Source: Acidobacteriota bacterium (GTDB lineage: Bacteria > Acidobacteriota > Terriglobia > Bryobacterales > Bryobacteraceae). From it: 64,000 bases of DNA. Made by a program: the position numbers and the translations under genes. The stretch covers positions 62,001 to 126,000 of the forward strand of contig JAFKEE010000031.1 in the NCBI GenBank assembly GCA_017307505.1. The letters are read 5' to 3'. Positions 1 through 64,000 of this stretch are shown here, piece after piece. The number at the start of each line of letters is the position of its first letter. Within the stretch, counting starts at the first letter, position 1. A model generated the notes under the pieces. The model worked only from the letters and a program-made list of their open reading frames with translations, searched no databases and was not told where the DNA came from.

Positions 1-583
1 GGGTAAAGCCACGGCCAGTGATCCTTACAAACTCGCCGGGGTGGATGGTCCCGCCGCCGGGAAAAACGTCATTGATGCAGAGAGAGCCGTCAACAGTGAC
101 GCTGCCGGCTTTGTTGCTTTCAATCGTCCAGGGCGTGCCGTCGGGCTGGTAGAACTCGGAAGCATCCGCTACCGAGAAGAGCGTGTTCGTGCCGGCGGGC
201 AGACCGTCGTGGAGTTTGACCGAGATCGAGAAGATCGGGTACCAGGGCATCTTGCCGAGATTCCCGGTGGGCGATGCGGCTTCGATTGCGAGGACGTTGC
301 CTCTCCGCGTGGCGAGACCCGTGGCTTCCACATTCTCGCTGTAAGCGCCGACAGAGAGGATGTCTTCAACTACCTGTTCATCAAATTGGAGGTAGAGTTT
401 GGTGCGGATGATGGGTTTGGGTTCCGTGAGGGTGATGCGAACCTGGGCGACGCCGCCCGATGGGGCTTGCTCGCTGGACACTTCCAGCCACAGACCCTTG
501 TACTTGCCGCCATAGTACCCGGAGTAGTCGCCGGCTGATAACAGTCCCAATCCGGCTGTAAGGAAAATCAACACCAGTTTCAT
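1..583 (-). CDS. Secreted cohesin-like protein with IPT-type segment, 3' end cut by window edge
   Basis: Reading from ATG at 583 the frame stays open to the window edge, so about 194 residues are visible and the C-terminus is missing. The first 18 or so residues (MKLVLIFLTAGLGLLSAG) are a signal peptide. Residues about 30-160 are beta-rich and resemble a cohesin/cadherin-type fold with alternating hydrophobic strands. The last visible part (near GGGTIHPGEFVRITGRGF) resembles the start of an IPT or TIGR03437-like module, which is common in acidobacterial secreted proteins. A GAGGG ribosome site lies about 8 bases upstream of the ATG. It follows the sigma/anti-sigma pair on the same strand after 48 bases, so it may be co-transcribed and be a target or client of that regulator. 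Function unknown; extracytoplasmic location is well supported. Confidence 0.75.
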   Translation of the reverse strand, partial: MKLVLIFLTAGLGLLSAGDYSGYYGGKYKGLWLEVSSEQAPSGGVAQVRITLTEPKPIIRTKLYLQFDEQVVEDILSVGAYSENVEATGLATRRGNVLAIEAASPTGNLGKMPWYPIFSISVKLHDGLPAGTNTLFSVADASEFYQPDGTPWTIESNKAGSVTVDGSLCINDVFPGGGTIHPGEFVRITGRGFT

Positions 584-631
584 GCGATCTGCCCTCTGAT
601 CAGTGTTTGCGTTTTGAACAGGATAGCTCAA

Positions 632-1312
632 TCACTGGCCAGCGGAGGGAAGAACTTTGAACCGTTCCGATGCGGATTCCGAGATCACCCCACCTGAGGC
701 CGACAAGGCCTTCACGCGCCAAAGCAAGGCTTTGCGCGGAAGCATGAAGCGTTGGATGTCCGGGGCGGAATTTAGTTTCGTCTGATTTGTGCGGCACGTC
801 CAAAGAGGAGTACCATCCACTTCCGTAATCTGGAACTCATAGGCCGCGGCTTTGTCGACCGGGTCCCACTGAAACGTAGCCGGCGCGGTTTCCACATCTC
901 CGGAGGGGCTCACGAGGTGAACCTGTGCGGATCGGACGACGCTCGAGCCCGATCCTGGCGGCCGCAGACCGGGACCGGCCATGCGGCGCAGTTGCAGGGA
1001 TCCGGCCACAATCAGGAGAATGGCGGCGACACTGAAGGCCCAGCGCGGCAGCGGTGATGGCCCCAGCCAGGCGAACCAGCTGCGCTTGGGGGCGGGCTTC
1101 TTCAGACGGGATTCGATCCAGGCGACATCGGCCTTTTCCTCGTCCCGGACCTCCGCTTCCAGGAACTCGCGATAGGAGGCAGCGATGTGGCTGCAGGCGG
1201 GGCAAGCTTCCACGTGACCCGCCAGCTGATCTGCGCGCCCTTCCACAAATGCTTCAATTTCATCGGGTTCCAGGCAATGACCGGGAGCGCGGAAGGCCTC
1301 TTTATCGTTCAT
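632..1312 (-). CDS. Anti-sigma factor with zinc-finger domain
   Basis: A 226-residue membrane-bound anti-sigma factor. Residues 33-40 contain the zinc-binding HxxxCxxC signature (H33, C37, C40) of the ZAS domain that holds ECF sigma factors. One transmembrane helix follows at about residues 90-110 (WAFSVAAILLIVAG). The remaining C-terminus is periplasmic and contains a fibronectin-like segment (PATFQWDPVDKAAAYEFQI). The start ATG overlaps the end of the upstream sigma gene by 11 bases, so the pair is translationally coupled. Known for the family: release of the sigma factor upon an envelope or redox signal. The specific signal here is not visible. Confidence 0.85.
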   Translation of the reverse strand: MNDKEAFRAPGHCLEPDEIEAFVEGRADQLAGHVEACPACSHIAASYREFLEAEVRDEEKADVAWIESRLKKPAPKRSWFAWLGPSPLPRWAFSVAAILLIVAGSLQLRRMAGPGLRPPGSGSSVVRSAQVHLVSPSGDVETAPATFQWDPVDKAAAYEFQITEVDGTPLWTCRTNQTKLNSAPDIQRFMLPRKALLWRVKALSASGGVISESASERFKVLPSAGQ

Positions 1313-1889
1313 GCTGCGACCTCCATCGTCGCGCGGCTTCGGACAGTTTTCGACGGGCGCTGACTATGTAGGCCTTGGCCCCGCTGGGATTGGTGAGACC
1401 CATGGCTCGCGTGATTGCGTCCAACGGGATCTCTTCCAAAAAGTGCATGACGAACACGCGCTGTTCGGTCTTGTCCAGGGACTCTCGAATCCAGGTCCTT
1501 GCCAACTCGAGTTGCGATTCCTGGGTGAGCCGGTCCTCGATCGAGGCTCCGGAGGGCGCTGCCAGGCTGAGCAGCAATTCTTCGCCGCCGGATTCGGGCC
1601 GGCTGGCCTTGCTCTTGATGGCGTTGAGGCAATGATTGCGGCAGACGGTGAAGAGCCAGGTGGTGAACTTCGAGTTGCCCTGAAAGGTCTCCAACCGGCG
1701 AAAGGTGTTGGCCAGCACCTCTTGCGATAGGTCGAGGGCCTCTTCGCGGTTGGCTGAATAACGTAAACACCACAGCACGACGCGGCGCTGGTGCCGGGAG
1801 AAAAGTTCGTGGAGCCAAGGATTTGACGGGTCCGGACGGCCGGACTCCAGCGCCCGAGCCACCAGCTCTTCGTCGCTGAATTCGTTCAT
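1302..1889 (-). CDS. RNA polymerase ECF sigma factor
   Basis: A 195-residue sigma-70 family protein of ECF size. Region 2 is at about residues 30-95 ([32 protein letters not shown], then [17 protein letters not shown]). Region 4 is at about 130-185 ([28 protein letters not shown]). There is no region 1 or 3. It starts with ATG at 1889 and its stop overlaps the anti-sigma gene. It directs RNA polymerase to a small stress or envelope regulon and probably regulates its own operon. The target promoters cannot be deduced here. Confidence 0.9.
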
Positions 1890-2041
1890 GCGGCGTTGTA
1901 TCTTTCCGAAACGCCTGGATGCCCGCTCCCGTCATACAACGGTTAAGACAGCACTTGAGGCTCGAGGGAACAACTCCCTGCGACCCTGCTGCAGGCGATC
2001 TTCCAGAGTTCATGATAACGGACGAGCGGGCCATTCGGCAG

Positions 2042-2071
2042 TTGAGGATCTGGTGCTGGGGATTCTACAAT
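2042..2071 (+). promoter_or_regulatory. Candidate sigma-70 promoter for groES
   Basis: TTGAGG at 2042-2047 and TACAAT at 2066-2071 are separated by 18 bases. This fits a housekeeping promoter whose transcript would start near 2078 and reach groES at 2158. I looked for a CIRCE inverted repeat (HrcA operator) in 1890-2157 and found none, so heat-shock control by HrcA is not supported. Confidence 0.5.
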
Positions 2072-2157
2072 GCAAGATGGACCAGCACGGCCGCATCCGT
2101 AGGCGGCCTGTGCGTCCGAATTCGAAGTTCTGGCGTCTAATACTAAGGGAGAGACCT

Positions 2158-2445
2158 ATGGCACTGCGCCCGTTGAACGACAGAGTGCTGATCAGGCGCG
2201 TCGACGAAGGCGAAGCGCAGGTGGGCGGTATAATCATTCCGGATACCGCGAAAGAGAAGCCGCAGCGGGGCGAGATCATTGCCACCGGCAATGGTAAGTT
2301 GCTCCAGAACGGACAGCGTTGCGGTCTCGAAGTGAAATCCGGTGACATTATTCTCTTCGGCAAGTACTCCGGTTCGGAAGTAAAGATCGATGGAGTCGAG
2401 TACCTGATTCTACGCGAGGACGAAATTCTGGCGGTGCTCGGCTAG
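2158..2445 (+). CDS. groES: Co-chaperonin GroES (Hsp10)
   Basis: The product is 95 residues, the normal GroES length. It begins [17 protein letters not shown], has the mobile-loop region with [14 protein letters not shown] that binds GroEL, and ends with the conserved strand [13 protein letters not shown]. It caps the GroEL folding chamber in the cytoplasm. The ATG at 2158 is preceded by an AAGGGAGAG ribosome site, and earlier in-frame codons lack conserved sequence. Unusually, no groEL follows: the next gene is an OmpH/Skp chaperone, so the partner GroEL must be encoded elsewhere. Confidence 0.96.
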
Positions 2446-2489
2446 AGCCGGGCCCCTCAAAGTAAGTTTTAAGGAGTTTGAAGATTCTC

Positions 2490-3017
2490 ATGATTGCGAT
2501 CCGCTGGAAACGTCTCGCCGGTTTGGCTGCTGTGATGCTTTGCGCCACGATGGCTGCCTCGGCTCAGGTGAAAGTCGCTGCCGTGAACCTGCAGAAGGCA
2601 CTGGCCGATACGGCCGAGATCAAGCAGGCTGAAGCCGATCTGAAGGCCAAGTATGGACCCCGCCAGGATGAATTGGCGAACCTGGAGAAGGAAGTTGCCA
2701 AACTGACCCAGGATTACGAAGCCAATCAGGCCAAGTACAACGAGTCTGCCCTGGCCGACATGGCTGCCAGGATCCAGATGAAACAGCGCCAGTTGCAGCG
2801 CAACAGCGAAGGCCTGCAGAACGAAGTGAATCGTGAGCGGCAGGACATTCTGCAGCGGGTAGGCCAGCGGCTGCAGGAAGTAGTGAAGAAAGTCTCCGAA
2901 GAGAAAGGTCTGGACTTCGTCGTCGACGGCGCCAACCTCCTCTATTTCAAGCCGACGTTGGACATCTCGGCGGACGTCACCGCCGCCTACGACAAAGCGT
3001 ATCCGTCGAAAAAGTAG
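2490..3017 (+). CDS. OmpH/Skp family periplasmic chaperone
   Basis: A 175-residue protein with a signal peptide (RLAGLAAVMLCATMAASAQ). A short beta segment (KVAAVNLQKALADT) follows, then a long charged coiled coil (about residues 45-130) and a closing beta segment (GLDFVVDGANLLYF). That order is diagnostic for OmpH/Skp. Skp trimers hold unfolded outer-membrane proteins in the periplasm. I prefer the ATG at 2490 to the in-frame TTG at 2478, because the TTG lies one base after the AAGGAG ribosome site at 2471-2476. It sits 44 bases after groES, so two folding factors may share a transcript. Confidence 0.9.
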   Translation: MIAIRWKRLAGLAAVMLCATMAASAQVKVAAVNLQKALADTAEIKQAEADLKAKYGPRQDELANLEKEVAKLTQDYEANQAKYNESALADMAARIQMKQRQLQRNSEGLQNEVNRERQDILQRVGQRLQEVVKKVSEEKGLDFVVDGANLLYFKPTLDISADVTAAYDKAYPSKK

Positions 3018-3040
3018 TCTAGGACAGGAGGACCCGAGTC

Positions 3041-3517
3041 ATGGCCGGGTATCTGGACAGCTACGGAGTTTCCGATGCGAAGCGCGAACGTGGAGTGAAA
3101 CGCGTCGTTATCGCCGCCGTGGCTGTTGTCCTTCTTTCCGTGGCGGGTTACTTCTTTCTGCACGACTTCCAGGAGAAGCGGCAGATCTCGAAGTTTCTCG
3201 ACCTGCTGAAAGACAAAAAGTACGAAGACGCCTATCGTCTCTGGGGTTGCGACCCGGCTAAGCCGTGCCGTGACTATAACTTGCAGAAATTTATGGAGGA
3301 TTGGGGGCCGAAGAGCCCGCACGCCGACATCACGGTGGCGAGCATTCGGCGCTCGCGGTCGTGCGATGGCGGCGTGATCCAGATCCTCCAGTTTCCCAAG
3401 GAAGAGGTCCTGCTGTACGTCGACCGCAAGGATCGGAACATCAGCTTCAGCCCGTTTGAGTACTGCGTCGACGCCACCGGACGAAACACGAAGTTTCTGG
3501 ACATCTTCTTCAAGTAG
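3041..3517 (+). CDS. Single-pass membrane protein, unknown function
   Basis: A 158-residue protein with a cytoplasmic N-terminus (about 20 residues), one transmembrane helix at about 21-43 (VVIAAVAVVLLSVAGYFFL) and a C-terminal extracytoplasmic domain. The latter starts with a helical segment (LLKDKKYEDAYRLWGC) of the kind seen in DUF4878-like or NTF2-like lipid-facing domains. It contains four cysteines (WGCDPAKPC, SCDG, EYC) that could form disulfides. The ribosome site is AGGAGG 13-18 bases before the ATG. It is 23 bases downstream of the Skp gene and probably in the same operon. I do not recognise a named family with confidence. Confidence 0.75.
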   Translation: MAGYLDSYGVSDAKRERGVKRVVIAAVAVVLLSVAGYFFLHDFQEKRQISKFLDLLKDKKYEDAYRLWGCDPAKPCRDYNLQKFMEDWGPKSPHADITVASIRRSRSCDGGVIQILQFPKEEVLLYVDRKDRNISFSPFEYCVDATGRNTKFLDIFFK

Positions 3518-3593
3518 CAGCCGCCAGAGGAAGACAGCAGCGGCGCCCTGCCTTTGCGGGCCGATCCCGCCGAATCCAGTGGTAGCATGAGGC

Positions 3594-3887
3594 ATGCTTC
3601 TGCCTTCAGTTGGCGCGGGCGGCGCATTGGCGCCTGTCCTGGTCGGCGCCGGGTTGATTTACGCGGGGGCGTGGATAATTTTCCATCCGGCTGGTTCCTG
3701 GCAGCTTGCGCAAGACATGATGGACGGCATTCAGCGGTTCGAAAGCAGCTTGCACGGCGCACCCTGGTGGTCCGTACAGACTTCGCACAGGAAACCGCCG
3801 GCCTCCCTCACATTCCGTCTGGCCGGCGCGATCGTCGCGGCCCTGGGTGTCGTTTCCCTTGCCGGTGGATTGAGCCGGTGGGCCTGA
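3594..3887 (+). CDS. Small membrane protein with two transmembrane helices
   Basis: A 97-residue protein with hydrophobic helices at about residues 11-31 (LAPVLVGAGLIYAGAWIIF) and 73-93 (LAGAIVAALGVVSLAGGL). A polar linker between them carries HGAPWW. Codon usage and spacing fit the plus-strand series of genes around it. No named family is recognised. The ATG at 3594 has only a weak ribosome site, so the start is less certain than the frame. Confidence 0.6.
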   Translation: MLLPSVGAGGALAPVLVGAGLIYAGAWIIFHPAGSWQLAQDMMDGIQRFESSLHGAPWWSVQTSHRKPPASLTFRLAGAIVAALGVVSLAGGLSRWA

Positions 3888-3930
3888 TGGCGCCGAGGCG
3901 CGGGCGGGAAAGCCAACCCTGCGAGAAACC

Positions 3931-4593
3931 ATGCCGGTAGAGCCTTCAGCCGCCTTCCGGGCCCTGCTGGCTGGCGATGAGCAGGCGATGGAGCTCGACG
4001 CCGCCGCGCTTGAGCTGGCAACCATCCACACTGGCCCGTGTGAGCCCGCTCCGGTTTTGCGCCTGCTGGACGAATGGGCCGGCCAGATTGACGAAATGCT
4101 GATGCCGGGGGCCGGTGGTGCGCAGTACCTGAGCGCGGTCAACCGGGTTCTGTTCGACGGTGTGGGCTTGCGCGGCGACCGGCAGGACTACTATGCAGCC
4201 GAGAACAGCTGCCTGCCGCTGGTGATCGAGCGGCGCAAGGGGCTGCCGATTACCCTCTCTGTGATTTACCTGGAGATCGCACGCCGATTGTTGCGCCCGG
4301 TCTACGGTGTAGCGCTGCCGGCTCATTTCGTCTGCCAGTACAACGACGGGCTGGTGCGAGTGTATGTCGACGTATTCGATCAGGGCCGCCTGCTGACCGA
4401 AGAGGACTGTGTGGAGAAGATCCGTGAGCTCACGCCACGGCCCGGCCAGCCGGTGGATTTGCAGTTTACTCCCTGCGAAAAGCGGACCATTGTGGCCCGC
4501 ATGCTGCGCAATCTGTGGGGCGCCTACCGCCGCGCCGGAGACAACCAGAGAGCGGGTATCGTGGAAGGCTGGCATCGTTTTGTTTCGCCCTAA
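3931..4593 (+). CDS. SirB1/transglutaminase-like family protein
   Basis: A 220-residue protein matching the SirB1 N-terminal (Transglut_core2) family. It has the typical block NSCLPLVIERRKGLPITLSVIYLEIARRL, with the cysteine and the Lys-Gly-Leu-Pro motif, followed by GVALPAHFVCQY with the conserved His. The family has a papain/transglutaminase fold, but most members have no proven enzyme activity. Usual members carry C-terminal TPRs; here the protein ends after a short helical tail (LRNLWGAYRRAGD), so it is a short version. Cytoplasmic. Confidence 0.8.
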   Translation: MPVEPSAAFRALLAGDEQAMELDAAALELATIHTGPCEPAPVLRLLDEWAGQIDEMLMPGAGGAQYLSAVNRVLFDGVGLRGDRQDYYAAENSCLPLVIERRKGLPITLSVIYLEIARRLLRPVYGVALPAHFVCQYNDGLVRVYVDVFDQGRLLTEEDCVEKIRELTPRPGQPVDLQFTPCEKRTIVARMLRNLWGAYRRAGDNQRAGIVEGWHRFVSP

Positions 4594-4662
4594 TCCGGAG
4601 CTGATCGTACGTGATTTTCCGCACCGGCATTCAATTCCAGTTAAAATCAGAACTCGGGGGAA

Positions 4663-4971
4663 ATGAGTTTACCTGTTCACGAGCTTGAGGGGCGACTGCA
4701 CCAGTTCAACAAGCTGATGCAGGAGTTGCTGCGCGGCCGCATCCAGCGCAATACCTTCCAGTCCTGGGAGGTGGAGGTGCTGTTGGACATCGAGGCGTGC
4801 GAGTTGCGCGATGCCAATCGCCGGGAAGTGCTGCGGCGCTACCAGAAGGCTGCGAATCGCTATGTGGACCGCGGCGGCCGCACGCTGCTGAAGCTCTCTG
4901 AATACCTGGAGAAGAAACACCGCCAGCCCATTGCCGGTCGGGTGGAAAACGGCTCGGACCCTCTGCTCTGA
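4663..4971 (+). CDS. Small helical cytoplasmic protein, unknown function
   Basis: A 102-residue, highly charged, almost wholly helical protein (LHQFNKLMQELLRGRIQRNTF, then a conserved-looking core WEVEVLLDIEACEL). A likely RNA- or protein-binding role cannot be assigned from the sequence. An ATG at 4663 follows a GGGGGAAA ribosome site. It is 69 bases after the SirB1 gene on the same strand. The frame is well supported by composition, but no named family is recognised. Confidence 0.65.
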   Translation: MSLPVHELEGRLHQFNKLMQELLRGRIQRNTFQSWEVEVLLDIEACELRDANRREVLRRYQKAANRYVDRGGRTLLKLSEYLEKKHRQPIAGRVENGSDPLL

Positions 4972-5000
4972 CTCCCTGAACCTCACTGGTTCCGGTGGGA

Positions 5001-6683
5001 TCAGAAGCTTTCCTTTGGGACCCTTCCTTCCGAGATGTCCGCGACATCGTAGACATAGATAGACCAGCCGATTCGTGCCACGGGCTGCCGGGCCCTCAGC
5101 CAGGCGTACCACGCGCGCTCGTGATACACGCCTTCGAGCAGAGTCACGCTGATGGCCGCGAAATGGCAGGGTGGACGCTCGCCGGACCGCAGGTTTGCGT
5201 TGGCCGCCACCGCCCAGCCCTGGAAGCGGTAGTATCTGTCGTCCGCCGAGCCGAAGTACGCCAGACACACATCATTCCTGCCCCGGGCGTCCAGCCAGCG
5301 CCGCAGATTGCCGAGGTCCTGCCCCCAGTCGAGGTTCGAGTCCAGCAGAAGTTTCGGCCCGTTCGCCGGTCCGCCTACAGCCGCATTGAAGAAGGCGATG
5401 TCGTGCGGGGCGATGTAGGCGGATTCTCCGGCCAGCACCAGGCAGGCCGCCCCCACCAGGGCAGGAGCCGCTTTGCGGTAGAACTCCACCGAGTGCCGGG
5501 CGAGGAGAACGGCCACCAGCGCGTAGGTGAATGGGAATACCGGTAACAGGTGGCGCACGCCGATATTGATGCCACTGGTCAGGCAGAGCGACCAGTAGAT
5601 GCAAAGCGGGACGGCCAGCACCAGCAGGTCGCGGCGGAAGCGGCGCAGCAGAGGCAGCGCCAGCAGGCAGAGCAGCAGGGCGCCCAGCGGGGTCTTGACC
5701 AGGAAAACGAATGGAAAGTAATTCCAGGTGCCGTGCTGGCGCACCGTGCCGAGCATGTAGGAAGGGTGGCCGGCCTTCTGGTGCAGCGCCATCTCATTCA
5801 GCCCGAGAAAGAACGGGTGAGCCGGCAGGTGCAGGTAGCGTCCGCCTACTCGAAGCGCATAGCCAATGGCCGTGTCTTTCTTGACGACTTCGTTCAGGCG
5901 GGGTGCATGGCGCGACCGCCAGGTTTCCGGTCCGTAGCTGATTGCCACAACCAGGGCGCTCACAGCGATCAGGCCCGCCATCTGGCGCAATGCCACTCGC
6001 CAGGGCGTCTTGTGAAACAGCCACAGGGCCACGAAGACCGGCAGCAGAAAGATTGCGGAGAATTTGGAGACGAGTGCTGCCCCGAGAGCGAGTCCGGCCA
6101 GGGAAATATCGAGGCGCCCGCCACGCCGCTGCATGCGGTCGAAGGCGAGAACGGCCAGGAAGCACGTCAGCGTTGCAATGAAGTCCGTGGTGACATAGTG
6201 GCCGTGGGCGGAGAGGTTCGGGTCCAGAGTCAGCAGGAACACGGCCAGCAGAGCGGCTGGTTGGCCGTAGCGGGCTCGCATCCAGAAAGCCAGGGTCAGG
6301 GCCAGGACCACGGTCAGGAAGATCGTGACAAGCCGTGCAGGCAGCAGGATCTGCTCCGGAGTCAGGGTCTGCTGATGATAAAGCAGCTCCCGCCCCACCG
6401 CGACGGCGTCGGCGTCCTTCCAGCCCTGGGTATCGAGTTTCGGATCCGGCTTCAGGAACAGCAGCGGCAGCGCATTCAGAACCCGGCCCAGCGGAGGGTG
6501 CTCCGGATTGAGGCGATAGTCCCCCGTAAGCAGGATGGAATAGCCCGCCGAGAGATGGAGGCCTTCGTCAAAGACCTGAGTCTCCTGGAGAGCGGCTGTG
6601 AACTGTCTCGCGAACTGAAGCGTGACGAGGGCCAGGACACAGGCAAGCCATACGGCCTGCCTGTTCACAAGCCTATTCCACAC
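5001..6683 (-). CDS. GT-C fold glycosyltransferase (GT39/ArnT-like), integral membrane
   Basis: A 560-residue polytopic protein with roughly eleven hydrophobic helices. The first periplasmic loop contains the GT-C signature acid (VFDEGLHLSAG) and the HPPLGR element seen in ArnT/PMT relatives. A C-terminal soluble domain follows, with a Gly-Pro-rich DSNLDWGQDL motif typical of the bacterial GT39 group. Such enzymes move a sugar from a polyprenyl-phosphate carrier to a protein, lipid or glycan at the outer face of the inner membrane. It begins with GTG at 6683 and overlaps galK by 11 bases, so it is the last gene of the galactokinase operon. Acceptor unknown. Confidence 0.85.
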   Translation of the reverse strand: MWNRLVNRQAVWLACVLALVTLQFARQFTAALQETQVFDEGLHLSAGYSILLTGDYRLNPEHPPLGRVLNALPLLFLKPDPKLDTQGWKDADAVAVGRELLYHQQTLTPEQILLPARLVTIFLTVVLALTLAFWMRARYGQPAALLAVFLLTLDPNLSAHGHYVTTDFIATLTCFLAVLAFDRMQRRGGRLDISLAGLALGAALVSKFSAIFLLPVFVALWLFHKTPWRVALRQMAGLIAVSALVVAISYGPETWRSRHAPRLNEVVKKDTAIGYALRVGGRYLHLPAHPFFLGLNEMALHQKAGHPSYMLGTVRQHGTWNYFPFVFLVKTPLGALLLCLLALPLLRRFRRDLLVLAVPLCIYWSLCLTSGINIGVRHLLPVFPFTYALVAVLLARHSVEFYRKAAPALVGAACLVLAGESAYIAPHDIAFFNAAVGGPANGPKLLLDSNLDWGQDLGNLRRWLDARGRNDVCLAYFGSADDRYYRFQGWAVAANANLRSGERPPCHFAAISVTLLEGVYHERAWYAWLRARQPVARIGWSIYVYDVADISEGRVPKESF

Positions 6684-7776
6684 GCCGTGCGCCGGCCGAG
6701 GGCGTGAAACGGTAGACAGCCGGCGTCAGGTCCCACTGTGCCAGGTAGCGCGCGCGGATCTCCTTCTCGAAGTGATCCACCGCGCCAGGATCCACCAGAT
6801 TCACGGTGCAGCCGCCGAAGCCGCCGCCGGTCATGCGGGCGCCGTACACGCCGTCGATGGTGAGCGCGTTATCGACCAGAGAATCGAGTTCCACGCAGCT
6901 GACTTCGTAGTCGTGCTGCAGGCTTCGGTGCGACTCCACCATCAGCTTGCCCATGAGAGGCAGGTCGTTGTCCTCGGCCGCGGCGAGGAAATTCTCCACC
7001 CGCAGGTCCTCCAGGATGACGTGGCGGGCGCGGGCCAGCGGGATCTCCTCCATTTTCGAGGCTGTGCGCTCGAGTTCTCCCAGGGTGACGTCGCGCAGCG
7101 CGGCCTTTCCGGGAAAGTGCGAGAGCGCCTGGTGGCATTCCGCCACGCGGTCTCTGTAGGCGGAAGAGCCCAATTCGTGCTTGACCATCGAGTTGACGAC
7201 CACGATCTCCGCGCCATCGGGAATGGGGGCCAGTTTGTGCGTATTGGAACGGCAATCCAGCATGATCGCCTTGTGCGCCTCACCAAACACGGAGGCGTAT
7301 TGATCCATGATTCCGCAGGGCATTCCGACGAATTCGCGTTCCGCCCGCTGGCACAACTGCGCCAGTTCCAGCTTCGTGATCTGGTTGTCGCCCAGCAGGG
7401 CCAGGGCGCTGGAGACCTCCAGAGCCGCGGAGGAACTCAACCCGCTGCCCGTGGGCACCGAGGAATCGATAGCCAGGTGCAGGGGCTTCAAGTCGATCCC
7501 GAGCGCGAGGATCTGCTTGGCAACGCCGAGCACATAGTCGGCCCAGGTGCCAGTTTTCGACATGCCGGCGATCGCGGCAAGAGGATAAGCCATCTCCCCG
7601 GCGAACTGCTTGGAGGTCAGCCGGATCTCTTTCTTGCGGATTGAGGAAACCCGGATGTCGCAGCCCACGGCGATGGCAATGGGCATGACGAAACCGGCAT
7701 TGTAATCCGTGTGTTCACCGATGAGGTTGACGCGCCCGGGGGCGTGGTAGTGCTTTATGCGCGGCGCGCGAGCCAC
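6673..7776 (-). CDS. galK: Galactokinase
   Basis: A 367-residue GHMP kinase with all three family motifs. The galactokinase signature GRVNLIGEHTDYN is at residues 14-26, the ATP-binding glycine/serine loop PTGSGLSSSAAL at 108-119, and the C-terminal MTGGGFGGCTV near 330. It phosphorylates galactose to galactose-1-phosphate with ATP in the cytoplasm (Leloir pathway). The start is GTG at 7776 and lies inside the 3' end of a small membrane-protein gene (22-base overlap). The sodium/solute symporter just upstream suggests uptake followed by phosphorylation of galactose. galT, galE and a mutarotase are not in the window. Confidence 0.95.
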   Translation of the reverse strand: MARAPRIKHYHAPGRVNLIGEHTDYNAGFVMPIAIAVGCDIRVSSIRKKEIRLTSKQFAGEMAYPLAAIAGMSKTGTWADYVLGVAKQILALGIDLKPLHLAIDSSVPTGSGLSSSAALEVSSALALLGDNQITKLELAQLCQRAEREFVGMPCGIMDQYASVFGEAHKAIMLDCRSNTHKLAPIPDGAEIVVVNSMVKHELGSSAYRDRVAECHQALSHFPGKAALRDVTLGELERTASKMEEIPLARARHVILEDLRVENFLAAAEDNDLPLMGKLMVESHRSLQHDYEVSCVELDSLVDNALTIDGVYGARMTGGGFGGCTVNLVDPGAVDHFEKEIRARYLAQWDLTPAVYRFTPSAGARRVE

Positions 7777-7934
7777 AGAAAGATGCCTCCAAAAGCAATG
7801 GAAAAGATTCCGAACTGCAGATTCAGGTTGGAGTCCAGCAGCGGCGCGTTGAAGTTCGCCATCAGCCCCGTCCCCGTCAGCAGCAGGCCAAGTAGGCCGA
7901 AGAAGTAGCCGGCCGGTTTTCGCAGATCCAGCAT
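7755..7934 (-). CDS. 59-residue membrane protein between symporter and galactokinase
   Basis: The short frame starts with ATG at 7934 and ends with TAA at 7757-7755. It encodes two hydrophobic helices: about residues 9-27 (YFFGLLGLLLTGTGLMANF) and 38-57 (LNLQFGIFSIAFGGIFLWLA). It starts 10 bases after the symporter gene and its end overlaps galK, so it is embedded in the operon and probably coupled to it. An AAGGAAT ribosome site precedes the ATG. The two-helix shape and fixed position suggest a small partner of the symporter, by analogy with small subunits of other transporters. That role is inference. Confidence 0.7.
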   Translation of the reverse strand: MLDLRKPAGYFFGLLGLLLTGTGLMANFNAPLLDSNLNLQFGIFSIAFGGIFLWLARRA

Positions 7935-7944
7935 GGTTATTCCT

Positions 7945-9591
7945 TTAGAAGAATACGAAGTTCAGCGCAATGCAAATCACGCTGGCCACAATCGCCAGGG
8001 TTGCGGGACGGCGATACCACTCCGCTTCCTCGGTCTGGCGCGGTGTCACGCTGTAGACCAGTCCGACCAGTTCGGCGTCGGATTTGCCTTTTGTCGCGAG
8101 GCTGACGACTGTCGTAACGACCAGGCAGCAGCAGAAGGCGGCAATCGCAACCCAGAAATTCTGAGCCATCGAAGAGGGGAAGTGATACTGGACGGACAGC
8201 CAGCCGCCCTTGCCTTCTGCTTCCGTCAGGCCATAGGTAACAGCCGCGGCGGCGGTCCCACTCATCAGGCCCGCAAATGCGCCGTGGCCGGTGGAGCGTT
8301 TCCAGAACATACCCAGCAGGAAGGTGGCAAAGAGCGGCGCATTGACGAAGCCGAAGATCAACTGGAGGAAGTCCATCATGTTGTTGAAGGACTGCGCCAG
8401 GTAGGCTGCGCCGATCGAGAGTCCAGTGCCAAAGATCGTCGCCATGCGGCCCATCCAAAGATAATGCTCGTCCGGAGCGTGTTTACGGATGTAGCTCTGG
8501 TAGATGTCATAGGTCCAGACTGTATTGAACGCGGTTACATTTCCGGCCATGCCGCTCATGAACGATGCCACCAAGGCCGTGAGTCCCACGCCCAGCATGC
8601 CGCTGGGGTAGAACTGGGACATGAGGCTGAAGAGAACCTTGTCGTAATCTGGATTGCCGTTCTTCAGCGGCAGGGCGTAACCGACGCTCATCGAGGCCAG
8701 GGCGGCGGCGGCAATGCCGGGCACGATGACCACGAACGGGATGAACATCTTCGGGAAGGCGCCGACAATAGGCGTATTTCGCGCGTCGGTCATGTTCCGG
8801 GCCGCCATGGCGCGCTGCACCACCAGGTAATTCGTGCACCAGTAACCGAAACTCAGAACGAACCCGAGACCCATGATCAGGCCGATGATCTCGACGCCCA
8901 TCGGGTTATCGCCGGCGTTAGCGATGTGCTGCCAGGACTGGGTCATCTTCGGGCTGAGCCGCGAAGCGATGCCGTTCCAGCCTCCGGCTTTGTTCACCGA
9001 CAGGATTGCCAGCGGGGCGAAACCGGCCACGATGAGGAAGAACTGCAGCACTTCGTTGTAGATGGCACTCGACAATCCGCCGAGGTAGGTGTAGGCCAGC
9101 ACGATGCCCGCCGAAGCGAGGACAGAGAACGTGAAGCTCCACCCGAAGATCGCCTGCAGCAGGATGCCCAGCGCGTACATCGAGATCCCCGAGCTGAAGA
9201 TCGTCATGATGGCGAACGTGATGGCGTTGAAGCCACGGGTCTTTTCGTCAAATCGCAGCTTCAGGTATTCCGGCACGCTGCGGGCCTTGCTGCCGTAATA
9301 GAAAGGCATCATGAAGACGCCGACAAAGAGCATGGCGGGAATGGCGCCCACCCAATAGAAGTGCGACGTCATCATGCCGTACTTCGCGCCCGACCCGCAC
9401 ATGCCGATCATTTCCAGCGCACCCATATTGGCGGCCAGGAAAGCCAATGACGTGATCCACAGCGGCAGCGAGTGGCCGCTGGTCAGGAAGTCCGAGCTGG
9501 ACTTGACGTTCTTTCGGAGGAACCAGCCGATACCCAGGACGAATCCGAAGTACAGCGCCAAGACGACGTAGTCAATTAGGTGTAGGGTCAT
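7945..9591 (-). CDS. Sodium:solute symporter family protein, probable sugar transporter
   Basis: A 548-residue SSS-family (SGLT-type) transporter with about 13-14 transmembrane helices. It has the family core GILLQAIFGWSFTFSVLASAGIVLAYTYLGGL and the later NTVWTYDIY...MGRMATIFGT region. It uses the Na+ gradient to import a solute across the inner membrane. Linkage to galK on the same transcript suggests galactose or a related sugar, but the SSS family also moves other solutes. The ATG at 9591 opens directly with a transmembrane helix (LIDYVVLALYFGFVLGIGW). Confidence 0.9.
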   Translation of the reverse strand: MTLHLIDYVVLALYFGFVLGIGWFLRKNVKSSSDFLTSGHSLPLWITSLAFLAANMGALEMIGMCGSGAKYGMMTSHFYWVGAIPAMLFVGVFMMPFYYGSKARSVPEYLKLRFDEKTRGFNAITFAIMTIFSSGISMYALGILLQAIFGWSFTFSVLASAGIVLAYTYLGGLSSAIYNEVLQFFLIVAGFAPLAILSVNKAGGWNGIASRLSPKMTQSWQHIANAGDNPMGVEIIGLIMGLGFVLSFGYWCTNYLVVQRAMAARNMTDARNTPIVGAFPKMFIPFVVIVPGIAAAALASMSVGYALPLKNGNPDYDKVLFSLMSQFYPSGMLGVGLTALVASFMSGMAGNVTAFNTVWTYDIYQSYIRKHAPDEHYLWMGRMATIFGTGLSIGAAYLAQSFNNMMDFLQLIFGFVNAPLFATFLLGMFWKRSTGHGAFAGLMSGTAAAAVTYGLTEAEGKGGWLSVQYHFPSSMAQNFWVAIAAFCCCLVVTTVVSLATKGKSDAELVGLVYSVTPRQTEEAEWYRRPATLAIVASVICIALNFVFF

Positions 9592-9727
9592 GGTGCGCGA
9601 ACCGAAACAACATCATATACTGCCGGAGCATGCAAGCGTAGTGCGCTCCGGAGCTACGGGTCCGATTCTGGACCCAAACGGAGGCCGCCGCCCGGAGATC
9701 TCCAGGCTGGGCTTCCACGCCTTCTCT

Positions 9728-10789
9728 TTACGGTTTCAGTTCGAAACTTTCCAGATTCCGGCCGTCCAATGCAATCGCTTCCATCCGGATGGATCCTGGT
9801 GCAGCCAGCAAACGCACATAGTGCTCGGTGCTTTCCACCTTCACGGTTGTGCCCTCGATGGGTGCGTCCACGGGATATAACGGCGCACCGCCTCCGCCCG
9901 TGACGATATAGTGCACGCCCTTGTTCAAATGGTGTTGGTAGTTGTGGTCGTGGCCGCTGAAAACTACGGCGACGTGGTGTTTCTCAAACAGCGGCACCAT
10001 CGCCATCACTGGCGTGTTGCCCGCTTGCCTGGACTTCACGGCGGTGAAGGGCGGGTGGTGCATGACCACGACGCGGAACTCCGACTTCTGGGCCTTGGCG
10101 AGATCCTCGTCCAGCCAGCGGAGTTGCTCCGACCAGAATGATTCCCGCGCTTGGGCGCTCATCGCGGCATTGCCCAGATCGGAGTTCAGCAGGACGAAGT
10201 GAACCCCACCCCAGTCCAGCGAATAGTATGGCGTGGAAACGTCGAAGAATTCATAGAAGCGGCGGCTGTTGCGCTCGTGGTTGCCCAGCACGGGGTAGAA
10301 CGCCGTTTTGTTCAGCATGCCCCGTTCGATATCGAAGAAGCGCGGCCACTGTTCGGTGTCGAGCCCGTCCGTGACCAGGTCCCCGGTGTGGAATACGAGG
10401 TCCGGATTCGTCTTCTCGATAGCGCTGACGATCTTGCGGTGCAGATCGTGGCGGGTACGAGTGTCTCCGAACACCACGGCTTCGAAAGCGGAAGGCTTGG
10501 CGGGCGCCGTTTTGAAAGTGCCATGGAGTCCGCCGGGGATCGTGTAACTGATGGTTTCTCCGGCTTTCAGGCCGGTCATCGAGACCTTCTCCGCGCGCAA
10601 CACGGGCACCAGGCGGGATTCACCCACCTTCACTTCGCCGGATTGAACCACCCAGCCGATGGTGGCGCTCCTGCCGGTCACGTTTACGGCGAAGGGTCCG
10701 CCAACAATCTTGTCTTCCGCGCAGAGTTTGGAGGGGAGAAGGGCGGGCAGGATCAGCAGGAAGGCGGACAGGGCAGTCTTTTTCAGCAT
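9728..10789 (-). CDS. Secreted calcineurin-type metallophosphoesterase
   Basis: A 353-residue protein with a cleavable signal peptide (MLKKTALSAFLLILPALLPSKLCA) and an N-terminal fibronectin-like/purple acid phosphatase beta domain (about 30-110). The dinuclear metal catalytic domain shows FGDTRT, HTGDLV, GNHERN, MHHPPF and SGHDHNYQ in the right order. It probably hydrolyses phosphomonoesters in the periplasm. It lies between the SIS-domain gene and the symporter on the same strand. The 136-base gap to the symporter contains a perfect 6-base inverted repeat (9658-9675, GGGTCC/GGACCC) that is too short to call a terminator. Confidence 0.88.
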   Translation of the reverse strand: MLKKTALSAFLLILPALLPSKLCAEDKIVGGPFAVNVTGRSATIGWVVQSGEVKVGESRLVPVLRAEKVSMTGLKAGETISYTIPGGLHGTFKTAPAKPSAFEAVVFGDTRTRHDLHRKIVSAIEKTNPDLVFHTGDLVTDGLDTEQWPRFFDIERGMLNKTAFYPVLGNHERNSRRFYEFFDVSTPYYSLDWGGVHFVLLNSDLGNAAMSAQARESFWSEQLRWLDEDLAKAQKSEFRVVVMHHPPFTAVKSRQAGNTPVMAMVPLFEKHHVAVVFSGHDHNYQHHLNKGVHYIVTGGGGAPLYPVDAPIEGTTVKVESTEHYVRLLAAPGSIRMEAIALDGRNLESFELKP

Positions 10790-10814
10790 GACTGCCCTGT
10801 ATCGTATTACACCG

Positions 10815-11882
10815 CTAGAGGGTGAGGGTGACTTTTGAAAGGCCCCGCGGCTGGTCCGGATCCAGGCCCTTGACGGAGGATAAAGAAGCGGCGAAGATCT
10901 GGGCCGGGATAATGTAGGGGATCGGCGTCAGCAGGTCCTCAGGCAGGGCAGGTCCGTTCTTGCCCGGCTTGAACGCCAGTTTCGCGGGGATGCGCAGGGC
11001 GGATTTCGGCGCTTCCACGTTGGACTTGTCGGTGAGGACGAGCGTCTCGGCGTGTAGACCGCCGAGCTTTGCAATCATCTCGTTCATAACCGGCCAGGTC
11101 GGGCCGGGCGGAGCGAGGACAAATGCAGGGAACGACGGTTCCACCATCGCGATGGGTCCATGCAGGATGTCCGCCTGCGAGAAGCGCTCGGCGATGATGT
11201 AGCAGGTCTCCATCATCTTGAGGGCCCATTCGAAGGCGTTCGCGTAGTTCAATCCGCGGCCGATCACGACAGCATGGCGGGCATACTTGTACTTCTCGGC
11301 CCGCGCAGCGACTTCCTTCTCCAGCGTCAGTGCCTTGGCCGCCAGGTCCGGCAGCAGGCGCAAGTCATCGATGCGGATCTTCGCTCCCAGCGCGTAGGCC
11401 AGCAGGTAGAACGAGAGCAGTTGGCCGGTATAGGTCTTTGTCGCTGCAACGCTCTTTTCGCGTCCGGCCCGAACAAGGACAGCATGGTCAGCAATGCGGG
11501 CCAGAGTGCTTTCCGGCTCGTTGGTGATTCCGACGGTAAAGGCCCCCTGCTTCTTGGCCTCTTCCAGGACGACATTCGTGTCGGTGGATTCACCCGATTG
11601 CGACACTGCGGCCAGCAGGGCGCCTTCCATGCGCAGGTTGGCGTGGTACAGAGTGGAAACAGACGGAGCGGCCAGGGAAACCGGAATACCGGTTGTCACT
11701 TCAATCAGATAGCGCCCAAACTGGGCCGCGTTGTCGGAGGTCCCACGGGCTGCCAGGACAACCAGACGAGGCCGCTCCTTCTCGAAACGTGCGCGCAGGC
11801 GCTCAAATCCGCGCAGCTCCGCTTTCAGGGTCCGTTCGAGCGCCGTGGGCTGCTCACGGATCTCAGCCAGCATTTTTGACAT
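10815..11882 (-). CDS. SIS-domain protein, GlmS C-terminal/AgaS-like sugar isomerase or deaminase
   Basis: A 355-residue protein with two SIS domains, like the isomerase half of GlmS but without the glutaminase domain. Domain 1 shows VLAARGTSDNAAQFGRYLIE and the phosphosugar-binding SQSGESTDT. The segment VAATKTYTGQL matches the SxTK(T/A) region. Domain 2 contains VIGRGLNYANAFEWALKMMETCYI and FSQADILHGPIAMVE. Stand-alone versions (AgaS, NagB-II) deaminate or isomerise amino-sugar phosphates in the cytoplasm. Its place at the head of a sugar block fits amino-sugar or galactosamine use. The exact substrate is uncertain. Confidence 0.85.
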   Translation of the reverse strand: MSKMLAEIREQPTALERTLKAELRGFERLRARFEKERPRLVVLAARGTSDNAAQFGRYLIEVTTGIPVSLAAPSVSTLYHANLRMEGALLAAVSQSGESTDTNVVLEEAKKQGAFTVGITNEPESTLARIADHAVLVRAGREKSVAATKTYTGQLLSFYLLAYALGAKIRIDDLRLLPDLAAKALTLEKEVAARAEKYKYARHAVVIGRGLNYANAFEWALKMMETCYIIAERFSQADILHGPIAMVEPSFPAFVLAPPGPTWPVMNEMIAKLGGLHAETLVLTDKSNVEAPKSALRIPAKLAFKPGKNGPALPEDLLTPIPYIIPAQIFAASLSSVKGLDPDQPRGLSKVTLTL

Positions 11883-11894
11883 TGAGGGGGGAGT

Positions 11895-12155
11895 CTACTC
11901 CTTGATCTTCAGTTTGTCTGCGTTGTCGGCCATGAATGACTTGATCTGGTCGCCGGAAGCGAGCAGGCGTTCCCACTGTTCCTTGTATAGAGTGACCGGA
12001 AACCGGCCGAGGCCATATACCGAAACGGCGCCCTTCTCGCTGACCTTGAAACTGACACCGGCGTTCCGTGCTTTCTTCAGGGAAGCATTCTCGGCTTTCA
12101 ACTTTTCCAGCTCGGCGGCAAGTTCCTCGGGCGATTTTGCTGTTCCTTCGCTCAT
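11895..12155 (-). CDS. Small coiled-coil protein, unknown function
   Basis: An 86-residue protein. Residues 8-31 form a short coiled coil (PEELAAELEKLKAENASLKK). They are followed by a compact domain (VSFKVSEKGAVSVYGLGRFPVTLY, then EQWERLLA) that looks like a small beta-plus-helix fold. It ends 12 bases before the SIS gene start and is preceded by an AAGGAGAC ribosome site, so it heads that transcript. Similar small proteins occur as conserved hypotheticals in Acidobacteriota. No function can be read from it. Confidence 0.7.
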   Translation of the reverse strand: MSEGTAKSPEELAAELEKLKAENASLKKARNAGVSFKVSEKGAVSVYGLGRFPVTLYKEQWERLLASGDQIKSFMADNADKLKIKE

Positions 12156-12240
12156 TAACCGTCTCCTTCCTTAGTCCGCAGTTGCGGTTCAGAGCCAAGC
12201 ATAGTCTATTCTTGATCGGACAGCATCCGGTGGGCGGATG

Positions 12241-13908
12241 TCAATTCGCCATGGGCTCGAGAACTGTTCGCGGTCTGGTTTCAGAGCCAACCCAAACCTG
12301 GGGCGAAGGAAACTCGGAGGGCGGCAGATTGACCAGGCGCGGGTGAAGTGTGAGCAGCAGTTGCGTCCGCTCCATCGACTTGTCGTTGTCGCGCAGAGGT
12401 GATGCCAGGGAGAGCACAGGAATGCCACTCCAACTCTGTGTGAGCGTCTCGCGGACTAGACCCCCAATCACAGCCGTTTCCGAGTACTTCAGCCGCGTCT
12501 TCATCGCAAACTTCCTCTCGGAAATCACCGGGATGTCATTCACGGCCGATCCGGCCAGGGCCTTGAACTCTGCTTCCACTTCCAGGGTTACACTGTCCGT
12601 TCCATGAAGATGCGGAGTGATCTTCAGGACGATGCCCAGGTCCTCAAAGTTGATGCTGGGCGCCGTGCCATAGCCGCCTGTCGTCGAGCCGGTGGCCGCA
12701 CCGGAGTAGATGCTGGTGATGATCGGATAGCGATCGCCAACATGGAGTTGCGCTGCCTGACCATCCAGGCCCAGGAGTTCCGCTTTCATGAGCGAATTCG
12801 TCTGGCCACGCGACATGCTGGCGAACAGACTGGCTCCCACGAGGCCCATGGCAAAGCGGCTCCTCCCCCCGCCGAACGTGGCATAGGTGTTCTTATCGGC
12901 CGCGAACACCGGGGTGTAGTTGATGGGCGACAGATCGCCTACATACGAAAACGGGAAGCTGCCCGGGAGCGTCATGCCAAGGCTGAGGGATGAATCCTGG
13001 TTGACCGATATGAGCTCCACTTCGGTCATAATCTGGCCCCGGTGCACCATCAACTCCTGGAACAGTTGCATGGCCGGCCGCAGGCGCGACACGCGGTCAC
13101 GGAACAGCACCAGCCGCCGGCCGTTGTCGATGCCCATCTTCGTCATGTCGAAGGTCGATTGCACCGCGCGGGCCGCCTCCTGAACCTCTTGCGGACTCAA
13201 GGGCTCCGGGAAGGGAATCACCACCGAAATCACCGGTTCGATCTCCGTTCGCTTCTGCGTCGTATCCTTCGCGACCAGCGCCACCTTCGGGCTGATAGGC
13301 ACCACGAACGAACTGGTGACGCTTTCCAGGTCCCGGATGGCCTCCTGCCACCCTATGTTCTCCACCCGGAACAGGACTGGCGAGCCAGCCTGGTAGTCCG
13401 AGTCAAAAACTACGCTCAACCCGTAAGCTTGGAACACCTGCTCGAAGAGCCGCTTGGCGTCGCCGCGCAGGTTGAAACTCCTCAGCCCCGGGGAACCTGC
13501 CAAAGCGGGCAGCGGCCGGATCTGCCTGGCTTCTTTCAATTCGCTGTCCGTTATGCCCGAGAAGGTGACTCCGCCGGGAGTACCCGTATCGCCAGCACCT
13601 GTCGCCGTCTTTGCCGGAATTTCGCCCTGCTCCGGGGATGCCCCACTGCCGGATACCGCTGCGACCGGTACCGGCGACAGGCCGACTTTCAGATTGGGGA
13701 GGGCTTTGCTGCGGACGGCCTGCGCAAAATTCCAATACTCCGGCCTCTGCGGATCTGCGGCAACTGCTTGGGATGCAAGCAGATAGGCGGTTGCATAGTC
13801 GCGCCGGGCCTCAGCCTTGCGAGCCTTTTTGAAGAGCGAGGGTCCACTCTCGCCGGCAATCCCGAGCGAACACAGGCAGACAGCAAGAGTGTAGATACGA
13901 AGAGACAC
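12241..13908 (-). CDS. Secretin (type II/III secretion or type IV pilus outer-membrane pore family)
   Basis: A 555-residue protein with a signal peptide, then a TPR-like segment (KARKAEARRDYATAYLLASQAV, about 27-50). A low-complexity linker and an STN-like N-domain follow (FNLRGDAKRLFEQVFQAYGLSVVFD, about 150-200). The C-terminal secretin domain contains QLHVGDRYPI, INFEDLGIVLKITPHL and YSETAVIGGLVRETLTQSWSGIPVLS. Secretins form gated rings in the outer membrane for secretion systems or pili. It stands alone, with no ATPase, prepilin or inner-membrane platform gene nearby apart from the divergent AAA gene. The N-terminal TPR fusion is typical of acidobacterial secretins. Confidence 0.85.
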   Translation of the reverse strand: MSLRIYTLAVCLCSLGIAGESGPSLFKKARKAEARRDYATAYLLASQAVAADPQRPEYWNFAQAVRSKALPNLKVGLSPVPVAAVSGSGASPEQGEIPAKTATGAGDTGTPGGVTFSGITDSELKEARQIRPLPALAGSPGLRSFNLRGDAKRLFEQVFQAYGLSVVFDSDYQAGSPVLFRVENIGWQEAIRDLESVTSSFVVPISPKVALVAKDTTQKRTEIEPVISVVIPFPEPLSPQEVQEAARAVQSTFDMTKMGIDNGRRLVLFRDRVSRLRPAMQLFQELMVHRGQIMTEVELISVNQDSSLSLGMTLPGSFPFSYVGDLSPINYTPVFAADKNTYATFGGGRSRFAMGLVGASLFASMSRGQTNSLMKAELLGLDGQAAQLHVGDRYPIITSIYSGAATGSTTGGYGTAPSINFEDLGIVLKITPHLHGTDSVTLEVEAEFKALAGSAVNDIPVISERKFAMKTRLKYSETAVIGGLVRETLTQSWSGIPVLSLASPLRDNDKSMERTQLLLTLHPRLVNLPPSEFPSPQVWVGSETRPRTVLEPMAN

Positions 13909-14009
13909 CGATCCTACAGGAGTGACGCTGGCTCACGGCACGGCGTGCAGAATGATTCGTTATCCGTCCAGCTAAACTCCAATCCGAAATCGGCCGATAG
14001 ACCACTGCC

Positions 14010-15266
14010 ATGACTTCCCTGGTCGGACCACGCGCCAACTATGCCCCGCCTGTCCCGCAGAATCTGCCGGATCTGGGCATCTCCCAATCCCTGGTGATCG
14101 ACCTTGTACTTCGACGTACCATGCTTGAGGGCTTCAGCACACTGGAAGGGCTCAGCCGTGCTCTCCGGCTCTCACTGCCGATCATCGATCAGGCGTTCCG
14201 CCAGCTGCGCCAGCAACAGATCATCGAAGTCAAAGGCATGGTGGGTAACGACTACTCGTTCGTCCTCACGCAATCGGGCAAACAGCTGGCCTCCGACCGC
14301 TTTCAGATTTCACAGTATGCCGGTGCCTGTCCCGTTGCTCTGCGGGACTACCACGCCGCCACTAAACGCCAGGCCGCCAAGGTCAACATCGATCGCCGCG
14401 CCCTGCGCGCGGCCTTCTCCGACCTCGTCGTTCCGGATCGCCTGCTGGATCAACTTGGCCCGGCCCTCATCTCTCAGAATTCGATCTTCCTCTACGGTCC
14501 TTCCGGAAACGGTAAGACCTCCATCGCCGAGCGCATGCTGCGCGTCTATCAGGACGCCGTACTGATCCCCTATGCCGTGGAAGTCGACAACCAGATCCTC
14601 AGCCTGTACGACCCCGTGGTGCACACACGCCTGGAACTTGACGATCCCGACATCGACCCGCGCTGGGTGCTCTGCAAGCGCCCATGCATCGTCGTGGGCG
14701 GCGAACTGATCCCGTCGATGCTTGAACTGCGCCTCGACGAGGCGTCCGGAATCTACGCCGCGCCGCTGCAAATGAAAGCCAACAATGGCATCTTCATCAT
14801 CGACGACTTTGGCCGCCAGTTGATGAGCCCGCGCGACCTGCTCAATCGCTGGATCGTTCCTCTCGACCGCCGTGTCGACTACCTGACCCTCCGCTACGGC
14901 GTCAAGTTTCAGATTCCGTTCGAGTTGATGGTCGTCTTCTCGACCAACCTCGATCCCTCGGATCTGGCCGACGAAGCGTTCCTCCGCCGTATTCAGAACA
15001 AGATCGAGGTCGAGCCCGTTGCTCCGCAGGTCTTCGACATGATCTTCCAGCGCGTCATCTCCACCAAGAACGTTCCGGCTGAGTACGATAGCTGCGAGTA
15101 CCTCCGCAAGCTCTGCCTGTCCGGCGGGCGGACCGAACTACGTGCCTGCTATCCGCTGGACATCGTGAACATCATCGGCGCCATCAGCCAGTATGAGAAC
15201 CGCGCGCTGCAGGTCACAAAGCCGGACATCGAACGCGCGGTGCATCTCTACTTCGCCCGAAGCTAG
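14010..15266 (+). CDS. AAA-family ATPase with N-terminal winged-helix-like domain
   Basis: A 418-residue cytoplasmic protein. Residues about 24-95 look like a winged helix (TLEGLSRALRLSLPIIDQAFRQLRQQQIIEVKG). Walker A is GPSGNGKT at 163-170 and Walker B is GIFIIDDFGR near 259-268. Sensor-type VVFSTNLDP is near 310, followed by RRIQNKIEV and a C-terminal helical lid. It resembles MoxR-like/AAA proteins often found close to pilus or secretion genes in soil bacteria. The start is ATG at 14010, with 101 bases separating it from the divergent secretin gene, so shared regulation is plausible. Its job is not established. Confidence 0.8.
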   Translation: MTSLVGPRANYAPPVPQNLPDLGISQSLVIDLVLRRTMLEGFSTLEGLSRALRLSLPIIDQAFRQLRQQQIIEVKGMVGNDYSFVLTQSGKQLASDRFQISQYAGACPVALRDYHAATKRQAAKVNIDRRALRAAFSDLVVPDRLLDQLGPALISQNSIFLYGPSGNGKTSIAERMLRVYQDAVLIPYAVEVDNQILSLYDPVVHTRLELDDPDIDPRWVLCKRPCIVVGGELIPSMLELRLDEASGIYAAPLQMKANNGIFIIDDFGRQLMSPRDLLNRWIVPLDRRVDYLTLRYGVKFQIPFELMVVFSTNLDPSDLADEAFLRRIQNKIEVEPVAPQVFDMIFQRVISTKNVPAEYDSCEYLRKLCLSGGRTELRACYPLDIVNIIGAISQYENRALQVTKPDIERAVHLYFARS

Positions 15267-15294
15267 GCTGGGGTTTGCACGAGCCACGTCCCGC

Positions 15295-15340
15295 ACGGGC
15301 GGCGGCGAGCGTTCCTACGCTCCTGCCGCCCGTTTCTCAT
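15295..15340 (+). terminator. Rho-independent terminator-like hairpin after the AAA ATPase gene
   Basis: The strand 15295-15311 (ACGGGCGGCGGCGAGCG) pairs with 15318-15333 (CGCTCCTGCCGCCCGT) around a six-base loop, with one bulged base. A moderately T-rich TTTCTCATTT follows. It lies 29 bases after the stop codon of the ATPase gene. Confidence 0.75.
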
Positions 15341-15834
15341 TTGTGAATGCCAGTTAGCGCCGAGTTGTGGTGAATTGATTCATATCGGCGACCCTGCCCG
15401 AAAAGAGTCACTCGGCGGGCGCCTGACAACTCGAATCCTCATGCGAGCATCGGCAGGCGCCATATCCGGTCTCACTCATTCCCTCCCGGCCGATACAGCC
15501 GCTACCTCTCCCAAGTAGGGCTGTCACTGCCATCTCTGTAAACTGTTGTAAATAAATTATGTGAATGGATGAAACTGGAAAAACTGTTTTCTGTATGACA
15601 GTCCGACAGTCGCCTGACAAAGCCCGGACGCATGGTGATCCACCTGTTCGTTAGCTATCCGGAGATGAGCCAGATCTTCGCCTGAATCTCGACTGAAAAC
15701 GGGAGTTTGACCTCCGTTTCCGTGAACCGATTTCAAATAAGTTCTGTTCACGAACTTGAAATCGTCCATTTCTACTGATATGCTCCACCTACACTTTCGC
15801 CCCGTGGCGATACATCACTCTCTGGGGTGCCTCA
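15341..15834 (+). other. Long intergenic region upstream of the TonB-dependent receptor
   Basis: About 490 bases without a convincing gene; short frames here lack coding character. The region becomes AT-richer than its surroundings from about 15530 (AAATAAATTATG). It contains a ten-base direct repeat (CGCCTGACAA at 15420 and 15611) and the interleaved inverted repeats at 15721-15764. It most likely holds the promoter and leader of the receptor gene. I could not place -35/-10 boxes confidently. Confidence 0.5.
15721..15764 (+). repeat. Interleaved pair of perfect inverted repeats in the receptor leader
   Basis: CGTGAAC (15721-15727) is complementary to GTTCACG (15746-15752). CGATTTCAA (15728-15736) is complementary to TTGAAATCG (15756-15764). 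The order is A-B-A'-B', so the two hairpins exclude each other as simple stems and could form a pseudoknot only with strain, because no base separates A from B. It ends 70 bases before the receptor start codon. Confidence 0.6.
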
Positions 15835-18800
15835 ATGAAGAGGATTCTCTACGTTGCTTGTTTTGTGCTTGTGCTGGGCCTGCCCATGCTCTCGCAGACG
15901 CTGGGTGAGATTACCGGTCAGATCCGCGATACGACTTCGGCGGCCGTCCCCGAAGTTGTGGTCACCATCGTCAATCTGGCCACCAACGCCACTCGTTCTT
16001 CCGTGACAAACGAGGCCGGCATCTACAGTTTCCCGTCACTCCCCCCTGGCGCCTACAACCTGAAGGCTGAAAAGCCCGGGTTCAAATCCACAACCTCGAC
16101 GAACATCGAAGTCCAGGTACAACAGACCGTCCGCCTCGACCTCGAGATCGCCGTCGGTTCCGTGTCGGAGACCATTGAAGTCACGGCGCAGGCCAGCGCC
16201 CTCACGACGGAAAACTCCACGCTGGGTACCGTTGTGGAGAACAAACGCATCGTGGAACTGCCCTTGAACGGGCGCAACTACCTGCAATTGGTGTCGCTTT
16301 CGCCGAACACCTCCACGGGGTTCCCTTCGGCCGGCCAGGCCCGTTCCCGGCAGGGCGGCTTCCGCTCGGAACAGTCCATCGCGGTCGCCGGACAGCGCAG
16401 TTCGTTCAACCACTACTCTCTCGACGGCGTCGAAAACACGGATCCCAACTTCAATACCTTCGTGATCCAGCCCTCGATCGACGCACTGCAGGAGTTCAAA
16501 GTCCAGACCGGCGTCTACCCGGCTGAGTTCGGACGCGCGACGGCCCAGATTAATGTGCTGACGAAGTCCGGTGGGAACCAATTCCACGGCACGCTCTTTG
16601 AATTCCTACGCAACGAAAAACTCGACGCCAAGAACTACGCATTTCGCAGTGCCCGCCCGCCAAAGGACCCCTTCAAGTGGAATCAGTATGGCGGAACGCT
16701 ATCCGGCCCGGTGGTGATCCCCAAACTCTTCAATGGGAAAGACCGGCTCTTCTTCATGGGCAACTATGAAGCATTCCGCCAGCGCCGTTCCACCCAGGCA
16801 CTCTACAATCTCCCCAGCGCCGCCATGCGGAGCGGAGACTTCAGCGAAATCGCGGGTGGAGTCTACGACCCCCGGACCCGGTCCGTGGCAGCCGATGGAA
16901 CCATCACCTCCAACCCCTTCCCCGGCGGCATCATTCCGGCCGATCGCATCGACCCCATCTCCAAGAAACTCCTGGAGTTCTACCCGGCGCCGAATCTAGC
17001 CACCAACACCCCGCGAGTGAACAACTTCCAGCAGGCTCAGGGCGCGCCCATCAATCGCGACCAGTTCATTCTGCGTATGGATTGGGTGGAATCGGCCAAG
17101 TCCCAGTGGGCGGGCCGCTACAGTTGGGGCGACGAAGCCCAGCTCAATGCGGGCCTGAAGCTCAACGGGTCCCAGGTGCTGACCAATGTCGAGCAGTACA
17201 TGGGTTCAAACACCCGCACTCTGACGCCAAACATCGTGAACGAGACGCGCTTCGGCTATACCCGATTCTACAATTCCACGGCCCGCGAATTGGCCAATGT
17301 CCGCAATGTGGTGGACGAACTCGCCATCCCGGGGTTGAAGGGCGGAGCGCCCATCACCTACGGCATCCCGGCCATAGGACTCACGAACTATTCCGGTTTT
17401 GGCGACGACTCCGAAGGGCCCTATGAAAACAAGAACCGCTCCGTGCAGTTCCTCAACAATACCTCCTGGATCCACGGCCACCACACCCTCCGCTTTGGCG
17501 GCGAGGTGCGCAACGAACAGTTCAACCAGGACGGCAACCAGTTCGCCCGCGGCTCTTTCGGCTTCGAAGTGAATGCTTCGCGCCGAGGGCCCACGGGCAC
17601 GAACCTGGGCGGCGACGCCTTCGCCGACTTCCTTCTGGGTGAAGTACGCCGCGCTGAACAGGCTGTCGCCATCGGCAGCGCCCGCTTCCGCGCCACCAGT
17701 TTCTCGTTCTACGTGGACGACACCTGGAAGATCGCTTCCAACCTCACCCTGTCCCTCGGCCTGCGCTACGAGAATACGCCCCCCTGGACTGATGAGAGCG
17801 GCCGGCTGTTCACCGTGTACATGCCTTTCATGGACTCGACGCCAGCCATCCAGGACCGCAGCCGTTACCCCATCTTCCTCCGGCAGGGTATCGGCCAGAA
17901 CCCGTACGATGGTATCGCCATCCGTTGGCCTGGCATTGATGTCGCACAGGACGGCCGGCTGGGCAACACCCTGGTCAGCCGCGACAAGAACGACTTCGCT
18001 CCGCGAATCGGCATCAGCTGGAGCCCGACCTCCAAGTGGGTCATTCGCACCGGCGCCGGCATGTTCTACACCCAGGACACCGGCAATCCCCGCTTCGATC
18101 TGGCGCGCAACACCGCGGGCCGCTTCCGCAAGGAAGCCGTCAGCGATCGCCCGGACAGCCAGTGGCCGAACGCGTTCGCCTCCATCGTTGGCGCCTTCCC
18201 CCAGATCGCCAATCCCTATTCCTTCGCCAACCTCTACGAGCGCCGCACCCCTTACTCGATGCAGTACCTCTTCAACGTGCAGCGCGAGTTTACCTCCAAC
18301 TTCGTCATCGAGGCCGGCTACCTCGGATCGGTCAGCCGCAAACTCGAATCGCTGCGCGCAGTGAACGAAGCGCTGCCCGGAGCCACCGGCAGTGTCGTCC
18401 AGCGTTCGCCCTATCCCTTCTTCGGGCGCATCCAGCTCGTCGACAACGGCGGCCGCGGCAACTACAACTCACTCGGCATCAAGCTCACCAAGCGCTATTC
18501 CCGCGGCCTCTCCACGCTGGTGTCCTATACCTGGTCGAAGTCCATTGACGAGACCTCGGGGATCCGCGTGAACGATGGCGATACGCTGTTCCCGCAGAAC
18601 AGCTACTGCATGCGTTGCGAGCGCGGCCTCTCCGCGTTCGACACCCGTCACCGCTTTGTGACTTCCTTGCTCTATGACCTGCCAGTCGGCAAGGGCAAAG
18701 CCTGGAACATCGAGAACGGATTCGCGGACACCATCATCGGAGGCTGGCAACTGGGCACGATTGTCACCGCGTCCACTGGCTTCCCCCTCACCGTCGTCTC

Positions 18801-19224
18801 CGGCCGCGACCAGTCGAACACGGGCGCCGGCTTCGACCGACCCATGTACAACTCAGGCACAGATCCGAACCTGAGCAATCGCGATCCGCAGCGCTGGTAC
18901 AACCCGGCGGCGTTCGTGATCCAGCCCTTCGGCACCTTCGGCAATGTGGGTCGCAACACTCTGATCAGTCCCTCTATTCTTGGCATCGACTTCTCGGCGC
19001 TCAAGAACTTCCGAATCCCCGGAACGGAAAACCACACTCTGCAATTCCGCTTCGAGGCGTTCAATCTCCCGAATCACCCCAACTGGGGTAATCCGGACAC
19101 CAACGCCGGGCAGATCCAGCGCGATTCCGCCGGCAACATCACCAACGCCGGGAGTTATGGCGTGATCGGCGGCACCCGCACCAACATGCGGAACCTGCAG
19201 TTCGCCTTGAAGTACATCTTCTAA
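15835..19224 (+). CDS. TonB-dependent receptor with carboxypeptidase regulatory-like domain (Oar-like)
   Basis: A 1129-residue outer-membrane protein with a signal peptide (ILYVACFVLVLGLPMLSQT). An N-terminal carboxypeptidase-regulatory beta sandwich follows (GQIRDTTSAAVPEVVVTI to about 110), then a plug (LPLNGRNYLQLVSLSPNT and the DGVENTDPN loop). A long beta-barrel rich in aromatic alternation ends with the terminal aromatic FALKYIF. This architecture is the Oar/acidobacterial oligosaccharide receptor type. Transport would depend on TonB-ExbBD, which are not in the window, and the substrate is unknown. The start ATG at 15835 lies behind a structured leader, and a strong terminator follows the gene, so it is probably monocistronic. 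Confidence 0.92.
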   Translation: MKRILYVACFVLVLGLPMLSQTLGEITGQIRDTTSAAVPEVVVTIVNLATNATRSSVTNEAGIYSFPSLPPGAYNLKAEKPGFKSTTSTNIEVQVQQTVRLDLEIAVGSVSETIEVTAQASALTTENSTLGTVVENKRIVELPLNGRNYLQLVSLSPNTSTGFPSAGQARSRQGGFRSEQSIAVAGQRSSFNHYSLDGVENTDPNFNTFVIQPSIDALQEFKVQTGVYPAEFGRATAQINVLTKSGGNQFHGTLFEFLRNEKLDAKNYAFRSARPPKDPFKWNQYGGTLSGPVVIPKLFNGKDRLFFMGNYEAFRQRRSTQALYNLPSAAMRSGDFSEIAGGVYDPRTRSVAADGTITSNPFPGGIIPADRIDPISKKLLEFYPAPNLATNTPRVNNFQQAQGAPINRDQFILRMDWVESAKSQWAGRYSWGDEAQLNAGLKLNGSQVLTNVEQYMGSNTRTLTPNIVNETRFGYTRFYNSTARELANVRNVVDELAIPGLKGGAPITYGIPAIGLTNYSGFGDDSEGPYENKNRSVQFLNNTSWIHGHHTLRFGGEVRNEQFNQDGNQFARGSFGFEVNASRRGPTGTNLGGDAFADFLLGEVRRAEQAVAIGSARFRATSFSFYVDDTWKIASNLTLSLGLRYENTPPWTDESGRLFTVYMPFMDSTPAIQDRSRYPIFLRQGIGQNPYDGIAIRWPGIDVAQDGRLGNTLVSRDKNDFAPRIGISWSPTSKWVIRTGAGMFYTQDTGNPRFDLARNTAGRFRKEAVSDRPDSQWPNAFASIVGAFPQIANPYSFANLYERRTPYSMQYLFNVQREFTSNFVIEAGYLGSVSRKLESLRAVNEALPGATGSVVQRSPYPFFGRIQLVDNGGRGNYNSLGIKLTKRYSRGLSTLVSYTWSKSIDETSGIRVNDGDTLFPQNSYCMRCERGLSAFDTRHRFVTSLLYDLPVGKGKAWNIENGFADTIIGGWQLGTIVTASTGFPLTVVSGRDQSNTGAGFDRPMYNSGTDPNLSNRDPQRWYNPAAFVIQPFGTFGNVGRNTLISPSILGIDFSALKNFRIPGTENHTLQFRFEAFNLPNHPNWGNPDTNAGQIQRDSAGNITNAGSYGVIGGTRTNMRNLQFALKYIF

Positions 19225-19246
19225 TTCGACGGCCGTGCTCGCCGCT

Positions 19247-19290
19247 GGCTCCGTCCGATCTCCCCTGCATCGGACGGAGCCTCTTCTTTT
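19247..19290 (+). terminator. Rho-independent terminator of the TonB-dependent receptor gene
   Basis: A perfect 13-base stem (GGCTCCGTCCGAT at 19247-19259 with ATCGGACGGAGCC at 19269-19281) with a nine-base loop is followed by TCTTCTTTT. It lies 23 bases after the stop codon. Confidence 0.9.
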
Positions 19291-19322
19291 CCGGCAGCCC
19301 ATAATGGAAGCAGGCGGATTCC

Positions 19323-20678
19323 TTGCGCGTCGTTCTCGTCTCCACCTATGAACTCGGCCGCCAGCCTTTCGGCCTATCCTCCGCTGCTGCGTGGCTGCGG
19401 GCGCGCGGGCACGAAGTCACCTGTGCCGACCTGGCTGTCGGCCTTGTGCCGGCCAAGGCAATCCGCGAAGCCGATTCCATTGCCTTCCACCTTCCCATGC
19501 ACACTGCCACCCGCATGGCTCTGCCGGTGCTCGATCGCGTGCGCGAACTCAACCCGGCTGCCAGACTCGTGGCGTTCGGCCTCTATGCTCCCCTGAACGA
19601 GCAGTACCTGCGCCAGTTGGGCGTCCATCACCTTATCGGCGGCGAGTTCGAGACCGCTCTTGTAGAAGCCGTCGAGGGCCGCGATGCCGGACCTCTCATT
19701 CAGTTGGACCGACAGCCGTTCACCGTGCCCGACCGATCCTTCCTGCCGGGGCTCGACCGCTATGCCCACCTGCACATCCACGGCGAGCGCCGCACCGTGG
19801 GCTATACCGAGGCCAGCCGTGGTTGCAAGCACCTCTGCCGGCATTGCCCCGTAGTCCCCGTCTACAACGGTGTCTTCCGCGTCGTGCCCGCGGAGATCGT
19901 GCTGGAAGACATCCGCCGCCAGGTGCGCGCAGGAGCCCAACACATCACCTTCGGCGATCCGGATTTCCTCAACGGCCCTGGTCACGCGTTGCGGATTGTG
20001 GAGGCCCTGCACCGGGAGAATCCGGAGCTGACGTATGACGCCACCATCAAGGTGGAGCACCTGCTCAAACACCGCGAATTCCTGCCAGTCCTGGCCCGCA
20101 CCGGTTGTCTGTTCATCACCACCGCGGTGGAGTCGACAGAGGACCTCGTGCTGCAGAAACTGGAAAAAGGCCATTCCCGGGCGGGCTTCCTGGCTGCCCG
20201 GAATCTGCTTCGGGAAGCCGGGTTGCATCTCAACCCCACCTTTGTGCCGTTCACACCGTGGACGACGCGGGAAGGTTACTGCGACATGCTGCAGGTCCTG
20301 CTGGAAACGGGACTGGCGAGCAGCGTCGCTCCGATTCAACTCGCCTTGCGCCTGCTGATCCCGGCACACTCGCTGGTTCTGGAACTGCCGGAAGTGCAGC
20401 CGTTACTGGACGGCTTTGATCCCGCCGGCCTGCTCCATCGCTGGCATCATCCGGATCCGGCCATAGACGAACTGGCGCGCCGCGTCTTCGATCTGGTAGC
20501 CACTCGCCAGAAGGCTGCCGATCCACCGCACGAAATCTTCCGGCAGATCTGGCAGTTGGTCCACGGCGCCGCGCCGCCGGAGAATTTCGACCTCCTCCCG
20601 CGTGCCGCGGTGCCCTATCTCGACGAGCCCTGGTACTGTTGAGCGGAGCCCACTGAAGAGCAGGTTGCTCTTCTCTAA
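19323..20678 (+). CDS. Radical SAM selenoprotein of the CUAEP-tail type (TGA at 20640-20642 read as selenocysteine)
   Basis: The protein has 451 residues if the in-frame TGA is read as selenocysteine, or 439 if it is a stop. Residues 1-120 resemble a B12-binding-like Rossmann domain without a DxHxxG motif. C168, C172 and C175 form the CxxxCxxC radical SAM cluster (SRGCKHLCRHCP). The frame then runs ...LDEPWYC, TGA, GCG GAG CCC, giving Cys-Sec-Ala-Glu-Pro, followed by TEEQVALL and TAA at 20676-20678. This matches the tail after which NCBI names the CUAEP/CCAEP-tail radical SAM (seleno)protein family (recalled, not searched). A SECIS-like hairpin lies at 20655-20673. The start is TTG at 19323 with an AGGCGG site; a nearby ATG at 19304 is out of frame. 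The reaction catalysed is unknown. Confidence 0.88.
20655..20673 (+). promoter_or_regulatory. Bacterial SECIS-like hairpin for selenocysteine insertion
   Basis: GAAGAGC (20655-20661) pairs perfectly with GCTCTTC (20667-20673) around AGGTT, and the flanking A-T can close the loop to GGT. The GG lies 20 bases after the TGA. In E. coli fdhF the corresponding SECIS has GC-AGGUCU-GC with the GG 18 bases after UGA. The element is inside the coding extension, as expected for bacterial SECIS read by SelB. Confidence 0.75.
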
Positions 20679-21280
20679 TCCCTGGCGCTTCCTGCCGGTG
20701 CAGCCGTTAGTCCGGAACCAAACTGACCCGGCTTCGTCGCCGGGTTGACCATGAAAACGCCGCTTGGCGATGTGCAGGATGAAAAAGTTGTGTAGCCGGC
20801 CACGCCTAAATTAACGAATGGATTGCCGAGTAGCGCCGAGAAGTCTCCGCTCCGTATCCCCGCGAGCAGATTCGCGCTCTGCGCGGCGGTAAAGACTGGC
20901 GCAAGCTTCATCGCCTCCTCCAGCGCCGTCAACTTCACTTTCTGCGACTCCGTCAATAACGCCACATTGCTCTTCCGCAGTTCGTCGCCCGCCTTGCTGA
21001 TGTCCCGGCAGATCAGCTCGATCTCCATATATCGCACGCCCAGAGCGCTGGGGTCGATGGGATCCTTGCTGGTTTCCTCGCTGATCTCCTCCTGTACCTG
21101 CCAGATTCGGGCATTCTTTTGAGCGACCAGTTCGGTATAGCTGCTATTGTTCTTCGAGATCTGTTGCGCCTGTGAGTTGGTCAGACCAAGGTAGGTGATC
21201 AGCGTTTCCGGCAGCCTCCATGTCAGCGACTGCGCCTGTACCGGGAGCAAGGCCAAAAATACACAGAAAAGACCCTTCAT
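20675..21280 (-). CDS. Spy/CpxP-like periplasmic LTxxQ-motif protein
   Basis: A 201-residue protein with a signal peptide (MKGLFCVFLALLPVQAQ) and a helical body containing two LTxxQ-type motifs (LGLTNSQAQQI and LLTESQKVKLTALEEAM). These mark the Spy/CpxP fold of envelope-stress chaperones. The C-terminal third is low-complexity (SCTSPSGVFM..., Gly/Ala-rich) and unlike Spy. I use ATG at 21280 because it opens the signal peptide; the frame is open further upstream without conserved sequence. Its end overlaps the selenoprotein extension by four bases in convergent orientation. The function is a guess from the fold. Confidence 0.7.
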   Translation of the reverse strand: MKGLFCVFLALLPVQAQSLTWRLPETLITYLGLTNSQAQQISKNNSSYTELVAQKNARIWQVQEEISEETSKDPIDPSALGVRYMEIELICRDISKAGDELRKSNVALLTESQKVKLTALEEAMKLAPVFTAAQSANLLAGIRSGDFSALLGNPFVNLGVAGYTTFSSCTSPSGVFMVNPATKPGQFGSGLTAAPAGSARD

Positions 21281-21402
21281 GGGACCACAATAACGCACAG
21301 AGGTTGAAAAGGCGATGGCGCTAAATGCGATTTTTCCGCAGCGCGCGAAAAGCGGCCGCGCATCGCTGCCGGAGGCCTTGCACCGTGCACCGCCCGCCGC
21401 TG

Positions 21403-22488
21403 CTATGCCTGATCCCGCATCTCCAGAATGGCGGAAACCAGCTTCTCCGCATGGGGGAGTTTCCTGGGAATCAGCATCATATCCGTCCAGAATCCAGGCG
21501 GCTGATCCGCATTGGTCACTCCGGTCACCGCATCCGTCACCAGGACACGCGGCCCCACGCAATGCTGTTTGCAGTCGATCACCCAATTGGTTTTCAACAG
21601 CTCCGTGAGCACCTGCACCGGATCGCAGTAGGTGCGCAGAGCCCAGGGTGTGAACTCAAACAACGTCGTCACCAGACGGTCCTGCCTGAGGGCTTCCGCT
21701 CCCTGCAATACCTTCCAGTCATGTCCCTGGGTGTCAATCTTCAGGACAAGATGCTCGGAGATTCCATGCTTTGCGCAGTAGGTGTCCAGCTTGACGGTCC
21801 GGATCACTTCGCTGCGCCACTCCGTGGCTACGTCGCGGATCGAAATCCGATTGTTGACGCTGTTGCCCAACTCCGCCAGCATCAGCGCCAGACCGTCGTA
21901 GTTGCTCACAGCCAGAACCTCGTGCCGGACGAGGGACTCCAGGCCATTCAATTCCAGATTGTATGGCAGCAGCGACTTGTATATGCCCGGCTCAAAAGCC
22001 ACCAGGCGATTCTGCCGCCCGGCCATCCGCACCAACCGCCCCGCATCGATGGCCAGGGTTCCGACATTGGCCCCGACATCGACAAACGCGAAAGGCAGGT
22101 CGTGCGCCCAGTAGTGGTCGAACACACAGGAGAAGATCGTCTTCGGAGCGACCGTTGGGGTCCGCCGATACTCTTCCGCCAGACTGGCCGTCATTTCGAG
22201 ATTCTTCCGGGCGTCGCCCGGCAGGAATCCATAGGTCTCGTCGTCGACGTAGTAGAACGCCAGGCGCCCTTCATGTTCCGTGAGATCAATCCGGAAACAC
22301 GCCGTGGCCAGCGTGGCTGCCTGCTTCGCTTGCGCCTCCAGCTTCTCCAAACGCTGCAGTATGTCCTCGCTCACAGCTTCCTTCACTGGTTCTGAACCCC
22401 CTCCGAGTAGTGCCGCCCATATCCGCCGCAGGCCCGACTCGTTGCCCGGCATATCAAGCCGCCTGCCCCGGTTTCGGCAGGATCTCAC
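21403..22488 (-). CDS. FkbM family SAM-dependent methyltransferase
   Basis: A 361-residue protein (349 if the ATG at 22452 is used instead of GTG at 22488; both have a purine-rich site). An N-terminal helical region of about 60 residues precedes the class I methyltransferase core. SAM motif I is FVDVGANVGTLAI, the acidic end of strand 2 is LVAFEPG, and the FkbM-typical late motif is LVLKIDTQGHDWKVLQGAE. FkbM enzymes O-methylate sugars or polyketides. The gene is divergent from the ATP-grasp gene. Substrate unknown. Confidence 0.87.
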   Translation of the reverse strand: MRSCRNRGRRLDMPGNESGLRRIWAALLGGGSEPVKEAVSEDILQRLEKLEAQAKQAATLATACFRIDLTEHEGRLAFYYVDDETYGFLPGDARKNLEMTASLAEEYRRTPTVAPKTIFSCVFDHYWAHDLPFAFVDVGANVGTLAIDAGRLVRMAGRQNRLVAFEPGIYKSLLPYNLELNGLESLVRHEVLAVSNYDGLALMLAELGNSVNNRISIRDVATEWRSEVIRTVKLDTYCAKHGISEHLVLKIDTQGHDWKVLQGAEALRQDRLVTTLFEFTPWALRTYCDPVQVLTELLKTNWVIDCKQHCVGPRVLVTDAVTGVTNADQPPGFWTDMMLIPRKLPHAEKLVSAILEMRDQA

Positions 22489-22644
22489 CCAGTCCCTTAT
22501 GCCGCCGAATGGACTTCATCCCCCCAATAATACCCTCAATCACCGGAACCCAAGCGTCCGGCATACGCCTCCCTGTGCTCGCCCCGCACGCTCTTGCGGC
22601 GTTTCGCACTTGCCGCCGGGAACCGCCCACTAGAATGGAGGGAG

Positions 22645-23910
22645 ATGAGAATCCTCATCGTCGCCTCGAAACTCGGCTACCAGACGCGGATCTTTGCCGA
22701 AGCCGCCAGCAGAATCGGGCTGGAGCCCGTTCTGGCCACGGATCGCTGCGGATCGCTCGACGATCCCTGGGGTGACCACGCTTTCCCTTTGAAATTCCAC
22801 AAACCGGCCGACTCCGCCATGCGCCTCGCGCGCGAGATGCCAGGCCTGGCGGGTGTGGTCGCCGTGGGCGATTTGCCGGCCGTGGCGGCTGCCCACATCG
22901 CGGCCCGTCTGGCCCTGCCCTTCCATCCTCCCCAGGCCGTGGAAGCAGCCGGCAATAAGTACCTCGCCCGCGAACGCTTCGCCGCGGCCGGACTGCCCGT
23001 GCCTGCCTTTTTCCGCGTGCCGCTTGACGCCGATCCGGCGGAGGTCTGCCGTCGTGCCCCCTGGCCTTGTGTACTGAAACCCCTTGGGCTCTCCGGCAGC
23101 CGCGGCGTCATTCGAGCCGACAACCCCGCCGAGTTCACGGCCGCCTTCGAGAGAATCCGTACGCTGTTGAACGCGCCCGAGATGCTGCGGCACCGCCATC
23201 CCGCGCTTGGCTACATTCAGGTGGAAGAGTATATTCCTGGCCGCGAGTTCGCCCTGGAAGGGCTCATGACACAGGGTGTACTCCGCACGCTGGCGATCTT
23301 CGACAAGCCGGACCCACTGGAAGGCCCCTTCTTTGAGGAGACACTCTACGTCACACCCTCCCGGCAATCGCCCGAAGTACAGGCCGCAATGCACACGGCG
23401 ATCCAGCGCGCTGCCACGGCCTTGGGTCTCACCGATGGCCCCGTCCATTCGGAGTTGCGCTGGAACGACCGTGGAGCCTGGGTGCTGGAAGTCGCGGCTC
23501 GCCCCATTGGCGGGCTGTGCGCCCGCGTTCTGACCTTCAATGGAGGAACGCCGCTGGAGGAGGTGATCCTGCGTCACGCCGTGGGGCAGTCCGTGCACGA
23601 ACTCAGGCTCGACGGCCCGGCCTCTGGCGTGATGATGATTCCGATCCCGCGCAATGGCCTGTACGAAGGCTGTACCGGTATGGACGAGGCTCTGGCGGTG
23701 GAGGGAATCGACGGAGTGGAGGTTACCGCGCAGCCAGGACAGCGGTTTCAGCAGTTGCCGGAGGGAAGCAGCTACCTGGGATTTCTTTTTGCGAAGGGGC
23801 CAGGGCCGGCGGAAGTCGAAACCTCACTCCGCCAGGCCCACGGCTGCCTGCAATTCCAGTTCGCGACGGCTCTGCCGGTGATGGCAACGCCGCGGCGTTC
23901 AGCTCTTTGA
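22645..23910 (+). CDS. ATP-grasp enzyme, L-amino-acid ligase-like
   Basis: A 421-residue cytoplasmic enzyme with three ATP-grasp parts. The N-terminal Rossmann-like domain is MRILIVASKLGYQTR. The central lid begins NKYLARERFAAAGLPVP with VLKPLGLSGSRGV as the ATP loop. The catalytic part has VEEYIPGREFALEG and WVLEVAARPIGGL. The C-terminal region after about 320 (GVMMIPIPRNGLYEG) resembles the extra domain of L-amino-acid ligases (BacD/LAL type), which join carboxylates to amines using ATP. The ATG at 22645 has a GGAGGGAG site; the frame extends upstream but without conserved sequence. Its 3' end overlaps the yggX-like gene by 12 bases. Confidence 0.85.
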   Translation: MRILIVASKLGYQTRIFAEAASRIGLEPVLATDRCGSLDDPWGDHAFPLKFHKPADSAMRLAREMPGLAGVVAVGDLPAVAAAHIAARLALPFHPPQAVEAAGNKYLARERFAAAGLPVPAFFRVPLDADPAEVCRRAPWPCVLKPLGLSGSRGVIRADNPAEFTAAFERIRTLLNAPEMLRHRHPALGYIQVEEYIPGREFALEGLMTQGVLRTLAIFDKPDPLEGPFFEETLYVTPSRQSPEVQAAMHTAIQRAATALGLTDGPVHSELRWNDRGAWVLEVAARPIGGLCARVLTFNGGTPLEEVILRHAVGQSVHELRLDGPASGVMMIPIPRNGLYEGCTGMDEALAVEGIDGVEVTAQPGQRFQQLPEGSSYLGFLFAKGPGPAEVETSLRQAHGCLQFQFATALPVMATPRRSAL

Positions 23911-24225
23911 TTTCTGAGGGGTGAAATCCGGCGGAAGCTGCGCGCCTTCACCGAAGAAGTACTGCTCCATCTGGGCCAACAGGAAGTCCTGCGCTTCCTT
24001 GGTGCCCAGGTTCAGACGGTACTCGTTCATGAGCATCTTCATGTGCTCTACCCACATCCGCCAGGCTTCTTTCGAGACGTTCTCGTAGATCCGCTGGCCG
24101 AGCGGATGCCCGTCGAACGGCACCTCGTCCAGGCCAACCATCTGTTTCCCGAATTTCACGCACATCACGGTGCGCTTACCGGTCAAATCTTCTTGTCTCG
24201 GGGGCATCGAACCGCCGCATCCCAT
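23899..24225 (-). CDS. Fe(II)-trafficking/oxidative damage protection protein, YggX family
   Basis: A 108-residue protein matching YggX along its length: TVMCVKFGKQ with the conserved Cys, then LGQRIYENVSKEAWRMWVEHMKMLMNEYRLN and a C-terminal FFGEGAQLPPDF. YggX limits iron-dependent oxidative damage to Fe-S proteins in the cytoplasm. The ATG at 24225 gives an N-terminal extension of about 18 residues beyond the enteric protein and follows an AGGAG site nine bases upstream. The frame is open further upstream without family similarity. Confidence 0.87.
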   Translation of the reverse strand: MGCGGSMPPRQEDLTGKRTVMCVKFGKQMVGLDEVPFDGHPLGQRIYENVSKEAWRMWVEHMKMLMNEYRLNLGTKEAQDFLLAQMEQYFFGEGAQLPPDFTPQKSKS

Positions 24226-24292
24226 ATCGAAAGTCTCCTGTGATCTCAGGATAACCCAGCGGGGCGGCACCGGCACCTTATGTTCTGTCCAT

Positions 24293-25291
24293 CTAGCGGC
24301 GAACCACCGGAGCCGGCGGCGGCGTAAAGCCCCACAGCTTCCACCACGCGCCCGGCCCGAGATTCATGCCGTCCCACAGCCGCTGCAGCGCGCCCGGTTC
24401 GAGTCGCAGCAGCGCTTCGCGGGTCACTCCGGTCGGCAGCGGAGCCAGCGCGATGAGCCTGTCCACGGTCATTGCCCGCTCCTCCTCCGTGCCGCGCGCC
24501 AGCAGGTGCCACAGGGTCAGCGCATCCCGCCGCCGGGCCAGGGGCAGCAATGACTTCCTCGCCGCCAGTCTCGCCGCCGGCTGAACGGAGAAGTCCACCT
24601 GCTCCAGTGCGCTGATCAGCCCCGGCGCGGCATCCAGATAGTAAGGGGTTCCCGGACCCAGGCCCTTCCTTGTCCGGCACGCCGCCCCCACCGGGATGAA
24701 CGATTGCCTTCCGCGATCCTCGAAACTCACCCAGCCCATCGTGACTTCCAGGTGCCCATTCCCGTCCATATCGACGTTGAGCGTGTACGCGCAGCCCAGG
24801 TCCACCGCTTTCGCCGCGGGAGTCAGCACCTGGAACTGTCGCGGCGGAGCCACGATGCTCGCCCGGATCTCGCCATGCTCCAGTGAGACGAGTTGCTGAT
24901 AGGACGACGATTCCACCAGGCGGATGCGCGAGTTCTGCCCGATGGTGAGTTCCCCGATATTGCCAACCTGGAGCCGGGCGCGCCCCGACGCGGTCTCCAG
25001 TTGCCCGCCCGGCCTCAACACCCGAGTGAGCCTCGAACTCCAATTCAATCGCACCTCTCCATCTGTGCTCGCAATGGCCCAGCCGGGCGATCGCTGATAG
25101 AGGTACGCGGCTGCAGAGGCGCCCACCGTCAGCAGCACGGCGGCGGCGATCGCGTAACGGCGCCATGCCACCACGCGGACAGGCACGCGCGGCGTGAGGC
25201 GCGCCTCGAGTTCGGCCCTCCGGGGCTCGTAGCGCAGGGGCCGCAAAGCTTCCTGCAATCGCTCGAGTTCGTCGTCGTGCCAGTCGCTCAT
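24293..25291 (-). CDS. FecR-domain membrane protein, partner of the ECF sigma factor
   Basis: A 332-residue protein. A cytoplasmic tail (about 1-44) precedes one transmembrane helix at about 45-65 (YAIAAAVLLTVGASAAAYLY). A FecR-type periplasmic domain follows (STDGEVRLNWSSRLTRVLRPGGQLET..., ...FQVLTPAAKAVDLGCAYTLNVD). The C-terminal 140 residues are helical and end in a proline-rich tail. The start overlaps the sigma stop by four bases (ATGA), so the two are translationally coupled. It probably acts as an anti-sigma or signal transducer for that sigma factor. Confidence 0.85.
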   Translation of the reverse strand: MSDWHDDELERLQEALRPLRYEPRRAELEARLTPRVPVRVVAWRRYAIAAAVLLTVGASAAAYLYQRSPGWAIASTDGEVRLNWSSRLTRVLRPGGQLETASGRARLQVGNIGELTIGQNSRIRLVESSSYQQLVSLEHGEIRASIVAPPRQFQVLTPAAKAVDLGCAYTLNVDMDGNGHLEVTMGWVSFEDRGRQSFIPVGAACRTRKGLGPGTPYYLDAAPGLISALEQVDFSVQPAARLAARKSLLPLARRRDALTLWHLLARGTEEERAMTVDRLIALAPLPTGVTREALLRLEPGALQRLWDGMNLGPGAWWKLWGFTPPPAPVVRR

Positions 25292-25827
25292 GACTGTCTC
25301 TCCTCGCTCTGCCCCGGTTCCTCGGAGCCCGGAGCCAGTTTCTCCCGCAGCATCTTCATGCCGCGCGACAGGTTCACCCGCACCGACTCATGCGTCAGAC
25401 CGGTGAGCGCCGAAATCTCAGGCCCGGTCATGCCTTCCACCAGACGCATCAGCAGAGTCTCACGATACGCCTCCGGCAGAGTCCGCACCATGGCGAGGAT
25501 GTACTGTCCGTCATCGCCGGGACGCCCGCCGCCCTCCAGGGTCAGTGGCAGCTCTTCTTCTTCATGCCCGCGGCGATAGTGATCCATGGCTTTGTTGCGC
25601 GCAATGCGGGCCAGCCAGCCCGCGAACGCGGCCGGTTCCCGCAGGGAAGGAAGGGCCCGCCAGGCCTGTAAGAAGACCTCGTGGACCAGGTCGTCGGTGT
25701 CCTGGCGATGGACACGCGCCAGCAGCAGGGCATGCACCATTCGGCTATATCGCTCATAGAGCGAACCAAAGGCCGCACGGTCGCCGTGTTGCGCGGCTTC
25801 GACCAGCCCTGGGGTCTCCTCCGCCAT
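25288..25827 (-). CDS. RNA polymerase ECF sigma factor
   Basis: A 179-residue ECF sigma factor. Region 2 is ERYSRMVHALLLARVHRQDTDDLVHEVFLQAWRALPSL, with WLARIARNKAMDHYRR. Region 4 is LPEAYRETLLMRLVEGMTGPEISALTGLTHESVRVNLSRGMKMLREKL. The ATG is at 25827. It lies 40 bases after the end of the KAS III-like gene on the same strand and is coupled to the FecR gene downstream. It may share a transcript with the acylation cluster, which is inference. Confidence 0.9.
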   Translation of the reverse strand: MAEETPGLVEAAQHGDRAAFGSLYERYSRMVHALLLARVHRQDTDDLVHEVFLQAWRALPSLREPAAFAGWLARIARNKAMDHYRRGHEEEELPLTLEGGGRPGDDGQYILAMVRTLPEAYRETLLMRLVEGMTGPEISALTGLTHESVRVNLSRGMKMLREKLAPGSEEPGQSEERQS

Positions 25828-25867
25828 TTTCTAAAGAGTAGACGCCGGGAGTGGGGAATGTGTGAAC

Positions 25868-26800
25868 TTAAACGCCGCGGACGAGCAGGGCGCCCCAGTT
25901 GAATCCGGCGCCGAAGGCCGCAAACACGACGGGGAGGCCGGGCTCGAAGTCGTTGTCCTGGCTCCACTCGCACGCCGCAATCAGCATCGACGCCGACGAG
26001 GTGTTGCCATACTTGCGGATGTTCGAGAAGAATTTCGCGCTGGGCACACCCAGAGTGTTGGCTACTTTGTCGATGAGATTCTGGTTGGCCTGATGCATCA
26101 GGAACGCCAGGACATCGGGCGGCTGAATCTTGTAGCGGTCCAGCAGCGAACGGATGGCCGCCGGAATCTTGCGCGAAGCCTGCAGGATAACGCTGCGCCC
26201 ATTCATTTTGATGGGCATGCCGTTTTCCAGCGTCAGGTCTTCCGAGTAGCTTCCGTCGGTGCCCAGAACGGAATCGACGATCTCCGCGCGGCCCTTCTCG
26301 GCCGTGATGAGGCAGGCGCCGGCACCATCGCCGAACAGAACCGCCACGCCGCGCTCCTGCGGCTCCCTGGCGACAATCCGGGACATCTTCTCCGCGCCGA
26401 TCACGAGAATCGGCCCAATCTGCGCGGTCAGCCGGGCAGCCATGGACAGCCCGAACAGAGAACCTGCGCTGGCCATCGGCAGGTCGACCGCCGGAACCCC
26501 AGCCGCGCCCATCTTCTGCGCCGCGACACAGGCGGGCCCGGGGAACGAGCGCTCCGCCGAACCACTGGCCACCATCACCATGCCGAGGTCGCCCGGAGCT
26601 ACACCGGCGCGTTCCAGGCAATCCCTGCCCGCGCGGGCGGCGAGGTCGGCCACCGTGTCTTCTTCCACGGCAAACCGCCGCTCTTCAATCCCCGAGACGT
26701 TGACCACCCAAGTGGAGTCTGCCCCCACCCAGCTGCCAGCCTCCTGGCTGGTTACCACCCGTTCAGGCAGCCAACTACCGAATTCCTTGATAAATGCCAT
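25868..26800 (-). CDS. KAS III (FabH)-like acyltransferase with Ser in place of the catalytic Cys
   Basis: A 310-residue thiolase-fold protein of FabH length. The family nucleophile region normally reads like DLNAACSG; here residues 106-113 are DLPMASAG, so Ser111 sits where Cys is expected (AGC codon at 26481-26479 region). The other two catalytic residues are kept: His236 in MHQANQN and Asn266 in KYGNTSS. A Ser nucleophile is known in the KAS III relative DpsC. I choose ATG at 26800, eight bases after the carrier-protein stop; a TTG at 26812 would overlap that stop. With the carrier protein upstream, an acyl transfer role is likelier than fatty-acid initiation. Confidence 0.85.
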   Translation of the reverse strand: MAFIKEFGSWLPERVVTSQEAGSWVGADSTWVVNVSGIEERRFAVEEDTVADLAARAGRDCLERAGVAPGDLGMVMVASGSAERSFPGPACVAAQKMGAAGVPAVDLPMASAGSLFGLSMAARLTAQIGPILVIGAEKMSRIVAREPQERGVAVLFGDGAGACLITAEKGRAEIVDSVLGTDGSYSEDLTLENGMPIKMNGRSVILQASRKIPAAIRSLLDRYKIQPPDVLAFLMHQANQNLIDKVANTLGVPSAKFFSNIRKYGNTSSASMLIAACEWSQDNDFEPGLPVVFAAFGAGFNWGALLVRGV

Positions 26801-26808
26801 TGCCCGAA

Positions 26809-27042
26809 TCAATTCCTAGAGTCGAGATATTCTTCGATCCGCTCGATAGAGTCGAACTTGCGAGGATTCAAATCCGTGTCGGGGATCTGAATGGAGAACT
26901 CCTGTTCCAGCGCGCTCACCAGGTCCGGCAAGGCGAACGAGTCGAGCAATCCGGAATCGAACAGCGAGTCGCCGGGTTCCGGTAAGGTCTCCTGCTTGGT
27001 CACTGTCTTCAGGATTTCAATGAGTTTTGATCGACGGTCCAT
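26809..27042 (-). CDS. Acyl carrier protein, DltC-like
   Basis: A 77-residue acidic helical carrier protein. The phosphopantetheine site is Ser35 in FDSGLLDSFAL, closer to D-alanyl carrier protein DltC (GLLDS) than to fatty-acid AcpP (DSLD). The pattern LVSALEQEFSIQIPDTDLNPRKFDSIERIEEYL matches helices 2-4. It starts inside the last codons of the upstream SGNH gene (26-base overlap) and is followed at once by the KAS III-like gene. It would carry an activated acyl group in the cytoplasm for the membrane acyltransferase of this cluster. Confidence 0.92.
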   Translation of the reverse strand: MDRRSKLIEILKTVTKQETLPEPGDSLFDSGLLDSFALPDLVSALEQEFSIQIPDTDLNPRKFDSIERIEEYLDSRN

Positions 27043-28381
27043 TATCGTTAGCTCCTAATACCTGGCGTCGCACGGTTTGAAAGACTCCGTACTGGCCCAT
27101 GATGAGCTCGAATAAAGAATCCCCCACCAGGCGGTACCCTGGCGAGGTCAGGTGTACGAAATCGCCCTGGGCCAGGCCGGCCTGGACCCATTGTTTCATG
27201 GATCCCTTGCCGCCCATGGCCGCTCTCAAATTCCAGAAAGCGCATCCGTTCGCCAGTGCGGCGTCGCGTTGCGCTATTAAGATCTTATCAACCGCTTCGT
27301 ACGGCACAACCCGGCGGCGCGAATAGATCGCCTGGTCCGGAGCGCCGATGATCAGAATGCTGGTTGTCGGCGAGGCGGCCCGGATCGCCTTCACCACCTG
27401 GCCCAGCGACTGCGCGTAGGACTCACTGGTCCAGTCGGGCCGCCGCGCCTCGTTCGTGCCATAGGCGAGGACGACCAGGGCCGGATTGCGGCGTTCAATC
27501 TCTTTCCTTAACACCTGCTGGTCCCACAGCAGCAGCAGATCCGCCTGCGCGCCGTTGATCCCCAACGGTTCCCAGGTGATGCCGCCGCGTTTCTCCAGCA
27601 CCCAGCCGTGTACCCGCACCGGCGCATTGTCCACGGTCCTCAATACCAGGCGATGGGCGCCCGCGGCCAGCTCCTTGCGGTAGAAGCCCGGCCCTACTGT
27701 CCCATCGGTCGAAACCGTGTCCAGTACCACATCGTTGTCTGCCAGAGTGAACGAGCCGCCGCCGGGCTGAAGCAGATAATAGAACTCCAGCGTCTGCCCC
27801 TCCGCCTCCAACGTGATGGTCTCATTGGCCCGGGCGGTGGCCAGGCTCACCCCGGCGATTCCGTAGAGTCCATCGCCTTCGCGGGCCAACAGGCCCTCCG
27901 GTTTCCAGTTGCGCGACATCGTCGCCTTGGCGTCGAAACGGCGAAATCCCGCAAACGGCCGGCCCGCCTGGACAAATCCCGGTCCGCCATCGCCAAACTT
28001 CTGCTGGAACCGCGCCCGCAGCTCCCCGGCCCAATCGTCCGAAGCCGTGTGCGAATCGCCGAAATGCAGAACCCGCAACGGTTCACTGCCGGGCTGCTGC
28101 TGCTGCCGATACAGCATTTCGTAAAACGGGACCATGGCGGCGGCATTCTGAATGCCCAGGTCGACGGCCTCGGCCATATGGGCTTGAACGGATTCGGTCG
28201 CTTCCGCCTTTTGCTCTGCGGTCACCGGGGGTGGTTTGGGGACTGATCGTTTCCTGGCCGCTGTCTTGCGGGTGGAGGTCTTGGCTTTCTTTTTGGCGCT
28301 GGCTGCGGGCACCGGCGCCACGGCCATGGCCGCCGGCAAGGCGACGAGCGCCGCCGCGAAGATGAGTGCCAAAGTCCTCAT
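27017..28381 (-). CDS. Secreted SGNH/GDSL hydrolase-like protein
   Basis: A 454-residue protein with a signal peptide, then a Lys/Arg/Pro-rich linker (about 28-55, AKKKAKTSTRKTAARKR). A SGNH domain follows, with the nucleophile Ser120 in HFGDSHT, the Asn block VLAYGTNEARR and a C-terminal catalytic DFVHLTSPGY. A beta-sandwich insertion of about 150 residues lies between the first two blocks, as in Ape/PatB-like peptidoglycan or polysaccharide O-acyl enzymes. The start ATG abuts the stop of the upstream SGNH gene. It is likely a periplasmic transferase or esterase acting on the acylated glycan. Confidence 0.85.
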   Translation of the reverse strand: MRTLALIFAAALVALPAAMAVAPVPAASAKKKAKTSTRKTAARKRSVPKPPPVTAEQKAEATESVQAHMAEAVDLGIQNAAAMVPFYEMLYRQQQQPGSEPLRVLHFGDSHTASDDWAGELRARFQQKFGDGGPGFVQAGRPFAGFRRFDAKATMSRNWKPEGLLAREGDGLYGIAGVSLATARANETITLEAEGQTLEFYYLLQPGGGSFTLADNDVVLDTVSTDGTVGPGFYRKELAAGAHRLVLRTVDNAPVRVHGWVLEKRGGITWEPLGINGAQADLLLLWDQQVLRKEIERRNPALVVLAYGTNEARRPDWTSESYAQSLGQVVKAIRAASPTTSILIIGAPDQAIYSRRRVVPYEAVDKILIAQRDAALANGCAFWNLRAAMGGKGSMKQWVQAGLAQGDFVHLTSPGYRLVGDSLFELIMGQYGVFQTVRRQVLGANDNGPSIKTH

Positions 28382-29773
28382 TTATGGTTTCGAACCCACC
28401 GTCTGCTTCGGCACGGCCGCCAGATTCTGGCGCAGTTGCTTGAGCTTGTAGCTGTTGTAGCCGTCCACAAGTGCCTGGTACAACAGCGTTCCCACGATGC
28501 GCGCCCCCGAGGGCAGGGGATGGATAAAATCCGCACTCACCAGCCTCGGCTCCGCCATATACCACTTTCCCATAGTCCCGGGACCGCCCATGGCCTGAAA
28601 CGTATTGAAGAAGGCGCAACCGTTTTCGGCGGCCAGCCTGGCCTGGACGGAAACCAGTTGCGGCAGGGTAGGTACGGTGCCGATTGTTCCGCCCTGCTCC
28701 CGTGCGCCGCGATCCATCGGGCTCATGATCAGGATCGAAGCCTCGGGGACGGCCGTCTTCACGCGCCGCAGAATCTCTTTCACGTCTTTGGGATACGTCG
28801 TGTCGACATAGTTCCGGTAGCCGCTCTCGTTGGTGCCGTAGTTGATCACCACCAGATTCGGTTTGGCCATCCGCAACTCCTCGATCCAGTGCTGCCCGTT
28901 GACATGCGAGGCCAGGACACCCGCCCACGTGCCGTTCAGGCCGATGCTGTCGTACATGACGCCCGGCGTATCTTTGCGGAAGGTGACGCCGAACAGCCGT
29001 GCCGTGCCGCGCGTCACCTTGATCTGGAATTTCTGGGACTCGGCCGGGATGGGCCAGGTCTGCTCCACGGCCGCCGCCTCGGGCGAGGAGGTGTCCAGGG
29101 TGGCGATGTGTACATCACCGGCGTCGATCGAGACTTCACCGCCGTCCGGCTGAGCGAAATAGGAGAGCGACAGTTTCGTATGGCCGGAGTTCCGAAGCGT
29201 GATCTTGCTCTCAGCCCCCACACTGCCGGTAAAGCTAACTCCGCCAAGGCCATAGCGCCCGTCCCTCTGGCCGTGCAGAGTCGCCGGATCCATCTTCCAG
29301 CCCGACGCGTTGACGTCCAGACCGCGGTGGGCATACCACGCCCACGGCTTCGCAATCAGGTATGTGCCGTGGCCGGCATCACCAAATCGGGTTTGCAGGA
29401 AATTGCGCACGTCCGCAGTGATTAGATCGGCGGTTGTGGGCGAATCGCCATAGTGCAGAATCCGGGTAACCGCATTGCCCTGCCGCCGCTCCGTGCGAAG
29501 CAGCGCGGCGTAGAAATTGTCCATCGCGCCGCCCGGATCGTGGATCTTCGAATCATCCGCCTTCACCGGTACGGTATCCGGACGAAGGCGTTCCATCTCT
29601 TCCTGCATGGGCGCCGCTGCCCGCGAGCGAGGTTGAAAGTCCAGAATCGCCGGCGCCGCACTCCACTCGTAGATGCGCCAGTTGTACCACTGCGGAATGT
29701 ATTGAGGCAGCGTAATCCCCAGCGCGAACGTCGCGATGACGAGGAACGGTTTCAATGGCCAGGGCGACTTCAT
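28382..29773 (-). CDS. Membrane-anchored SGNH/GDSL hydrolase-like protein
   Basis: A 463-residue protein with an uncleaved-looking N-terminal helix (about 8-26, KPFLVIATFALGITLP). The SGNH domain has Ser111 in HYGDSPT, the Asn block VINYGTNESGY and a terminal ADFIHPLPSG. It is laid out like the following gene and seems to be a diverged paralogue, with the same inserted beta domain. It starts eight bases after the MBOAT stop. By analogy with AlgJ/AlgX, DltD and PatB, it may receive the acyl group from the MBOAT and pass it to a polymer in the periplasm. Confidence 0.85.
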   Translation of the reverse strand: MKSPWPLKPFLVIATFALGITLPQYIPQWYNWRIYEWSAAPAILDFQPRSRAAAPMQEEMERLRPDTVPVKADDSKIHDPGGAMDNFYAALLRTERRQGNAVTRILHYGDSPTTADLITADVRNFLQTRFGDAGHGTYLIAKPWAWYAHRGLDVNASGWKMDPATLHGQRDGRYGLGGVSFTGSVGAESKITLRNSGHTKLSLSYFAQPDGGEVSIDAGDVHIATLDTSSPEAAAVEQTWPIPAESQKFQIKVTRGTARLFGVTFRKDTPGVMYDSIGLNGTWAGVLASHVNGQHWIEELRMAKPNLVVINYGTNESGYRNYVDTTYPKDVKEILRRVKTAVPEASILIMSPMDRGAREQGGTIGTVPTLPQLVSVQARLAAENGCAFFNTFQAMGGPGTMGKWYMAEPRLVSADFIHPLPSGARIVGTLLYQALVDGYNSYKLKQLRQNLAAVPKQTVGSKP

Positions 29774-29781
29774 TTTTCGTC

Positions 29782-31191
29782 TCAGAACTTCGTGTACAGG
29801 AACGGCGCGGCGCCAGTCACCGCAATGTACTCAATCGCCAGCACCAGCAGCACCAGCGCCGTGGCCTGCGCATAGAACGGAGCTTTGACGAACGTCTTGG
29901 TAGAGAGATCGTATACCTTGCGCGGCAGATAATGCATGGTCACCGCGATCAGCAGCACTACCGCAATCGGCATCGAGATATTGGCCAGGCTGGCGGTGAG
30001 CGAGGCGATCCGCCCAAGGACCTCCCAGGCGTTAGCCAACGTGGTCGCCCGGAAGAAGACCCAGGCGAAAATGACGAAGTGGGCCGTGGCCAACTGCGAG
30101 GCGATCCGCACCCAACGGTTCGTAGACGGCTTCGGGTTGCCGCGCCAGGTCCGGAAGCCGTGATGGATCGCCAGCGCGCCGCCGTGCAAAGCGCCCCAGA
30201 TGATGAAATTCCAACTCGCTCCGTGCCACAGGCCGCCCAGCAGCATCGTCAGGAACAGATTGGTGTACGTGAAAACCTTCCACTTCGACCGCAGGCCCGG
30301 CAGGGAGAAGTAGAGGTAGTCCCGTAGCCAGTTCGAAAGCGAGATGTGCCACCGCCGCCAGAACTCGCTGATATTCAGCGCCTGATACGGCCGGTTGAAG
30401 TTCTCGGGGAGCTTCAGCCCCAACAACTGGGCGCTGCCGATGGCCAGGTCGGAATAACCGGAGAAGTCGTAGTAGAGCTGCAGCCCATAGGCATAGACGC
30501 CGATCAGAACCTCGACCCCGGTGTAAAGGTTCGGCGTATCGAAGACCCGATTCACCAGGTTCTCGGCCAGGTAATCGGCGATGAGGAACTTCTTCATCAG
30601 CCCTAACGCGATGCGAAACAGGGCCTTGCCGCTCTCGTCAATGGAGAGTTGCTTGTCCTTCTTTTCCAGCTGCGGAGCCAGCGACAGCACCCGGGTAATG
30701 GGGCCGCTCAGCGTGGTTGGGAAGAAGCTGACCGCCGTCATGTGCGCCAGCAGGCTCTTCACCGGTTTGCCGTCTTTTCTGTACAGGTCGATCGTGTACG
30801 TCAGAGACTGGAAACAGTAGAACGAGATGCCCAGCGGGAAGGTCCAGTGCCATTCAGGCGGCTTGGTATGCCGCAAATCCGCCCAGGAGGAAAGGAAAAA
30901 CGGCATGTACTTGAACGTCGCCAGGATGCCCAAGTTCATGAGAACGCTGGTAGATACCAGCAATTGCCGAACCCGCTTGCCGGTCGCTGCCCCCAGCCCG
31001 CGCCCAATCAGGTAATCAACCAGCGACGCGCCGGGAATGAGCACCAGATAGAACAGGTCCCACTTCGCATAGAAGTAGTAATTCGCGAACAGCAATACCG
31101 CGAGACCGGCCATGCGCCAGCGCTGGAGCGGCCAGTAGAGCAGAAAGATGCCCGTCAGGAATACGAAATAGACAGAACTGGAGAGGAGCAT
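29782..31191 (-). CDS. MBOAT family membrane O-acyltransferase (AlgI/DltB-like)
   Basis: A 469-residue polytopic protein with about eleven transmembrane helices. Family blocks include YFYAKWDLFYLVLIPGASLVDYLIGRG, FPLGISFYCFQSLTYTIDLY, FFPTTLSGPITR and YYDFSGYSDLAIGSAQLLGL. The catalytic segment is GGLWHGASWNFIIWGALHG, with the invariant His. MBOAT proteins of this branch move acyl groups from a cytoplasmic donor across the membrane to a periplasmic acceptor. It heads a tightly packed set with two SGNH proteins, a carrier protein and a KAS III homologue. Its donor may therefore be acyl carrier protein as for DltB, rather than acetyl-CoA. Confidence 0.93.
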   Translation of the reverse strand: MLLSSSVYFVFLTGIFLLYWPLQRWRMAGLAVLLFANYYFYAKWDLFYLVLIPGASLVDYLIGRGLGAATGKRVRQLLVSTSVLMNLGILATFKYMPFFLSSWADLRHTKPPEWHWTFPLGISFYCFQSLTYTIDLYRKDGKPVKSLLAHMTAVSFFPTTLSGPITRVLSLAPQLEKKDKQLSIDESGKALFRIALGLMKKFLIADYLAENLVNRVFDTPNLYTGVEVLIGVYAYGLQLYYDFSGYSDLAIGSAQLLGLKLPENFNRPYQALNISEFWRRWHISLSNWLRDYLYFSLPGLRSKWKVFTYTNLFLTMLLGGLWHGASWNFIIWGALHGGALAIHHGFRTWRGNPKPSTNRWVRIASQLATAHFVIFAWVFFRATTLANAWEVLGRIASLTASLANISMPIAVVLLIAVTMHYLPRKVYDLSTKTFVKAPFYAQATALVLLVLAIEYIAVTGAAPFLYTKF

Positions 31192-31245
31192 GCAGGCGCA
31201 CGCGGAACGAAAAGTCCATTATACTTGCCGCGCGCGGGTCCGCCC

Positions 31246-32256
31246 TCAGGGTTTGTACGATTTATTGAACCCGTTGCGCGGATTCGTCACCTTGAAATTC
31301 CCGCTCTTCTCCGCTGACACTTCCAGCCCCACACCCTGGCACTTCTCTTCAGGATTCGCGATTCGTTCTTCCACCACATTGTGGTCTTTGCCGCCGGCCA
31401 CGGCGTAGTGGATCTGCCACAGATCCTGCAGTCCCGGCGAAGCGGAAACAATGCTCCAGGCCGCGGGCGAGCCGCCCTTCCGGGCGCCGTTGTTCATGAT
31501 CGCGACCCTCGGATGCAGGCCATGCACCATCGAGGCGGAATTCGACTGGTCCAGCCCGTGATGCGTCGTCAGGAACAGGTCGACCGGCCCGATCAGGTGA
31601 TCCGGACAAGCTGCGTCCAGTTCCTTGTTCCAGGTGAGGTCGCCCAGATCGACGAACCGGAACTTGCCGAAAGTCATCAGTACGCCGACCGACCGCGCAT
31701 TCTCAGACGGATCGTCGGCGCGCCGCTGCTCAGTCCCGCAGACCGCGTTCTTCTGGCCTCCGCCCTTCAGTGCCTTGGGGATCCGTTCCCCATTGGCGGT
31801 AACCACCTCAACCCGAATGTCTTTCAGGGGCAGCACGTCGCCCGGCTTGACTGTCAGCCGCTTGGCGCCGGCTGCGAGCACCTTCTGATACCCCGCATTC
31901 AATGCATCCGCACCACGGCCCGTCTCGACATTGGCGCCGTGATCCACCACGGTGCCAACAGGGAACTTAGCCGCCAGTTCCGGCACTCCACCCACGTGAT
32001 CCAGGTGGTAGTGGGTGACCAGCAGGTAATCGATCTTCGTCAGCCCGGCTTTCTTCGCCGCAGCGATAATCCGATCCGAGTCCCGGCCGTTATTCCCGGG
32101 CCAGCCGGCATCCACCAGCAGGGACTCCCCGGAGGGCGTGACCAGCAGGGTCGCCTGACCGCCCTCGGTATCGATAAAGGAGATTTCCAGGGTTTTGCGG
32201 TTCGCCGCCGGCAGCGACAGTGCTCCGGCCATGAGGAAGACAAGCGTCCAGCGCAT
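31246..32256 (-). CDS. Exported metallo-beta-lactamase-fold hydrolase
   Basis: A 336-residue protein with a signal peptide (LVFLMAGALSLPAA) and an MBL domain. The metal motif is THYHLDHVGG near residue 85, a second metal ligand is in VVDHGA, and FVDLGDLTW and FLTTHHGLDQSN follow. The arrangement resembles the ComEC-type beta-lactamase domain. It lies 54 bases upstream of the MBOAT gene on the same strand, so it may be part of that transcript. Substrate unknown; nuclease or esterase activity is possible for the fold. Confidence 0.83.
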   Translation of the reverse strand: MRWTLVFLMAGALSLPAANRKTLEISFIDTEGGQATLLVTPSGESLLVDAGWPGNNGRDSDRIIAAAKKAGLTKIDYLLVTHYHLDHVGGVPELAAKFPVGTVVDHGANVETGRGADALNAGYQKVLAAGAKRLTVKPGDVLPLKDIRVEVVTANGERIPKALKGGGQKNAVCGTEQRRADDPSENARSVGVLMTFGKFRFVDLGDLTWNKELDAACPDHLIGPVDLFLTTHHGLDQSNSASMVHGLHPRVAIMNNGARKGGSPAAWSIVSASPGLQDLWQIHYAVAGGKDHNVVEERIANPEEKCQGVGLEVSAEKSGNFKVTNPRNGFNKSYKP

Positions 32257-32322
32257 GGCGTGATCCTATCATAGGGAACAGAACGCGTTGAATCGTCGTA
32301 GTAAACTACGGGGAAGTCAGCA

Positions 32323-32826
32323 ATGCCCTTTTGTACACAGTGCGGCACGGAAGTCCAACCGGCCGATATCTTTTGCGGAGCCTGTGGCGCCCGCCAGGTC
32401 CGGGAAGCCGGCACGGCCGACTCCACGGCGCGCCCTTCCGCTGCCCCGCCGCCCCCGCCGCACAATCCCGCCAACGACCCCCTGAAGAACCTCACGCCCC
32501 GCAACGCCTCCCTGATGTGCTACATCCCCGTTGCCGGCTGGATCGTGTCGATCATCATCCTCGCCTCCGATCGCTTCCGCTCTGAGCGGGAGGTCCGCTT
32601 CCACGCCTTCCAGGGACTCTACCTCTTCGTTCTCTGGCTGTTCGTCGACTGGGTGTTTGCGCCGTTTACTTACTCCATCGAAGCCCCGCACTATATCGCC
32701 AAGGCCCTCAAAGCCGTGGTCTTCGGCGCCTGGATCTTCATGATGGTAAAGACCAACCAGGGCGACAACTTCCGTCTGCCGATCCTCGGGGAACTAGCCG
32801 ATCGCAGCGTCTCCGAACAGAAATAA
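32323..32826 (+). CDS. Zinc-ribbon membrane protein, DUF4870/Tic20-like
   Basis: A 167-residue protein. It begins with a zinc ribbon (FCTQCGTEVQPADIFCGACGARQ: two CxxC pairs) and a Pro/Ala-rich linker. Three hydrophobic helices follow (SLMCYIPVAGWIVSIIILA, FQGLYLFVLWLFVDWVFAPF, AVVFGAWIFMMVK) in the pattern of DUF4870 proteins. It starts ATG at 32323 with a GGGGAAG site. It is divergent from the MBL gene with a 66-base gap. Function unknown. Confidence 0.82.
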   Translation: MPFCTQCGTEVQPADIFCGACGARQVREAGTADSTARPSAAPPPPPHNPANDPLKNLTPRNASLMCYIPVAGWIVSIIILASDRFRSEREVRFHAFQGLYLFVLWLFVDWVFAPFTYSIEAPHYIAKALKAVVFGAWIFMMVKTNQGDNFRLPILGELADRSVSEQK

Positions 32827-32941
32827 ACCCCTCGGCTTCCCTCCCGCTGTAAAGGCCGCATCCTCCTTCCGTCGATAGCTGGAAGTGCGAGAATTTGCAG
32901 GGGATTGAAGCCATCCCCGCGCCCGATACCGGATCCCTTTG

Positions 32942-34834
32942 ATGCTGCCTGGAAACCTCCGAGCCTTGCCGCGCGTGCTGGCATTCCTGTTTCTCGGGCT
33001 CCTGCTCTGCCCGCTGCGCTACTTCTCGCTGTTCCACGAGAACGTGCTCGACACCTCCTGGGTCTACGCCATGAACGTGGCCGCGCTGCGAAATCTTGCC
33101 TTTGGAGTCGATATCATCTGGACCACCGGCCCGCTCGGGTACCTGTTTCAGCCGTTCGATCTTGGACAGAATCTGGTTCACGGTTTGATCGCCCAGGGAG
33201 TCGTCTGGATCGTCCTGCTCTGGGTGGCCGCCGATCTCTGCTTCCTGGCTGGCGTGCCCGTCCGGAATCTCGGCGCCTTCCTCGGCTGCACCGCGCTGGC
33301 CGCTCCGTTGTTCCACTTCAACTTCGGCGGCGTCGAGAGTCTGCTGCTGACGGCGATGTTCGTCCTGGCCGCTCTGCTCCTTCTCCGGGAATTTTTGTGG
33401 AGACGCTTTCTCCTTCTGATCCTGCTGATTCCGCCCATTGTCCTGATCAAAGGAACCGGCATGGCAATCGCCATCGGGGTGCTGGGCGGGGTGATCACCG
33501 CGTTGGCCATACGCCGCGAGTGGCGCAGGGCAGCCGTCGCCGCTGCGCTCTCGGCTCTCCTGATCCCCATTCTGACCCTGGTTTCCTTCCGGCTCAGCAC
33601 CGGAACCTGGGCGATGGGCCCCTACTTACAAGGGCTTGTGGACATCTCTTCGGAGTACAGCGTCCTGATGGCTACCGATGGCCCGTGGGACGAAAAGCTC
33701 CGGGCCCTTGCCGTCTTCGCCTGCCTGGCCGGAGTCTTCCTGATGGCCTTCCTGGGCCGTCAAAGGCAATGGATTCTGGCGCTTCCCTTCGCCGTCCCGC
33801 TGCTGGTGTCGGTGAAACACGGGTTCGTCCGCCAGGATGCGCATGTGATCAACTTCTTCTGCATGGCCCTGCTGCTGCTTGGCCTGTTGCTGTTGTTCAT
33901 GGAATCCTGGCGCTTCAATCGCAACCTGCCCATTCTGCTCATGTTGCTGGTGGTTGTGGCGTTCCAATCTGTCCAGTGGCGTCTGGGTTGGGCGTATCTC
34001 GATGACATCTCCGGTTGGAGCAATCTGCGCACCCTCGCCGGCGTCCTGGACCTGCCCAACACCAGGCAGCGCCTGGCGCACGAGCCCTTACCGCCCTACG
34101 GGCGCGACTTCCCCCTGGATCCGCCACTCCTCCAGGCCATCGGACAGCACTCGATCAGCATTGTCAGTTCCGTACTGATTCAGGCCGCGTGGCACAACCT
34201 TGCCTTCGTACCCCTGCCGCTGCCCCAGGGCTACCCGTGCACTCGCAAGCTGGATGAACGGAATGCCGCCTGGATCGCCCGCCAGGGTCCGGAAAAGGTT
34301 CTCCTGGAGTGGTTTATCGTGGACGGCCGCCACCCGCTGAACGACAACCCGGCGACTATGCTCGCTCTCTTCCAGTGGTACGAACCAGAGCTCACCCAGC
34401 CCCGATACCTCCTGCTGCGCCGCCGGGCCCAACCGCGCTCCGTTCCACTCCAACCGCTCCAGACCCAATCCATCGACATCACCCAGGGCATCGCAGTGCC
34501 CGACTCGTCCCTGCCTGTATTTGCGCGCGTCGAACTGGAACTGACGGCGTTCGGGAAGCTGGCCAAACTGCTCTACCACGTCCCCGAACTACGGATGACA
34601 ATCAGCCCCGCCTCCTCAGGCGAAGCGACCTACCGCGTCATGGCAGAATCGCTGGGCACACCCCACCTGGTCAGCCACCTGCCCACGAATCTGCCCGCCG
34701 CCGCGACATACTTTCAGGGCCAGCCGGCAGCCAATCCCAAAATCAGCCGGCTGACGTTCTCGGGGCCCGGACTGGACTACTACCACCACACGGTCCGGGT
34801 CGAGTTCTTGACCTTGAACCCAGCCGCCCGCTGA
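32942..34834 (+). CDS. Large polytopic membrane protein with C-terminal soluble domain, unknown function
   Basis: A 630-residue protein. Residues 1-370 hold about ten to eleven hydrophobic helices, with a first-loop acidic motif (FHENVLDTSWVYAMN) reminiscent of GT-C glycosyltransferases. Residues about 390-630 form a soluble domain ending in a beta-rich part. ATG at 32942 follows an in-frame TTG three bases upstream; no strong ribosome site is visible. Polymer ligase or GT-C glycosyltransferase roles are possible, but no diagnostic motif is present. The nearby polysaccharide-related genes make an envelope-glycan role plausible. Confidence 0.75.
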   Translation: MLPGNLRALPRVLAFLFLGLLLCPLRYFSLFHENVLDTSWVYAMNVAALRNLAFGVDIIWTTGPLGYLFQPFDLGQNLVHGLIAQGVVWIVLLWVAADLCFLAGVPVRNLGAFLGCTALAAPLFHFNFGGVESLLLTAMFVLAALLLLREFLWRRFLLLILLIPPIVLIKGTGMAIAIGVLGGVITALAIRREWRRAAVAAALSALLIPILTLVSFRLSTGTWAMGPYLQGLVDISSEYSVLMATDGPWDEKLRALAVFACLAGVFLMAFLGRQRQWILALPFAVPLLVSVKHGFVRQDAHVINFFCMALLLLGLLLLFMESWRFNRNLPILLMLLVVVAFQSVQWRLGWAYLDDISGWSNLRTLAGVLDLPNTRQRLAHEPLPPYGRDFPLDPPLLQAIGQHSISIVSSVLIQAAWHNLAFVPLPLPQGYPCTRKLDERNAAWIARQGPEKVLLEWFIVDGRHPLNDNPATMLALFQWYEPELTQPRYLLLRRRAQPRSVPLQPLQTQSIDITQGIAVPDSSLPVFARVELELTAFGKLAKLLYHVPELRMTISPASSGEATYRVMAESLGTPHLVSHLPTNLPAAATYFQGQPAANPKISRLTFSGPGLDYYHHTVRVEFLTLNPAAR

Positions 34835-34887
34835 TTCCGTGCTTATCTATCAAGTAGGGATGTTCATCCTCGACTTTGTCTGATTTG

Positions 34888-34924
34888 GTATATTTATACA
34901 CAGCGATGCATAATTAACCATCGC
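34888..34924 (+). promoter_or_regulatory. Palindromic elements in the argC leader
   Basis: GTATA-TT-TATAC (34888-34899) is a perfect palindrome, and GCGATG (34903-34908) repeats inverted as CATCGC (34919-34924) around an AT-rich centre. They lie in the only AT-rich stretch of the 108-base gap before argC and could be an operator. A match to the E. coli ARG box is not convincing. Confidence 0.4.
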
Positions 34925-34942
34925 CGAGGCCAGGATAGACTC

Positions 34943-35950
34943 ATGACCACGAATGTCGGTATTGTCGGTTTCCGCGGCTACAGCGGAATGGAGTTGGAAC
35001 GGATTCTCACGGCGCACTCCGGCGTGACCCCGTGGCTGCTGGAGCATCGCGCTGATTCGACGCAGGATCCACAGCCCATTGGCCACTCCGGGCCGCAGCG
35101 CATCCCGTGTACCGCCGAGGCGGCCCGTGAGGCCGGAATCCAGGTGGTCTTCCTCGCCACGCCGCCGGAAGTCTCCATGGAGTTGGCTGCAGCGTTCCTG
35201 GCTGTGAACATCCGTGTCGTAGACCTGAGCGGTGCCTTCCGCCTGGTTACCCCGGAGAACTACAAGCACTGGTATAAATCCGACCACACCCAGCCGGAGA
35301 TCCTGCGCGAAGCCGTCTATGGCCTGCCTGAGTTCAATCGGGCGGCCGTACCCCAGGCTCGCCTGCTGTCGAATCCCGGCTGCTATCCCACCGCCGCCAA
35401 TCTGGCCCTGCGCCCGCTGGTGCAGGCGGGTGTGATCGACCCGGCCCGCGGCATCGTCTGCGACGCCAAGAGCGGAGTCAGCGGCGCGGGCCGCAAAGCC
35501 AGCCTCAAGACCGCCTTCTCTGAAGTGACCGAGAACTACTCGGCGTACTCGCTGCTCGACCACCGCCATGTTCCAGAGGTTCTGATGAACTCCGGCATCC
35601 AGGAAGAGGACTTCAGCTTCACCGCGCAGCTGATTCCGATCCATCGCGGCATCCTGGAGACCATTTACTTCCGAGCCAAGGGCGTGACCACCTCCGCCGA
35701 ATTGCTCGACGTTTACCTGAATGCCTATCGGAATGAGCCCTTTGTGCGCCTCTACCCCGTGGGCGCGATGCCGGATCTGCGCGGCGTCAACCGTACCAAC
35801 TTCTGCGACATTGGTGTGAAGCTCGATGCGAAGACGGGCCGCGCCATCGTGGTCTCCTGCATCGACAATCTCGGCAAGGGCGCTGCCGGCCAAGCCGTTC
35901 AAAACATGAACCTGATGCTCGGGTTCGCGGAAACCGAGGGACTGCTATGA
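34943..35950 (+). CDS. argC: N-acetyl-gamma-glutamyl-phosphate reductase
   Basis: A 335-residue enzyme. NADP-binding start is VGIVGFRGYSGMELERIL, the catalytic Cys147 lies in SNPGCYPTAA, and later blocks are HRHVPEV and FTAQLIPIHRGI. It reduces N-acetylglutamyl phosphate to the semialdehyde, step three of arginine synthesis. ATG is at 34943. Its stop overlaps the argB start by four bases (ATGA), so the two are coupled. Length is normal for the family. Confidence 0.96.
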   Translation: MTTNVGIVGFRGYSGMELERILTAHSGVTPWLLEHRADSTQDPQPIGHSGPQRIPCTAEAAREAGIQVVFLATPPEVSMELAAAFLAVNIRVVDLSGAFRLVTPENYKHWYKSDHTQPEILREAVYGLPEFNRAAVPQARLLSNPGCYPTAANLALRPLVQAGVIDPARGIVCDAKSGVSGAGRKASLKTAFSEVTENYSAYSLLDHRHVPEVLMNSGIQEEDFSFTAQLIPIHRGILETIYFRAKGVTTSAELLDVYLNAYRNEPFVRLYPVGAMPDLRGVNRTNFCDIGVKLDAKTGRAIVVSCIDNLGKGAAGQAVQNMNLMLGFAETEGLL

Positions 35951-36729
35951 GAGTTCTGGTCAAGCTGGGCGGTACCTTGCTCGATAGCCTGGATTCGCGT
36001 GCCGGCCTGGCGGCCCAGATCGCGGCCCTGCCGGCTCTCGGTGTCGAAGCCGTTGTCGTTCATGGCGGCGGCAAGCAAATGACCCGGTTCCTGGCCGAAC
36101 GTGGTGTCGAAAGCCGTTTCGTGAATGGCCTGCGCGTGACCTCTCCGGACGTGATCGACGCGGTGCTGAAGGTCTTTGCCGGCAGCGTGAACAAGGAGCT
36201 CGTCTCTTCTCTCGTCGCCGCCGGGGCTCCTGCCGTTGGCCTGAGCGGGATCGACGGGGTGTTGGCCGAGGCCCGCCAGCTCAATCCGGAACTGGGTGCT
36301 GTGGGTGAGATTGTCCAAACGAACCCAGCCGTCCTGAATGCGCTGGTGGAGCACGGCTTCATCCCCGTGGTGGCCTGTGTGGCCGGCGACCGCCTGGGCG
36401 GAATCTATAATGTGAACGCCGACCAGATGGCCGTGGCCTGCGCCGCGGGCTACGAAGCGGCCCGGTTGCTGTTCCTCACCGATGTGGATGGTGTCCGGGC
36501 GGCCGATGGCTCCACGCTGCCCGTTCTCGATGTAAGAGGGTGCCAGGAACTGATCAGCCAGGGCGTGGCCACCGGCGGCATGCAGGCCAAACTGAACTCC
36601 GCCTGCGCCGCGCTGGCCCAGGGTGTTGGCGAAGTCATCATCGCGCCCGGTTCCGCCCCGCGCGTGATTGAGCGCTTGTTGAATGGCGAAGTGCTGGGAA
36701 CGCGGATCGTGAAGGAGGCTCAGCAGTGA
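35947..36729 (+). CDS. argB: Acetylglutamate kinase
   Basis: A 260-residue amino-acid kinase. It has KLGGTLLDS at the start, VVHGGGKQMTRFL for the phosphate and NAG site, RFVNGLRVT, VGLSGIDG, and NVNADQMAVACAAG with LLFLTDVDGV toward the C-terminus. It phosphorylates N-acetylglutamate with ATP, step two of arginine synthesis. It lacks the long N-terminal helix of arginine-inhibited hexameric forms, which suggests the E. coli-like dimeric type. It overlaps argC and the GNAT gene by four bases each. Confidence 0.95.
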   Translation: MRVLVKLGGTLLDSLDSRAGLAAQIAALPALGVEAVVVHGGGKQMTRFLAERGVESRFVNGLRVTSPDVIDAVLKVFAGSVNKELVSSLVAAGAPAVGLSGIDGVLAEARQLNPELGAVGEIVQTNPAVLNALVEHGFIPVVACVAGDRLGGIYNVNADQMAVACAAGYEAARLLFLTDVDGVRAADGSTLPVLDVRGCQELISQGVATGGMQAKLNSACAALAQGVGEVIIAPGSAPRVIERLLNGEVLGTRIVKEAQQ

Positions 36730-37259
36730 CTCTCCGTAAAGCCAGAATGGTGGATATTCCCGCCATATTGAAGCTCATCAATGATTACGCCCGGCAGGGC
36801 ATTATGCTGCCGCGGAACGAATTTGAACTCTCGGAAGGAATCCGCGATTTCACGGTTCTCTACGAGGGCGACCGCCTGCTGGGCTGCGCCGCGCTCCACT
36901 TCTACGGCCCCACGATGGCTGAGGTCCGCTCGCTTGCTGTCTCGCCGGAATCCAAGGGCACCGGAGCCGGCCGCGCCCTGATGGAATCGCTGGAGAATGA
37001 AGCCCGGGAATACGACCTGGACGCTTTGTTTGCCTTTACTTACGTGCCGCGCTTCTTCGACAAAATGGGCTACCACGAGGTCGATCGCGGCGAACTGCCG
37101 CTGAAGGCCTGGAAGGACTGCCTGCGCTGTCCCAAGTTCCAGGCTTGCGACGAAATTGCCGTCTTCAAAGCGTTGAAGCCGGAAACGTCCCTGCCCTCCA
37201 TCAGCCGCAACGTGGTGGAAGAGACGCTGATTCAGATCCCCGTTTTTCGGCAGAACTGA
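36726..37259 (+). CDS. GNAT N-acetyltransferase, probable N-acetylglutamate synthase
   Basis: A 177-residue GNAT enzyme starting at GTG 36726 within the argB stop (GTGA overlap). It begins LRKARMVDIPAILKLINDYARQG, with the acetyl-CoA loop VRSLAVSPESKGTGAGRALMESL and the C-terminal YVPRFFDKMGYHEV. This pattern matches stand-alone ArgA-type synthases. The coupling to argC-argB supports step one of arginine synthesis (glutamate plus acetyl-CoA). An insertion with three cysteines (CLRCPKFQAC) follows the core, a possible metal or redox site also common in this subfamily. It lacks the kinase domain of classical ArgA. Confidence 0.85.
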   Translation: MTLRKARMVDIPAILKLINDYARQGIMLPRNEFELSEGIRDFTVLYEGDRLLGCAALHFYGPTMAEVRSLAVSPESKGTGAGRALMESLENEAREYDLDALFAFTYVPRFFDKMGYHEVDRGELPLKAWKDCLRCPKFQACDEIAVFKALKPETSLPSISRNVVEETLIQIPVFRQN

Positions 37260-37268
37260 TTCCTTTAT

Positions 37269-37297
37269 CCGAATATTCGGTGGAGAGATTCTCCACC
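37269..37297 (+). repeat. Two adjoining perfect palindromes after the arg genes
   Basis: CCGAATATTCGG (37269-37280) is a 12-base palindrome. It shares GG with a perfect hairpin, GGTGGAGA (37279-37286), GAT, TCTCCACC (37290-37297). No T run follows, so this is not a standard intrinsic terminator. It lies 10 bases after the GNAT stop and about 100 bases before the next start. Confidence 0.6.
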
Positions 37298-37398
37298 TGG
37301 CGCGCACTACTCCTGTGAAGATCGCAGACGGGTGAGCCAAACCGGTCGCCCGCGAGCTGCGGAACTTCAGACCGAAGTCTCCCTGGCATAGGAGTCCC

Positions 37399-38370
37399 AT
37401 GCGCGCCCAGACCATCGACGTACAAGAAGCCAACGGCAGAGTCCTCTGCTGCACCATCTTCCGCCCCGGCGGCAAGAAGCTGCTGGCCAAAGGCCATCTG
37501 ATCAGCGAAGAAGACGTGCGGCTGCTGGAAACCGAGGGCATGCGCAAGGTCTGGGTGACCGAACTGGACGAGGGCGAAGTGGGCGAAGACGATGCGGTGG
37601 CCCAGGTCACCTCGCTTATCGGCTGCGGATCGCTCGAGATCCGGCTGGCCGCGGGCGGCCGGGCGAACCTGATTGCGACAGAACCTTCCAGTATCCTGGT
37701 CGACGACGAGCTGTTGAAGCAGATTAACTGCACGGCCAGCGTCGTCATCGCCACCGCCCAGAACTTCAGCTTCGCCCAGGCCGGCGACCGTGTCGCGACG
37801 GTAAAAAGTTCGCCCTTCGCCGTGTCTCAGCAGCAACTGGACGCCGTGCTCTCCATCCTCAACGAACGCGGCCCCATTCTCCAGGCGCGCCCCATCCGCG
37901 ACCCCGCGGTCGCCGTCCTTTATACCGACCCCTGCTCTGGTGACCGCGCCCGCCAGCTCTTCGAAAGTGTCATGCGCCAGAGGCTCGACCAGTTCGGTCT
38001 CAGCTGCCGCTTCTCCCTGGCCTGTATCGAAGAAGAGGCGGCGGTGACCAAGGCGCTCGGCCACCTGCTGCGCTCCCGGCCGACGGCGATTCTCGTGGCA
38101 TCCACCACAGCCCCGGCCGGTCCTGACGACGTCATCGGCCGGGCCATGCTGGGCTGCGGCTGCCATCTGGAACGGTTTCTGGCGCCGGTGGAGCCGGGCA
38201 ACCTCCTCCTGCTCGGCTACAAAGACGATGTTCCGGTCGTCTCGGCGCCCGGCTGCTTCCGCTCCACCAAGCGCAACGTGGTCGATCTCGTGTTACCCCC
38301 GATGCTGGCCCGCTACCGGGTCTCCGGCTGGGAAATCGCCTGCCTCGGGCACGGCGGACTTCTGGGCTGA
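37399..38370 (+). CDS. Molybdopterin-binding domain protein (MoaB/MoeA-like)
   Basis: A 323-residue cytoplasmic protein. The N-terminal half (about 1-155) resembles the MoeA-type entry region (LLAKGHLISEEDVRLLETEGMRKVWV, then FSFAQAGDRVATVK). The C-terminal half has the MPT-binding fold (VAVLYTDPCSGD..., ILVASTTAPAGPDDVIGRAML, then VEPGNLLLLGYKDDVPVVSAPGCFRST). The TGG loop of true MoaB/MogA is replaced by ASTTAPAGPDD, so activity may differ. A TAGGAG site precedes ATG 37399. Other molybdenum cofactor genes are absent. It ends before a strong terminator. Confidence 0.75.
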   Translation: MRAQTIDVQEANGRVLCCTIFRPGGKKLLAKGHLISEEDVRLLETEGMRKVWVTELDEGEVGEDDAVAQVTSLIGCGSLEIRLAAGGRANLIATEPSSILVDDELLKQINCTASVVIATAQNFSFAQAGDRVATVKSSPFAVSQQQLDAVLSILNERGPILQARPIRDPAVAVLYTDPCSGDRARQLFESVMRQRLDQFGLSCRFSLACIEEEAAVTKALGHLLRSRPTAILVASTTAPAGPDDVIGRAMLGCGCHLERFLAPVEPGNLLLLGYKDDVPVVSAPGCFRSTKRNVVDLVLPPMLARYRVSGWEIACLGHGGLLG

Positions 38371-38416
38371 AACCATCTCCTCCAAACGCAACCCTTCCTA
38401 GGGTTCGCAATACTCA

Positions 38417-38450
38417 GGGCCGGACGCTTGACCAGCGCCGGCCCCTTTTT
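38417..38450 (+). terminator. Rho-independent terminator
   Basis: GGGCCGG-A-CGCT (38417-38428) pairs with AGCGCCGGCCC (38434-38444) around TGACC, with one bulged A, and is followed by CTTTTT (38445-38450). It ends the transcript of the MoaB-like gene. Confidence 0.92.
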
Positions 38451-38505
38451 CGCGCCCACCTTGTGAGTTGACTTCCCTTCTTAATTGCGAAACTCTGAAG
38501 GTCGA

Positions 38506-39753
38506 ATGCAGATTCGTTCCGTGCAGGCTTTCCTGCTGTCGTCGCCGCTGGCGGAGCCGCTTGTTCTCCCCTACCACGGGGGTGAGCGCACTATCGTCAA
38601 ACGCGACGCCATGTTGATCTGTGTCGAGGGCGAACATGGCTTGAAGGGCTACGCCCCGGGACCCGCACACGAGGATGCGCTCACTGGTATTCGCGATTTT
38701 ATCGCCCCATTTCTGGTCGGGAGAAGCCTGCTGGATCCCGATGTCCTGCGGATCCTGTTCCACCAGCAACCGGGCGTCACGCGAGCCCTTTCCCGCTATT
38801 ACGACGCCGTCGAGATCGCCCTCTTCGATCTCACCGCCTGCAGCTATGACGTCCCGGTCTGCGACCTGCTGGGCGGCCGCGTACGCGATGAAATCCGTGT
38901 CTACGCCAGCGCAGGCATGTACCAGAGCCCGCAGGGGTACGCCGATGAAGCTGCCCAACTGGCGGCCCACGGCTTCTCCGCCTACAAACTTCGCCCGGCC
39001 CTGGGCCCCGACGCCGACCTCGAGACCATCCGGCGCATCCGAGAAGCCACCGGACCGGGTTTCGAGATCATGGTGGATGCCCACACTTGGTGGCGGATGG
39101 GCGACCGGAATTACAGCGAAGAAACCGTCTGCCGCCTGGCTCGCGAGATGGGCCGGCTGCAGGTGACCTGGCTGGAAGAGCCCCTTCCGCCCCATAACCA
39201 TGCTGCCTACGGCCGGTTGAAGGACCTCGACGAGGTGCCGCTGGCGGCGGGAGAACACGAACCGGATGAGGCGGGGTTCGACGACCTCATCGCCAGCCGC
39301 TGCGTCGACTACGTGCAGGCCGACCTGGTCTGCCAGGGCGGCTACAACCTCGGGCGCCGCCTGCTCGCCTCCCTGGCCCGGGCCGGGCTCTCCTTTGCGT
39401 TTCATTCGTGGGGTACGAACCTGGAAATTCTCGCTGCAGCCCACCTGGGTGTCTGTTGGCCCGACACCGTGGTGCCCTGGATGGAGTATCCCTGCTACCG
39501 CAGCATCACCCAGCCCGGAATGTACCCGTTCCCGTTGGCCGAAGAGATCCTGACGGAACCGCTGCCCATCCGTAAGGGTGTCCTGGAACTGGATTTAACG
39601 CGCCCCGGATTCGGCATCGACGTGAATCTCTCTGTGCTGGACCGTTTCCCGTGGATCCCCGGCCCCTGGTCCTACTTCAAGTTCGATTCACCGGCTGAGA
39701 CCTGGGCCGTCACCGGGGATCACAGCCAGCGCTGGTCCTCCGCCGGCGCATGA
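38506..39753 (+). CDS. Enolase-superfamily dehydratase/racemase (mandelate racemase subgroup)
   Basis: A 415-residue enzyme. The capping domain is 1-130 and the barrel follows. Catalytic residues of the mandelate racemase subgroup align: K161 (AYKLRPAL, Kx-Arg instead of Kx-Lys), metal ligands D191 (MVDAHTWW), E224 or E225 (WLEEPLPP) and E250 (AAGEHEP). The D273-H300 dyad is present (QADLV, FHSWGTN). Such enzymes remove a proton alpha to a carboxylate, commonly dehydrating sugar acids. I use ATG 38506; an in-frame TTG 21 bases upstream is less likely. Substrate unknown. Confidence 0.88.
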   Translation: MQIRSVQAFLLSSPLAEPLVLPYHGGERTIVKRDAMLICVEGEHGLKGYAPGPAHEDALTGIRDFIAPFLVGRSLLDPDVLRILFHQQPGVTRALSRYYDAVEIALFDLTACSYDVPVCDLLGGRVRDEIRVYASAGMYQSPQGYADEAAQLAAHGFSAYKLRPALGPDADLETIRRIREATGPGFEIMVDAHTWWRMGDRNYSEETVCRLAREMGRLQVTWLEEPLPPHNHAAYGRLKDLDEVPLAAGEHEPDEAGFDDLIASRCVDYVQADLVCQGGYNLGRRLLASLARAGLSFAFHSWGTNLEILAAAHLGVCWPDTVVPWMEYPCYRSITQPGMYPFPLAEEILTEPLPIRKGVLELDLTRPGFGIDVNLSVLDRFPWIPGPWSYFKFDSPAETWAVTGDHSQRWSSAGA

Positions 39754-39778
39754 CCTCGTTTTGATACACTCCCCATCA

Positions 39779-40498
39779 ATGGTTTTCGAAGTTCTCGGAG
39801 CCGCGGGTCTGGCGGCGGCCGGCCTTACCGCGTATGGTGTGCGCGGCCGTTCGGCGCAGTTGTTTGGACCCTCCGTCTGGAAAGGCCCGGCCAACCGGCG
39901 CGCCATAGCCCTTACCTTCGATGACGGACCCAGCGAGTCTACTCCCGATCTGCTCAGCCTGCTTTACGAGTACGGCGCCCGCGCGACTTTTTTCCAGTGC
40001 GGTCACCATGTCCGGCGTTTGCCGGGCGTGGCTCTCCGCTGCCTCGCCGACGGCCACGAGATCGGCAATCATACTGACACCCACCCTGCCCTCTATCTGC
40101 GGTCTTCGCAGTTTATCTACGACCAGTTGGAACGCGCCCAGCAGGCTATCTCCGAAACCTGCGGCGTGACCCCCACCCTGGTGCGCCCCACGTTCGGTGC
40201 CCGGTGGTTCGGACTCCGTCCCGCCCAGAAGCGGTTGCACCTGCTCGGCGTCATGTGGACCACCCTGGCGCGGGATTGGCGCCTCTCCGGCGCCGATGTG
40301 GCGACCCGGATGGAAGCCAGCGCCCACCCGGGAGCGATCCTCTGCTTTCACGATGGCCGGGAGTTGACCCACCGTCCCAATATCGCGTCGACGCTGGAAT
40401 CGCTGCGGGTTCTGCTGCCCAAGTGGGCCGAGGCGGGGTATGAGTTTGTCACTGTCAGCGAACTACTCAACCTGCCTGCGGCGCCGCGTCCCGAGTAG
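39779..40498 (+). CDS. Polysaccharide deacetylase (NodB homology domain), membrane-anchored
   Basis: A 239-residue protein with an N-terminal hydrophobic segment (VFEVLGAAGLAAAGLTAYGV). The NodB domain follows: motif 1 LTFDDGPSEST with the catalytic and metal Asp pair, motif 2 GNHTDTHP with the metal His residues, motif 3 near VRPTFGARWFGLRP and motif 5 ILCFHDGR. It would remove N- or O-acetyl groups from an envelope polysaccharide at the outer face of the membrane. ATG 39779 is preferred to the in-frame TTG at 39761. It is 26 bases after the enolase-superfamily gene and converges with lytR-like. Confidence 0.9.
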   Translation: MVFEVLGAAGLAAAGLTAYGVRGRSAQLFGPSVWKGPANRRAIALTFDDGPSESTPDLLSLLYEYGARATFFQCGHHVRRLPGVALRCLADGHEIGNHTDTHPALYLRSSQFIYDQLERAQQAISETCGVTPTLVRPTFGARWFGLRPAQKRLHLLGVMWTTLARDWRLSGADVATRMEASAHPGAILCFHDGRELTHRPNIASTLESLRVLLPKWAEAGYEFVTVSELLNLPAAPRPE

Positions 40499-40510
40499 GC
40501 CGCCGCCCTC

Positions 40511-41281
40511 TCAGATCCCCAGTTTGTCCTTTAGATCCTTCAACCGGTCGCGAGCCACGGTGATCTCCGTCTTCTTCGGATCTTTGAGCCGCAGAATCAT
40601 CTTGCCTCCGAACCACGGGTACAGCTCATCCGCGAAGCTGAGGTTCACCAAAGTGGAGCGGTGCACACGCACAAATTGCTGAGCGTCGAGCTTTTGCTCC
40701 AGCTCCGCAATTGTCTTGTCCACTACCCAGTTCTTCTCGGCGGTAGCGGCGTACGTAAGCTTGTCCTCGGCGAAGAAGTGCGTCACGCGCGAAAGTTCGA
40801 TGAAGTGCACCCGTTCGCCGACACGCGACGAGATACGCTGTAGTCCCTCCTGCCGCGACTGTCCCTGCAGGGCAGCCTGCATCTGTTCGATCAGCGACTT
40901 CAAGGCCGGGCGAGGCATTTCGCCTCCAGCCAGCCGCTCCAGCTTTCCCAACGCTCGGTCGAGTTGCGCCTCTTCCACCGGCTTTAGCAGGTAGTCCAGA
41001 GAATTCACCTCAAACGCCCGCAGCGCATACTGGTCGTACGCGGTGGCAAACACCACCAGCGGCTGGAAGCTGAGGCTGGCCAGCAGATCAAAGCCCGTCA
41101 TACCCGGCATCTGGATATCCAGGAACAGTGCGTCCGGTACCAGCAGTTCGATCTCCTGCTGCGCGCGGACGGCGTCGGTGGAACTGCCCACAATCTCGAC
41201 CCGGCCCGTCTCGCGCAGCATTCGATCCAGGCGGCGCACCGCCAATTCCTCGTCATCCACCAGGTAGACCCGCAGACTCAC
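40511..41281 (-). CDS. LytTR-family response regulator
   Basis: A 256-residue two-domain protein. The receiver domain 1-120 has D9/D10, phospho-acceptor D55 (LFLDIQMPG) and the late Lys in YLLKPVEE. The LytTR DNA-binding domain is at about 150-255 (RISSRVGERVHFIELSRVTHFFAEDKLTY, VRVHRSTLVN). Its start overlaps the kinase stop by four bases, so it is the cognate regulator of the LytS-like kinase. Targets unknown; LytTR regulators bind paired direct repeats upstream of envelope or virulence genes. Confidence 0.94.
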   Translation of the reverse strand: MSLRVYLVDDEELAVRRLDRMLRETGRVEIVGSSTDAVRAQQEIELLVPDALFLDIQMPGMTGFDLLASLSFQPLVVFATAYDQYALRAFEVNSLDYLLKPVEEAQLDRALGKLERLAGGEMPRPALKSLIEQMQAALQGQSRQEGLQRISSRVGERVHFIELSRVTHFFAEDKLTYAATAEKNWVVDKTIAELEQKLDAQQFVRVHRSTLVNLSFADELYPWFGGKMILRLKDPKKTEITVARDRLKDLKDKLGI

Positions 41282-42360
41282 GCCGGTACCCCCACAGGCA
41301 AACGCAGACTCACGCGATTCCCTTCGATGGAAAGGACCCCTGCCTCTCCATACAGCAGGGCCAGCCGTTTTTCCAGTGTGTCCAGGCCGTGCCCTTCGCT
41401 CAGGTCGTCGCGGCTGAAGCCCGGCCCGTCGTCCTGCACCGAGATCTCCAGCCAGCCATTTTGCCTCTGCACCGCAATCCCGATCCGCCCGCCTTCCCGT
41501 TTCGGCGCGATAGCGTACTTCATCGAGTTCTCCACCAGAGTCTGCAACGCGTAAGGTGGCACTTCGCAGTGCAAGGCCTCATGGTCCATGTCGATCGAGA
41601 ATTTCAGCCGCTGGCCGAAGCGCGTCCGCTCGATCTCCAGGTAATCGCTCACCAGTTTCATCTCATCGCCCAACGAGACTGTACTGCGCTGCTGCGAGTC
41701 GAGCGCATACCGCAGCAGCCGCGCCAGCCGCTGCAGCATCTCCTCAGCGCCCTTCGGTTCGTCGCGGATCATCGAAAGGATGGAGTTGATCGTGTTGAAC
41801 AGGAAGTGCGGCTGCAGCCGCGACTGCAGCGAACTCAGGCGCGCCTCCAGCACCAGTTTCTGGGCTCGTTCCCGTTCCAGTTGCTGCTGCTTCAGTTCCA
41901 GCGTGGTGTGCTCCACGCGGTGCCGCAGCGTTTCGATGACGAAGCTGGCGATGCCGACGATAATCGTGATGAGCGTAGCCGTACGGACGCTGCCCACGAA
42001 CTGCGGCCAGAACTGATGAGTGGAGATGATGCCGGCCAGCAGCAAGCCGCCCACCGCCAGCAGAGTCCCGACAGCCGCCACCGCGATCAGTGCCGTTAGG
42101 TAGACCAGCCACATCGCCATCTTGGGCAGCCGCCAGATCCGGACGGCCAGCCAGGGAACGGTAAACGCGGCCGTGCAGCCGATGAGCTGCGCGTAGATCA
42201 TATTGGCCAGCAGGTAGAGTCCGAATTCCGAACTGCGCGCCTGCGGATTGTAGGCGAAGTTCAACAGACACAACACCAGCCCGATGGCTGCGTTGAACAG
42301 CAGCACCATGCCCACATGCCGCCAGGTCAGGCCCGCTTCCTCGGAATACGCCCACTGCAT
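41278..42360 (-). CDS. LytS/YehU-like sensor histidine kinase
   Basis: A 360-residue membrane kinase. About four transmembrane helices (15-35, 48-66, 80-110, 125-145) precede a short coiled coil and the His_kinase (PF06580-type) domain with H185 in LQPHFLFNTINSIL. An HATPase domain with NSMKYAI and DDGPGF follows. It autophosphorylates on H185 and passes phosphate to the coupled LytTR regulator. The stimulus is unknown, and no PAS or GAF sensor is present, so the membrane domain itself should sense. Confidence 0.93.
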   Translation of the reverse strand: MQWAYSEEAGLTWRHVGMVLLFNAAIGLVLCLLNFAYNPQARSSEFGLYLLANMIYAQLIGCTAAFTVPWLAVRIWRLPKMAMWLVYLTALIAVAAVGTLLAVGGLLLAGIISTHQFWPQFVGSVRTATLITIIVGIASFVIETLRHRVEHTTLELKQQQLERERAQKLVLEARLSSLQSRLQPHFLFNTINSILSMIRDEPKGAEEMLQRLARLLRYALDSQQRSTVSLGDEMKLVSDYLEIERTRFGQRLKFSIDMDHEALHCEVPPYALQTLVENSMKYAIAPKREGGRIGIAVQRQNGWLEISVQDDGPGFSRDDLSEGHGLDTLEKRLALLYGEAGVLSIEGNRVSLRLPVGVPA

Positions 42361-42390
42361 CTCAGACCTCCAGTGTACTCACGGCACCGG

Positions 42391-43107
42391 TTAGTGCCCG
42401 GCCGTGTGGCAACCAATGCAGTTGCGCTGCATCACGGGCAGATCGCCTGTCTCCAGCCACTTCTGCGCGCGCTGGCCGTACACTGTCGGGCCCATCTCAT
42501 TCACCACTCTGGTCAATAGAGCTTTCGCTTTTTCCTTCTCTCCGCTGCGGTCATAACCGTCCGCCAGCCCCATTAGCAGTTCGCCGCGCGGATGGGTACC
42601 CAGCTTGTCCAGCGAATCCTTCTGGAGTTCGTACATGTGCGAGAAGTCCGCCACGGCGCGCTCCAGCAGGGCCGCCTTCCGCTCCTGCGGAACAAAACGC
42701 GACGCCGTCAGCATCGCCGACCCGCGCGGGATCCTCGTCGCCGGCCTATCCGGGCGCAGCCTTACGGCTTCGTCCATCTCCGCGATCCCCTGCGTCCACA
42801 TCTCCTGCCCCTTCTGGAGATCGCCCGATTGAAACGCCTGCCCCGACTGCGAGAAGAGCCCGGCGCCATGCCAGACCAGTGCCTCGGCGTTCTTTGGATC
42901 GGATTTGAGCGTCTCCTCGGACGCCCGCATTGCCCGGACGAACGCTTCCTTATCCCCGGAGAGCCCGGCAAAAAAGTCGTTCCTCACAATGTGGTCGAAA
43001 CGGACTGCCTTTGCCTGTTGGCTCGTCTCCTGACCCCGGCCGGGCGCCGTCAACAGCCCCAGCGCAAACGAACCCGCCGCGAATGCCAGCCACAGTGATT
43101 TCTTCAT
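42391..43107 (-). CDS. Exported TPR-like protein with a C-terminal CxxCH haem motif
   Basis: A 238-residue protein with a signal peptide (MKKSLWLAFAAGSFALGLLTAPG) and a helical TPR-like body (LKSDPKNAEALVWHGAGLFSQSGQAF; GELLMGLADGYDRSGEKEKAKALL). The last ten residues are CIGCHTAGH-type: a single CxxCH that could attach one c-type haem, almost at the end of the chain. It ends 30 bases before the LytS-like gene on the same strand and probably shares its transcript. A redox or gas-sensing role for the kinase is conceivable but only inferred. The same tail could instead bind metal. Confidence 0.8.
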   Translation of the reverse strand: MKKSLWLAFAAGSFALGLLTAPGRGQETSQQAKAVRFDHIVRNDFFAGLSGDKEAFVRAMRASEETLKSDPKNAEALVWHGAGLFSQSGQAFQSGDLQKGQEMWTQGIAEMDEAVRLRPDRPATRIPRGSAMLTASRFVPQERKAALLERAVADFSHMYELQKDSLDKLGTHPRGELLMGLADGYDRSGEKEKAKALLTRVVNEMGPTVYGQRAQKWLETGDLPVMQRNCIGCHTAGH

Positions 43108-43215
43108 GGATCCAGTCTGCTACTCGTTCCTGCCCCGGGCCGCCGCAATCCGATGAAACGGAGAATGGCCGGATAAACCGGCGCCCTGGTGGGACGAACC
43201 GATACACTACGGGGA

Positions 43216-44475
43216 ATGCCTTCGACGTCCTGGCGACGCTGGGTCCCCGCCGTGTCCATGCTGCTGGTCTCGCTGATCAGCTATATCGACCGCAACACGC
43301 TGGCCTTGCTGGCGCCCACGATCCTTCGCGACAACCAACTCTCGGCCGAACAATATGGCTGGATCATCTCCTCGTTCTCGGTGGCCTATATGCTCGGCAA
43401 CCCCTTGTGGGGCCGCTGGCTCGACCGGTGGGGCGTCCGCGTGGGCATGCTGGTGGCCGTGTCGTTCTGGACTCTCTCGTCTGCTGCGCACGCCTACGTC
43501 TCCGGTTTCCTTGGCTTCGCCGTAGCTCGCGCCGCCCTCGGCTTCGGAGAAGGCGCCACTTTTCCGGGAGGACTGCGAACCGTCGTCCAGACTCTGCCCG
43601 ACCGGCTTCGTTCCCGGGGCGTAGCCCTGGCTTACAGCGGAGGCTCCCTGGGCGCCGTGCTCACCCCACTCATCGTCACGCCCATTTATCAGGCCTTCGG
43701 CTGGCGCGCCGCCTTTCTCTTCACCGGCTTTGTTGGAGCGCTCTGGCTGGCCACCTGGCTGCTCATCAGCCGGCGTCCGGAGCTCCGCGCGACGCATCCT
43801 GTTCCCGTCGAATCCGGCAGCCGCACCTTGTCCACGGCGCCGCGGCCCGCCATGAAATGGACCGATCCCCGCCTCTGGAGCTTCATGTCCTCCTACGCCC
43901 TCGGCTGTCTGCCGCTGGCTTTTGTCCTCTATGAAGCACCCATCTACTTCTCCCGAGGACTGGGTAAGTCCCAGGTCGAAATCGGCCACGTCCTGTGGAT
44001 CCCGCCACTGGGCTGGGAGTGCGGCTACTTTCTGTGGGGCTGGTTTGCTGACCGGTTGCGCCGCAACCGGCCCGATCCCATGCCGGTCTACCGGGGCCTG
44101 ACCGTGGCAGCCCTGTTGATGACGCTGCCTCTCTGCCTGGGGGCTCGCATCCAGTCGTTCCCGGTGCTGCTGTTCGTGCTGTTCTGGACCATGTTCGTGG
44201 CCGGCGGCAATGTCATTGTCGCCATCAGCTACGCGACGCACACTTTTACTACGGCAAATGCCGGCCTCATCGCCGGCCTGGGCGCTGGTTCGTGGTCTGC
44301 GTTTGTGGCGCTTTCCATGCCCTGGTTTGGACGCCTGATGGACGCGCGCTCCTGGGATACGGCATTCCTGGGCGCGACGCTGGTCCCGCTGCTGGGCTAT
44401 TCCTGCTGGTTGTGGATCAATCGCGCCGGAAACGACGCCGCCTCAGCGCTGCACGGGCACCACAAGGTCGGCTAA
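43216..44475 (+). CDS. Major facilitator superfamily transporter
   Basis: A 419-residue protein with twelve transmembrane helices. The loop 2-3 signature is GNPLWGRWLDRWGVRVGM and helix 4-5 has ARAALGFGEGATFPGG, as in the anion:cation symporter (hexuronate/phthalate) branch. It likely imports an organic acid with protons. ATG 43216 directly follows a GGGGA stretch; an in-frame GTG at 43189 is an alternative. Its end overlaps the PIG-L gene by 33 bases in convergent orientation. Confidence 0.9.
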   Translation: MPSTSWRRWVPAVSMLLVSLISYIDRNTLALLAPTILRDNQLSAEQYGWIISSFSVAYMLGNPLWGRWLDRWGVRVGMLVAVSFWTLSSAAHAYVSGFLGFAVARAALGFGEGATFPGGLRTVVQTLPDRLRSRGVALAYSGGSLGAVLTPLIVTPIYQAFGWRAAFLFTGFVGALWLATWLLISRRPELRATHPVPVESGSRTLSTAPRPAMKWTDPRLWSFMSSYALGCLPLAFVLYEAPIYFSRGLGKSQVEIGHVLWIPPLGWECGYFLWGWFADRLRRNRPDPMPVYRGLTVAALLMTLPLCLGARIQSFPVLLFVLFWTMFVAGGNVIVAISYATHTFTTANAGLIAGLGAGSWSAFVALSMPWFGRLMDARSWDTAFLGATLVPLLGYSCWLWINRAGNDAASALHGHHKVG

Positions 44476-45213
44476 CAATTCCTGCAGCAGCGGCGTGCGC
44501 GGATAGGCGTGGCCGCCATACTGGCGGAATCCCTCTGCGAATTCGACCCCGGCCAGCGCTCCGCGCGACCGGCACCAGGTCTCCATCGTTTCCACGAAAT
44601 TGTCCATCCCGTGCTGCTTGCGAAGCCAGTTGCGCTGGCTCTCGTGAGCTTCCAGCATCCGGCGCTTGAGGTCCATGACGCCGGCCACATTCACCGCGAA
44701 GTGTGGAGCGATCGTGTTGCCCTCGCGATCGATTCCTTCCGCGGGATCGACGTAATAGAGGTGCGGAATCGCCGGTAGGGCGGGAGCCTGGTCGTAGGCC
44801 TGGGTCAGATAGTTGGGTGCGGACGCACCAAAGCAGGCGTCAGTCACCAGGATGGATGTGGCCTCATGGTCACAGTGGTAGTCGCGCGGAGAGGCGGTCA
44901 GCACGATGTCGGGCCGCACCCGCCGCAAAGCCGCCGTCACCCGCCGCCTGGAGCCGTCGTCGGAGAAGATGGCCAGGTCGCTGAAGCCCACCCACTGATA
45001 CTCTGCCCCGATCACCGCTGCCGCTGTGGAGGCTTCGCCTTGCCGGATGCGCGCGATTTCCTGAGGACCATATTCCACTGACCCGCAGTCGCCCGCGGTC
45101 ATCGTCGCTATCACCACTTCGTGGCCGCGCGCCGCGAGCAGCGCTAGCGTGCCTCCTGCCAGTATCTCCGCATCATCCGGATGGGCATGAAGGCAAAGAA
45201 TCCGCTTTTTCAT
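44443..45213 (-). CDS. PIG-L family deacetylase (GlcNAc-PI de-N-acetylase fold)
   Basis: A 256-residue zinc enzyme with the N-terminal catalytic motif HAHPDDAEILAGG and the second metal site in SPRDYHCDHEATS. PIG-L proteins deacetylate N-acetylglucosaminyl compounds, and BshB and MshB are members. It could serve bacillithiol synthesis together with bshA 6 kb away, but many acidobacterial PIG-L proteins act on other glycans. ATG 45213 overlaps the stop of the Cys-rich gene by four bases, so a three-gene coupled operon ends here. Confidence 0.87.
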   Translation of the reverse strand: MKKRILCLHAHPDDAEILAGGTLALLAARGHEVVIATMTAGDCGSVEYGPQEIARIRQGEASTAAAVIGAEYQWVGFSDLAIFSDDGSRRRVTAALRRVRPDIVLTASPRDYHCDHEATSILVTDACFGASAPNYLTQAYDQAPALPAIPHLYYVDPAEGIDREGNTIAPHFAVNVAGVMDLKRRMLEAHESQRNWLRKQHGMDNFVETMETWCRSRGALAGVEFAEGFRQYGGHAYPRTPLLQELLADLVVPVQR

Positions 45214-45401
45214 GATTCGCTGGTTCCGCGCTCTCTGATCTGTTCGCATTCACAGCAATCGCTGCAGCGCCCGCATTTTGCGCACAAATGGTTATTGCAG
45301 GTGTCCTTGGTGCACCAGACACAAATGCGTTGGGAGGGTTCCCGGCAAATATTGCAGACAAGCGTCTTCGCCGTTGTCGCCGTCGGAGTCTGCGGGCTCA
45401 C
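45210..45401 (-). CDS. 63-residue cysteine-rich, probable zinc-binding mini-protein
   Basis: The reading frame starts with GTG at 45401-45399 inside the stop of the preceding gene (GTGA) and ends in the ATGA of the PIG-L gene. It is thus coupled on both sides. The product carries eleven Cys: C-N-I-C, C-V-W-C, C-N-N-H-L-C, then C-G-R-C-S-D-C-C-E-C. This spacing fits two or more zinc or iron-sulfur sites like a small B-box or LIM-type knuckle. No named family is recognised. A longer upstream frame exists but is a shadow of the preceding gene. Confidence 0.7.
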   Translation of the reverse strand: MSPQTPTATTAKTLVCNICREPSQRICVWCTKDTCNNHLCAKCGRCSDCCECEQIRERGTSES

Positions 45402-45937
45402 TTCCGGCTCCCCTGGTGCAGCGTCTGTGCGCGGCACTTCTGCGCCTCTTGTTCGGCCACGGAAAGCTCCTTTTCCCTCAATATGGACAGGTCGGAGACA
45501 TGCTGCCGCAGCCAGTCCCTGCTGGCGCCGGCCGCGCTGATCTCGCCGTCCAGAAGGTCGGCAATCGCCGGGTTCTGATACCGCCGTACTGCCTGACTCA
45601 CGCTGGTCGCAGTCTGCACGAGGCTTTCCAGGCGCACCAGCGTTTCCACGGCCAGTGAAAGTTTGGCCGGTTGTTCCGCCAACCGCGCGGCGGTGTTCTG
45701 CACATATCCGATGGCCGTCAGGCAATCCTGATATTGCTTCTCATAAGCCACCGGCGCGCCAGCGGCCGTCCACTTCTCCGGTTGCAGTTGAACCAGCACA
45801 GGACGCAGTTTCTCGACCTCCGGACCAATCTTCTGCACCTTCGGCTTCAAATCCCAATCCGGTGCAATGCTCGGAACGGGAGCAGCAGCCTGGAGCGCAA
45901 GTAGCAGTGTGATTATGCCGTGAGACACTCTACACAC
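45398..45937 (-). CDS. Exported helical protein, unknown function
   Basis: A 179-residue protein with a short signal-like segment (GIITLLLALQAAAPVPS). The body is almost entirely helical (VEKLRPVLVQLQP..., YVQNTAARLAEQPAKLSLAVETLVRLESLVQTAT) and ends in a coiled coil (LREKELSVAEQEAQKC). It starts at GTG 45937; a second GTG three codons later is equally possible. It is the first gene of the coupled set with the Cys-rich mini-protein and the PIG-L deacetylase. Function unknown. Confidence 0.7.
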   Translation of the reverse strand: MCRVSHGIITLLLALQAAAPVPSIAPDWDLKPKVQKIGPEVEKLRPVLVQLQPEKWTAAGAPVAYEKQYQDCLTAIGYVQNTAARLAEQPAKLSLAVETLVRLESLVQTATSVSQAVRRYQNPAIADLLDGEISAAGASRDWLRQHVSDLSILREKELSVAEQEAQKCRAQTLHQGSRK

Positions 45938-45978
45938 AGTTTAACTGGAGCAACCGTCTGGCGTGGGAATAAGCGAGA

Positions 45979-46791
45979 CTAATCGCCCGGGGGCGGAGGC
46001 GGAGGAGGTGGCGGCGGGGGTGGGGGCGGAGTTGCGCCGGTGTCGCCAGGGACACCACCACCCGAGGTCGGAGGCGGAGTCGTGCCGCCGGGCACCCCGC
46101 CAGTACTGCCGCCGCCCAGACGCGGGGTCCGCAACAGAATCTGATAGATGGCGTCGGCGACATACTGCATCATGCGGCCGCGGTCGATCCGCCGTTCGGC
46201 GGCCAGCGGCGCATTCCGGTAAACCACCAGTTCTTCGCCGGCCGCGACCAGGCGAGGATCGCCATCGCGCGGCATCAACCGGTGTTCGACTGCAACCAGG
46301 CCCTCTTCTACTGCAACCCGGGTGGTCTCGTCGTCGTCTTCCACACTAATGTCAAAAATCGTGCCGCGGACCGAGATGACCGCCGTCGGGGTATGGACCT
46401 TGTTGGGATTCGGCTGCCCGCCCAGTTTCTGGATGTGAACCCGGATGCGGCCCAGCCAGACGTCCACCATGTCGCGCCAGTTCCCCGGGTTCGCGCGGAA
46501 TGTCACACGAGAGTTGGGGAATACTTCGAACGTGCTGCCGTCTGACACGCGGAAGGCCGCATATCCGTCCGGACCGGTCACGATGACTTGGCGCGCCTGG
46601 ATGGAATCGCCCATGCTGACCGCCCAAAGCTCCGTCTCCCTGACAAGGGACACGCTGCCCTGCACAGTGATCGCCTTGGCGGCGGTGTCAGTCTGGAAGA
46701 GGGATTGTGCGGTGAGAACAGGCAGAGAAAGGGCCGCCAGCAGAAACGCCGTGATGACCTTGCCGAAGCTCAACCCACTACGAGCGAACAT
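45979..46791 (-). CDS. Secreted FecR-domain protein with a polyproline tail
   Basis: A 270-residue protein with a signal peptide (KVITAFLLAALSLPVLTAQ). A FecR-type beta-helix domain occupies about 35-190 (FRVSDGSTFEVFPNSRVTFRANPGNW..., VHTPTAVISVRGTIFDISVED). A Gly/Thr/Pro linker follows and then 14 consecutive prolines before the final GD. Such a run needs EF-P during translation and may reach through or bind the cell wall. FecR domains outside sigma pairs occur in acidobacterial surface proteins. ATG is at 46791. Function unknown. Confidence 0.82.
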   Translation of the reverse strand: MFARSGLSFGKVITAFLLAALSLPVLTAQSLFQTDTAAKAITVQGSVSLVRETELWAVSMGDSIQARQVIVTGPDGYAAFRVSDGSTFEVFPNSRVTFRANPGNWRDMVDVWLGRIRVHIQKLGGQPNPNKVHTPTAVISVRGTIFDISVEDDDETTRVAVEEGLVAVEHRLMPRDGDPRLVAAGEELVVYRNAPLAAERRIDRGRMMQYVADAIYQILLRTPRLGGGSTGGVPGGTTPPPTSGGGVPGDTGATPPPPPPPPPPPPPPGD

Positions 46792-46868
46792 ACAGACCCA
46801 CAGAACACTACTTTATCACCAAAATTGCAATGCAAGTAGTAGCCCGAAAGTGAATTCTGTTGAAAAAT

Positions 46869-46891
46869 CAGTAAGGTACGTGAACTTACTG
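46869..46891 (+). promoter_or_regulatory. Inverted repeat in the divergent FecR/beta-propeller gap
   Basis: CAGTAAG (46869-46875) and CTTACTG (46885-46891) form a perfect 7-base inverted repeat with a nine-base centre. It lies 43 bases before the beta-propeller gene and in the 142-base divergent gap. It could be a regulator site or a small hairpin. No T run follows it. Confidence 0.45.
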
Positions 46892-46933
46892 CAAGGAGTG
46901 GTCGATCTAATCAGGGTAGAATAGACGCAGGCC

Positions 46934-48853
46934 ATGGGTCGCCGGTACACAATCCTGACCAAGCGAACCGCCGCCGCCTTCACAGTGCTGGCGTGTGCCG
47001 CCTTGGCTGCGCCCGCCGAAGCCCAATCTTCCCGTTCTCTTCTTGATTGGCGAAGAATTGGCAACTCCAGCCAGTTGTTAGGTTTGCCGTCGCCCGCCGG
47101 CGGCGCAGCGGATCGAGTCTGGTTCAGCCAGGATGGCCGCATTCTGGTCCGGCTATCCAACGGACGCGTGTATGGCACGGCCGATCTGGAGCAGTGGCAG
47201 TCGGACTCAGCCCAACCTCCGGCCTTCCCGGCGGCGCCCGAAGGAGCCGTTGCCCCGGAGGTTTCCGCGCGGCTTGTGCCGGCCAATTCGAACCGGACCG
47301 TGCTTTATGCCTCTGGCCGAAATGCCTGGCGGTCTGAAGATGGCGGATTAAATTGGCATAACCTGACGCAGTATCGCGCGCAGTCGCTCCTCGGATCGGA
47401 TGTGAAGGACCTCGCCGTCGATCCCACGGACGATCAGCGGCTGGTGGCGGCCACCGCCACCGGGGTCTGGTACTCGGTGGATGCTGGACTTTCCTGGCAA
47501 GGATTGAACGAGGCGCTGCCCAACCTGCCGGTGCGCCGCATCCTTGCCGCTCCTTCCGGGAGCCGTGGCGTCCGTATCGCTGTCGATTCCGGGACGGAGC
47601 CCGCCCATCGCGATCTCGAGTGGCTACCCGGACAGAACGCCGGCTGGCTGCCTGTCAAGGAAAGTTCCTCGACGATCGAAACGGAACTTAAACGTAGTCT
47701 TTCCACGAGCCTGAACGCGACCATCACGACGGCGAGTGCCTACGGCGACGCGATCTACGCCGGTGCCGCCGACGGCCGCCTCTGGTCGAGCCTTGACGCC
47801 GGCCGGTCCTGGCGCGTCTTCCCGGCGCTGCCCGGTTCGGGTGCCGTGGAACGTATCTGGCTTGATCCGGCAGACCGTTCGTTCGCCCTGGCCGCGCTGT
47901 CCAGCGCAGGCGCCGGCCCCCGCGTGCTGAGAACTTTGAACGGCGGCGGCTTCTGGGACGACCTCTCGGCGAACCTCGCGGAAGGGCCCGCCTACGGCGT
48001 GACCGCTGAGCGCTCAACCGGCGCGCTTTATCTTGCCACTGCGCGCGGTATCTTTTACACGATGGCTGACTTACGGGCTCCGGCGATGCCCACCGGATGG
48101 CAGCCTCTCAGTGCCGGCCTGCCCGATGCCGCCGTGCGCGACGTGCGTCTGGACGACGACGGCAACCTGCTCATCGCGGCGGTGGACGGCTATGGCGTCT
48201 ACGCCGCTCTGGCGCCCCACCGGCTGCGCCAGCCGCGTGTTGTCCATACGTTCGATTACGGCCAGCGGGCCGCCGCGCCCGGTGCCCTGCTGAGCGTGCT
48301 TGGCGCCAGGGTCGGAACGGCCTCCGCCAACCGGACTTCTGTCCCCGTCCTTTCCTCAAACGAAGCCGAATCCCAGATCCAGGTGCCGTACGAAGTGACC
48401 GGCGACTCCCTGCAACTTGTACTCAACGCGGCACAGGGACCCGTCGTGTTCGGCCTGCCGCTGCACAGCACCGCCCCGGCCGTGCTTATCGATCGAGACG
48501 GCACACCCGTGCTGATTGATGCCGATTCCGGCGTGCAACTGGATGCCATGCACCCTGCCCGCCCAGGCATGCGCGTCCAGATCCTGATGAGCGGTCTGGG
48601 GCGCGTACAACCTGACTGGCCCACCGGCATGGCCGCCCCGCTGGAAGACGCGCCGCGTGTCATGGCACGGGTGCGCGCGACGCTGGACGGCGCCCCGCTC
48701 GAGGTCGTTCGCGCTACGCTCGCGCCCGGATACATCGGCTACTACCTGGTCGAAGTGCAACTGCCCGAGTTCGTAGATACCGGATCCTCGGAGTTGGCGC
48801 TTGAGGCCGGTGGTAAAGCCAGCAATCGAGTGCGCTTGTACGTCGCGCAGTAA
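46934..48853 (+). CDS. Secreted sortilin-like beta-propeller protein with a TIGR03437-like C-terminus
   Basis: A 639-residue protein. The signal peptide is residues about 10-33 (AAAFTVLACAALAAPAEAQ). Repeated Asp-box elements such as SEDGGLNWHNL, SVDAGLSWQGL and SLDAGRSWRVF mark a BNR/sortilin propeller (about 40-430). The last 200 residues contain AAPGALLSVLGAR, ESQIQVPYEV and PGMRVQILMSGLGRVQP. This is the pattern of the C-terminal domain known as TIGR03437, which is very common in Solibacter. Extracellular, function unknown, probably adhesion or glycan binding. Confidence 0.85.
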   Translation: MGRRYTILTKRTAAAFTVLACAALAAPAEAQSSRSLLDWRRIGNSSQLLGLPSPAGGAADRVWFSQDGRILVRLSNGRVYGTADLEQWQSDSAQPPAFPAAPEGAVAPEVSARLVPANSNRTVLYASGRNAWRSEDGGLNWHNLTQYRAQSLLGSDVKDLAVDPTDDQRLVAATATGVWYSVDAGLSWQGLNEALPNLPVRRILAAPSGSRGVRIAVDSGTEPAHRDLEWLPGQNAGWLPVKESSSTIETELKRSLSTSLNATITTASAYGDAIYAGAADGRLWSSLDAGRSWRVFPALPGSGAVERIWLDPADRSFALAALSSAGAGPRVLRTLNGGGFWDDLSANLAEGPAYGVTAERSTGALYLATARGIFYTMADLRAPAMPTGWQPLSAGLPDAAVRDVRLDDDGNLLIAAVDGYGVYAALAPHRLRQPRVVHTFDYGQRAAAPGALLSVLGARVGTASANRTSVPVLSSNEAESQIQVPYEVTGDSLQLVLNAAQGPVVFGLPLHSTAPAVLIDRDGTPVLIDADSGVQLDAMHPARPGMRVQILMSGLGRVQPDWPTGMAAPLEDAPRVMARVRATLDGAPLEVVRATLAPGYIGYYLVEVQLPEFVDTGSSELALEAGGKASNRVRLYVAQ

Positions 48854-48913
48854 TACCGGCCAGCGAAGCGCGCTCCCCGGGAAAGCAAGTACCATAGCAA
48901 CAGGAGAAACTCC

Positions 48914-49462
48914 ATGATCCGCCGAATCCCCTTTGTTCTCTCCCTCTTCCTGCTGGTTGTTTCGGCACAGGAATCCGCTCCCAAACCAGCAGGTGAGAAA
49001 CTTGCGCCGTATTACCCCACACCGGACAGCGTGGTGGAGCGGATGCTGAAGTTCGGCGGCCTCAAGCGAGGCGAGAAGATCTTCGACCTGGGCTCGGGCG
49101 ACGGCCGCGTAGTCATCATGGCGGCTCAGCAGTTTAAAGCCGATGCCACGGGTGTCGAGCTGGATCAGGATCTCTGCAAACAGTCGATGGACCGCATCAA
49201 GTCCCTGGGCCTGGAAAAGCACGCCCGCATCATCAACGGCGACATCACCCAGCAGGACTTCTCCAGCGCCAACTTGTTGACGGTCTACCTGTTACCGAAT
49301 TCCAACGAGAAGATCCGGCCCATGCTGGAAAAACAGCTCAAGAAGGGCACCCGGATCGTGGCGCACGACTTCATGTTCAAGGGTTGGACCGCCGACAAGG
49401 AAGAGCACATCCCCGACGACGGGGAAGGCCGCAGCCATACGCTGTATCTCTATATCCGCTAG
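48914..49462 (+). CDS. Class I SAM-dependent methyltransferase with a signal-peptide-like N-terminus
   Basis: A 182-residue protein. The first 20 residues (IRRIPFVLSLFLLVVSAQE) look like a cleavable signal peptide. The core has motif I IFDLGSGDGRVVIMAA, strand 2 acid TGVELDQDLC, and strand 4 INGDITQQDF with VYLLPNSNEKIRPMLEKQLKKGTRIVAHDF. This is close to the DOT1-like/electron-transfer-flavoprotein lysine methyltransferase group. An export signal is odd because SAM is cytoplasmic. ATG 48914 has an AGGAGA site 9 bases upstream. Confidence 0.82.
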   Translation: MIRRIPFVLSLFLLVVSAQESAPKPAGEKLAPYYPTPDSVVERMLKFGGLKRGEKIFDLGSGDGRVVIMAAQQFKADATGVELDQDLCKQSMDRIKSLGLEKHARIINGDITQQDFSSANLLTVYLLPNSNEKIRPMLEKQLKKGTRIVAHDFMFKGWTADKEEHIPDDGEGRSHTLYLYIR

Positions 49463-49484
49463 GCAGTAGCAGAGGTTCGCTACC

Positions 49485-50642
49485 GTGGTTTCCGATCAGA
49501 TCGTCCTGCCGTATCTCTGGCGCCGCTACCTGAGCTTTCTGCGCGCGCTTGTCGGAGCCGCCTGCCTCTGGGTCGTGCTGGCTTCCACGGCGGTGGCGAC
49601 CGGCACCTGGCTGATCCTGGTCGTGATCCTCACCATTTACAGTCTGGTATCGATCTTCTGGCGCTGGCCAGAGCGGATCGACAGGCTGGATATCTTCAAC
49701 CTGGTTCTGGATGTGGTCACGTTCCTGTTGTGTGTCGCCCTCAGCGATACCGACAGTCTGTGGCTGGCTGCCGTGGCCGCGCTCTACTTGTTCCTGGCCA
49801 TGGCCACACTCCAGGATTGGCGGGATGTCCTTCTCACCACAGTACTTTCGCTTGCCTTTATCATCAGTGCCCGGCCGCCCAACGCCGACATCCTTGAGCC
49901 GTTGGTGCTGATTCTGGGCATGTTCGGCTGTGTGGTGGCCCTGCAGAAACAGAGCCTGATCGACCGGCTCTCCAACACATCCCGCCAGGCGGTTCTGTAC
50001 CGCAAAGAGGCCCAGCAGGCGCGCGAGGCGGAGCGGGAACGGATCGCGGCCGACTTCCACGACGGACCTCTCCAGAGTTTCATCAGCATCCAGATGCGGC
50101 TGGAGATCGTCCGCAAGATGCTGGAGCGGAACTTCGACGCAGGTATGGCGGAGTTGAAGGAACTGCGCGAAATCTGCGGGCAGCAGGTGACGGAAGTGCG
50201 GACTTTTGTGCGCAGTATGCGGCCCGTGGAAGTCGATGGCGCCGGACTCGCCGCCGCACTGCGCTCTACCGTCGGATTCTTCCAGAAAGATTCCGGGATC
50301 CCTGCCACCTTCAAGGTGGACCCCGGAGCCATGCACGACGACATCGACAGCTCTACGGAAGTTGTACAGATTGTCCGGGAGGCCCTAAACAATGTGCGCA
50401 AGCACTCGGGCGCATCGAGGGTTGCGGTCGGCCTGGCTCGCGCCGAAGACACCCTGCTGATCGATGTCGAGGACGACGGCACGGGTTTTCCCTTCGCCGG
50501 TACATTTTCGCTGGAGGAGCTGGAACTCCTTCGGATCGGGCCTCTTAGCATCCAGCGAAGGGTTCGCGGACTCTCCGGCGACCTGGCCCTCTCCTCCCGC
50601 CCGGGCCGAGGTTCGGAACTCAAGATCCGCCTGCCGATATGA
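49485..50642 (+). CDS. Sensor histidine kinase of the NarL-type (HisKA_3) group, without linked regulator
   Basis: A 385-residue kinase. Five or so transmembrane helices occupy 20-150, followed by a coiled coil and the HisKA_3 box with H192 (ERERIAADFHDGPLQSF). An HATPase domain with VREALNNVRKHSGA and DDGTGFPF follows. It starts with GTG 49485. Its stop overlaps the next lipoprotein gene by four bases. A NarL/FixJ-type response regulator is expected but not in the window. The G2 box is shortened, but ATP-binding residues are present. Confidence 0.88.
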   Translation: MVSDQIVLPYLWRRYLSFLRALVGAACLWVVLASTAVATGTWLILVVILTIYSLVSIFWRWPERIDRLDIFNLVLDVVTFLLCVALSDTDSLWLAAVAALYLFLAMATLQDWRDVLLTTVLSLAFIISARPPNADILEPLVLILGMFGCVVALQKQSLIDRLSNTSRQAVLYRKEAQQAREAERERIAADFHDGPLQSFISIQMRLEIVRKMLERNFDAGMAELKELREICGQQVTEVRTFVRSMRPVEVDGAGLAAALRSTVGFFQKDSGIPATFKVDPGAMHDDIDSSTEVVQIVREALNNVRKHSGASRVAVGLARAEDTLLIDVEDDGTGFPFAGTFSLEELELLRIGPLSIQRRVRGLSGDLALSSRPGRGSELKIRLPI

Positions 50643-51604
50643 AGTTCTTCCTCCTATTGGCCGCCTTGGGGCTGGCCTCCTGCGGCCGCTACGCCGACTT
50701 CCAACTTGCCCCGGTTGGGCCTGCGGAATCAGGGCATTACGAATGGTCGCCGCATGCCGGGGCCATCTACCGTGAGCAGGCTGTCGATACCCTGAATCCC
50801 AGTGTCCTGGCCTGGCAAGGCTCGCTGCTCAATCTGTACTCGGTCTACGACGGCAAAGTTTGGCATACTGCCACAGCCAGCAGTTCGGATGGCCTGACTT
50901 GGGCCGGCGGCCAGCGAATTCTCTCGCCGGACCCGAAGACCTGGGAAGGGGACTACATCGCCGCCAACGGGGCGGCGGCCGTCTGGCGCAACCAGATCCT
51001 CTACCTCTATCAAGCGGGCACTCCACCACGTATCGGCATATCGCGATATGACGATGCGAAGACCTGGAAGAAAGACCCTGAACCCGTGGTTGGCTTCGGG
51101 CCTCGCGGCGCCTGGGACGAACGCGCGACGGCGGATCCTTACCTCTTCGTATCCGGCGACCGCCTCTATCTTTACTATCTCGGTGAGGATCGTGCGCGCC
51201 GCCAGCGTCTCGGTGTTGCCGTCAGCGAGGATGGGAGCCGCTGGACCAAGCTGCGCTCCAGCCCGGTGCTGGAGCTGGGCGAAGAGAACGCGTTTGATGA
51301 AAACGGGCTCGGCGAACCCGCAGTGTGGCAGGCGCACGGCAGCTACTGGATGCTCTACACCGGCCGGGCCCGGAATGAGGTGCGGCGGTTGGGGTTGGCG
51401 CGCTCCGACGATGGCGTTCAATGGAAACGGACGGGCCTGGTCATCGAGGGGAGCGAACCCTGGAACAGCAAGGTGATGTGCGACCCGACCGTGATCGTCG
51501 AGCCGTCGCGGGTCCGTGTCTGGTACGGTGGCGGTGATGTGGCCCACCCGGCGGAGAACGTCCACGGCCAAATCGGCTACGGCGAACTGATCTGGAAGCC
51601 CTGA
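50639..51604 (+). CDS. Lipoprotein with a five-bladed beta-propeller (GH43/GH32/GH130-like)
   Basis: A 321-residue protein with a lipobox (LLAALGLASCGRY, Cys16) predicted to be anchored in the outer or inner membrane. The rest shows glycoside-hydrolase propeller repeats, for example YDGKVWHTATASSSDGLTWAGG, YLYYLGEDRARRQRLGVAVSEDG and YWMLYTGRARNEVRRLGLARSDDG. These proteins act on or bind beta-fructan, arabinan or mannan-type sugars. Catalytic acids are not assignable with certainty. The start overlaps the kinase stop (ATGA) and bshA begins ten bases after its stop. Confidence 0.8.
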   Translation: MKFFLLLAALGLASCGRYADFQLAPVGPAESGHYEWSPHAGAIYREQAVDTLNPSVLAWQGSLLNLYSVYDGKVWHTATASSSDGLTWAGGQRILSPDPKTWEGDYIAANGAAAVWRNQILYLYQAGTPPRIGISRYDDAKTWKKDPEPVVGFGPRGAWDERATADPYLFVSGDRLYLYYLGEDRARRQRLGVAVSEDGSRWTKLRSSPVLELGEENAFDENGLGEPAVWQAHGSYWMLYTGRARNEVRRLGLARSDDGVQWKRTGLVIEGSEPWNSKVMCDPTVIVEPSRVRVWYGGGDVAHPAENVHGQIGYGELIWKP

Positions 51605-51614
51605 ACGGAGCGTC

Positions 51615-52718
51615 ATGAAGATTGGAATCACGTGCTACCCCACCTACGGCGGGTCGGGCATCGTCGCCACGGAACTCGGTCTGGAACTGGCCGTCCGCGG
51701 GCACGAGGTCCACTTCATCACTTACGCGAATCCTATCCGGCTCGACCCCGGTACCCCGCGCATCCACTATCACGAAGTGGAAGTCTCCACCTATCCGCTG
51801 TTCCAATACCCGCCGTACGACCTGGCGCTGGCCTCGCGCATGGCGGAGATCGCCGAGTGGCAGAATCTTGATCTTCTGCACGTGCACTATGCCATCCCGC
51901 ATTCAGCATCGGCCTATCTGGCGCGGGCGATGTCGACGCCGACCCGCCGTTTACCTTACATCACCACGCTGCACGGCACCGACATTACGCTGGTGGGCAC
52001 GGACCGGTCGTATTTCCCCATCACGAAGTTCTCCATCGAGCAGTCGGATGGGGTGACCTCCATCAGCAATCATCTGAAGCAGCAAACCCTGGACGTGTTC
52101 GGAGTGAAGAACGAAGTCCGGGTGATCCACAATTTCGTGAATTGCGACCTTTACCGCATGGCGAAGAGGCCGCACGAGGGCCGGCCGCGGTTGCTTCACA
52201 TTTCGAATTTCCGGGAAGTGAAGCGAATCACAGATTGTGTGCGCGTGCTGAAGCTGGTGCGTGAGCATCTGGACTGTGAGCTGTGGATGGCGGGGGACGG
52301 GCCCGATCGAGGAGCCGCTGAGCGGCTCGCCTTTGAACTCGGGATCCACGAACACGTGGAATTCCTGGGCAAGCAGGACCACATCGAGCGGCTGATCCCG
52401 CAGTGCGACATGATGCTGTTGCCCAGCCGAATGGAGTCGTTTGGTCTGGCGGCGCTGGAAGGCATGGCGTGCGGCGTCATTCCGGTGGCGACCCGCGTAG
52501 GCGGCGTGCCGGAAGTGATCACGCACGGAGTGGATGGATTCCTGGAAGAGGTGGGCGACGTAGCCGCGCAGGCGCAGCGCGTGATGGAAGTGCTGTCCGA
52601 TGCAGAGCTGCGCAACCGCATGAAATGGGCGGCCCGCGACGCGGCAGAATCCAGGTTCTGCACCTCGCACATCATTCCGCGCTACGAAGCGTTTTACCAG
52701 GAAGTGCTGGCGCGCTAG
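51615..52718 (+). CDS. bshA: Bacillithiol synthase step 1: N-acetyl-alpha-D-glucosaminyl L-malate synthase
   Basis: A 367-residue GT4 glycosyltransferase with a near-signature BshA start, MKIGITCYPTYGGSGIVATELG. It has LLHVHYAIPHSASAYLAR, LHGTDITLVGTDRSYFPITKFSIEQSDGVTSIS and the nucleotide-sugar site ESFGLAALEGMACGVIPVATRVGG. It joins UDP-GlcNAc and L-malate, the first step toward bacillithiol, the main low-molecular thiol of some Firmicutes and other groups. It is the last gene of a methyltransferase-kinase-lipoprotein-bshA run. bshC was not seen. Confidence 0.93.
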   Translation: MKIGITCYPTYGGSGIVATELGLELAVRGHEVHFITYANPIRLDPGTPRIHYHEVEVSTYPLFQYPPYDLALASRMAEIAEWQNLDLLHVHYAIPHSASAYLARAMSTPTRRLPYITTLHGTDITLVGTDRSYFPITKFSIEQSDGVTSISNHLKQQTLDVFGVKNEVRVIHNFVNCDLYRMAKRPHEGRPRLLHISNFREVKRITDCVRVLKLVREHLDCELWMAGDGPDRGAAERLAFELGIHEHVEFLGKQDHIERLIPQCDMMLLPSRMESFGLAALEGMACGVIPVATRVGGVPEVITHGVDGFLEEVGDVAAQAQRVMEVLSDAELRNRMKWAARDAAESRFCTSHIIPRYEAFYQEVLAR

Positions 52719-53419
52719 CTGCCGGGGGTGATGATCTCGACGCCGTAGCCCCAGAAGAGGCCCGATTCCAGCACGCCGGTGATCGATTTGATGTCCTTTT
52801 CCAGGCCCGCTCCGATCGAGGCAAAGCGGACATCGAAGATCAGGTTGCCATTCTCCGTGATCACCGGGCCGTCTTTGCCAGAGCCCGAGCGGATGCGGAT
52901 CTCGGTCGCGCCCAGCCGCAAAAGTTCCGCTTCCACCAGGCGCACGGACATCGGATGTACTTCCACCGGGATGGGGAAGCGGGTGCCCAGACGTTCGACC
53001 AGTTTGGAGCGATCCACCAGGATGAACGTCTTCGGGCTGCTGCGCAGGATCAGTTTTTCCTGATACATGGCGCCGCCACGACCCTTGATCAGGTTGCCTG
53101 CTGGATCGGCTTCGTCGGCGCCGTCGAAGTACCAGTCGGGCACGGCGTCCATGGGGCGCAGGGTGGGAATGCCCAGCGCCACACAGGCCATCGCGACCTC
53201 GTGCGAAGTGGGGATCGCGCGGAAACGGAGCCCTTCCCGCTGCGCGCGTTCGGCCAGCGTGGTGAGTGCGACGAAACTGGTGGAGCCGCTGCCGGCTCCG
53301 ATCACCTGGCCGTCCTTCACTTCTTTGGCGATGCGCTCCGCCGTCCGGCGTTTGGCTTCATAGTTGGCGATTTCCGCCGACCAATGGAACTGCTTCAGCA
53401 ATTGGCTTTCGCGCTGCAT
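52715..53419 (-). CDS. rpiA: Ribose-5-phosphate isomerase A
   Basis: A 234-residue enzyme. The substrate loop is VIGAGSGSTSFVAL, the catalytic Asp pair DGADEAD, and the KGRGGAMYQEKLI block follows. It interconverts ribose-5-phosphate and ribulose-5-phosphate in the pentose phosphate pathway. The true start is ATG 53419 with a GGGAGAGGG site; the frame extends upstream to 53491 without conservation. It converges on bshA with a four-base overlap and lies 31 bases after the receptor-like gene on the same strand. Confidence 0.95.
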   Translation of the reverse strand: MQRESQLLKQFHWSAEIANYEAKRRTAERIAKEVKDGQVIGAGSGSTSFVALTTLAERAQREGLRFRAIPTSHEVAMACVALGIPTLRPMDAVPDWYFDGADEADPAGNLIKGRGGAMYQEKLILRSSPKTFILVDRSKLVERLGTRFPIPVEVHPMSVRLVEAELLRLGATEIRIRSGSGKDGPVITENGNLIFDVRFASIGAGLEKDIKSITGVLESGLFWGYGVEIITPGS

Positions 53420-53450
53420 GGCCCTCTCCCTGATTCCATGATGCGCCCGG

Positions 53451-56123
53451 CTACCAGCTGAACTGCAACTGGAAGCGGAAGGTCCGGCCATCGTTCAGCG
53501 TGTTGGTGATCTGGGCAAAGTTCGGATTGGTCACGTCCAGACCGGGATCGGCGAACTGCGGTGTGTTGAAGAGATTCACCGATTCGGCACGCAGCGTCAG
53601 GCGTTTCTCGCCGGTCACGACCCACGAGCGCCACAGTGTCGCATTCACGTTGTGGATCACGCCTTTGCGGAAGGTGTTGCGGCCGAGGTTCCCGCTCGGG
53701 TCGGTCGGCTTGATGAACGAGAAGGCCGACTTCGGGAGCAGAGCGCGCGAATCGTCGGGGTTGCCGACGGTGCGGCCCAGAATGCTGGGGTCCACCAGGT
53801 TTGGCCGGTCGTTGCCGTTGCCGTCCACGTTGCCGAAGCCGGGGCCGTCGGCCGTGATCACAGTGAATGGCGTGCCCTGCTTGATAAGCACCACGCCGGC
53901 CAGGTTCCAGCCGGCGACGGTGTTCTTCAGCAGAGGCTTCTGATTCCATCCGGGCAGGGCATAGGAGCCGCGCCACAGGAAAGCATGCGGCTGGTCGAAC
54001 GAACTGAGTCCGCGCATATCAGCGTGGGTCTCGTGTTCGTTCTGACTGCGCGAGATGCGGGAGTCGTTGTCGTAAGCCGTGTTGGAGTAGGCCGCGCCGA
54101 GATCCATTGCTTTGCTGAACCAGTACTGCATGTCCATGGAGAGGCCGTGCCAGCGGGGCGCGAAGAGGGAGGCGCGGAAGGCGTCGTAGTAGCCGCGCGA
54201 GCCGTTTGTCACATAGCGGATCTCGGCGTGTGTGGGATCGGCGCGGCGCTGGTTGAGGGTCGACGAGGTCTGCGGGATGCCGGGGACCACCTGTCCGCGG
54301 TTGAGGTACCACATGATGAGCAGCTTGTGCGAGCGGCTGCCGACATAGCCGAACTGGAGCTTCCAATTGCTGCTGAGCTCGGGCTCCCACGAGAAGTTGT
54401 ACTGATGGGAGTAGGGCGTCCGCAGATCGGGCGCCAGCAGGTAGAGATTGCCCAAGGCATCGGGGCGCCCGCCCACGGAGGTGACGCCGCTGAGCGGATC
54501 CAGCAGATTGGGTGAGGGGACGACGATCTTTTCACTGCCCGGGGGGCTGAAGCGTGTTTGCTGGAACGTGACCGGGTAGATTTCGCCGTACTGCAGAGCA
54601 TAGGCGCTGCGCACAATGCCCAGGCGGCCCGGGGCCTTCCAGGCAAAGCCGAACTCCGGCGCGAGATTATTGCAGTCGCAGGAGTAGGGCACCGGGTTGC
54701 GATAGAACACTTCGTGCGGAGCCGGGGCGGGCGTATAGCGCAGGCCATAGTTGAGCGAGAGGGTCTTCGAGACCTTCCAGTTATCGCCCGCGTAGAACTG
54801 CAGGTCCCAGTTGCGGAAGCCGCGGTTTACTTCGCCGATCGACACGATGTACTGAGTGGGAATCCCCATGCGCAGGTTCGTGATGGCGTCGCGTCCGAAG
54901 TCGTTGGCGAAGGAGAAGACTCCGCGGTGCGCATCAGATTCGATGCCGTTGAACTGGCGGCGCAGGATGCCGAAACCGGTGTACCACTGATGCTGGCCAT
55001 CGGTGCGTCTCAGAGCCCCTGCGTAGCGGAACATGTTGTTGCCGCGATCGATGGGGATCGAGCCCTGCGGCCCCAGCGTTTCGAGTCCGGAAATGGAAAC
55101 CATTACACCGACGGCGTTCTTCTCGGGCACCAGCAGCGAGCCGATGCGATCGAAGCCAGCCGAGAGCTCGGTGACCATGGTGGGGCTCCACGTGCGATTC
55201 CAGGTCAGTCTGGAGCGGTGCGATTTCGTGTCGGTGTTCGGGTTCTGGCCGGCGACCAGTTCGAAGGCTTCCACATGTTGGGCCGTGAACTGATACAGCG
55301 CCACGAGCCGGTCGCGCGAACCGAGCGCCTGATCGAGACGCAGACCGCCATTGTTGTTGTTGATCACCTGCGGCGAATTCGTGTTGAGCGCACGAGCATT
55401 GATGTCGGTGCGATTCGGAAGTTCTGCCGGATAGGCGCTGAGGAAGCGCGCCACCAGGGCGCGCACCGCCGGATCCGTGGCCAGAGGCGTGCGTTCATCC
55501 GGCTTGGGCACCAGGACATTGCCGTTCACGTTGCCACGCATGCGGTCCTGGCTGCCATCGAGCTGCAGGAAGCCGCCGCGCCACAGCCGGACCTGAAAGC
55601 GGAAGCCGTAGTCGTTCTCGCGGGCGGGTTTCACGCCGCCCACCTGGAAGAAGGACCGGGCGCTGAAGATGCTGTTCTGGTGGGTGTAGTAGAGGTTGCC
55701 GTGAAAGCCGCTCCAGCGTGCCGGAGCTACGTGCAAGACAGAGGTGGGTGCGTTGCCGAACTCCGATCCGAAGTAGCCGCGATCCACCCGGAAATCCTGG
55801 ACAATCGTGGCCACGACGCCGAGGCGCAGATTCAGTTCCTTCAGCGCGTTATTGTCGACGAGATTGAACTGGACGTTCTCATTCCGGCGGCTTTCACCGG
55901 CGGCGCTGTTCACCTTACCCAGCAGATTCAGTTCAACGCGCTTTGTGTCCTCGGCGGGCGAGGGCGCGGTGCCGGTGGCCGGTGTCGAACCCGCGGGTGC
56001 CGTTCCATTGGCGGGCGGCGCAGAGGGCGCGTTGCCTGCCGCTCCGGGCCTCTCGACGGGCTGTTGGGCTGCCAATAGTAGGGGCAGGAATACGGATGAA
56101 AAAAGAGTGGTAAGTCGCGGCAA
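53451..56123 (-). CDS. TonB-dependent receptor-like outer-membrane protein without regulatory domain
   Basis: An 890-residue protein. The signal peptide ([14 protein letters not shown]) is followed by a Pro/Ala/Gly/Thr-rich linker of about 40 residues. A short N-terminal plug-like domain ([41 protein letters not shown]) and a long barrel of Oar type follow. The carboxypeptidase-regulatory domain seen in the other two receptors is missing. It ends in FRFQLQFSW, a normal barrel end. The start codon is TTG 56123 (no ATG nearby, GAGAG site upstream). It lies 42 bases downstream of the CRTAC1-type gene. Ligand unknown. Confidence 0.82.
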
Positions 56124-56165
56124 GGGAGAACTCTCAGTATAAAGGTCTGCAGACCCCCTGAGGGG

Positions 56166-57791
56166 TTACAGCTCTTCTTTCACCCGGATCACCTGCCGGG
56201 CTTTCGGAGTGGCTACGGTCTGTCGTTTGCCTGAGGGCCAGAGGATCTCGAGTGATGCCGGGGCCTGCCCTTTCGGAGCTCCGAAGTGGACTCCATAATG
56301 GGCGGAGGATGAGTACCCCATGGCGGTCGTCATCACGTTGTACTGGCTGCCCCACTGGAGGCGTGCGCCGATGCCATCACGGTTCGACTTGACGCCTTCC
56401 AGTTGGACGATGAGCCACTCGCCGTCGGTAGCGGTGGAGTTGATCCACAGTTCGGCCGGGTCGTTCAGCGAAGAGACGACGGCATCCAGCAGGCCATCCT
56501 GATTGAAATCGGCGAAGGCCAGGCCGCGATGCGCGCGCGCCGCCTGGAAATCCGCACCCGCGGTCACGGATACATCGTGGAACGTACCTTTTTCGTTCAA
56601 CAGGATGCGGTTGGGCTGCCGGTATTGGGTTTGTTCGAATTGCTCCACCAGATCGTTGACGTGCGCGCTGGAGACGAACAGGTCTTTCCAGCCATCGAGG
56701 TTGAAGTCGGCCAAGCCGGGGCCCCAGCCGCTGAACTTGGAGCTGAGACGAGCCAGACCGCTGGCATAGGTCGCGTCGCGAAAGCCGCCTTTCCCGGTGT
56801 TCCGGAACAGGGGAAAGGTTTCGTTGTACAGGTCCACGACGACGATATCGGGCCAGCCGTCGTTGTCGTAGTCGCGGAAGTCGGCGCCCATACTGGCGAC
56901 GGGTTTGCCGCTGTCCATCATGGCGACGCCAGCGATTAACGCGACCTCCTCAAACTTGCCGCCACCGAGGTTGTGGAAGAGCGAGTTGGGTTCGTTGTCG
57001 TTGGTGACGAAGACGTCCATGCGCCCATCGGCGTCGTAGTCGCCCACCGCGACGCCCATTCCGCGGCCAGGGGAGGCCAGCAGGCCGGCGCTCTTACTGA
57101 CGTCCTCGAATTTCCCGTTGCCCAGGTTGTGAAACAGCCGGTTGGGCAGTCCCTGAAAGTATTTGGGATGACAGTAGACGCGAATGTTTTTCTGGGAGTC
57201 TCCGCAAAACCGGTCGGTCGCGGGCGGCCACTTGGCATAGTGGGTCACCCATAGATCCAGCTTGCCGTCGTTGTCGTAATCGAACCAGGCGGCGGCAACG
57301 GCCCACTCGTTGTCGAGGATGCCCGACTGCTGGGTAATGTCCTGGAACTTCCCATTGCCGAGATTCCGGTATAGCCGGCTGTTGCCCACATTGGCGACGA
57401 AGAGGTCGACGAAGCCATCGTTGTCGAAGTCCGCGGCCGCGGCGCCCATCCCATAACCTTCCCCGGCCAAGCCTGCCTCGCTGGTTACATCCGTAAATTT
57501 CAAGCTGCCGTCGTTCCGGAAGAGACGGTTGAAGTACTTGGGCCCGTCCTTGACGTTCGACGGGTAGGCGGCGCCATTGGTGAAGAAGATGTCGGTGCGT
57601 CCGTCGTTGTTGTAGTCGAAGGCGGCCAGACCACCAGCCATGGTCTCGATCATCCGCTTCTCGGGCGACACCGCATTCTCAAGGACGAACCTGAGTCCGG
57701 CGGACTCGGCCACGTTGCGGAATTGGACGGGGGGAGCCTGGGCGGCGGCCAGGGAGAGAAAGGCCGGCAGGACCCAAGCGGAACGTAGCAT
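56166..57791 (-). CDS. Secreted CRTAC1-type protein with FG-GAP/VCBS repeats and ASPIC/UnbV domain
   Basis: A 541-residue protein beginning with a signal peptide (SAWVLPAFLSLAAAQ) at ATG 57791. FG-GAP repeats such as DYNNDGRTDIFFTNG, DFDNDGFVDLFVANVG, DYDNDGKLDLWVTHY and DFNLDGWKDLFVSS bind calcium and form a propeller. The C-terminal ASPIC/UnbV block has NRDGIGARLQWGSQYN and SLEILWPSGKRQTV. These proteins are surface-exposed and often sit beside a TPR protein in Acidobacteriota, as here in divergent orientation. Function unknown. The frame is open upstream to 57959, but that part lacks the signal and repeats. Confidence 0.88.
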   Translation of the reverse strand: MLRSAWVLPAFLSLAAAQAPPVQFRNVAESAGLRFVLENAVSPEKRMIETMAGGLAAFDYNNDGRTDIFFTNGAAYPSNVKDGPKYFNRLFRNDGSLKFTDVTSEAGLAGEGYGMGAAAADFDNDGFVDLFVANVGNSRLYRNLGNGKFQDITQQSGILDNEWAVAAAWFDYDNDGKLDLWVTHYAKWPPATDRFCGDSQKNIRVYCHPKYFQGLPNRLFHNLGNGKFEDVSKSAGLLASPGRGMGVAVGDYDADGRMDVFVTNDNEPNSLFHNLGGGKFEEVALIAGVAMMDSGKPVASMGADFRDYDNDGWPDIVVVDLYNETFPLFRNTGKGGFRDATYASGLARLSSKFSGWGPGLADFNLDGWKDLFVSSAHVNDLVEQFEQTQYRQPNRILLNEKGTFHDVSVTAGADFQAARAHRGLAFADFNQDGLLDAVVSSLNDPAELWINSTATDGEWLIVQLEGVKSNRDGIGARLQWGSQYNVMTTAMGYSSSAHYGVHFGAPKGQAPASLEILWPSGKRQTVATPKARQVIRVKEEL

Positions 57792-57854
57792 GATTATACT
57801 ATCGCGCACGTACGCCGCGAGGTGCTGACCGAGAGGAAATCGACTGTAGTAGTA

Positions 57855-59336
57855 ATGACAAAAAGGGCTGCCATTCTGTTGTGGGCCGCGGTTTTGGCTG
57901 GCGCTGCCTTCGCCCAGCCACCAGGCCCGGAGGAACTCTCGCGCCGGGCCAAGGCTCACATGGCCGCCGGGCGCTATGGCGCGGCCGTGCCCTACTACGA
58001 AGAGTTGGTGAAGATCATGCCGGGGAATCCGGGCCTGCGGCTAAATCTGGCGATGGCTTTGCATCTGTCGGGCAACGACGAGAAGGCGGTGCCCCAGTTT
58101 GAACTGGTGCTGAAGCAGCAACCGAACGCGCTGCCCGCCCTGATGCTGCTGGGCGCGTCTCAGATGAGGTTGGGCCATCCGGAGAAGGCGGTGGGTCCGC
58201 TGGAGAAAGCCATCGCGCAGGCTCCGGAGGATCTGGAGGGCCGTGCGATGCTGGCCGACGCGCTCATCATGCTGGACCGGTTCTCCGCCGCAATTCCTCA
58301 TTTGCGGAAGCTGGCCGCCGCTACCCCCGGGAACCCGAAACCGTGGTACGCCCTGGGGAAAGCGTACGAGGCAGTCTCCCAGAAGGCGTTTGATGAGCTT
58401 GAAAAGAAAGGGCTGGATTCTCCCTGGTGGCTGATGCTGGCGGCCGAAGTGCGTTTGAAGCTGGGCCGGAACACCGCCGCGTTTGCGCTCTATAAGGCCG
58501 TGGTGGAGAAGCAGCCCCGATTCCGCGGCGCCCATGCCGGTCTGGCCGAGGTCTACCGGCGGACGAATCATCCCGATTGGGCCGCCGTGGAGGATGCGAA
58601 GGAGAAGGCGCTGCCGCCGCTGGCCTGTGCGGTGGCCTCCGCCGCTTGTGAATTCACGAAGGGCCGGTTCCAGCAGGCTTTAGCTCTCGCGTTGGCGGGC
58701 AAGACGCTGGAATCGTTGTACTGGCAAGCGAAAGCGGCCAATGAGCTGGCTCGAACGGCCCTGGCTGAACTGGAGAAACTGCCGCCGTCTGTGGAGTCGC
58801 ACCAAGTCCTGGCGGAACTGTATCGAAGCCAGGGCAGGAATGCCGACTGCCTGAACGAGTGGCGGGCGGCTCTGGCTCTGGCGCCCGGCGATCCGCGGCT
58901 CGAAATGGAAGTCACATCCTCGCTTTACGTGAATCGAGAGTACGCGGCGGCGGAGCGGCAGGCTCGTGAGATGCTCACCCGAAACCCCGACTGGGCGGAA
59001 CTGCACTTTATCCTCGGTGACTCCCTTGTGAACCAGCAGCACCTGGAGGAGGCGTTACCCTCTTTGGAGAAAGCGGTCCAGTTGAAACCTGATTATGGTG
59101 CCGCGCATGCGGTGCTGGGCCGTATTTTGTTGCAGTTAGGGCGAGGGAAAGAGGCCATCCCACACCTGAAAGCGGCGCTCCCCTCTGACTCGGATGGCAG
59201 CCTTCACTTCCAATTGGGACGGGCTTACCAGGACGCCGGCCAGACGGCCGAGGCGGCTGAAGTTTTGAAAGCGTACCAAGCGATCAGGAAGTCTACTTCC
59301 GCCGAGGGGATTGAGATCGAGCCGCCCCAGCCCTGA
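57855..59336 (+). CDS. Secreted TPR-repeat protein
   Basis: A 493-residue protein with a signal peptide (AAILLWAAVLAGAAFAQ) followed by about ten tetratricopeptide repeats. Examples are KAHMAAGRYGAAVPYYEELVKIMPGNPG, LGASQMRLGHPEKAVGPLEKAIAQAPED and LGRILLQLGRGKEAIPHLKAALP. TPRs mediate protein contacts in the periplasm or at the outer membrane. ATG 57855 starts the signal peptide; GTG 57822 is upstream but its added residues are not signal-like. The gene is divergent from the CRTAC1-type gene with a 63-base gap, so the two may be co-regulated. Confidence 0.85.
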   Translation: MTKRAAILLWAAVLAGAAFAQPPGPEELSRRAKAHMAAGRYGAAVPYYEELVKIMPGNPGLRLNLAMALHLSGNDEKAVPQFELVLKQQPNALPALMLLGASQMRLGHPEKAVGPLEKAIAQAPEDLEGRAMLADALIMLDRFSAAIPHLRKLAAATPGNPKPWYALGKAYEAVSQKAFDELEKKGLDSPWWLMLAAEVRLKLGRNTAAFALYKAVVEKQPRFRGAHAGLAEVYRRTNHPDWAAVEDAKEKALPPLACAVASAACEFTKGRFQQALALALAGKTLESLYWQAKAANELARTALAELEKLPPSVESHQVLAELYRSQGRNADCLNEWRAALALAPGDPRLEMEVTSSLYVNREYAAAERQAREMLTRNPDWAELHFILGDSLVNQQHLEEALPSLEKAVQLKPDYGAAHAVLGRILLQLGRGKEAIPHLKAALPSDSDGSLHFQLGRAYQDAGQTAEAAEVLKAYQAIRKSTSAEGIEIEPPQP

Positions 59337-59425
59337 GGCGAATGAACGGTTTCAACGTCGTCTTTCCCGCCTGTTTGCAAGCGGTTGCGCGGAAGGGCTG
59401 ATTCCATTGGCTCTCCCCCCTCCCC

Positions 59426-59455
59426 TTGACATGAGCCCCCTAATGGCTTTAGATT
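59426..59455 (+). promoter_or_regulatory. Candidate sigma-70 promoter of the second Oar-like receptor
   Basis: TTGACA (59426-59431) and TAGATT (59450-59455) are 18 bases apart in the AT-enriched part of the 275-base gap 59337-59611. Transcription from here would give a leader of about 150 bases before the ATG at 59612. The -35 box is perfect and the -10 box matches four of six. Confidence 0.5.
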
Positions 59456-59611
59456 AAACCTACTCCGTTTCAACCAAGTGGGGTCTTGGACTATCGGCCC
59501 AATTACATACAGTTAGGACACGTCGGCCATGGCAGTAGCGGCTTTTACCCGAGCTGCAGACCTGCCGGGACCGGCTTGGGCGAGTTAGTTCAGGCAAGCA
59601 GGGGGTAACGA

Positions 59612-62600
59612 ATGAAAAATTCTTCGAAATTTATGTTGACGCTCGTGGTTCTCGCCATGATCGTTAGCTGGTCCATGCCGTCATGGGCCCAATCCCTATA
59701 TGGGTCGGTTGTTGGTCAGGTCGAGGATCCTTCGGGCGCCGCGATCGTTCAGGCGACAGTCACCCTAACAAACAAAGGCACTGGTCAGATCTACGAATCG
59801 AAAGCAGACGAGGGTGGCCGTTTTCTGATCCCCAACGTCCTGCCCGGCGACTATGACCTGAAGGTGACCGCCAACGGTTTCCGGACCCAGAACCGGACGG
59901 ACATTCGCGTTTCGGCCGCGTCTGTTTCGCGTTCCGACTTCCGGATGGAAGTTGGTGCGATCGCCGAACAGATTACTGTGGAAGCGTCGGCCACTGCCCT
60001 GCAGACTGACAAGGCCGATACGCATACGGAATTGAACGCGAAACAGGTGGCCAATCTCCCGCTGCCCGGTTTCCGCAACTATCAGAGCCTGATCAACCTG
60101 GTGCCTGGCGCGACGCCGGCGAGCTTCCAGAACTCGATTACCGACTCCCCCGGGCGTTCGCTGCGTACCAACATCAATGGTACGAACGCGAACAATAACG
60201 TCACCCGTATTGACGGCGCGGCCAGCGTCAACCTCTGGCTGCCTCACCATGCCGGTTATGTGATGCCGGCCGAAATGGTCGACACCGTTAACGTCACCAC
60301 TGCTGCGGGTGACTCCGATCAGGGTATGGCAGGCGGCGCAGCCGTCTCCGTAATGACCAAGTCGGGCACCAACCAGATCCACGGCAGCCTTTTCGAGTAT
60401 CACGACAATCAGCACCTGAAGGCCTTCAACTACTTCACGAAGGCGACGGCTTCTGGCGGCCCGTCCTCGATCACCAAGCCGTTGCGTATTTACAACAACT
60501 ATGGCGGCACCATCGGCGGCCCGATCAAGAAGAACAAGCTGTTCTATTTCTACAGCTTTGACGGCACCCGCCAGCGCGATGGCGCGCAGGGTCTTTACTC
60601 CGTTCCCACGGCCGCGATGAAGGCTGGCGACTTTAGCGCCACCGGCACCACCATTTACGACCCCCTGACGGGCACCGCTGATGGCACCGGCCGCACCGCC
60701 TTTGCCGGGAACAAGATTCCGACCTCCCGCATGAGCCCGGCCGCGCAGAAGATTCAGAGCTACTACCCGGCCCCGAATACCAACCTCACCGGCTACCAGA
60801 GCAACTACTTCGCGTCGGCGGTCCCCGCCTTCAACCGCGACTACAACGACATCAAGATCAACTACAACATGAGCGACAAGCAGCAGATCTTCGGCCACTA
60901 CGGCATCATGAAGGCCCTGGTTGTTGGCAAGGCTCTATTTGGCGATGGCGTTGGCCCGGCCCCCGGCGCCGACCCCGGCACCGGCGACACCAAGGTGCAG
61001 AACATGTCGATGGGTACCAACCGGGTCATCACCACCAGCCTGTTGTTCGACGGTGTAATCGGCTATCAGCGCCAAGACCAGACCGTGCGTGGCGTGGACT
61101 ACGGCAAGGACTTCTCGACGACGCTGGGCATCCCCGGCATCGGCGGTCCCGATCCCCGTCAGCAGGGCTTCCCGAACATCAGCGTCAACGGCTACAACGG
61201 CTTTGGCGTCCCTGGCTGGATGCCTCTGACGCGCGTGGAGGAGAACTACACTCTCAGCGCCAACTTGACCTGGACCAAGGGCAAGCACAACTTCCGCTTC
61301 GGCTTCAACGGTGTGAACTACCGCATGACACACTGGCAGCCGGAACTCGGCGCCGGCCCGCGCGGTTCGTTCGATTTCACGGGCGGCCCCACCTCCATCA
61401 CGGGCGCCTCGGTGAATCAGTTCAATGGCTACTCGGCATTCCTGCTTGGCCAGTCGAATAGTATCCAGAAGAGCTTCCAGTACATCACCATGACGCCGCG
61501 CGAGTTCCAGTTCAGCTGGTACGCGCAGGATCGCTGGCAGATCAGCCGCAAGCTGACCATGACCCTCGGTCTGCGTTATGAGCTGTATCCGCTGATGACC
61601 CGCGCCACCGGCAAGGGCATCGAGCGGCTGGACCCCGCCACCAACCTGGTTTACCTGGGCGGCCGCGGCAATAACCCGACGGGCGTTGGCGTGACGGTGA
61701 GCCACAAGCTCTTCTCGCCCACCCTGGGCATCGCGTATCGCCTGGACGACAAGACCGTCATCCGCACCGGCTACGGCATCAACTTCGATCCGCTGCCGTT
61801 CTCGCGGCCGCTGCGCGGCTTCTACCCGCTGACGATCAACATCGCCACCAACAGCAAGGGCTCTTACGACACCGCTGGCGCTCTCGATCAGGGCATCCCG
61901 GCCACCCCACTGCCTGACCTGACGTCCGGCGTGCTGACGCTGCCGAACAACGCTGACATGCGCAGCCCCAACCTCGGCCAGATCCACCGCGGCTATACCC
62001 AGTCGTGGAACTTCACGATCGAGCGCAAGCTGCCGCAGGATATCCTGACGTCGATCGCCTACGTGGGCACCTCGTCGGTGCACCTGCTGGCTGATTACGA
62101 CATCAATTCCGGCACACCTGGCCCCTCGGCCGGCGCTGCTTCGCGCCGCCCCTACTACGACAAGTTCGGCCGCAACCTGGCGACCAACATGTGGGATGGC
62201 TACCTCAGCTCCAACTACCACTCGCTGCAGACGAGCATTCGCAAGTCTCTCAGCAAGGGACTGATGCTGCAGGGCGCCTACACGTGGTCGAAGGCCATCA
62301 ACATGACCGACGACGATGGCTGGGCCGGCGTGGGCTGGAACTATGCTCCGGCCTTCTATCGCAACCGTGCCGCGGCTGGCTACGACCGCACCCATGTTTT
62401 CCAGATGGGCTGGGTCTACGAACTGCCGATGGGTAAGGGCAAGCAGCTTGCCACCAGCGGCATCGCCTCCCAGATCCTCGGTGGCTGGTCGGTTAACGGT
62501 GTGATGTCCAACTACACGGGCACGCCGTTCACAGTGACCGGTTCCAGCGGCGCCTTGAATGCTGCCAGCAACACGGCGACCGCCGATCAGGTTGGCCCGG

Positions 62601-62941
62601 TCAACCGTATCAGCGCGATCGGCGCCGGCTCGTACTATTACGATCCGGCCGCCTTCGCCGATGTCACACTGGCCCGCACCGGCGGCGCCTACCGCTTCGG
62701 CACCACGGGCCGCAACATCCTGCGCAACCCCGGTGTCTGGAATACCGACTTGATGATCAACCGGACCTTCCAGATCACCGAGCGGGTCAGCACCGCCTTC
62801 CGTGCTGAATTCTACAACCTGCCGAACACTTCCCACTTCGGTGGTGTGTCCAGCGGCAGCGTGACCAGCGGCAACTTCATGCGCATCCTGAGCTCCTCTG
62901 GCGAACGCCAGATCCGCTTCGGCCTGCGCCTCGGCTTCTAA
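59612..62941 (+). CDS. TonB-dependent receptor with carboxypeptidase regulatory-like domain (Oar-like)
   Basis: A 1109-residue outer-membrane receptor. It has a signal peptide (FMLTLVVLAMIVSWSMPSWAQ) and a regulatory beta domain (GQVEDPSGAAIVQATVTL, about 30-115). The plug (LPLPGFRNYQSLINLVPGATP, NINGTNANNNVTRIDG) is followed by a barrel ending RFGLRLGF. It is related to the receptor at 15835 but diverged throughout, so it is not a recent duplicate. A strong ribosome site (AGGGGG) precedes ATG 59612. Codon choice is more biased than in neighbours (frequent GGC, AAC and CTG), suggesting high expression. Ligand unknown, probably an oligosaccharide. Confidence 0.92.
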   Translation: MKNSSKFMLTLVVLAMIVSWSMPSWAQSLYGSVVGQVEDPSGAAIVQATVTLTNKGTGQIYESKADEGGRFLIPNVLPGDYDLKVTANGFRTQNRTDIRVSAASVSRSDFRMEVGAIAEQITVEASATALQTDKADTHTELNAKQVANLPLPGFRNYQSLINLVPGATPASFQNSITDSPGRSLRTNINGTNANNNVTRIDGAASVNLWLPHHAGYVMPAEMVDTVNVTTAAGDSDQGMAGGAAVSVMTKSGTNQIHGSLFEYHDNQHLKAFNYFTKATASGGPSSITKPLRIYNNYGGTIGGPIKKNKLFYFYSFDGTRQRDGAQGLYSVPTAAMKAGDFSATGTTIYDPLTGTADGTGRTAFAGNKIPTSRMSPAAQKIQSYYPAPNTNLTGYQSNYFASAVPAFNRDYNDIKINYNMSDKQQIFGHYGIMKALVVGKALFGDGVGPAPGADPGTGDTKVQNMSMGTNRVITTSLLFDGVIGYQRQDQTVRGVDYGKDFSTTLGIPGIGGPDPRQQGFPNISVNGYNGFGVPGWMPLTRVEENYTLSANLTWTKGKHNFRFGFNGVNYRMTHWQPELGAGPRGSFDFTGGPTSITGASVNQFNGYSAFLLGQSNSIQKSFQYITMTPREFQFSWYAQDRWQISRKLTMTLGLRYELYPLMTRATGKGIERLDPATNLVYLGGRGNNPTGVGVTVSHKLFSPTLGIAYRLDDKTVIRTGYGINFDPLPFSRPLRGFYPLTINIATNSKGSYDTAGALDQGIPATPLPDLTSGVLTLPNNADMRSPNLGQIHRGYTQSWNFTIERKLPQDILTSIAYVGTSSVHLLADYDINSGTPGPSAGAASRRPYYDKFGRNLATNMWDGYLSSNYHSLQTSIRKSLSKGLMLQGAYTWSKAINMTDDDGWAGVGWNYAPAFYRNRAAAGYDRTHVFQMGWVYELPMGKGKQLATSGIASQILGGWSVNGVMSNYTGTPFTVTGSSGALNAASNTATADQVGPVNRISAIGAGSYYYDPAAFADVTLARTGGAYRFGTTGRNILRNPGVWNTDLMINRTFQITERVSTAFRAEFYNLPNTSHFGGVSSGSVTSGNFMRILSSSGERQIRFGLRLGF

Positions 62942-62962
62942 CCGAATCCGAGTCCGAACATC

Positions 62963-62999
62963 GAATGGCGGTGGAGCCCGACCGGTTTCACCGCCATTC
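62963..62999 (+). terminator. Hairpin after the second Oar-like receptor, weak terminator
   Basis: GAATGGCGGTGGA (62963-62975) pairs with TCACCGCCATTC (62988-62999) with one bulge and a 12-base loop. Only a T-containing GTTTG follows, not a run of T. It probably ends the receptor transcript or protects its 3' end. Confidence 0.55.
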
Positions 63000-63025
63000 G
63001 TGCGTTTGAGTGTTACTGTTTGCGC

Positions 63026-63054
63026 TTGACATAGGGGGTGGGGGTATATAGGAT
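63026..63054 (+). promoter_or_regulatory. Promoter of the copper operon with a G-rich, possibly metal-regulated spacer
   Basis: TTGACA (63026-63031) and TAGGAT (63049-63054) are separated by 17 bases. The spacer contains two runs of five G (TAGGGGGTGGGGGTATA). CsoR-family copper repressors bind G/C-tract sites in this position, so repression relieved by Cu(I) is possible. A MerR-type (CueR) promoter would need a 19-20 base spacer and is less likely. Confidence 0.55.
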
Positions 63055-63076
63055 ACGGGCAGAGGGTATATCAAAC

Positions 63077-63286
63077 ATGTCCCAGACACTCAAACTCACC
63101 ATTGATGGAATGCACTGCGGATCTTGCGTCAATCGCGTCACGCTGGCACTGAAGAAAGTGGAAAGCGTCGATGTGAAGCAGGTATCGGTCGGTTCGGCCG
63201 AGGTGGAATACGACGAGACGAAAGTGGAACCGGCGGAGATCGTTGAATCCGTGAACCGGATCGGCTTCAGCGCCCGGCAGAATTGA
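63077..63286 (+). CDS. copZ: Copper chaperone / heavy-metal-associated domain protein (CopZ-like)
   Basis: A 69-residue single HMA domain with the metal site GMHCGSCVNRV (Cys-x-x-Cys) and a ferredoxin-like beta-alpha-beta pattern (VKQVSVGSAEVEYDETKVEPAEIVESVNRIGF). It carries Cu(I) in the cytoplasm to the P-type ATPase whose gene starts one base after its stop. ATG 63077 follows a GAGGG site ten bases upstream; a GTG-started longer frame covers the promoter and is rejected. Confidence 0.9.
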   Translation: MSQTLKLTIDGMHCGSCVNRVTLALKKVESVDVKQVSVGSAEVEYDETKVEPAEIVESVNRIGFSARQN

Positions 63287-63287
63287 T

Positions 63288-64000
63288 ATGGCCGGCGCAG
63301 CGGTGGAGAACAAACTGACATTTCCGGTGCGTGGCATGACGTGTGCCGCCTGCCAGTCGTTTGTACAGAAAACCCTGCAGGCCCAGCCCGGCGTGCGCGA
63401 CGCCACCGTCAACCTGATGCTCCACAATGCGACGGTGGAGTTTGACCCCGCGGCTGTGACGCCGCAAGCGCTGGTCGACGCGGTGAACGATACGGGTTAC
63501 GAGGCGGCCTTGCCTGTAGCCCGCCGGTCCATTGCCGATGAGCAGTTGGAGCGCGATCGGGAGGCCGAGGCGGAGTACCGTGGCCTGCGTCTGCGGGCGG
63601 GAGTCAGCCTCGGCATCGGGGCCGTGATGATGGCCCTCATGCCGTTCCTGCATAGCCTGCCGCACACCGCGATGAATGCGGCCCACATGGCGGCCAGTCT
63701 TTTCGTGATGGTATGGGCCGGAAATCGCTTCTACCGCAAGGCCTGGGCTGCGCTGCGGCACAGGACTTCAGACATGAATACGCTGATTGCGCTGGGGACC
63801 GGGTCCGCATTCCTGTATTCGGTGTTTTCGGCGCACGACGTCTACTACGAGGCTGTCGTCTTTATCCTGGCGTTGGTCCTTGTTGGCAATACGCTGGAGG
63901 CTCGTGCCAAACGCAAGACCTCGGCCGCGTTGCAGGCCCTGGCCAAGCTGCAGCCGGCCACGGCGCGGGTGGAACGCCTGGGCCAGGAACTCGACCTGCC
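63288..64000 (+). CDS. copA: Copper-translocating P-type ATPase, 3' end outside the window
   Basis: The ATG at 63288 opens a frame that runs to the window edge (about 237 residues). Residues 8-72 are an HMA domain with GMTCAACQSF (CxxC). Four transmembrane segments begin near residue 104 (AGVSLGIGAVMMALMPFL; AHMAASLFVMVWAG; LIALGTGSAFLYSV; AVVFILALVLVGNTLE). ARAKRKTSAALQAL then leads to the actuator domain. The CPC, DKTG and HP motifs lie beyond the edge. It exports Cu(I) from the cytoplasm and is coupled to copZ. Confidence 0.92.
   Translation, partial: MAGAAVENKLTFPVRGMTCAACQSFVQKTLQAQPGVRDATVNLMLHNATVEFDPAAVTPQALVDAVNDTGYEAALPVARRSIADEQLERDREAEAEYRGLRLRAGVSLGIGAVMMALMPFLHSLPHTAMNAAHMAASLFVMVWAGNRFYRKAWAALRHRTSDMNTLIALGTGSAFLYSVFSAHDVYYEAVVFILALVLVGNTLEARAKRKTSAALQALAKLQPATARVERLGQELDL

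Follow-up and report, generated by a model that had tools for sequence, protein, structure and literature searches.

A CUAEP-tail radical SAM selenoprotein gene in an acidobacterial genome and the ATP-grasp partner that accompanies it in the phylum

The DNA analysed here (a 64-kb stretch, called the window throughout) belongs to an Acidobacteriota assembly of 9.39 Mb in 75 contigs, and carries a radical SAM gene with an in-frame TGA together with a gene for an enzyme of the ATP-grasp class. The features of both genes are given below; counts over 81 loci cover the window and the best 80 of 441 relatives of the radical SAM gene.

19323..20678, plus strand: CUAEP-tail radical SAM selenoprotein gene, with a TTG start, an in-frame TGA at 20640-20642 and a TAA stop at 20676-20678
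19824..19847, plus strand: radical SAM cluster motif, Cys168-x3-Cys172-x2-Cys175, with Cys in 81/81 loci
20106..20108, plus strand: Cys262 of the radical SAM protein, invariant in 81/81 loci
20637..20642, plus strand: Cys439-Sec440 pair, replaced by Cys-Cys in 14/80 relatives (best 80 of 441)
20655..20673, plus strand: SECIS-like hairpin GAAGAGC-AGGUU-GCUCUUC, within the coding tail, beginning 12 nt past the UGA
22645..23910, plus strand: partner ATP-grasp enzyme of the L-amino-acid (dipeptide) ligase kind; the ORF is open from TTG 22594, and ATG 22645 was chosen by alignment
22747..22749, plus strand: invariant Cys of the ATP-grasp partner (TDRC), 37/37
23068..23070, plus strand: invariant Cys of the ATP-grasp partner (PCVLKP), 37/37
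23518..23520, plus strand: invariant Cys of the ATP-grasp partner (GGLC), 37/37

Without read-through, the ORF that starts at 19323 is complete at 439 amino acids. Reading past the TGA gives WYC-U-AEPTEEQVALL before the TAA, and a product of 451 amino acids with Sec at position 440; start, TGA and stop lie exactly where an earlier, sequence-only reading had placed them. The read-through protein matched NCBIfam NF040546, the equivalog for CUAEP/CCAEP-tail radical SAM (seleno)proteins, with 645.4 bits against a cut-off of 500 and over positions 1-467 of the 468 in the profile, and it has the C-terminal C-[U/C]-A-E-P signature of that family. The likeness is whole-length and includes the tail motif and the alternation of Sec with Cys; we found no difference. 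The family name given in the sequence-only reading was thus the right one. The selenoprotein family is already curated and named; the window gene, as a further member of it, is not novel in itself. The printed description of NF040546, in the part available, names neither substrate nor partner.

A contig scan found 441 relatives of the radical SAM protein, of which the best 80 were examined; the query carried Cys in place of Sec, so that the tail pattern favored TGC or TGT genes over TGA genes. The nearest named loci were mostly from Bryobacterales and other Acidobacteria. In all of the best 80 loci the codon was followed by AEP, the codon itself being TGA in 66 (CUAEP) and TGC in 14 (CCAEP), which is the pattern of a bacterial selenoprotein: an in-frame UGA with cysteine homologues at the same site. 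Homologues lacking the AEP tail after their stop codon, which would have spoken against the selenocysteine reading, did not appear among these 80. Locus L049, titled as another group, reads PWYCUAEP. In a sample drawn from genomes of the phylum (40 loci in 39 genomes, window copy included), 37 loci had the AEP tail, 27 of them with TGA and 10 with TGC; at the other three (L122, L133 and L164, from two genomes) the match ended before the tail and none was seen. Across 396 genomes of the phylum (taken to be Acidobacteriota on the strength of those nearest named loci), the gene was over the cut-off in 61, with TGA as tail codon in 50, TGC in 10 and the codon unseen in one (G188). The TGA was recognized by stop listing in 46 of the 50 (three of which show TAG as well), by sequence in G301, G355 and G001, and by a second fragment in G128.

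Bacterial SECIS elements are located just 3′ of the UGA codon, and the hairpin at 20655-20673, with a stem of 7 bp and the loop AGGUU, lies at such a position. Its pairing was compared with that of synonymous shuffles, which keep the amino acids, in 14 TGC rows and 66 TGA rows (65 loci plus the window, with L029 omitted as too short). TGA rows formed on average 5.79 of the seven pairs, compared with 3.84 (sd 0.09) over 1000 shuffles. With the loop allowed to be 4 or 5 nt long, an unbroken stem of at least 6 pairs occurred in 52 of the 66, whereas the shuffles averaged 0.9 such rows and never exceeded 5; in the registers tried, 11 of the 66 had a stem shorter than 5 pairs. None of the 14 TGC rows reached a stem of even 5 pairs. 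Because of this contrast with the synonymous shuffles, the hairpin can be said to be under selection in the TGA genes and not in the TGC genes. A scan of the 64-kb window with Rfam at gathering thresholds gave no match, and promoter and terminator scans of the window gave nothing exceeding shuffles.

The sequence-only reading had placed the selenocysteine genes elsewhere in the genome, and all four are there, outside the window: a tRNA-Sec (70.9 bits with Rfam, anticodon TCA by ARAGORN) and, each above its cut-off, selA (494 bits), selB (357 bits) and selD (349 bits). A tRNA-Ser likewise passes the Rfam tRNA-Sec cut-off, at 47.4 bits; the Rfam score alone is therefore not specific, and the ARAGORN call matters. 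ARAGORN found no tRNA genes in the 64-kb window. selA was above the cut-off in 50/50 TGA-form genomes versus 5/10 CCAEP genomes (Fisher p 5e-5). It was also above the cut-off in 10 of 19 chosen genomes without the radical SAM gene, so that Sec use alone is no predictor of the gene. The selD gene of the same genome (contig 3, 161903-162808) has one in-frame TGA and probably encodes a selenoprotein too.

An ordinary stop is the default reading of a TGA that completes a 439-aa ORF, and the folding energy of the single sequence after it is unremarkable (z -0.61), but a true stop followed by a chance or decayed AEP extension retains next to no probability, given the AEP tails throughout the best 80 of 441 relatives, the replacement of TGA by TGC in 14 of them, a hairpin kept by synonymous choice in TGA genes only, and the presence of the Sec genes; chance read-through is rejected on the tails and the hairpin test together. 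The UGA at 20640-20642 is very probably decoded as selenocysteine, assisted by the hairpin and by the Sec machinery whose genes lie outside the window, and on this central point the sequence-only reading is supported.

The protein scored above the cut-off for Pfam Radical_SAM. The Pfam B12-binding domain reached 27.6 bits versus a cut-off of 32.1, and there is no DxHxxG, the motif of cobalamin-binding radical SAM enzymes, in the window protein; although its fold is B12-like, this radical SAM enzyme lacks the cobalamin motif. Its invariant cysteines are the three cluster ligands, Cys262 and the tail pair, the last located by motif. A predicted model, computed from 42 sequences, had a mean pLDDT of 90.4; the tail was modelled less surely (pLDDT 64-78), and hence the model gives no placement of the tail beside the cluster. 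The closest solved fold was that of AprD4 (6fd2; TM 0.71), a radical SAM diol dehydratase from which the protein differs by an identity of 18% and by a score of only 31 bits with the NCBIfam AprD4 model.

Among the characterised relatives found, the closest by sequence comparison is ArsL. The ArsL model NF040542 was the second NCBIfam match, at 262.7 bits; this is under its cut-off of 450, and the tail is CUAEP instead of RCCLKC, so the protein is not itself an ArsL. The two are about 29-33% identical over 76-85% of the protein, share the CX3CX2C motif and have a C-terminal Cys pair, the three translated ArsL proteins all ending in RCCLKC. They differ in the tail motif, in the extra Cys262 (Val or Leu at this position in the three aligned ArsL proteins) and in the near-absence of ars genes around the CUAEP loci. 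According to the available portion of PMC8552651, arsL is required for making hydroxyarsinothricin, and the reaction proposed for ArsL is transfer of the 3-amino-3-carboxypropyl group from SAM to As(III), with arsenite as proposed substrate. Later ArsL enzymology is that of Yao et al. 2024, as cited in the available portions of PMC12159101 and PMC11048331.

Of 20 records returned by a search of a plasmid collection, 15 are annotated as having an RCCLKC tail, one as arsL and one as CUAEP, and the remaining three are further radical SAM genes. Six of the 20 plasmid regions were viewed, five of which are ArsL-type clusters, and an ATP-grasp gene was seen in four of these five (Priestia, Alicyclobacillus, Klebsiella and Pantoea, each having arsR or arsM close to that gene), while none was found in the viewed region of the P. 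amygdali ArsL cluster. Besides arsM and a transporter, the viewed ArsL clusters (L136-L138, L150, L151) often contain genes for a GTP-binding protein, which in L137 is CobW-like but under the cut-off, and for an aquaporin.

The ATP-grasp protein of the window, encoded at 22645-23910, contains the Pfam domains ATP-grasp_4 and LAL_C2. No NCBIfam family was over its cut-off, the first match being PRK02186 (argininosuccinate lyase, 111 bits), with BacD (37 bits) and DdaF (35 bits) also among the matches. By profile, its nearest solved structures are the L-amino-acid ligase BL00235 (3vot; 217 bits) and, as the next ligase, the alanine-anticapsin ligase BacD (3vmm; about 85 bits). The predicted model of the partner had a mean pLDDT of 90.0, and its best fold match was again 3vot (TM 0.76-0.82). 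With an ATP-grasp domain, LAL_C2 and the L-amino-acid ligase fold, the partner has the features of an L-amino-acid ligase; from its sequence matches and modelled fold it would probably form a peptide or amide bond. It is only 24-26% identical to BL00235 in the fold alignment, and 3vot lacks its three invariant cysteines, having, as aligned, Ala at the TDRC site, Leu at the PCVLKP site and Ser at the GGLC site. The ATP-grasp proteins of the four ArsL clusters have no Cys at the three sites either, one of them being gapped at TDRC, and for two ArsL clusters the identity to the window partner is just 23-25%, over part of the length.

Clustering of the ORFs of at least 90 aa around the 81 loci (window and best 80 of 441 relatives) yielded one large same-strand family besides the radical SAM gene, that of the ATP-grasp gene, at 37 of the 81. 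In 24 of the 37 it starts no more than 52 nt from where the radical SAM ORF ends, the TGA being taken as the end in TGA genes. The ATP-grasp gene was unseen at the other 44 loci; downstream DNA extends for 5 kb or more at 29 of these, and tight linkage is therefore not universal. In the window itself 2 kb separates the pair, and two genes on the opposite strand occupy the interval. Of these two ORFs (20675-22488, minus strand), one encodes an FkbM-type methyltransferase; the other matched nothing in Pfam at E 0.01. Convergent to the ATP-grasp gene lies a gene for a YggX-type Fe(2+) trafficking protein (23899-24276, minus strand). YggX (25/81 loci) and a quinolinate synthase-like gene named by eye (16/81 loci) were considered as partners and set aside; over the window and the best 80 of 441 relatives, both look like local synteny.

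A profile built from 20 of the 37 ATP-grasp proteins was searched in the 396 genomes, with E up to 1e-40, and gave 68 matches. Where the radical SAM gene was over the cut-off, 60 of 61 genomes gave a match; among the remaining genomes the figure was 8 of 335 (Fisher p about 6e-61, which, like the value that follows, is too small, the genomes being related); the single miss, G335, is 74% complete. Three of the eight (G080, G213 and G367) have split or cut radical SAM copies, and counting these and G099 as positive gives 63/65 versus 5/331 (Fisher p about 2e-64), with a ligase but no detected radical SAM gene in G017, G057, G226, G278 and, weakly (240 bits), G325. The radical SAM and ATP-grasp surveys scored up to four candidates per genome; a smaller search, with up to 22 per genome, gave the same 60/61, and 0/19 for the chosen controls. 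Of the 60 pairs, 35 were separated by up to 300 nt, measured between profile matches, and 42 by up to 2 kb; another pair was 30 kb apart, and in 17 the two genes were on different contigs. Among the 35 closest pairs the ligase gene was downstream on the same strand in 25, convergent in 6, upstream on the same strand in 2 and divergent in 2, and linkage that survives rearrangement in this way argues for joint function. From co-occurrence and linkage we conclude with high confidence that the radical SAM enzyme and the ATP-grasp ligase act in one pathway.

Five further genomes were reached through loci titled as other groups (L049, L077, L082, L085) or through a distant family (L066). ATP-grasp matches were strong for L049, L077 and L085 (350-657 bits), weak for L066 (136 bits) and almost absent for L082 (53 bits). 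A Thermomicrobium plasmid gave no ATP-grasp match, the search covering the plasmid sequence alone.

The explanation that we favor overall, by a modest preference, combines the selenoprotein, ArsL-like chemistry and the ligase in one pathway. The UGA at 20640-20642 would be read as Sec with the help of the hairpin 12 nt downstream; the radical SAM enzyme would then, by its kinship with ArsL, cleave SAM to give a 3-amino-3-carboxypropyl radical; this would be joined to a soft, thiol-seeking atom on Cys439-Sec440, perhaps with Cys262; and the resulting amino acid would be passed to the ligase at 22645-23910, which would make a peptide or amide bond with expenditure of ATP. The parts of this proposal differ in strength. 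A two-enzyme route to an unusual, perhaps metalloid, amino acid followed by peptide bond formation seems somewhat more probable than not, its substrate being a matter of inference. ArsL-like aminocarboxypropyl chemistry, suggested by kinship, has about an even chance, and the suggestion, likewise by analogy, that the atom would be a metalloid such as arsenic falls rather short of that. Cys439-Sec440, perhaps with Cys262, may hold the soft atom as the cysteines of RCCLKC may do in ArsL.

Evidence on arsenic points both ways. The genome encodes ArsN1 family A (ArsN1a), the arsinothricin-resistance acetyltransferase, at 219 bits against a cut-off of 170. The gene lies on a different contig from the CUAEP gene (contig 19, 127618-128082), and no arsenic gene was seen by eye in its neighborhood. 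With up to nine candidates scored per genome, 14 of the 396 genomes, among them the present one, had ArsN1a over the cut-off; the CUAEP gene occurs in 12 of these (split in one, G213) and not in the other 2 (p 1e-8), and three of five more genomes under the ArsN1a cut-off also have the CUAEP gene. Eight of the 12 genomes fall in a single family (f25), so that the co-occurrence is clustered; in this family ArsN1a was present in 8/8 TGA-form genomes versus 0/5 CCAEP genomes (p 8e-4), a pattern that may reflect a few lineages only. For the surroundings of the CUAEP gene, ORFs of at least 90 aa lying up to 6 kb to each side of the 81 loci (window and best 80 of 441), many loci being shorter, were compared with three ATP-grasp proteins and with 17 other proteins taken from ArsL clusters and ars operons. 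The sole match to the 17 was an ArsC, at one locus (L020); by contrast, all five viewed ArsL clusters hold such genes. With the ArsN1a association for it and the near-absence of ars genes against it, arsenic is a lead and not a result.

That near-absence of ars genes, together with the AprD4-like fold, fits an ordinary organic substrate such as a sugar or an amino acid, the product of which the ligase would couple with no metalloid involved. However, ArsL is much closer than AprD4 in sequence, as the NCBIfam scores show, and the ArsN1a association also speaks against it; we regard an organic substrate as a substantial but minority possibility.

The sequence-only reading took the Cys-Sec tail for a redox-active pair next to the cluster; in that case the tail would serve to reduce or protect the enzyme, and would have no part in binding the substrate atom. 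According to the available portion of PMC9312934, a redox function is assumed for most selenoprotein families of prokaryotes, and the Cys-Cys pair that stands for Cys-Sec in 14 of the best 80 of 441 loci agrees with such a role. ArsL, on the other hand, for which arsenite is the proposed substrate (PMC8552651, in the portion available), also ends in a Cys pair, and the extra invariant cysteines in both the radical SAM enzyme and the ligase hint, from the alignments, at a thiol-seeking ligand. A purely redox tail is a possibility that we rate as rather doubtful; given the kinship with ArsL, a role for the tail in binding the substrate atom would be at least as likely as a redox role.

Peptides are the substrates of some radical SAM enzymes that have a B12-like domain, and a RiPP pathway acting on a small precursor peptide from a neighboring gene was considered for this reason. 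It is improbable: TIGR03975, a model of such enzymes, gave only 13.6 bits, and among 2134 small ORFs in 47 loci there was no convincing precursor, the largest conserved family (13 loci) overlying yggX and the others, traced in part, occurring at 8 loci or fewer.

Returning to the favored pathway, its most specific form would be a selenium-dependent route in soil Acidobacteriota, in which a bond between carbon and a metalloid (arsenic or a different soft element) is made from the aminocarboxypropyl group of SAM with the atom on the Cys-Sec pair and Cys262, the dedicated three-thiol ligase yields a peptide that is the Trojan-horse form of an arsinothricin-like antimetabolite, and ArsN1a gives self-protection in some lineages. 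As a whole this is speculative, and we think it unlikely in all its details.

In the literature searched, the coverage of which was incomplete so that the family has perhaps been described already, no paper named CUAEP or NF040546. Within the same incomplete coverage, nothing joined arsinothricin with ATP-grasp, and there was nothing combining radical SAM, ATP-grasp, arsenic and dipeptide, or selenoprotein, radical SAM, Acidobacteri and selenoproteome. The strings NF040546, AEP, UAE and arsinothricin are absent from the available part of a 2026 selenoproteome review (PMC13188914). The present analysis adds a ligase partner of which we found no published account, along with the patterns of cysteines and the association with ArsN1a. 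The near-obligate ligase in the phylum, the kinship with ArsL and the family-specific cysteines in both proteins provide a functional lead for the family. If the proposal is true, many uncultured soil bacteria spend selenium on an unusual, perhaps organometalloid, amino acid.

Correct annotation of the window gene is by itself a small gain, the family having been named by NCBI. In a Thermomicrobium roseum plasmid (NC_011961.1; L135:5935-7371), the CUAEP gene is annotated to end at the TGA (ESWFC); the codons GCG GAG CCG follow, so that the record is without the Sec-AEP tail.
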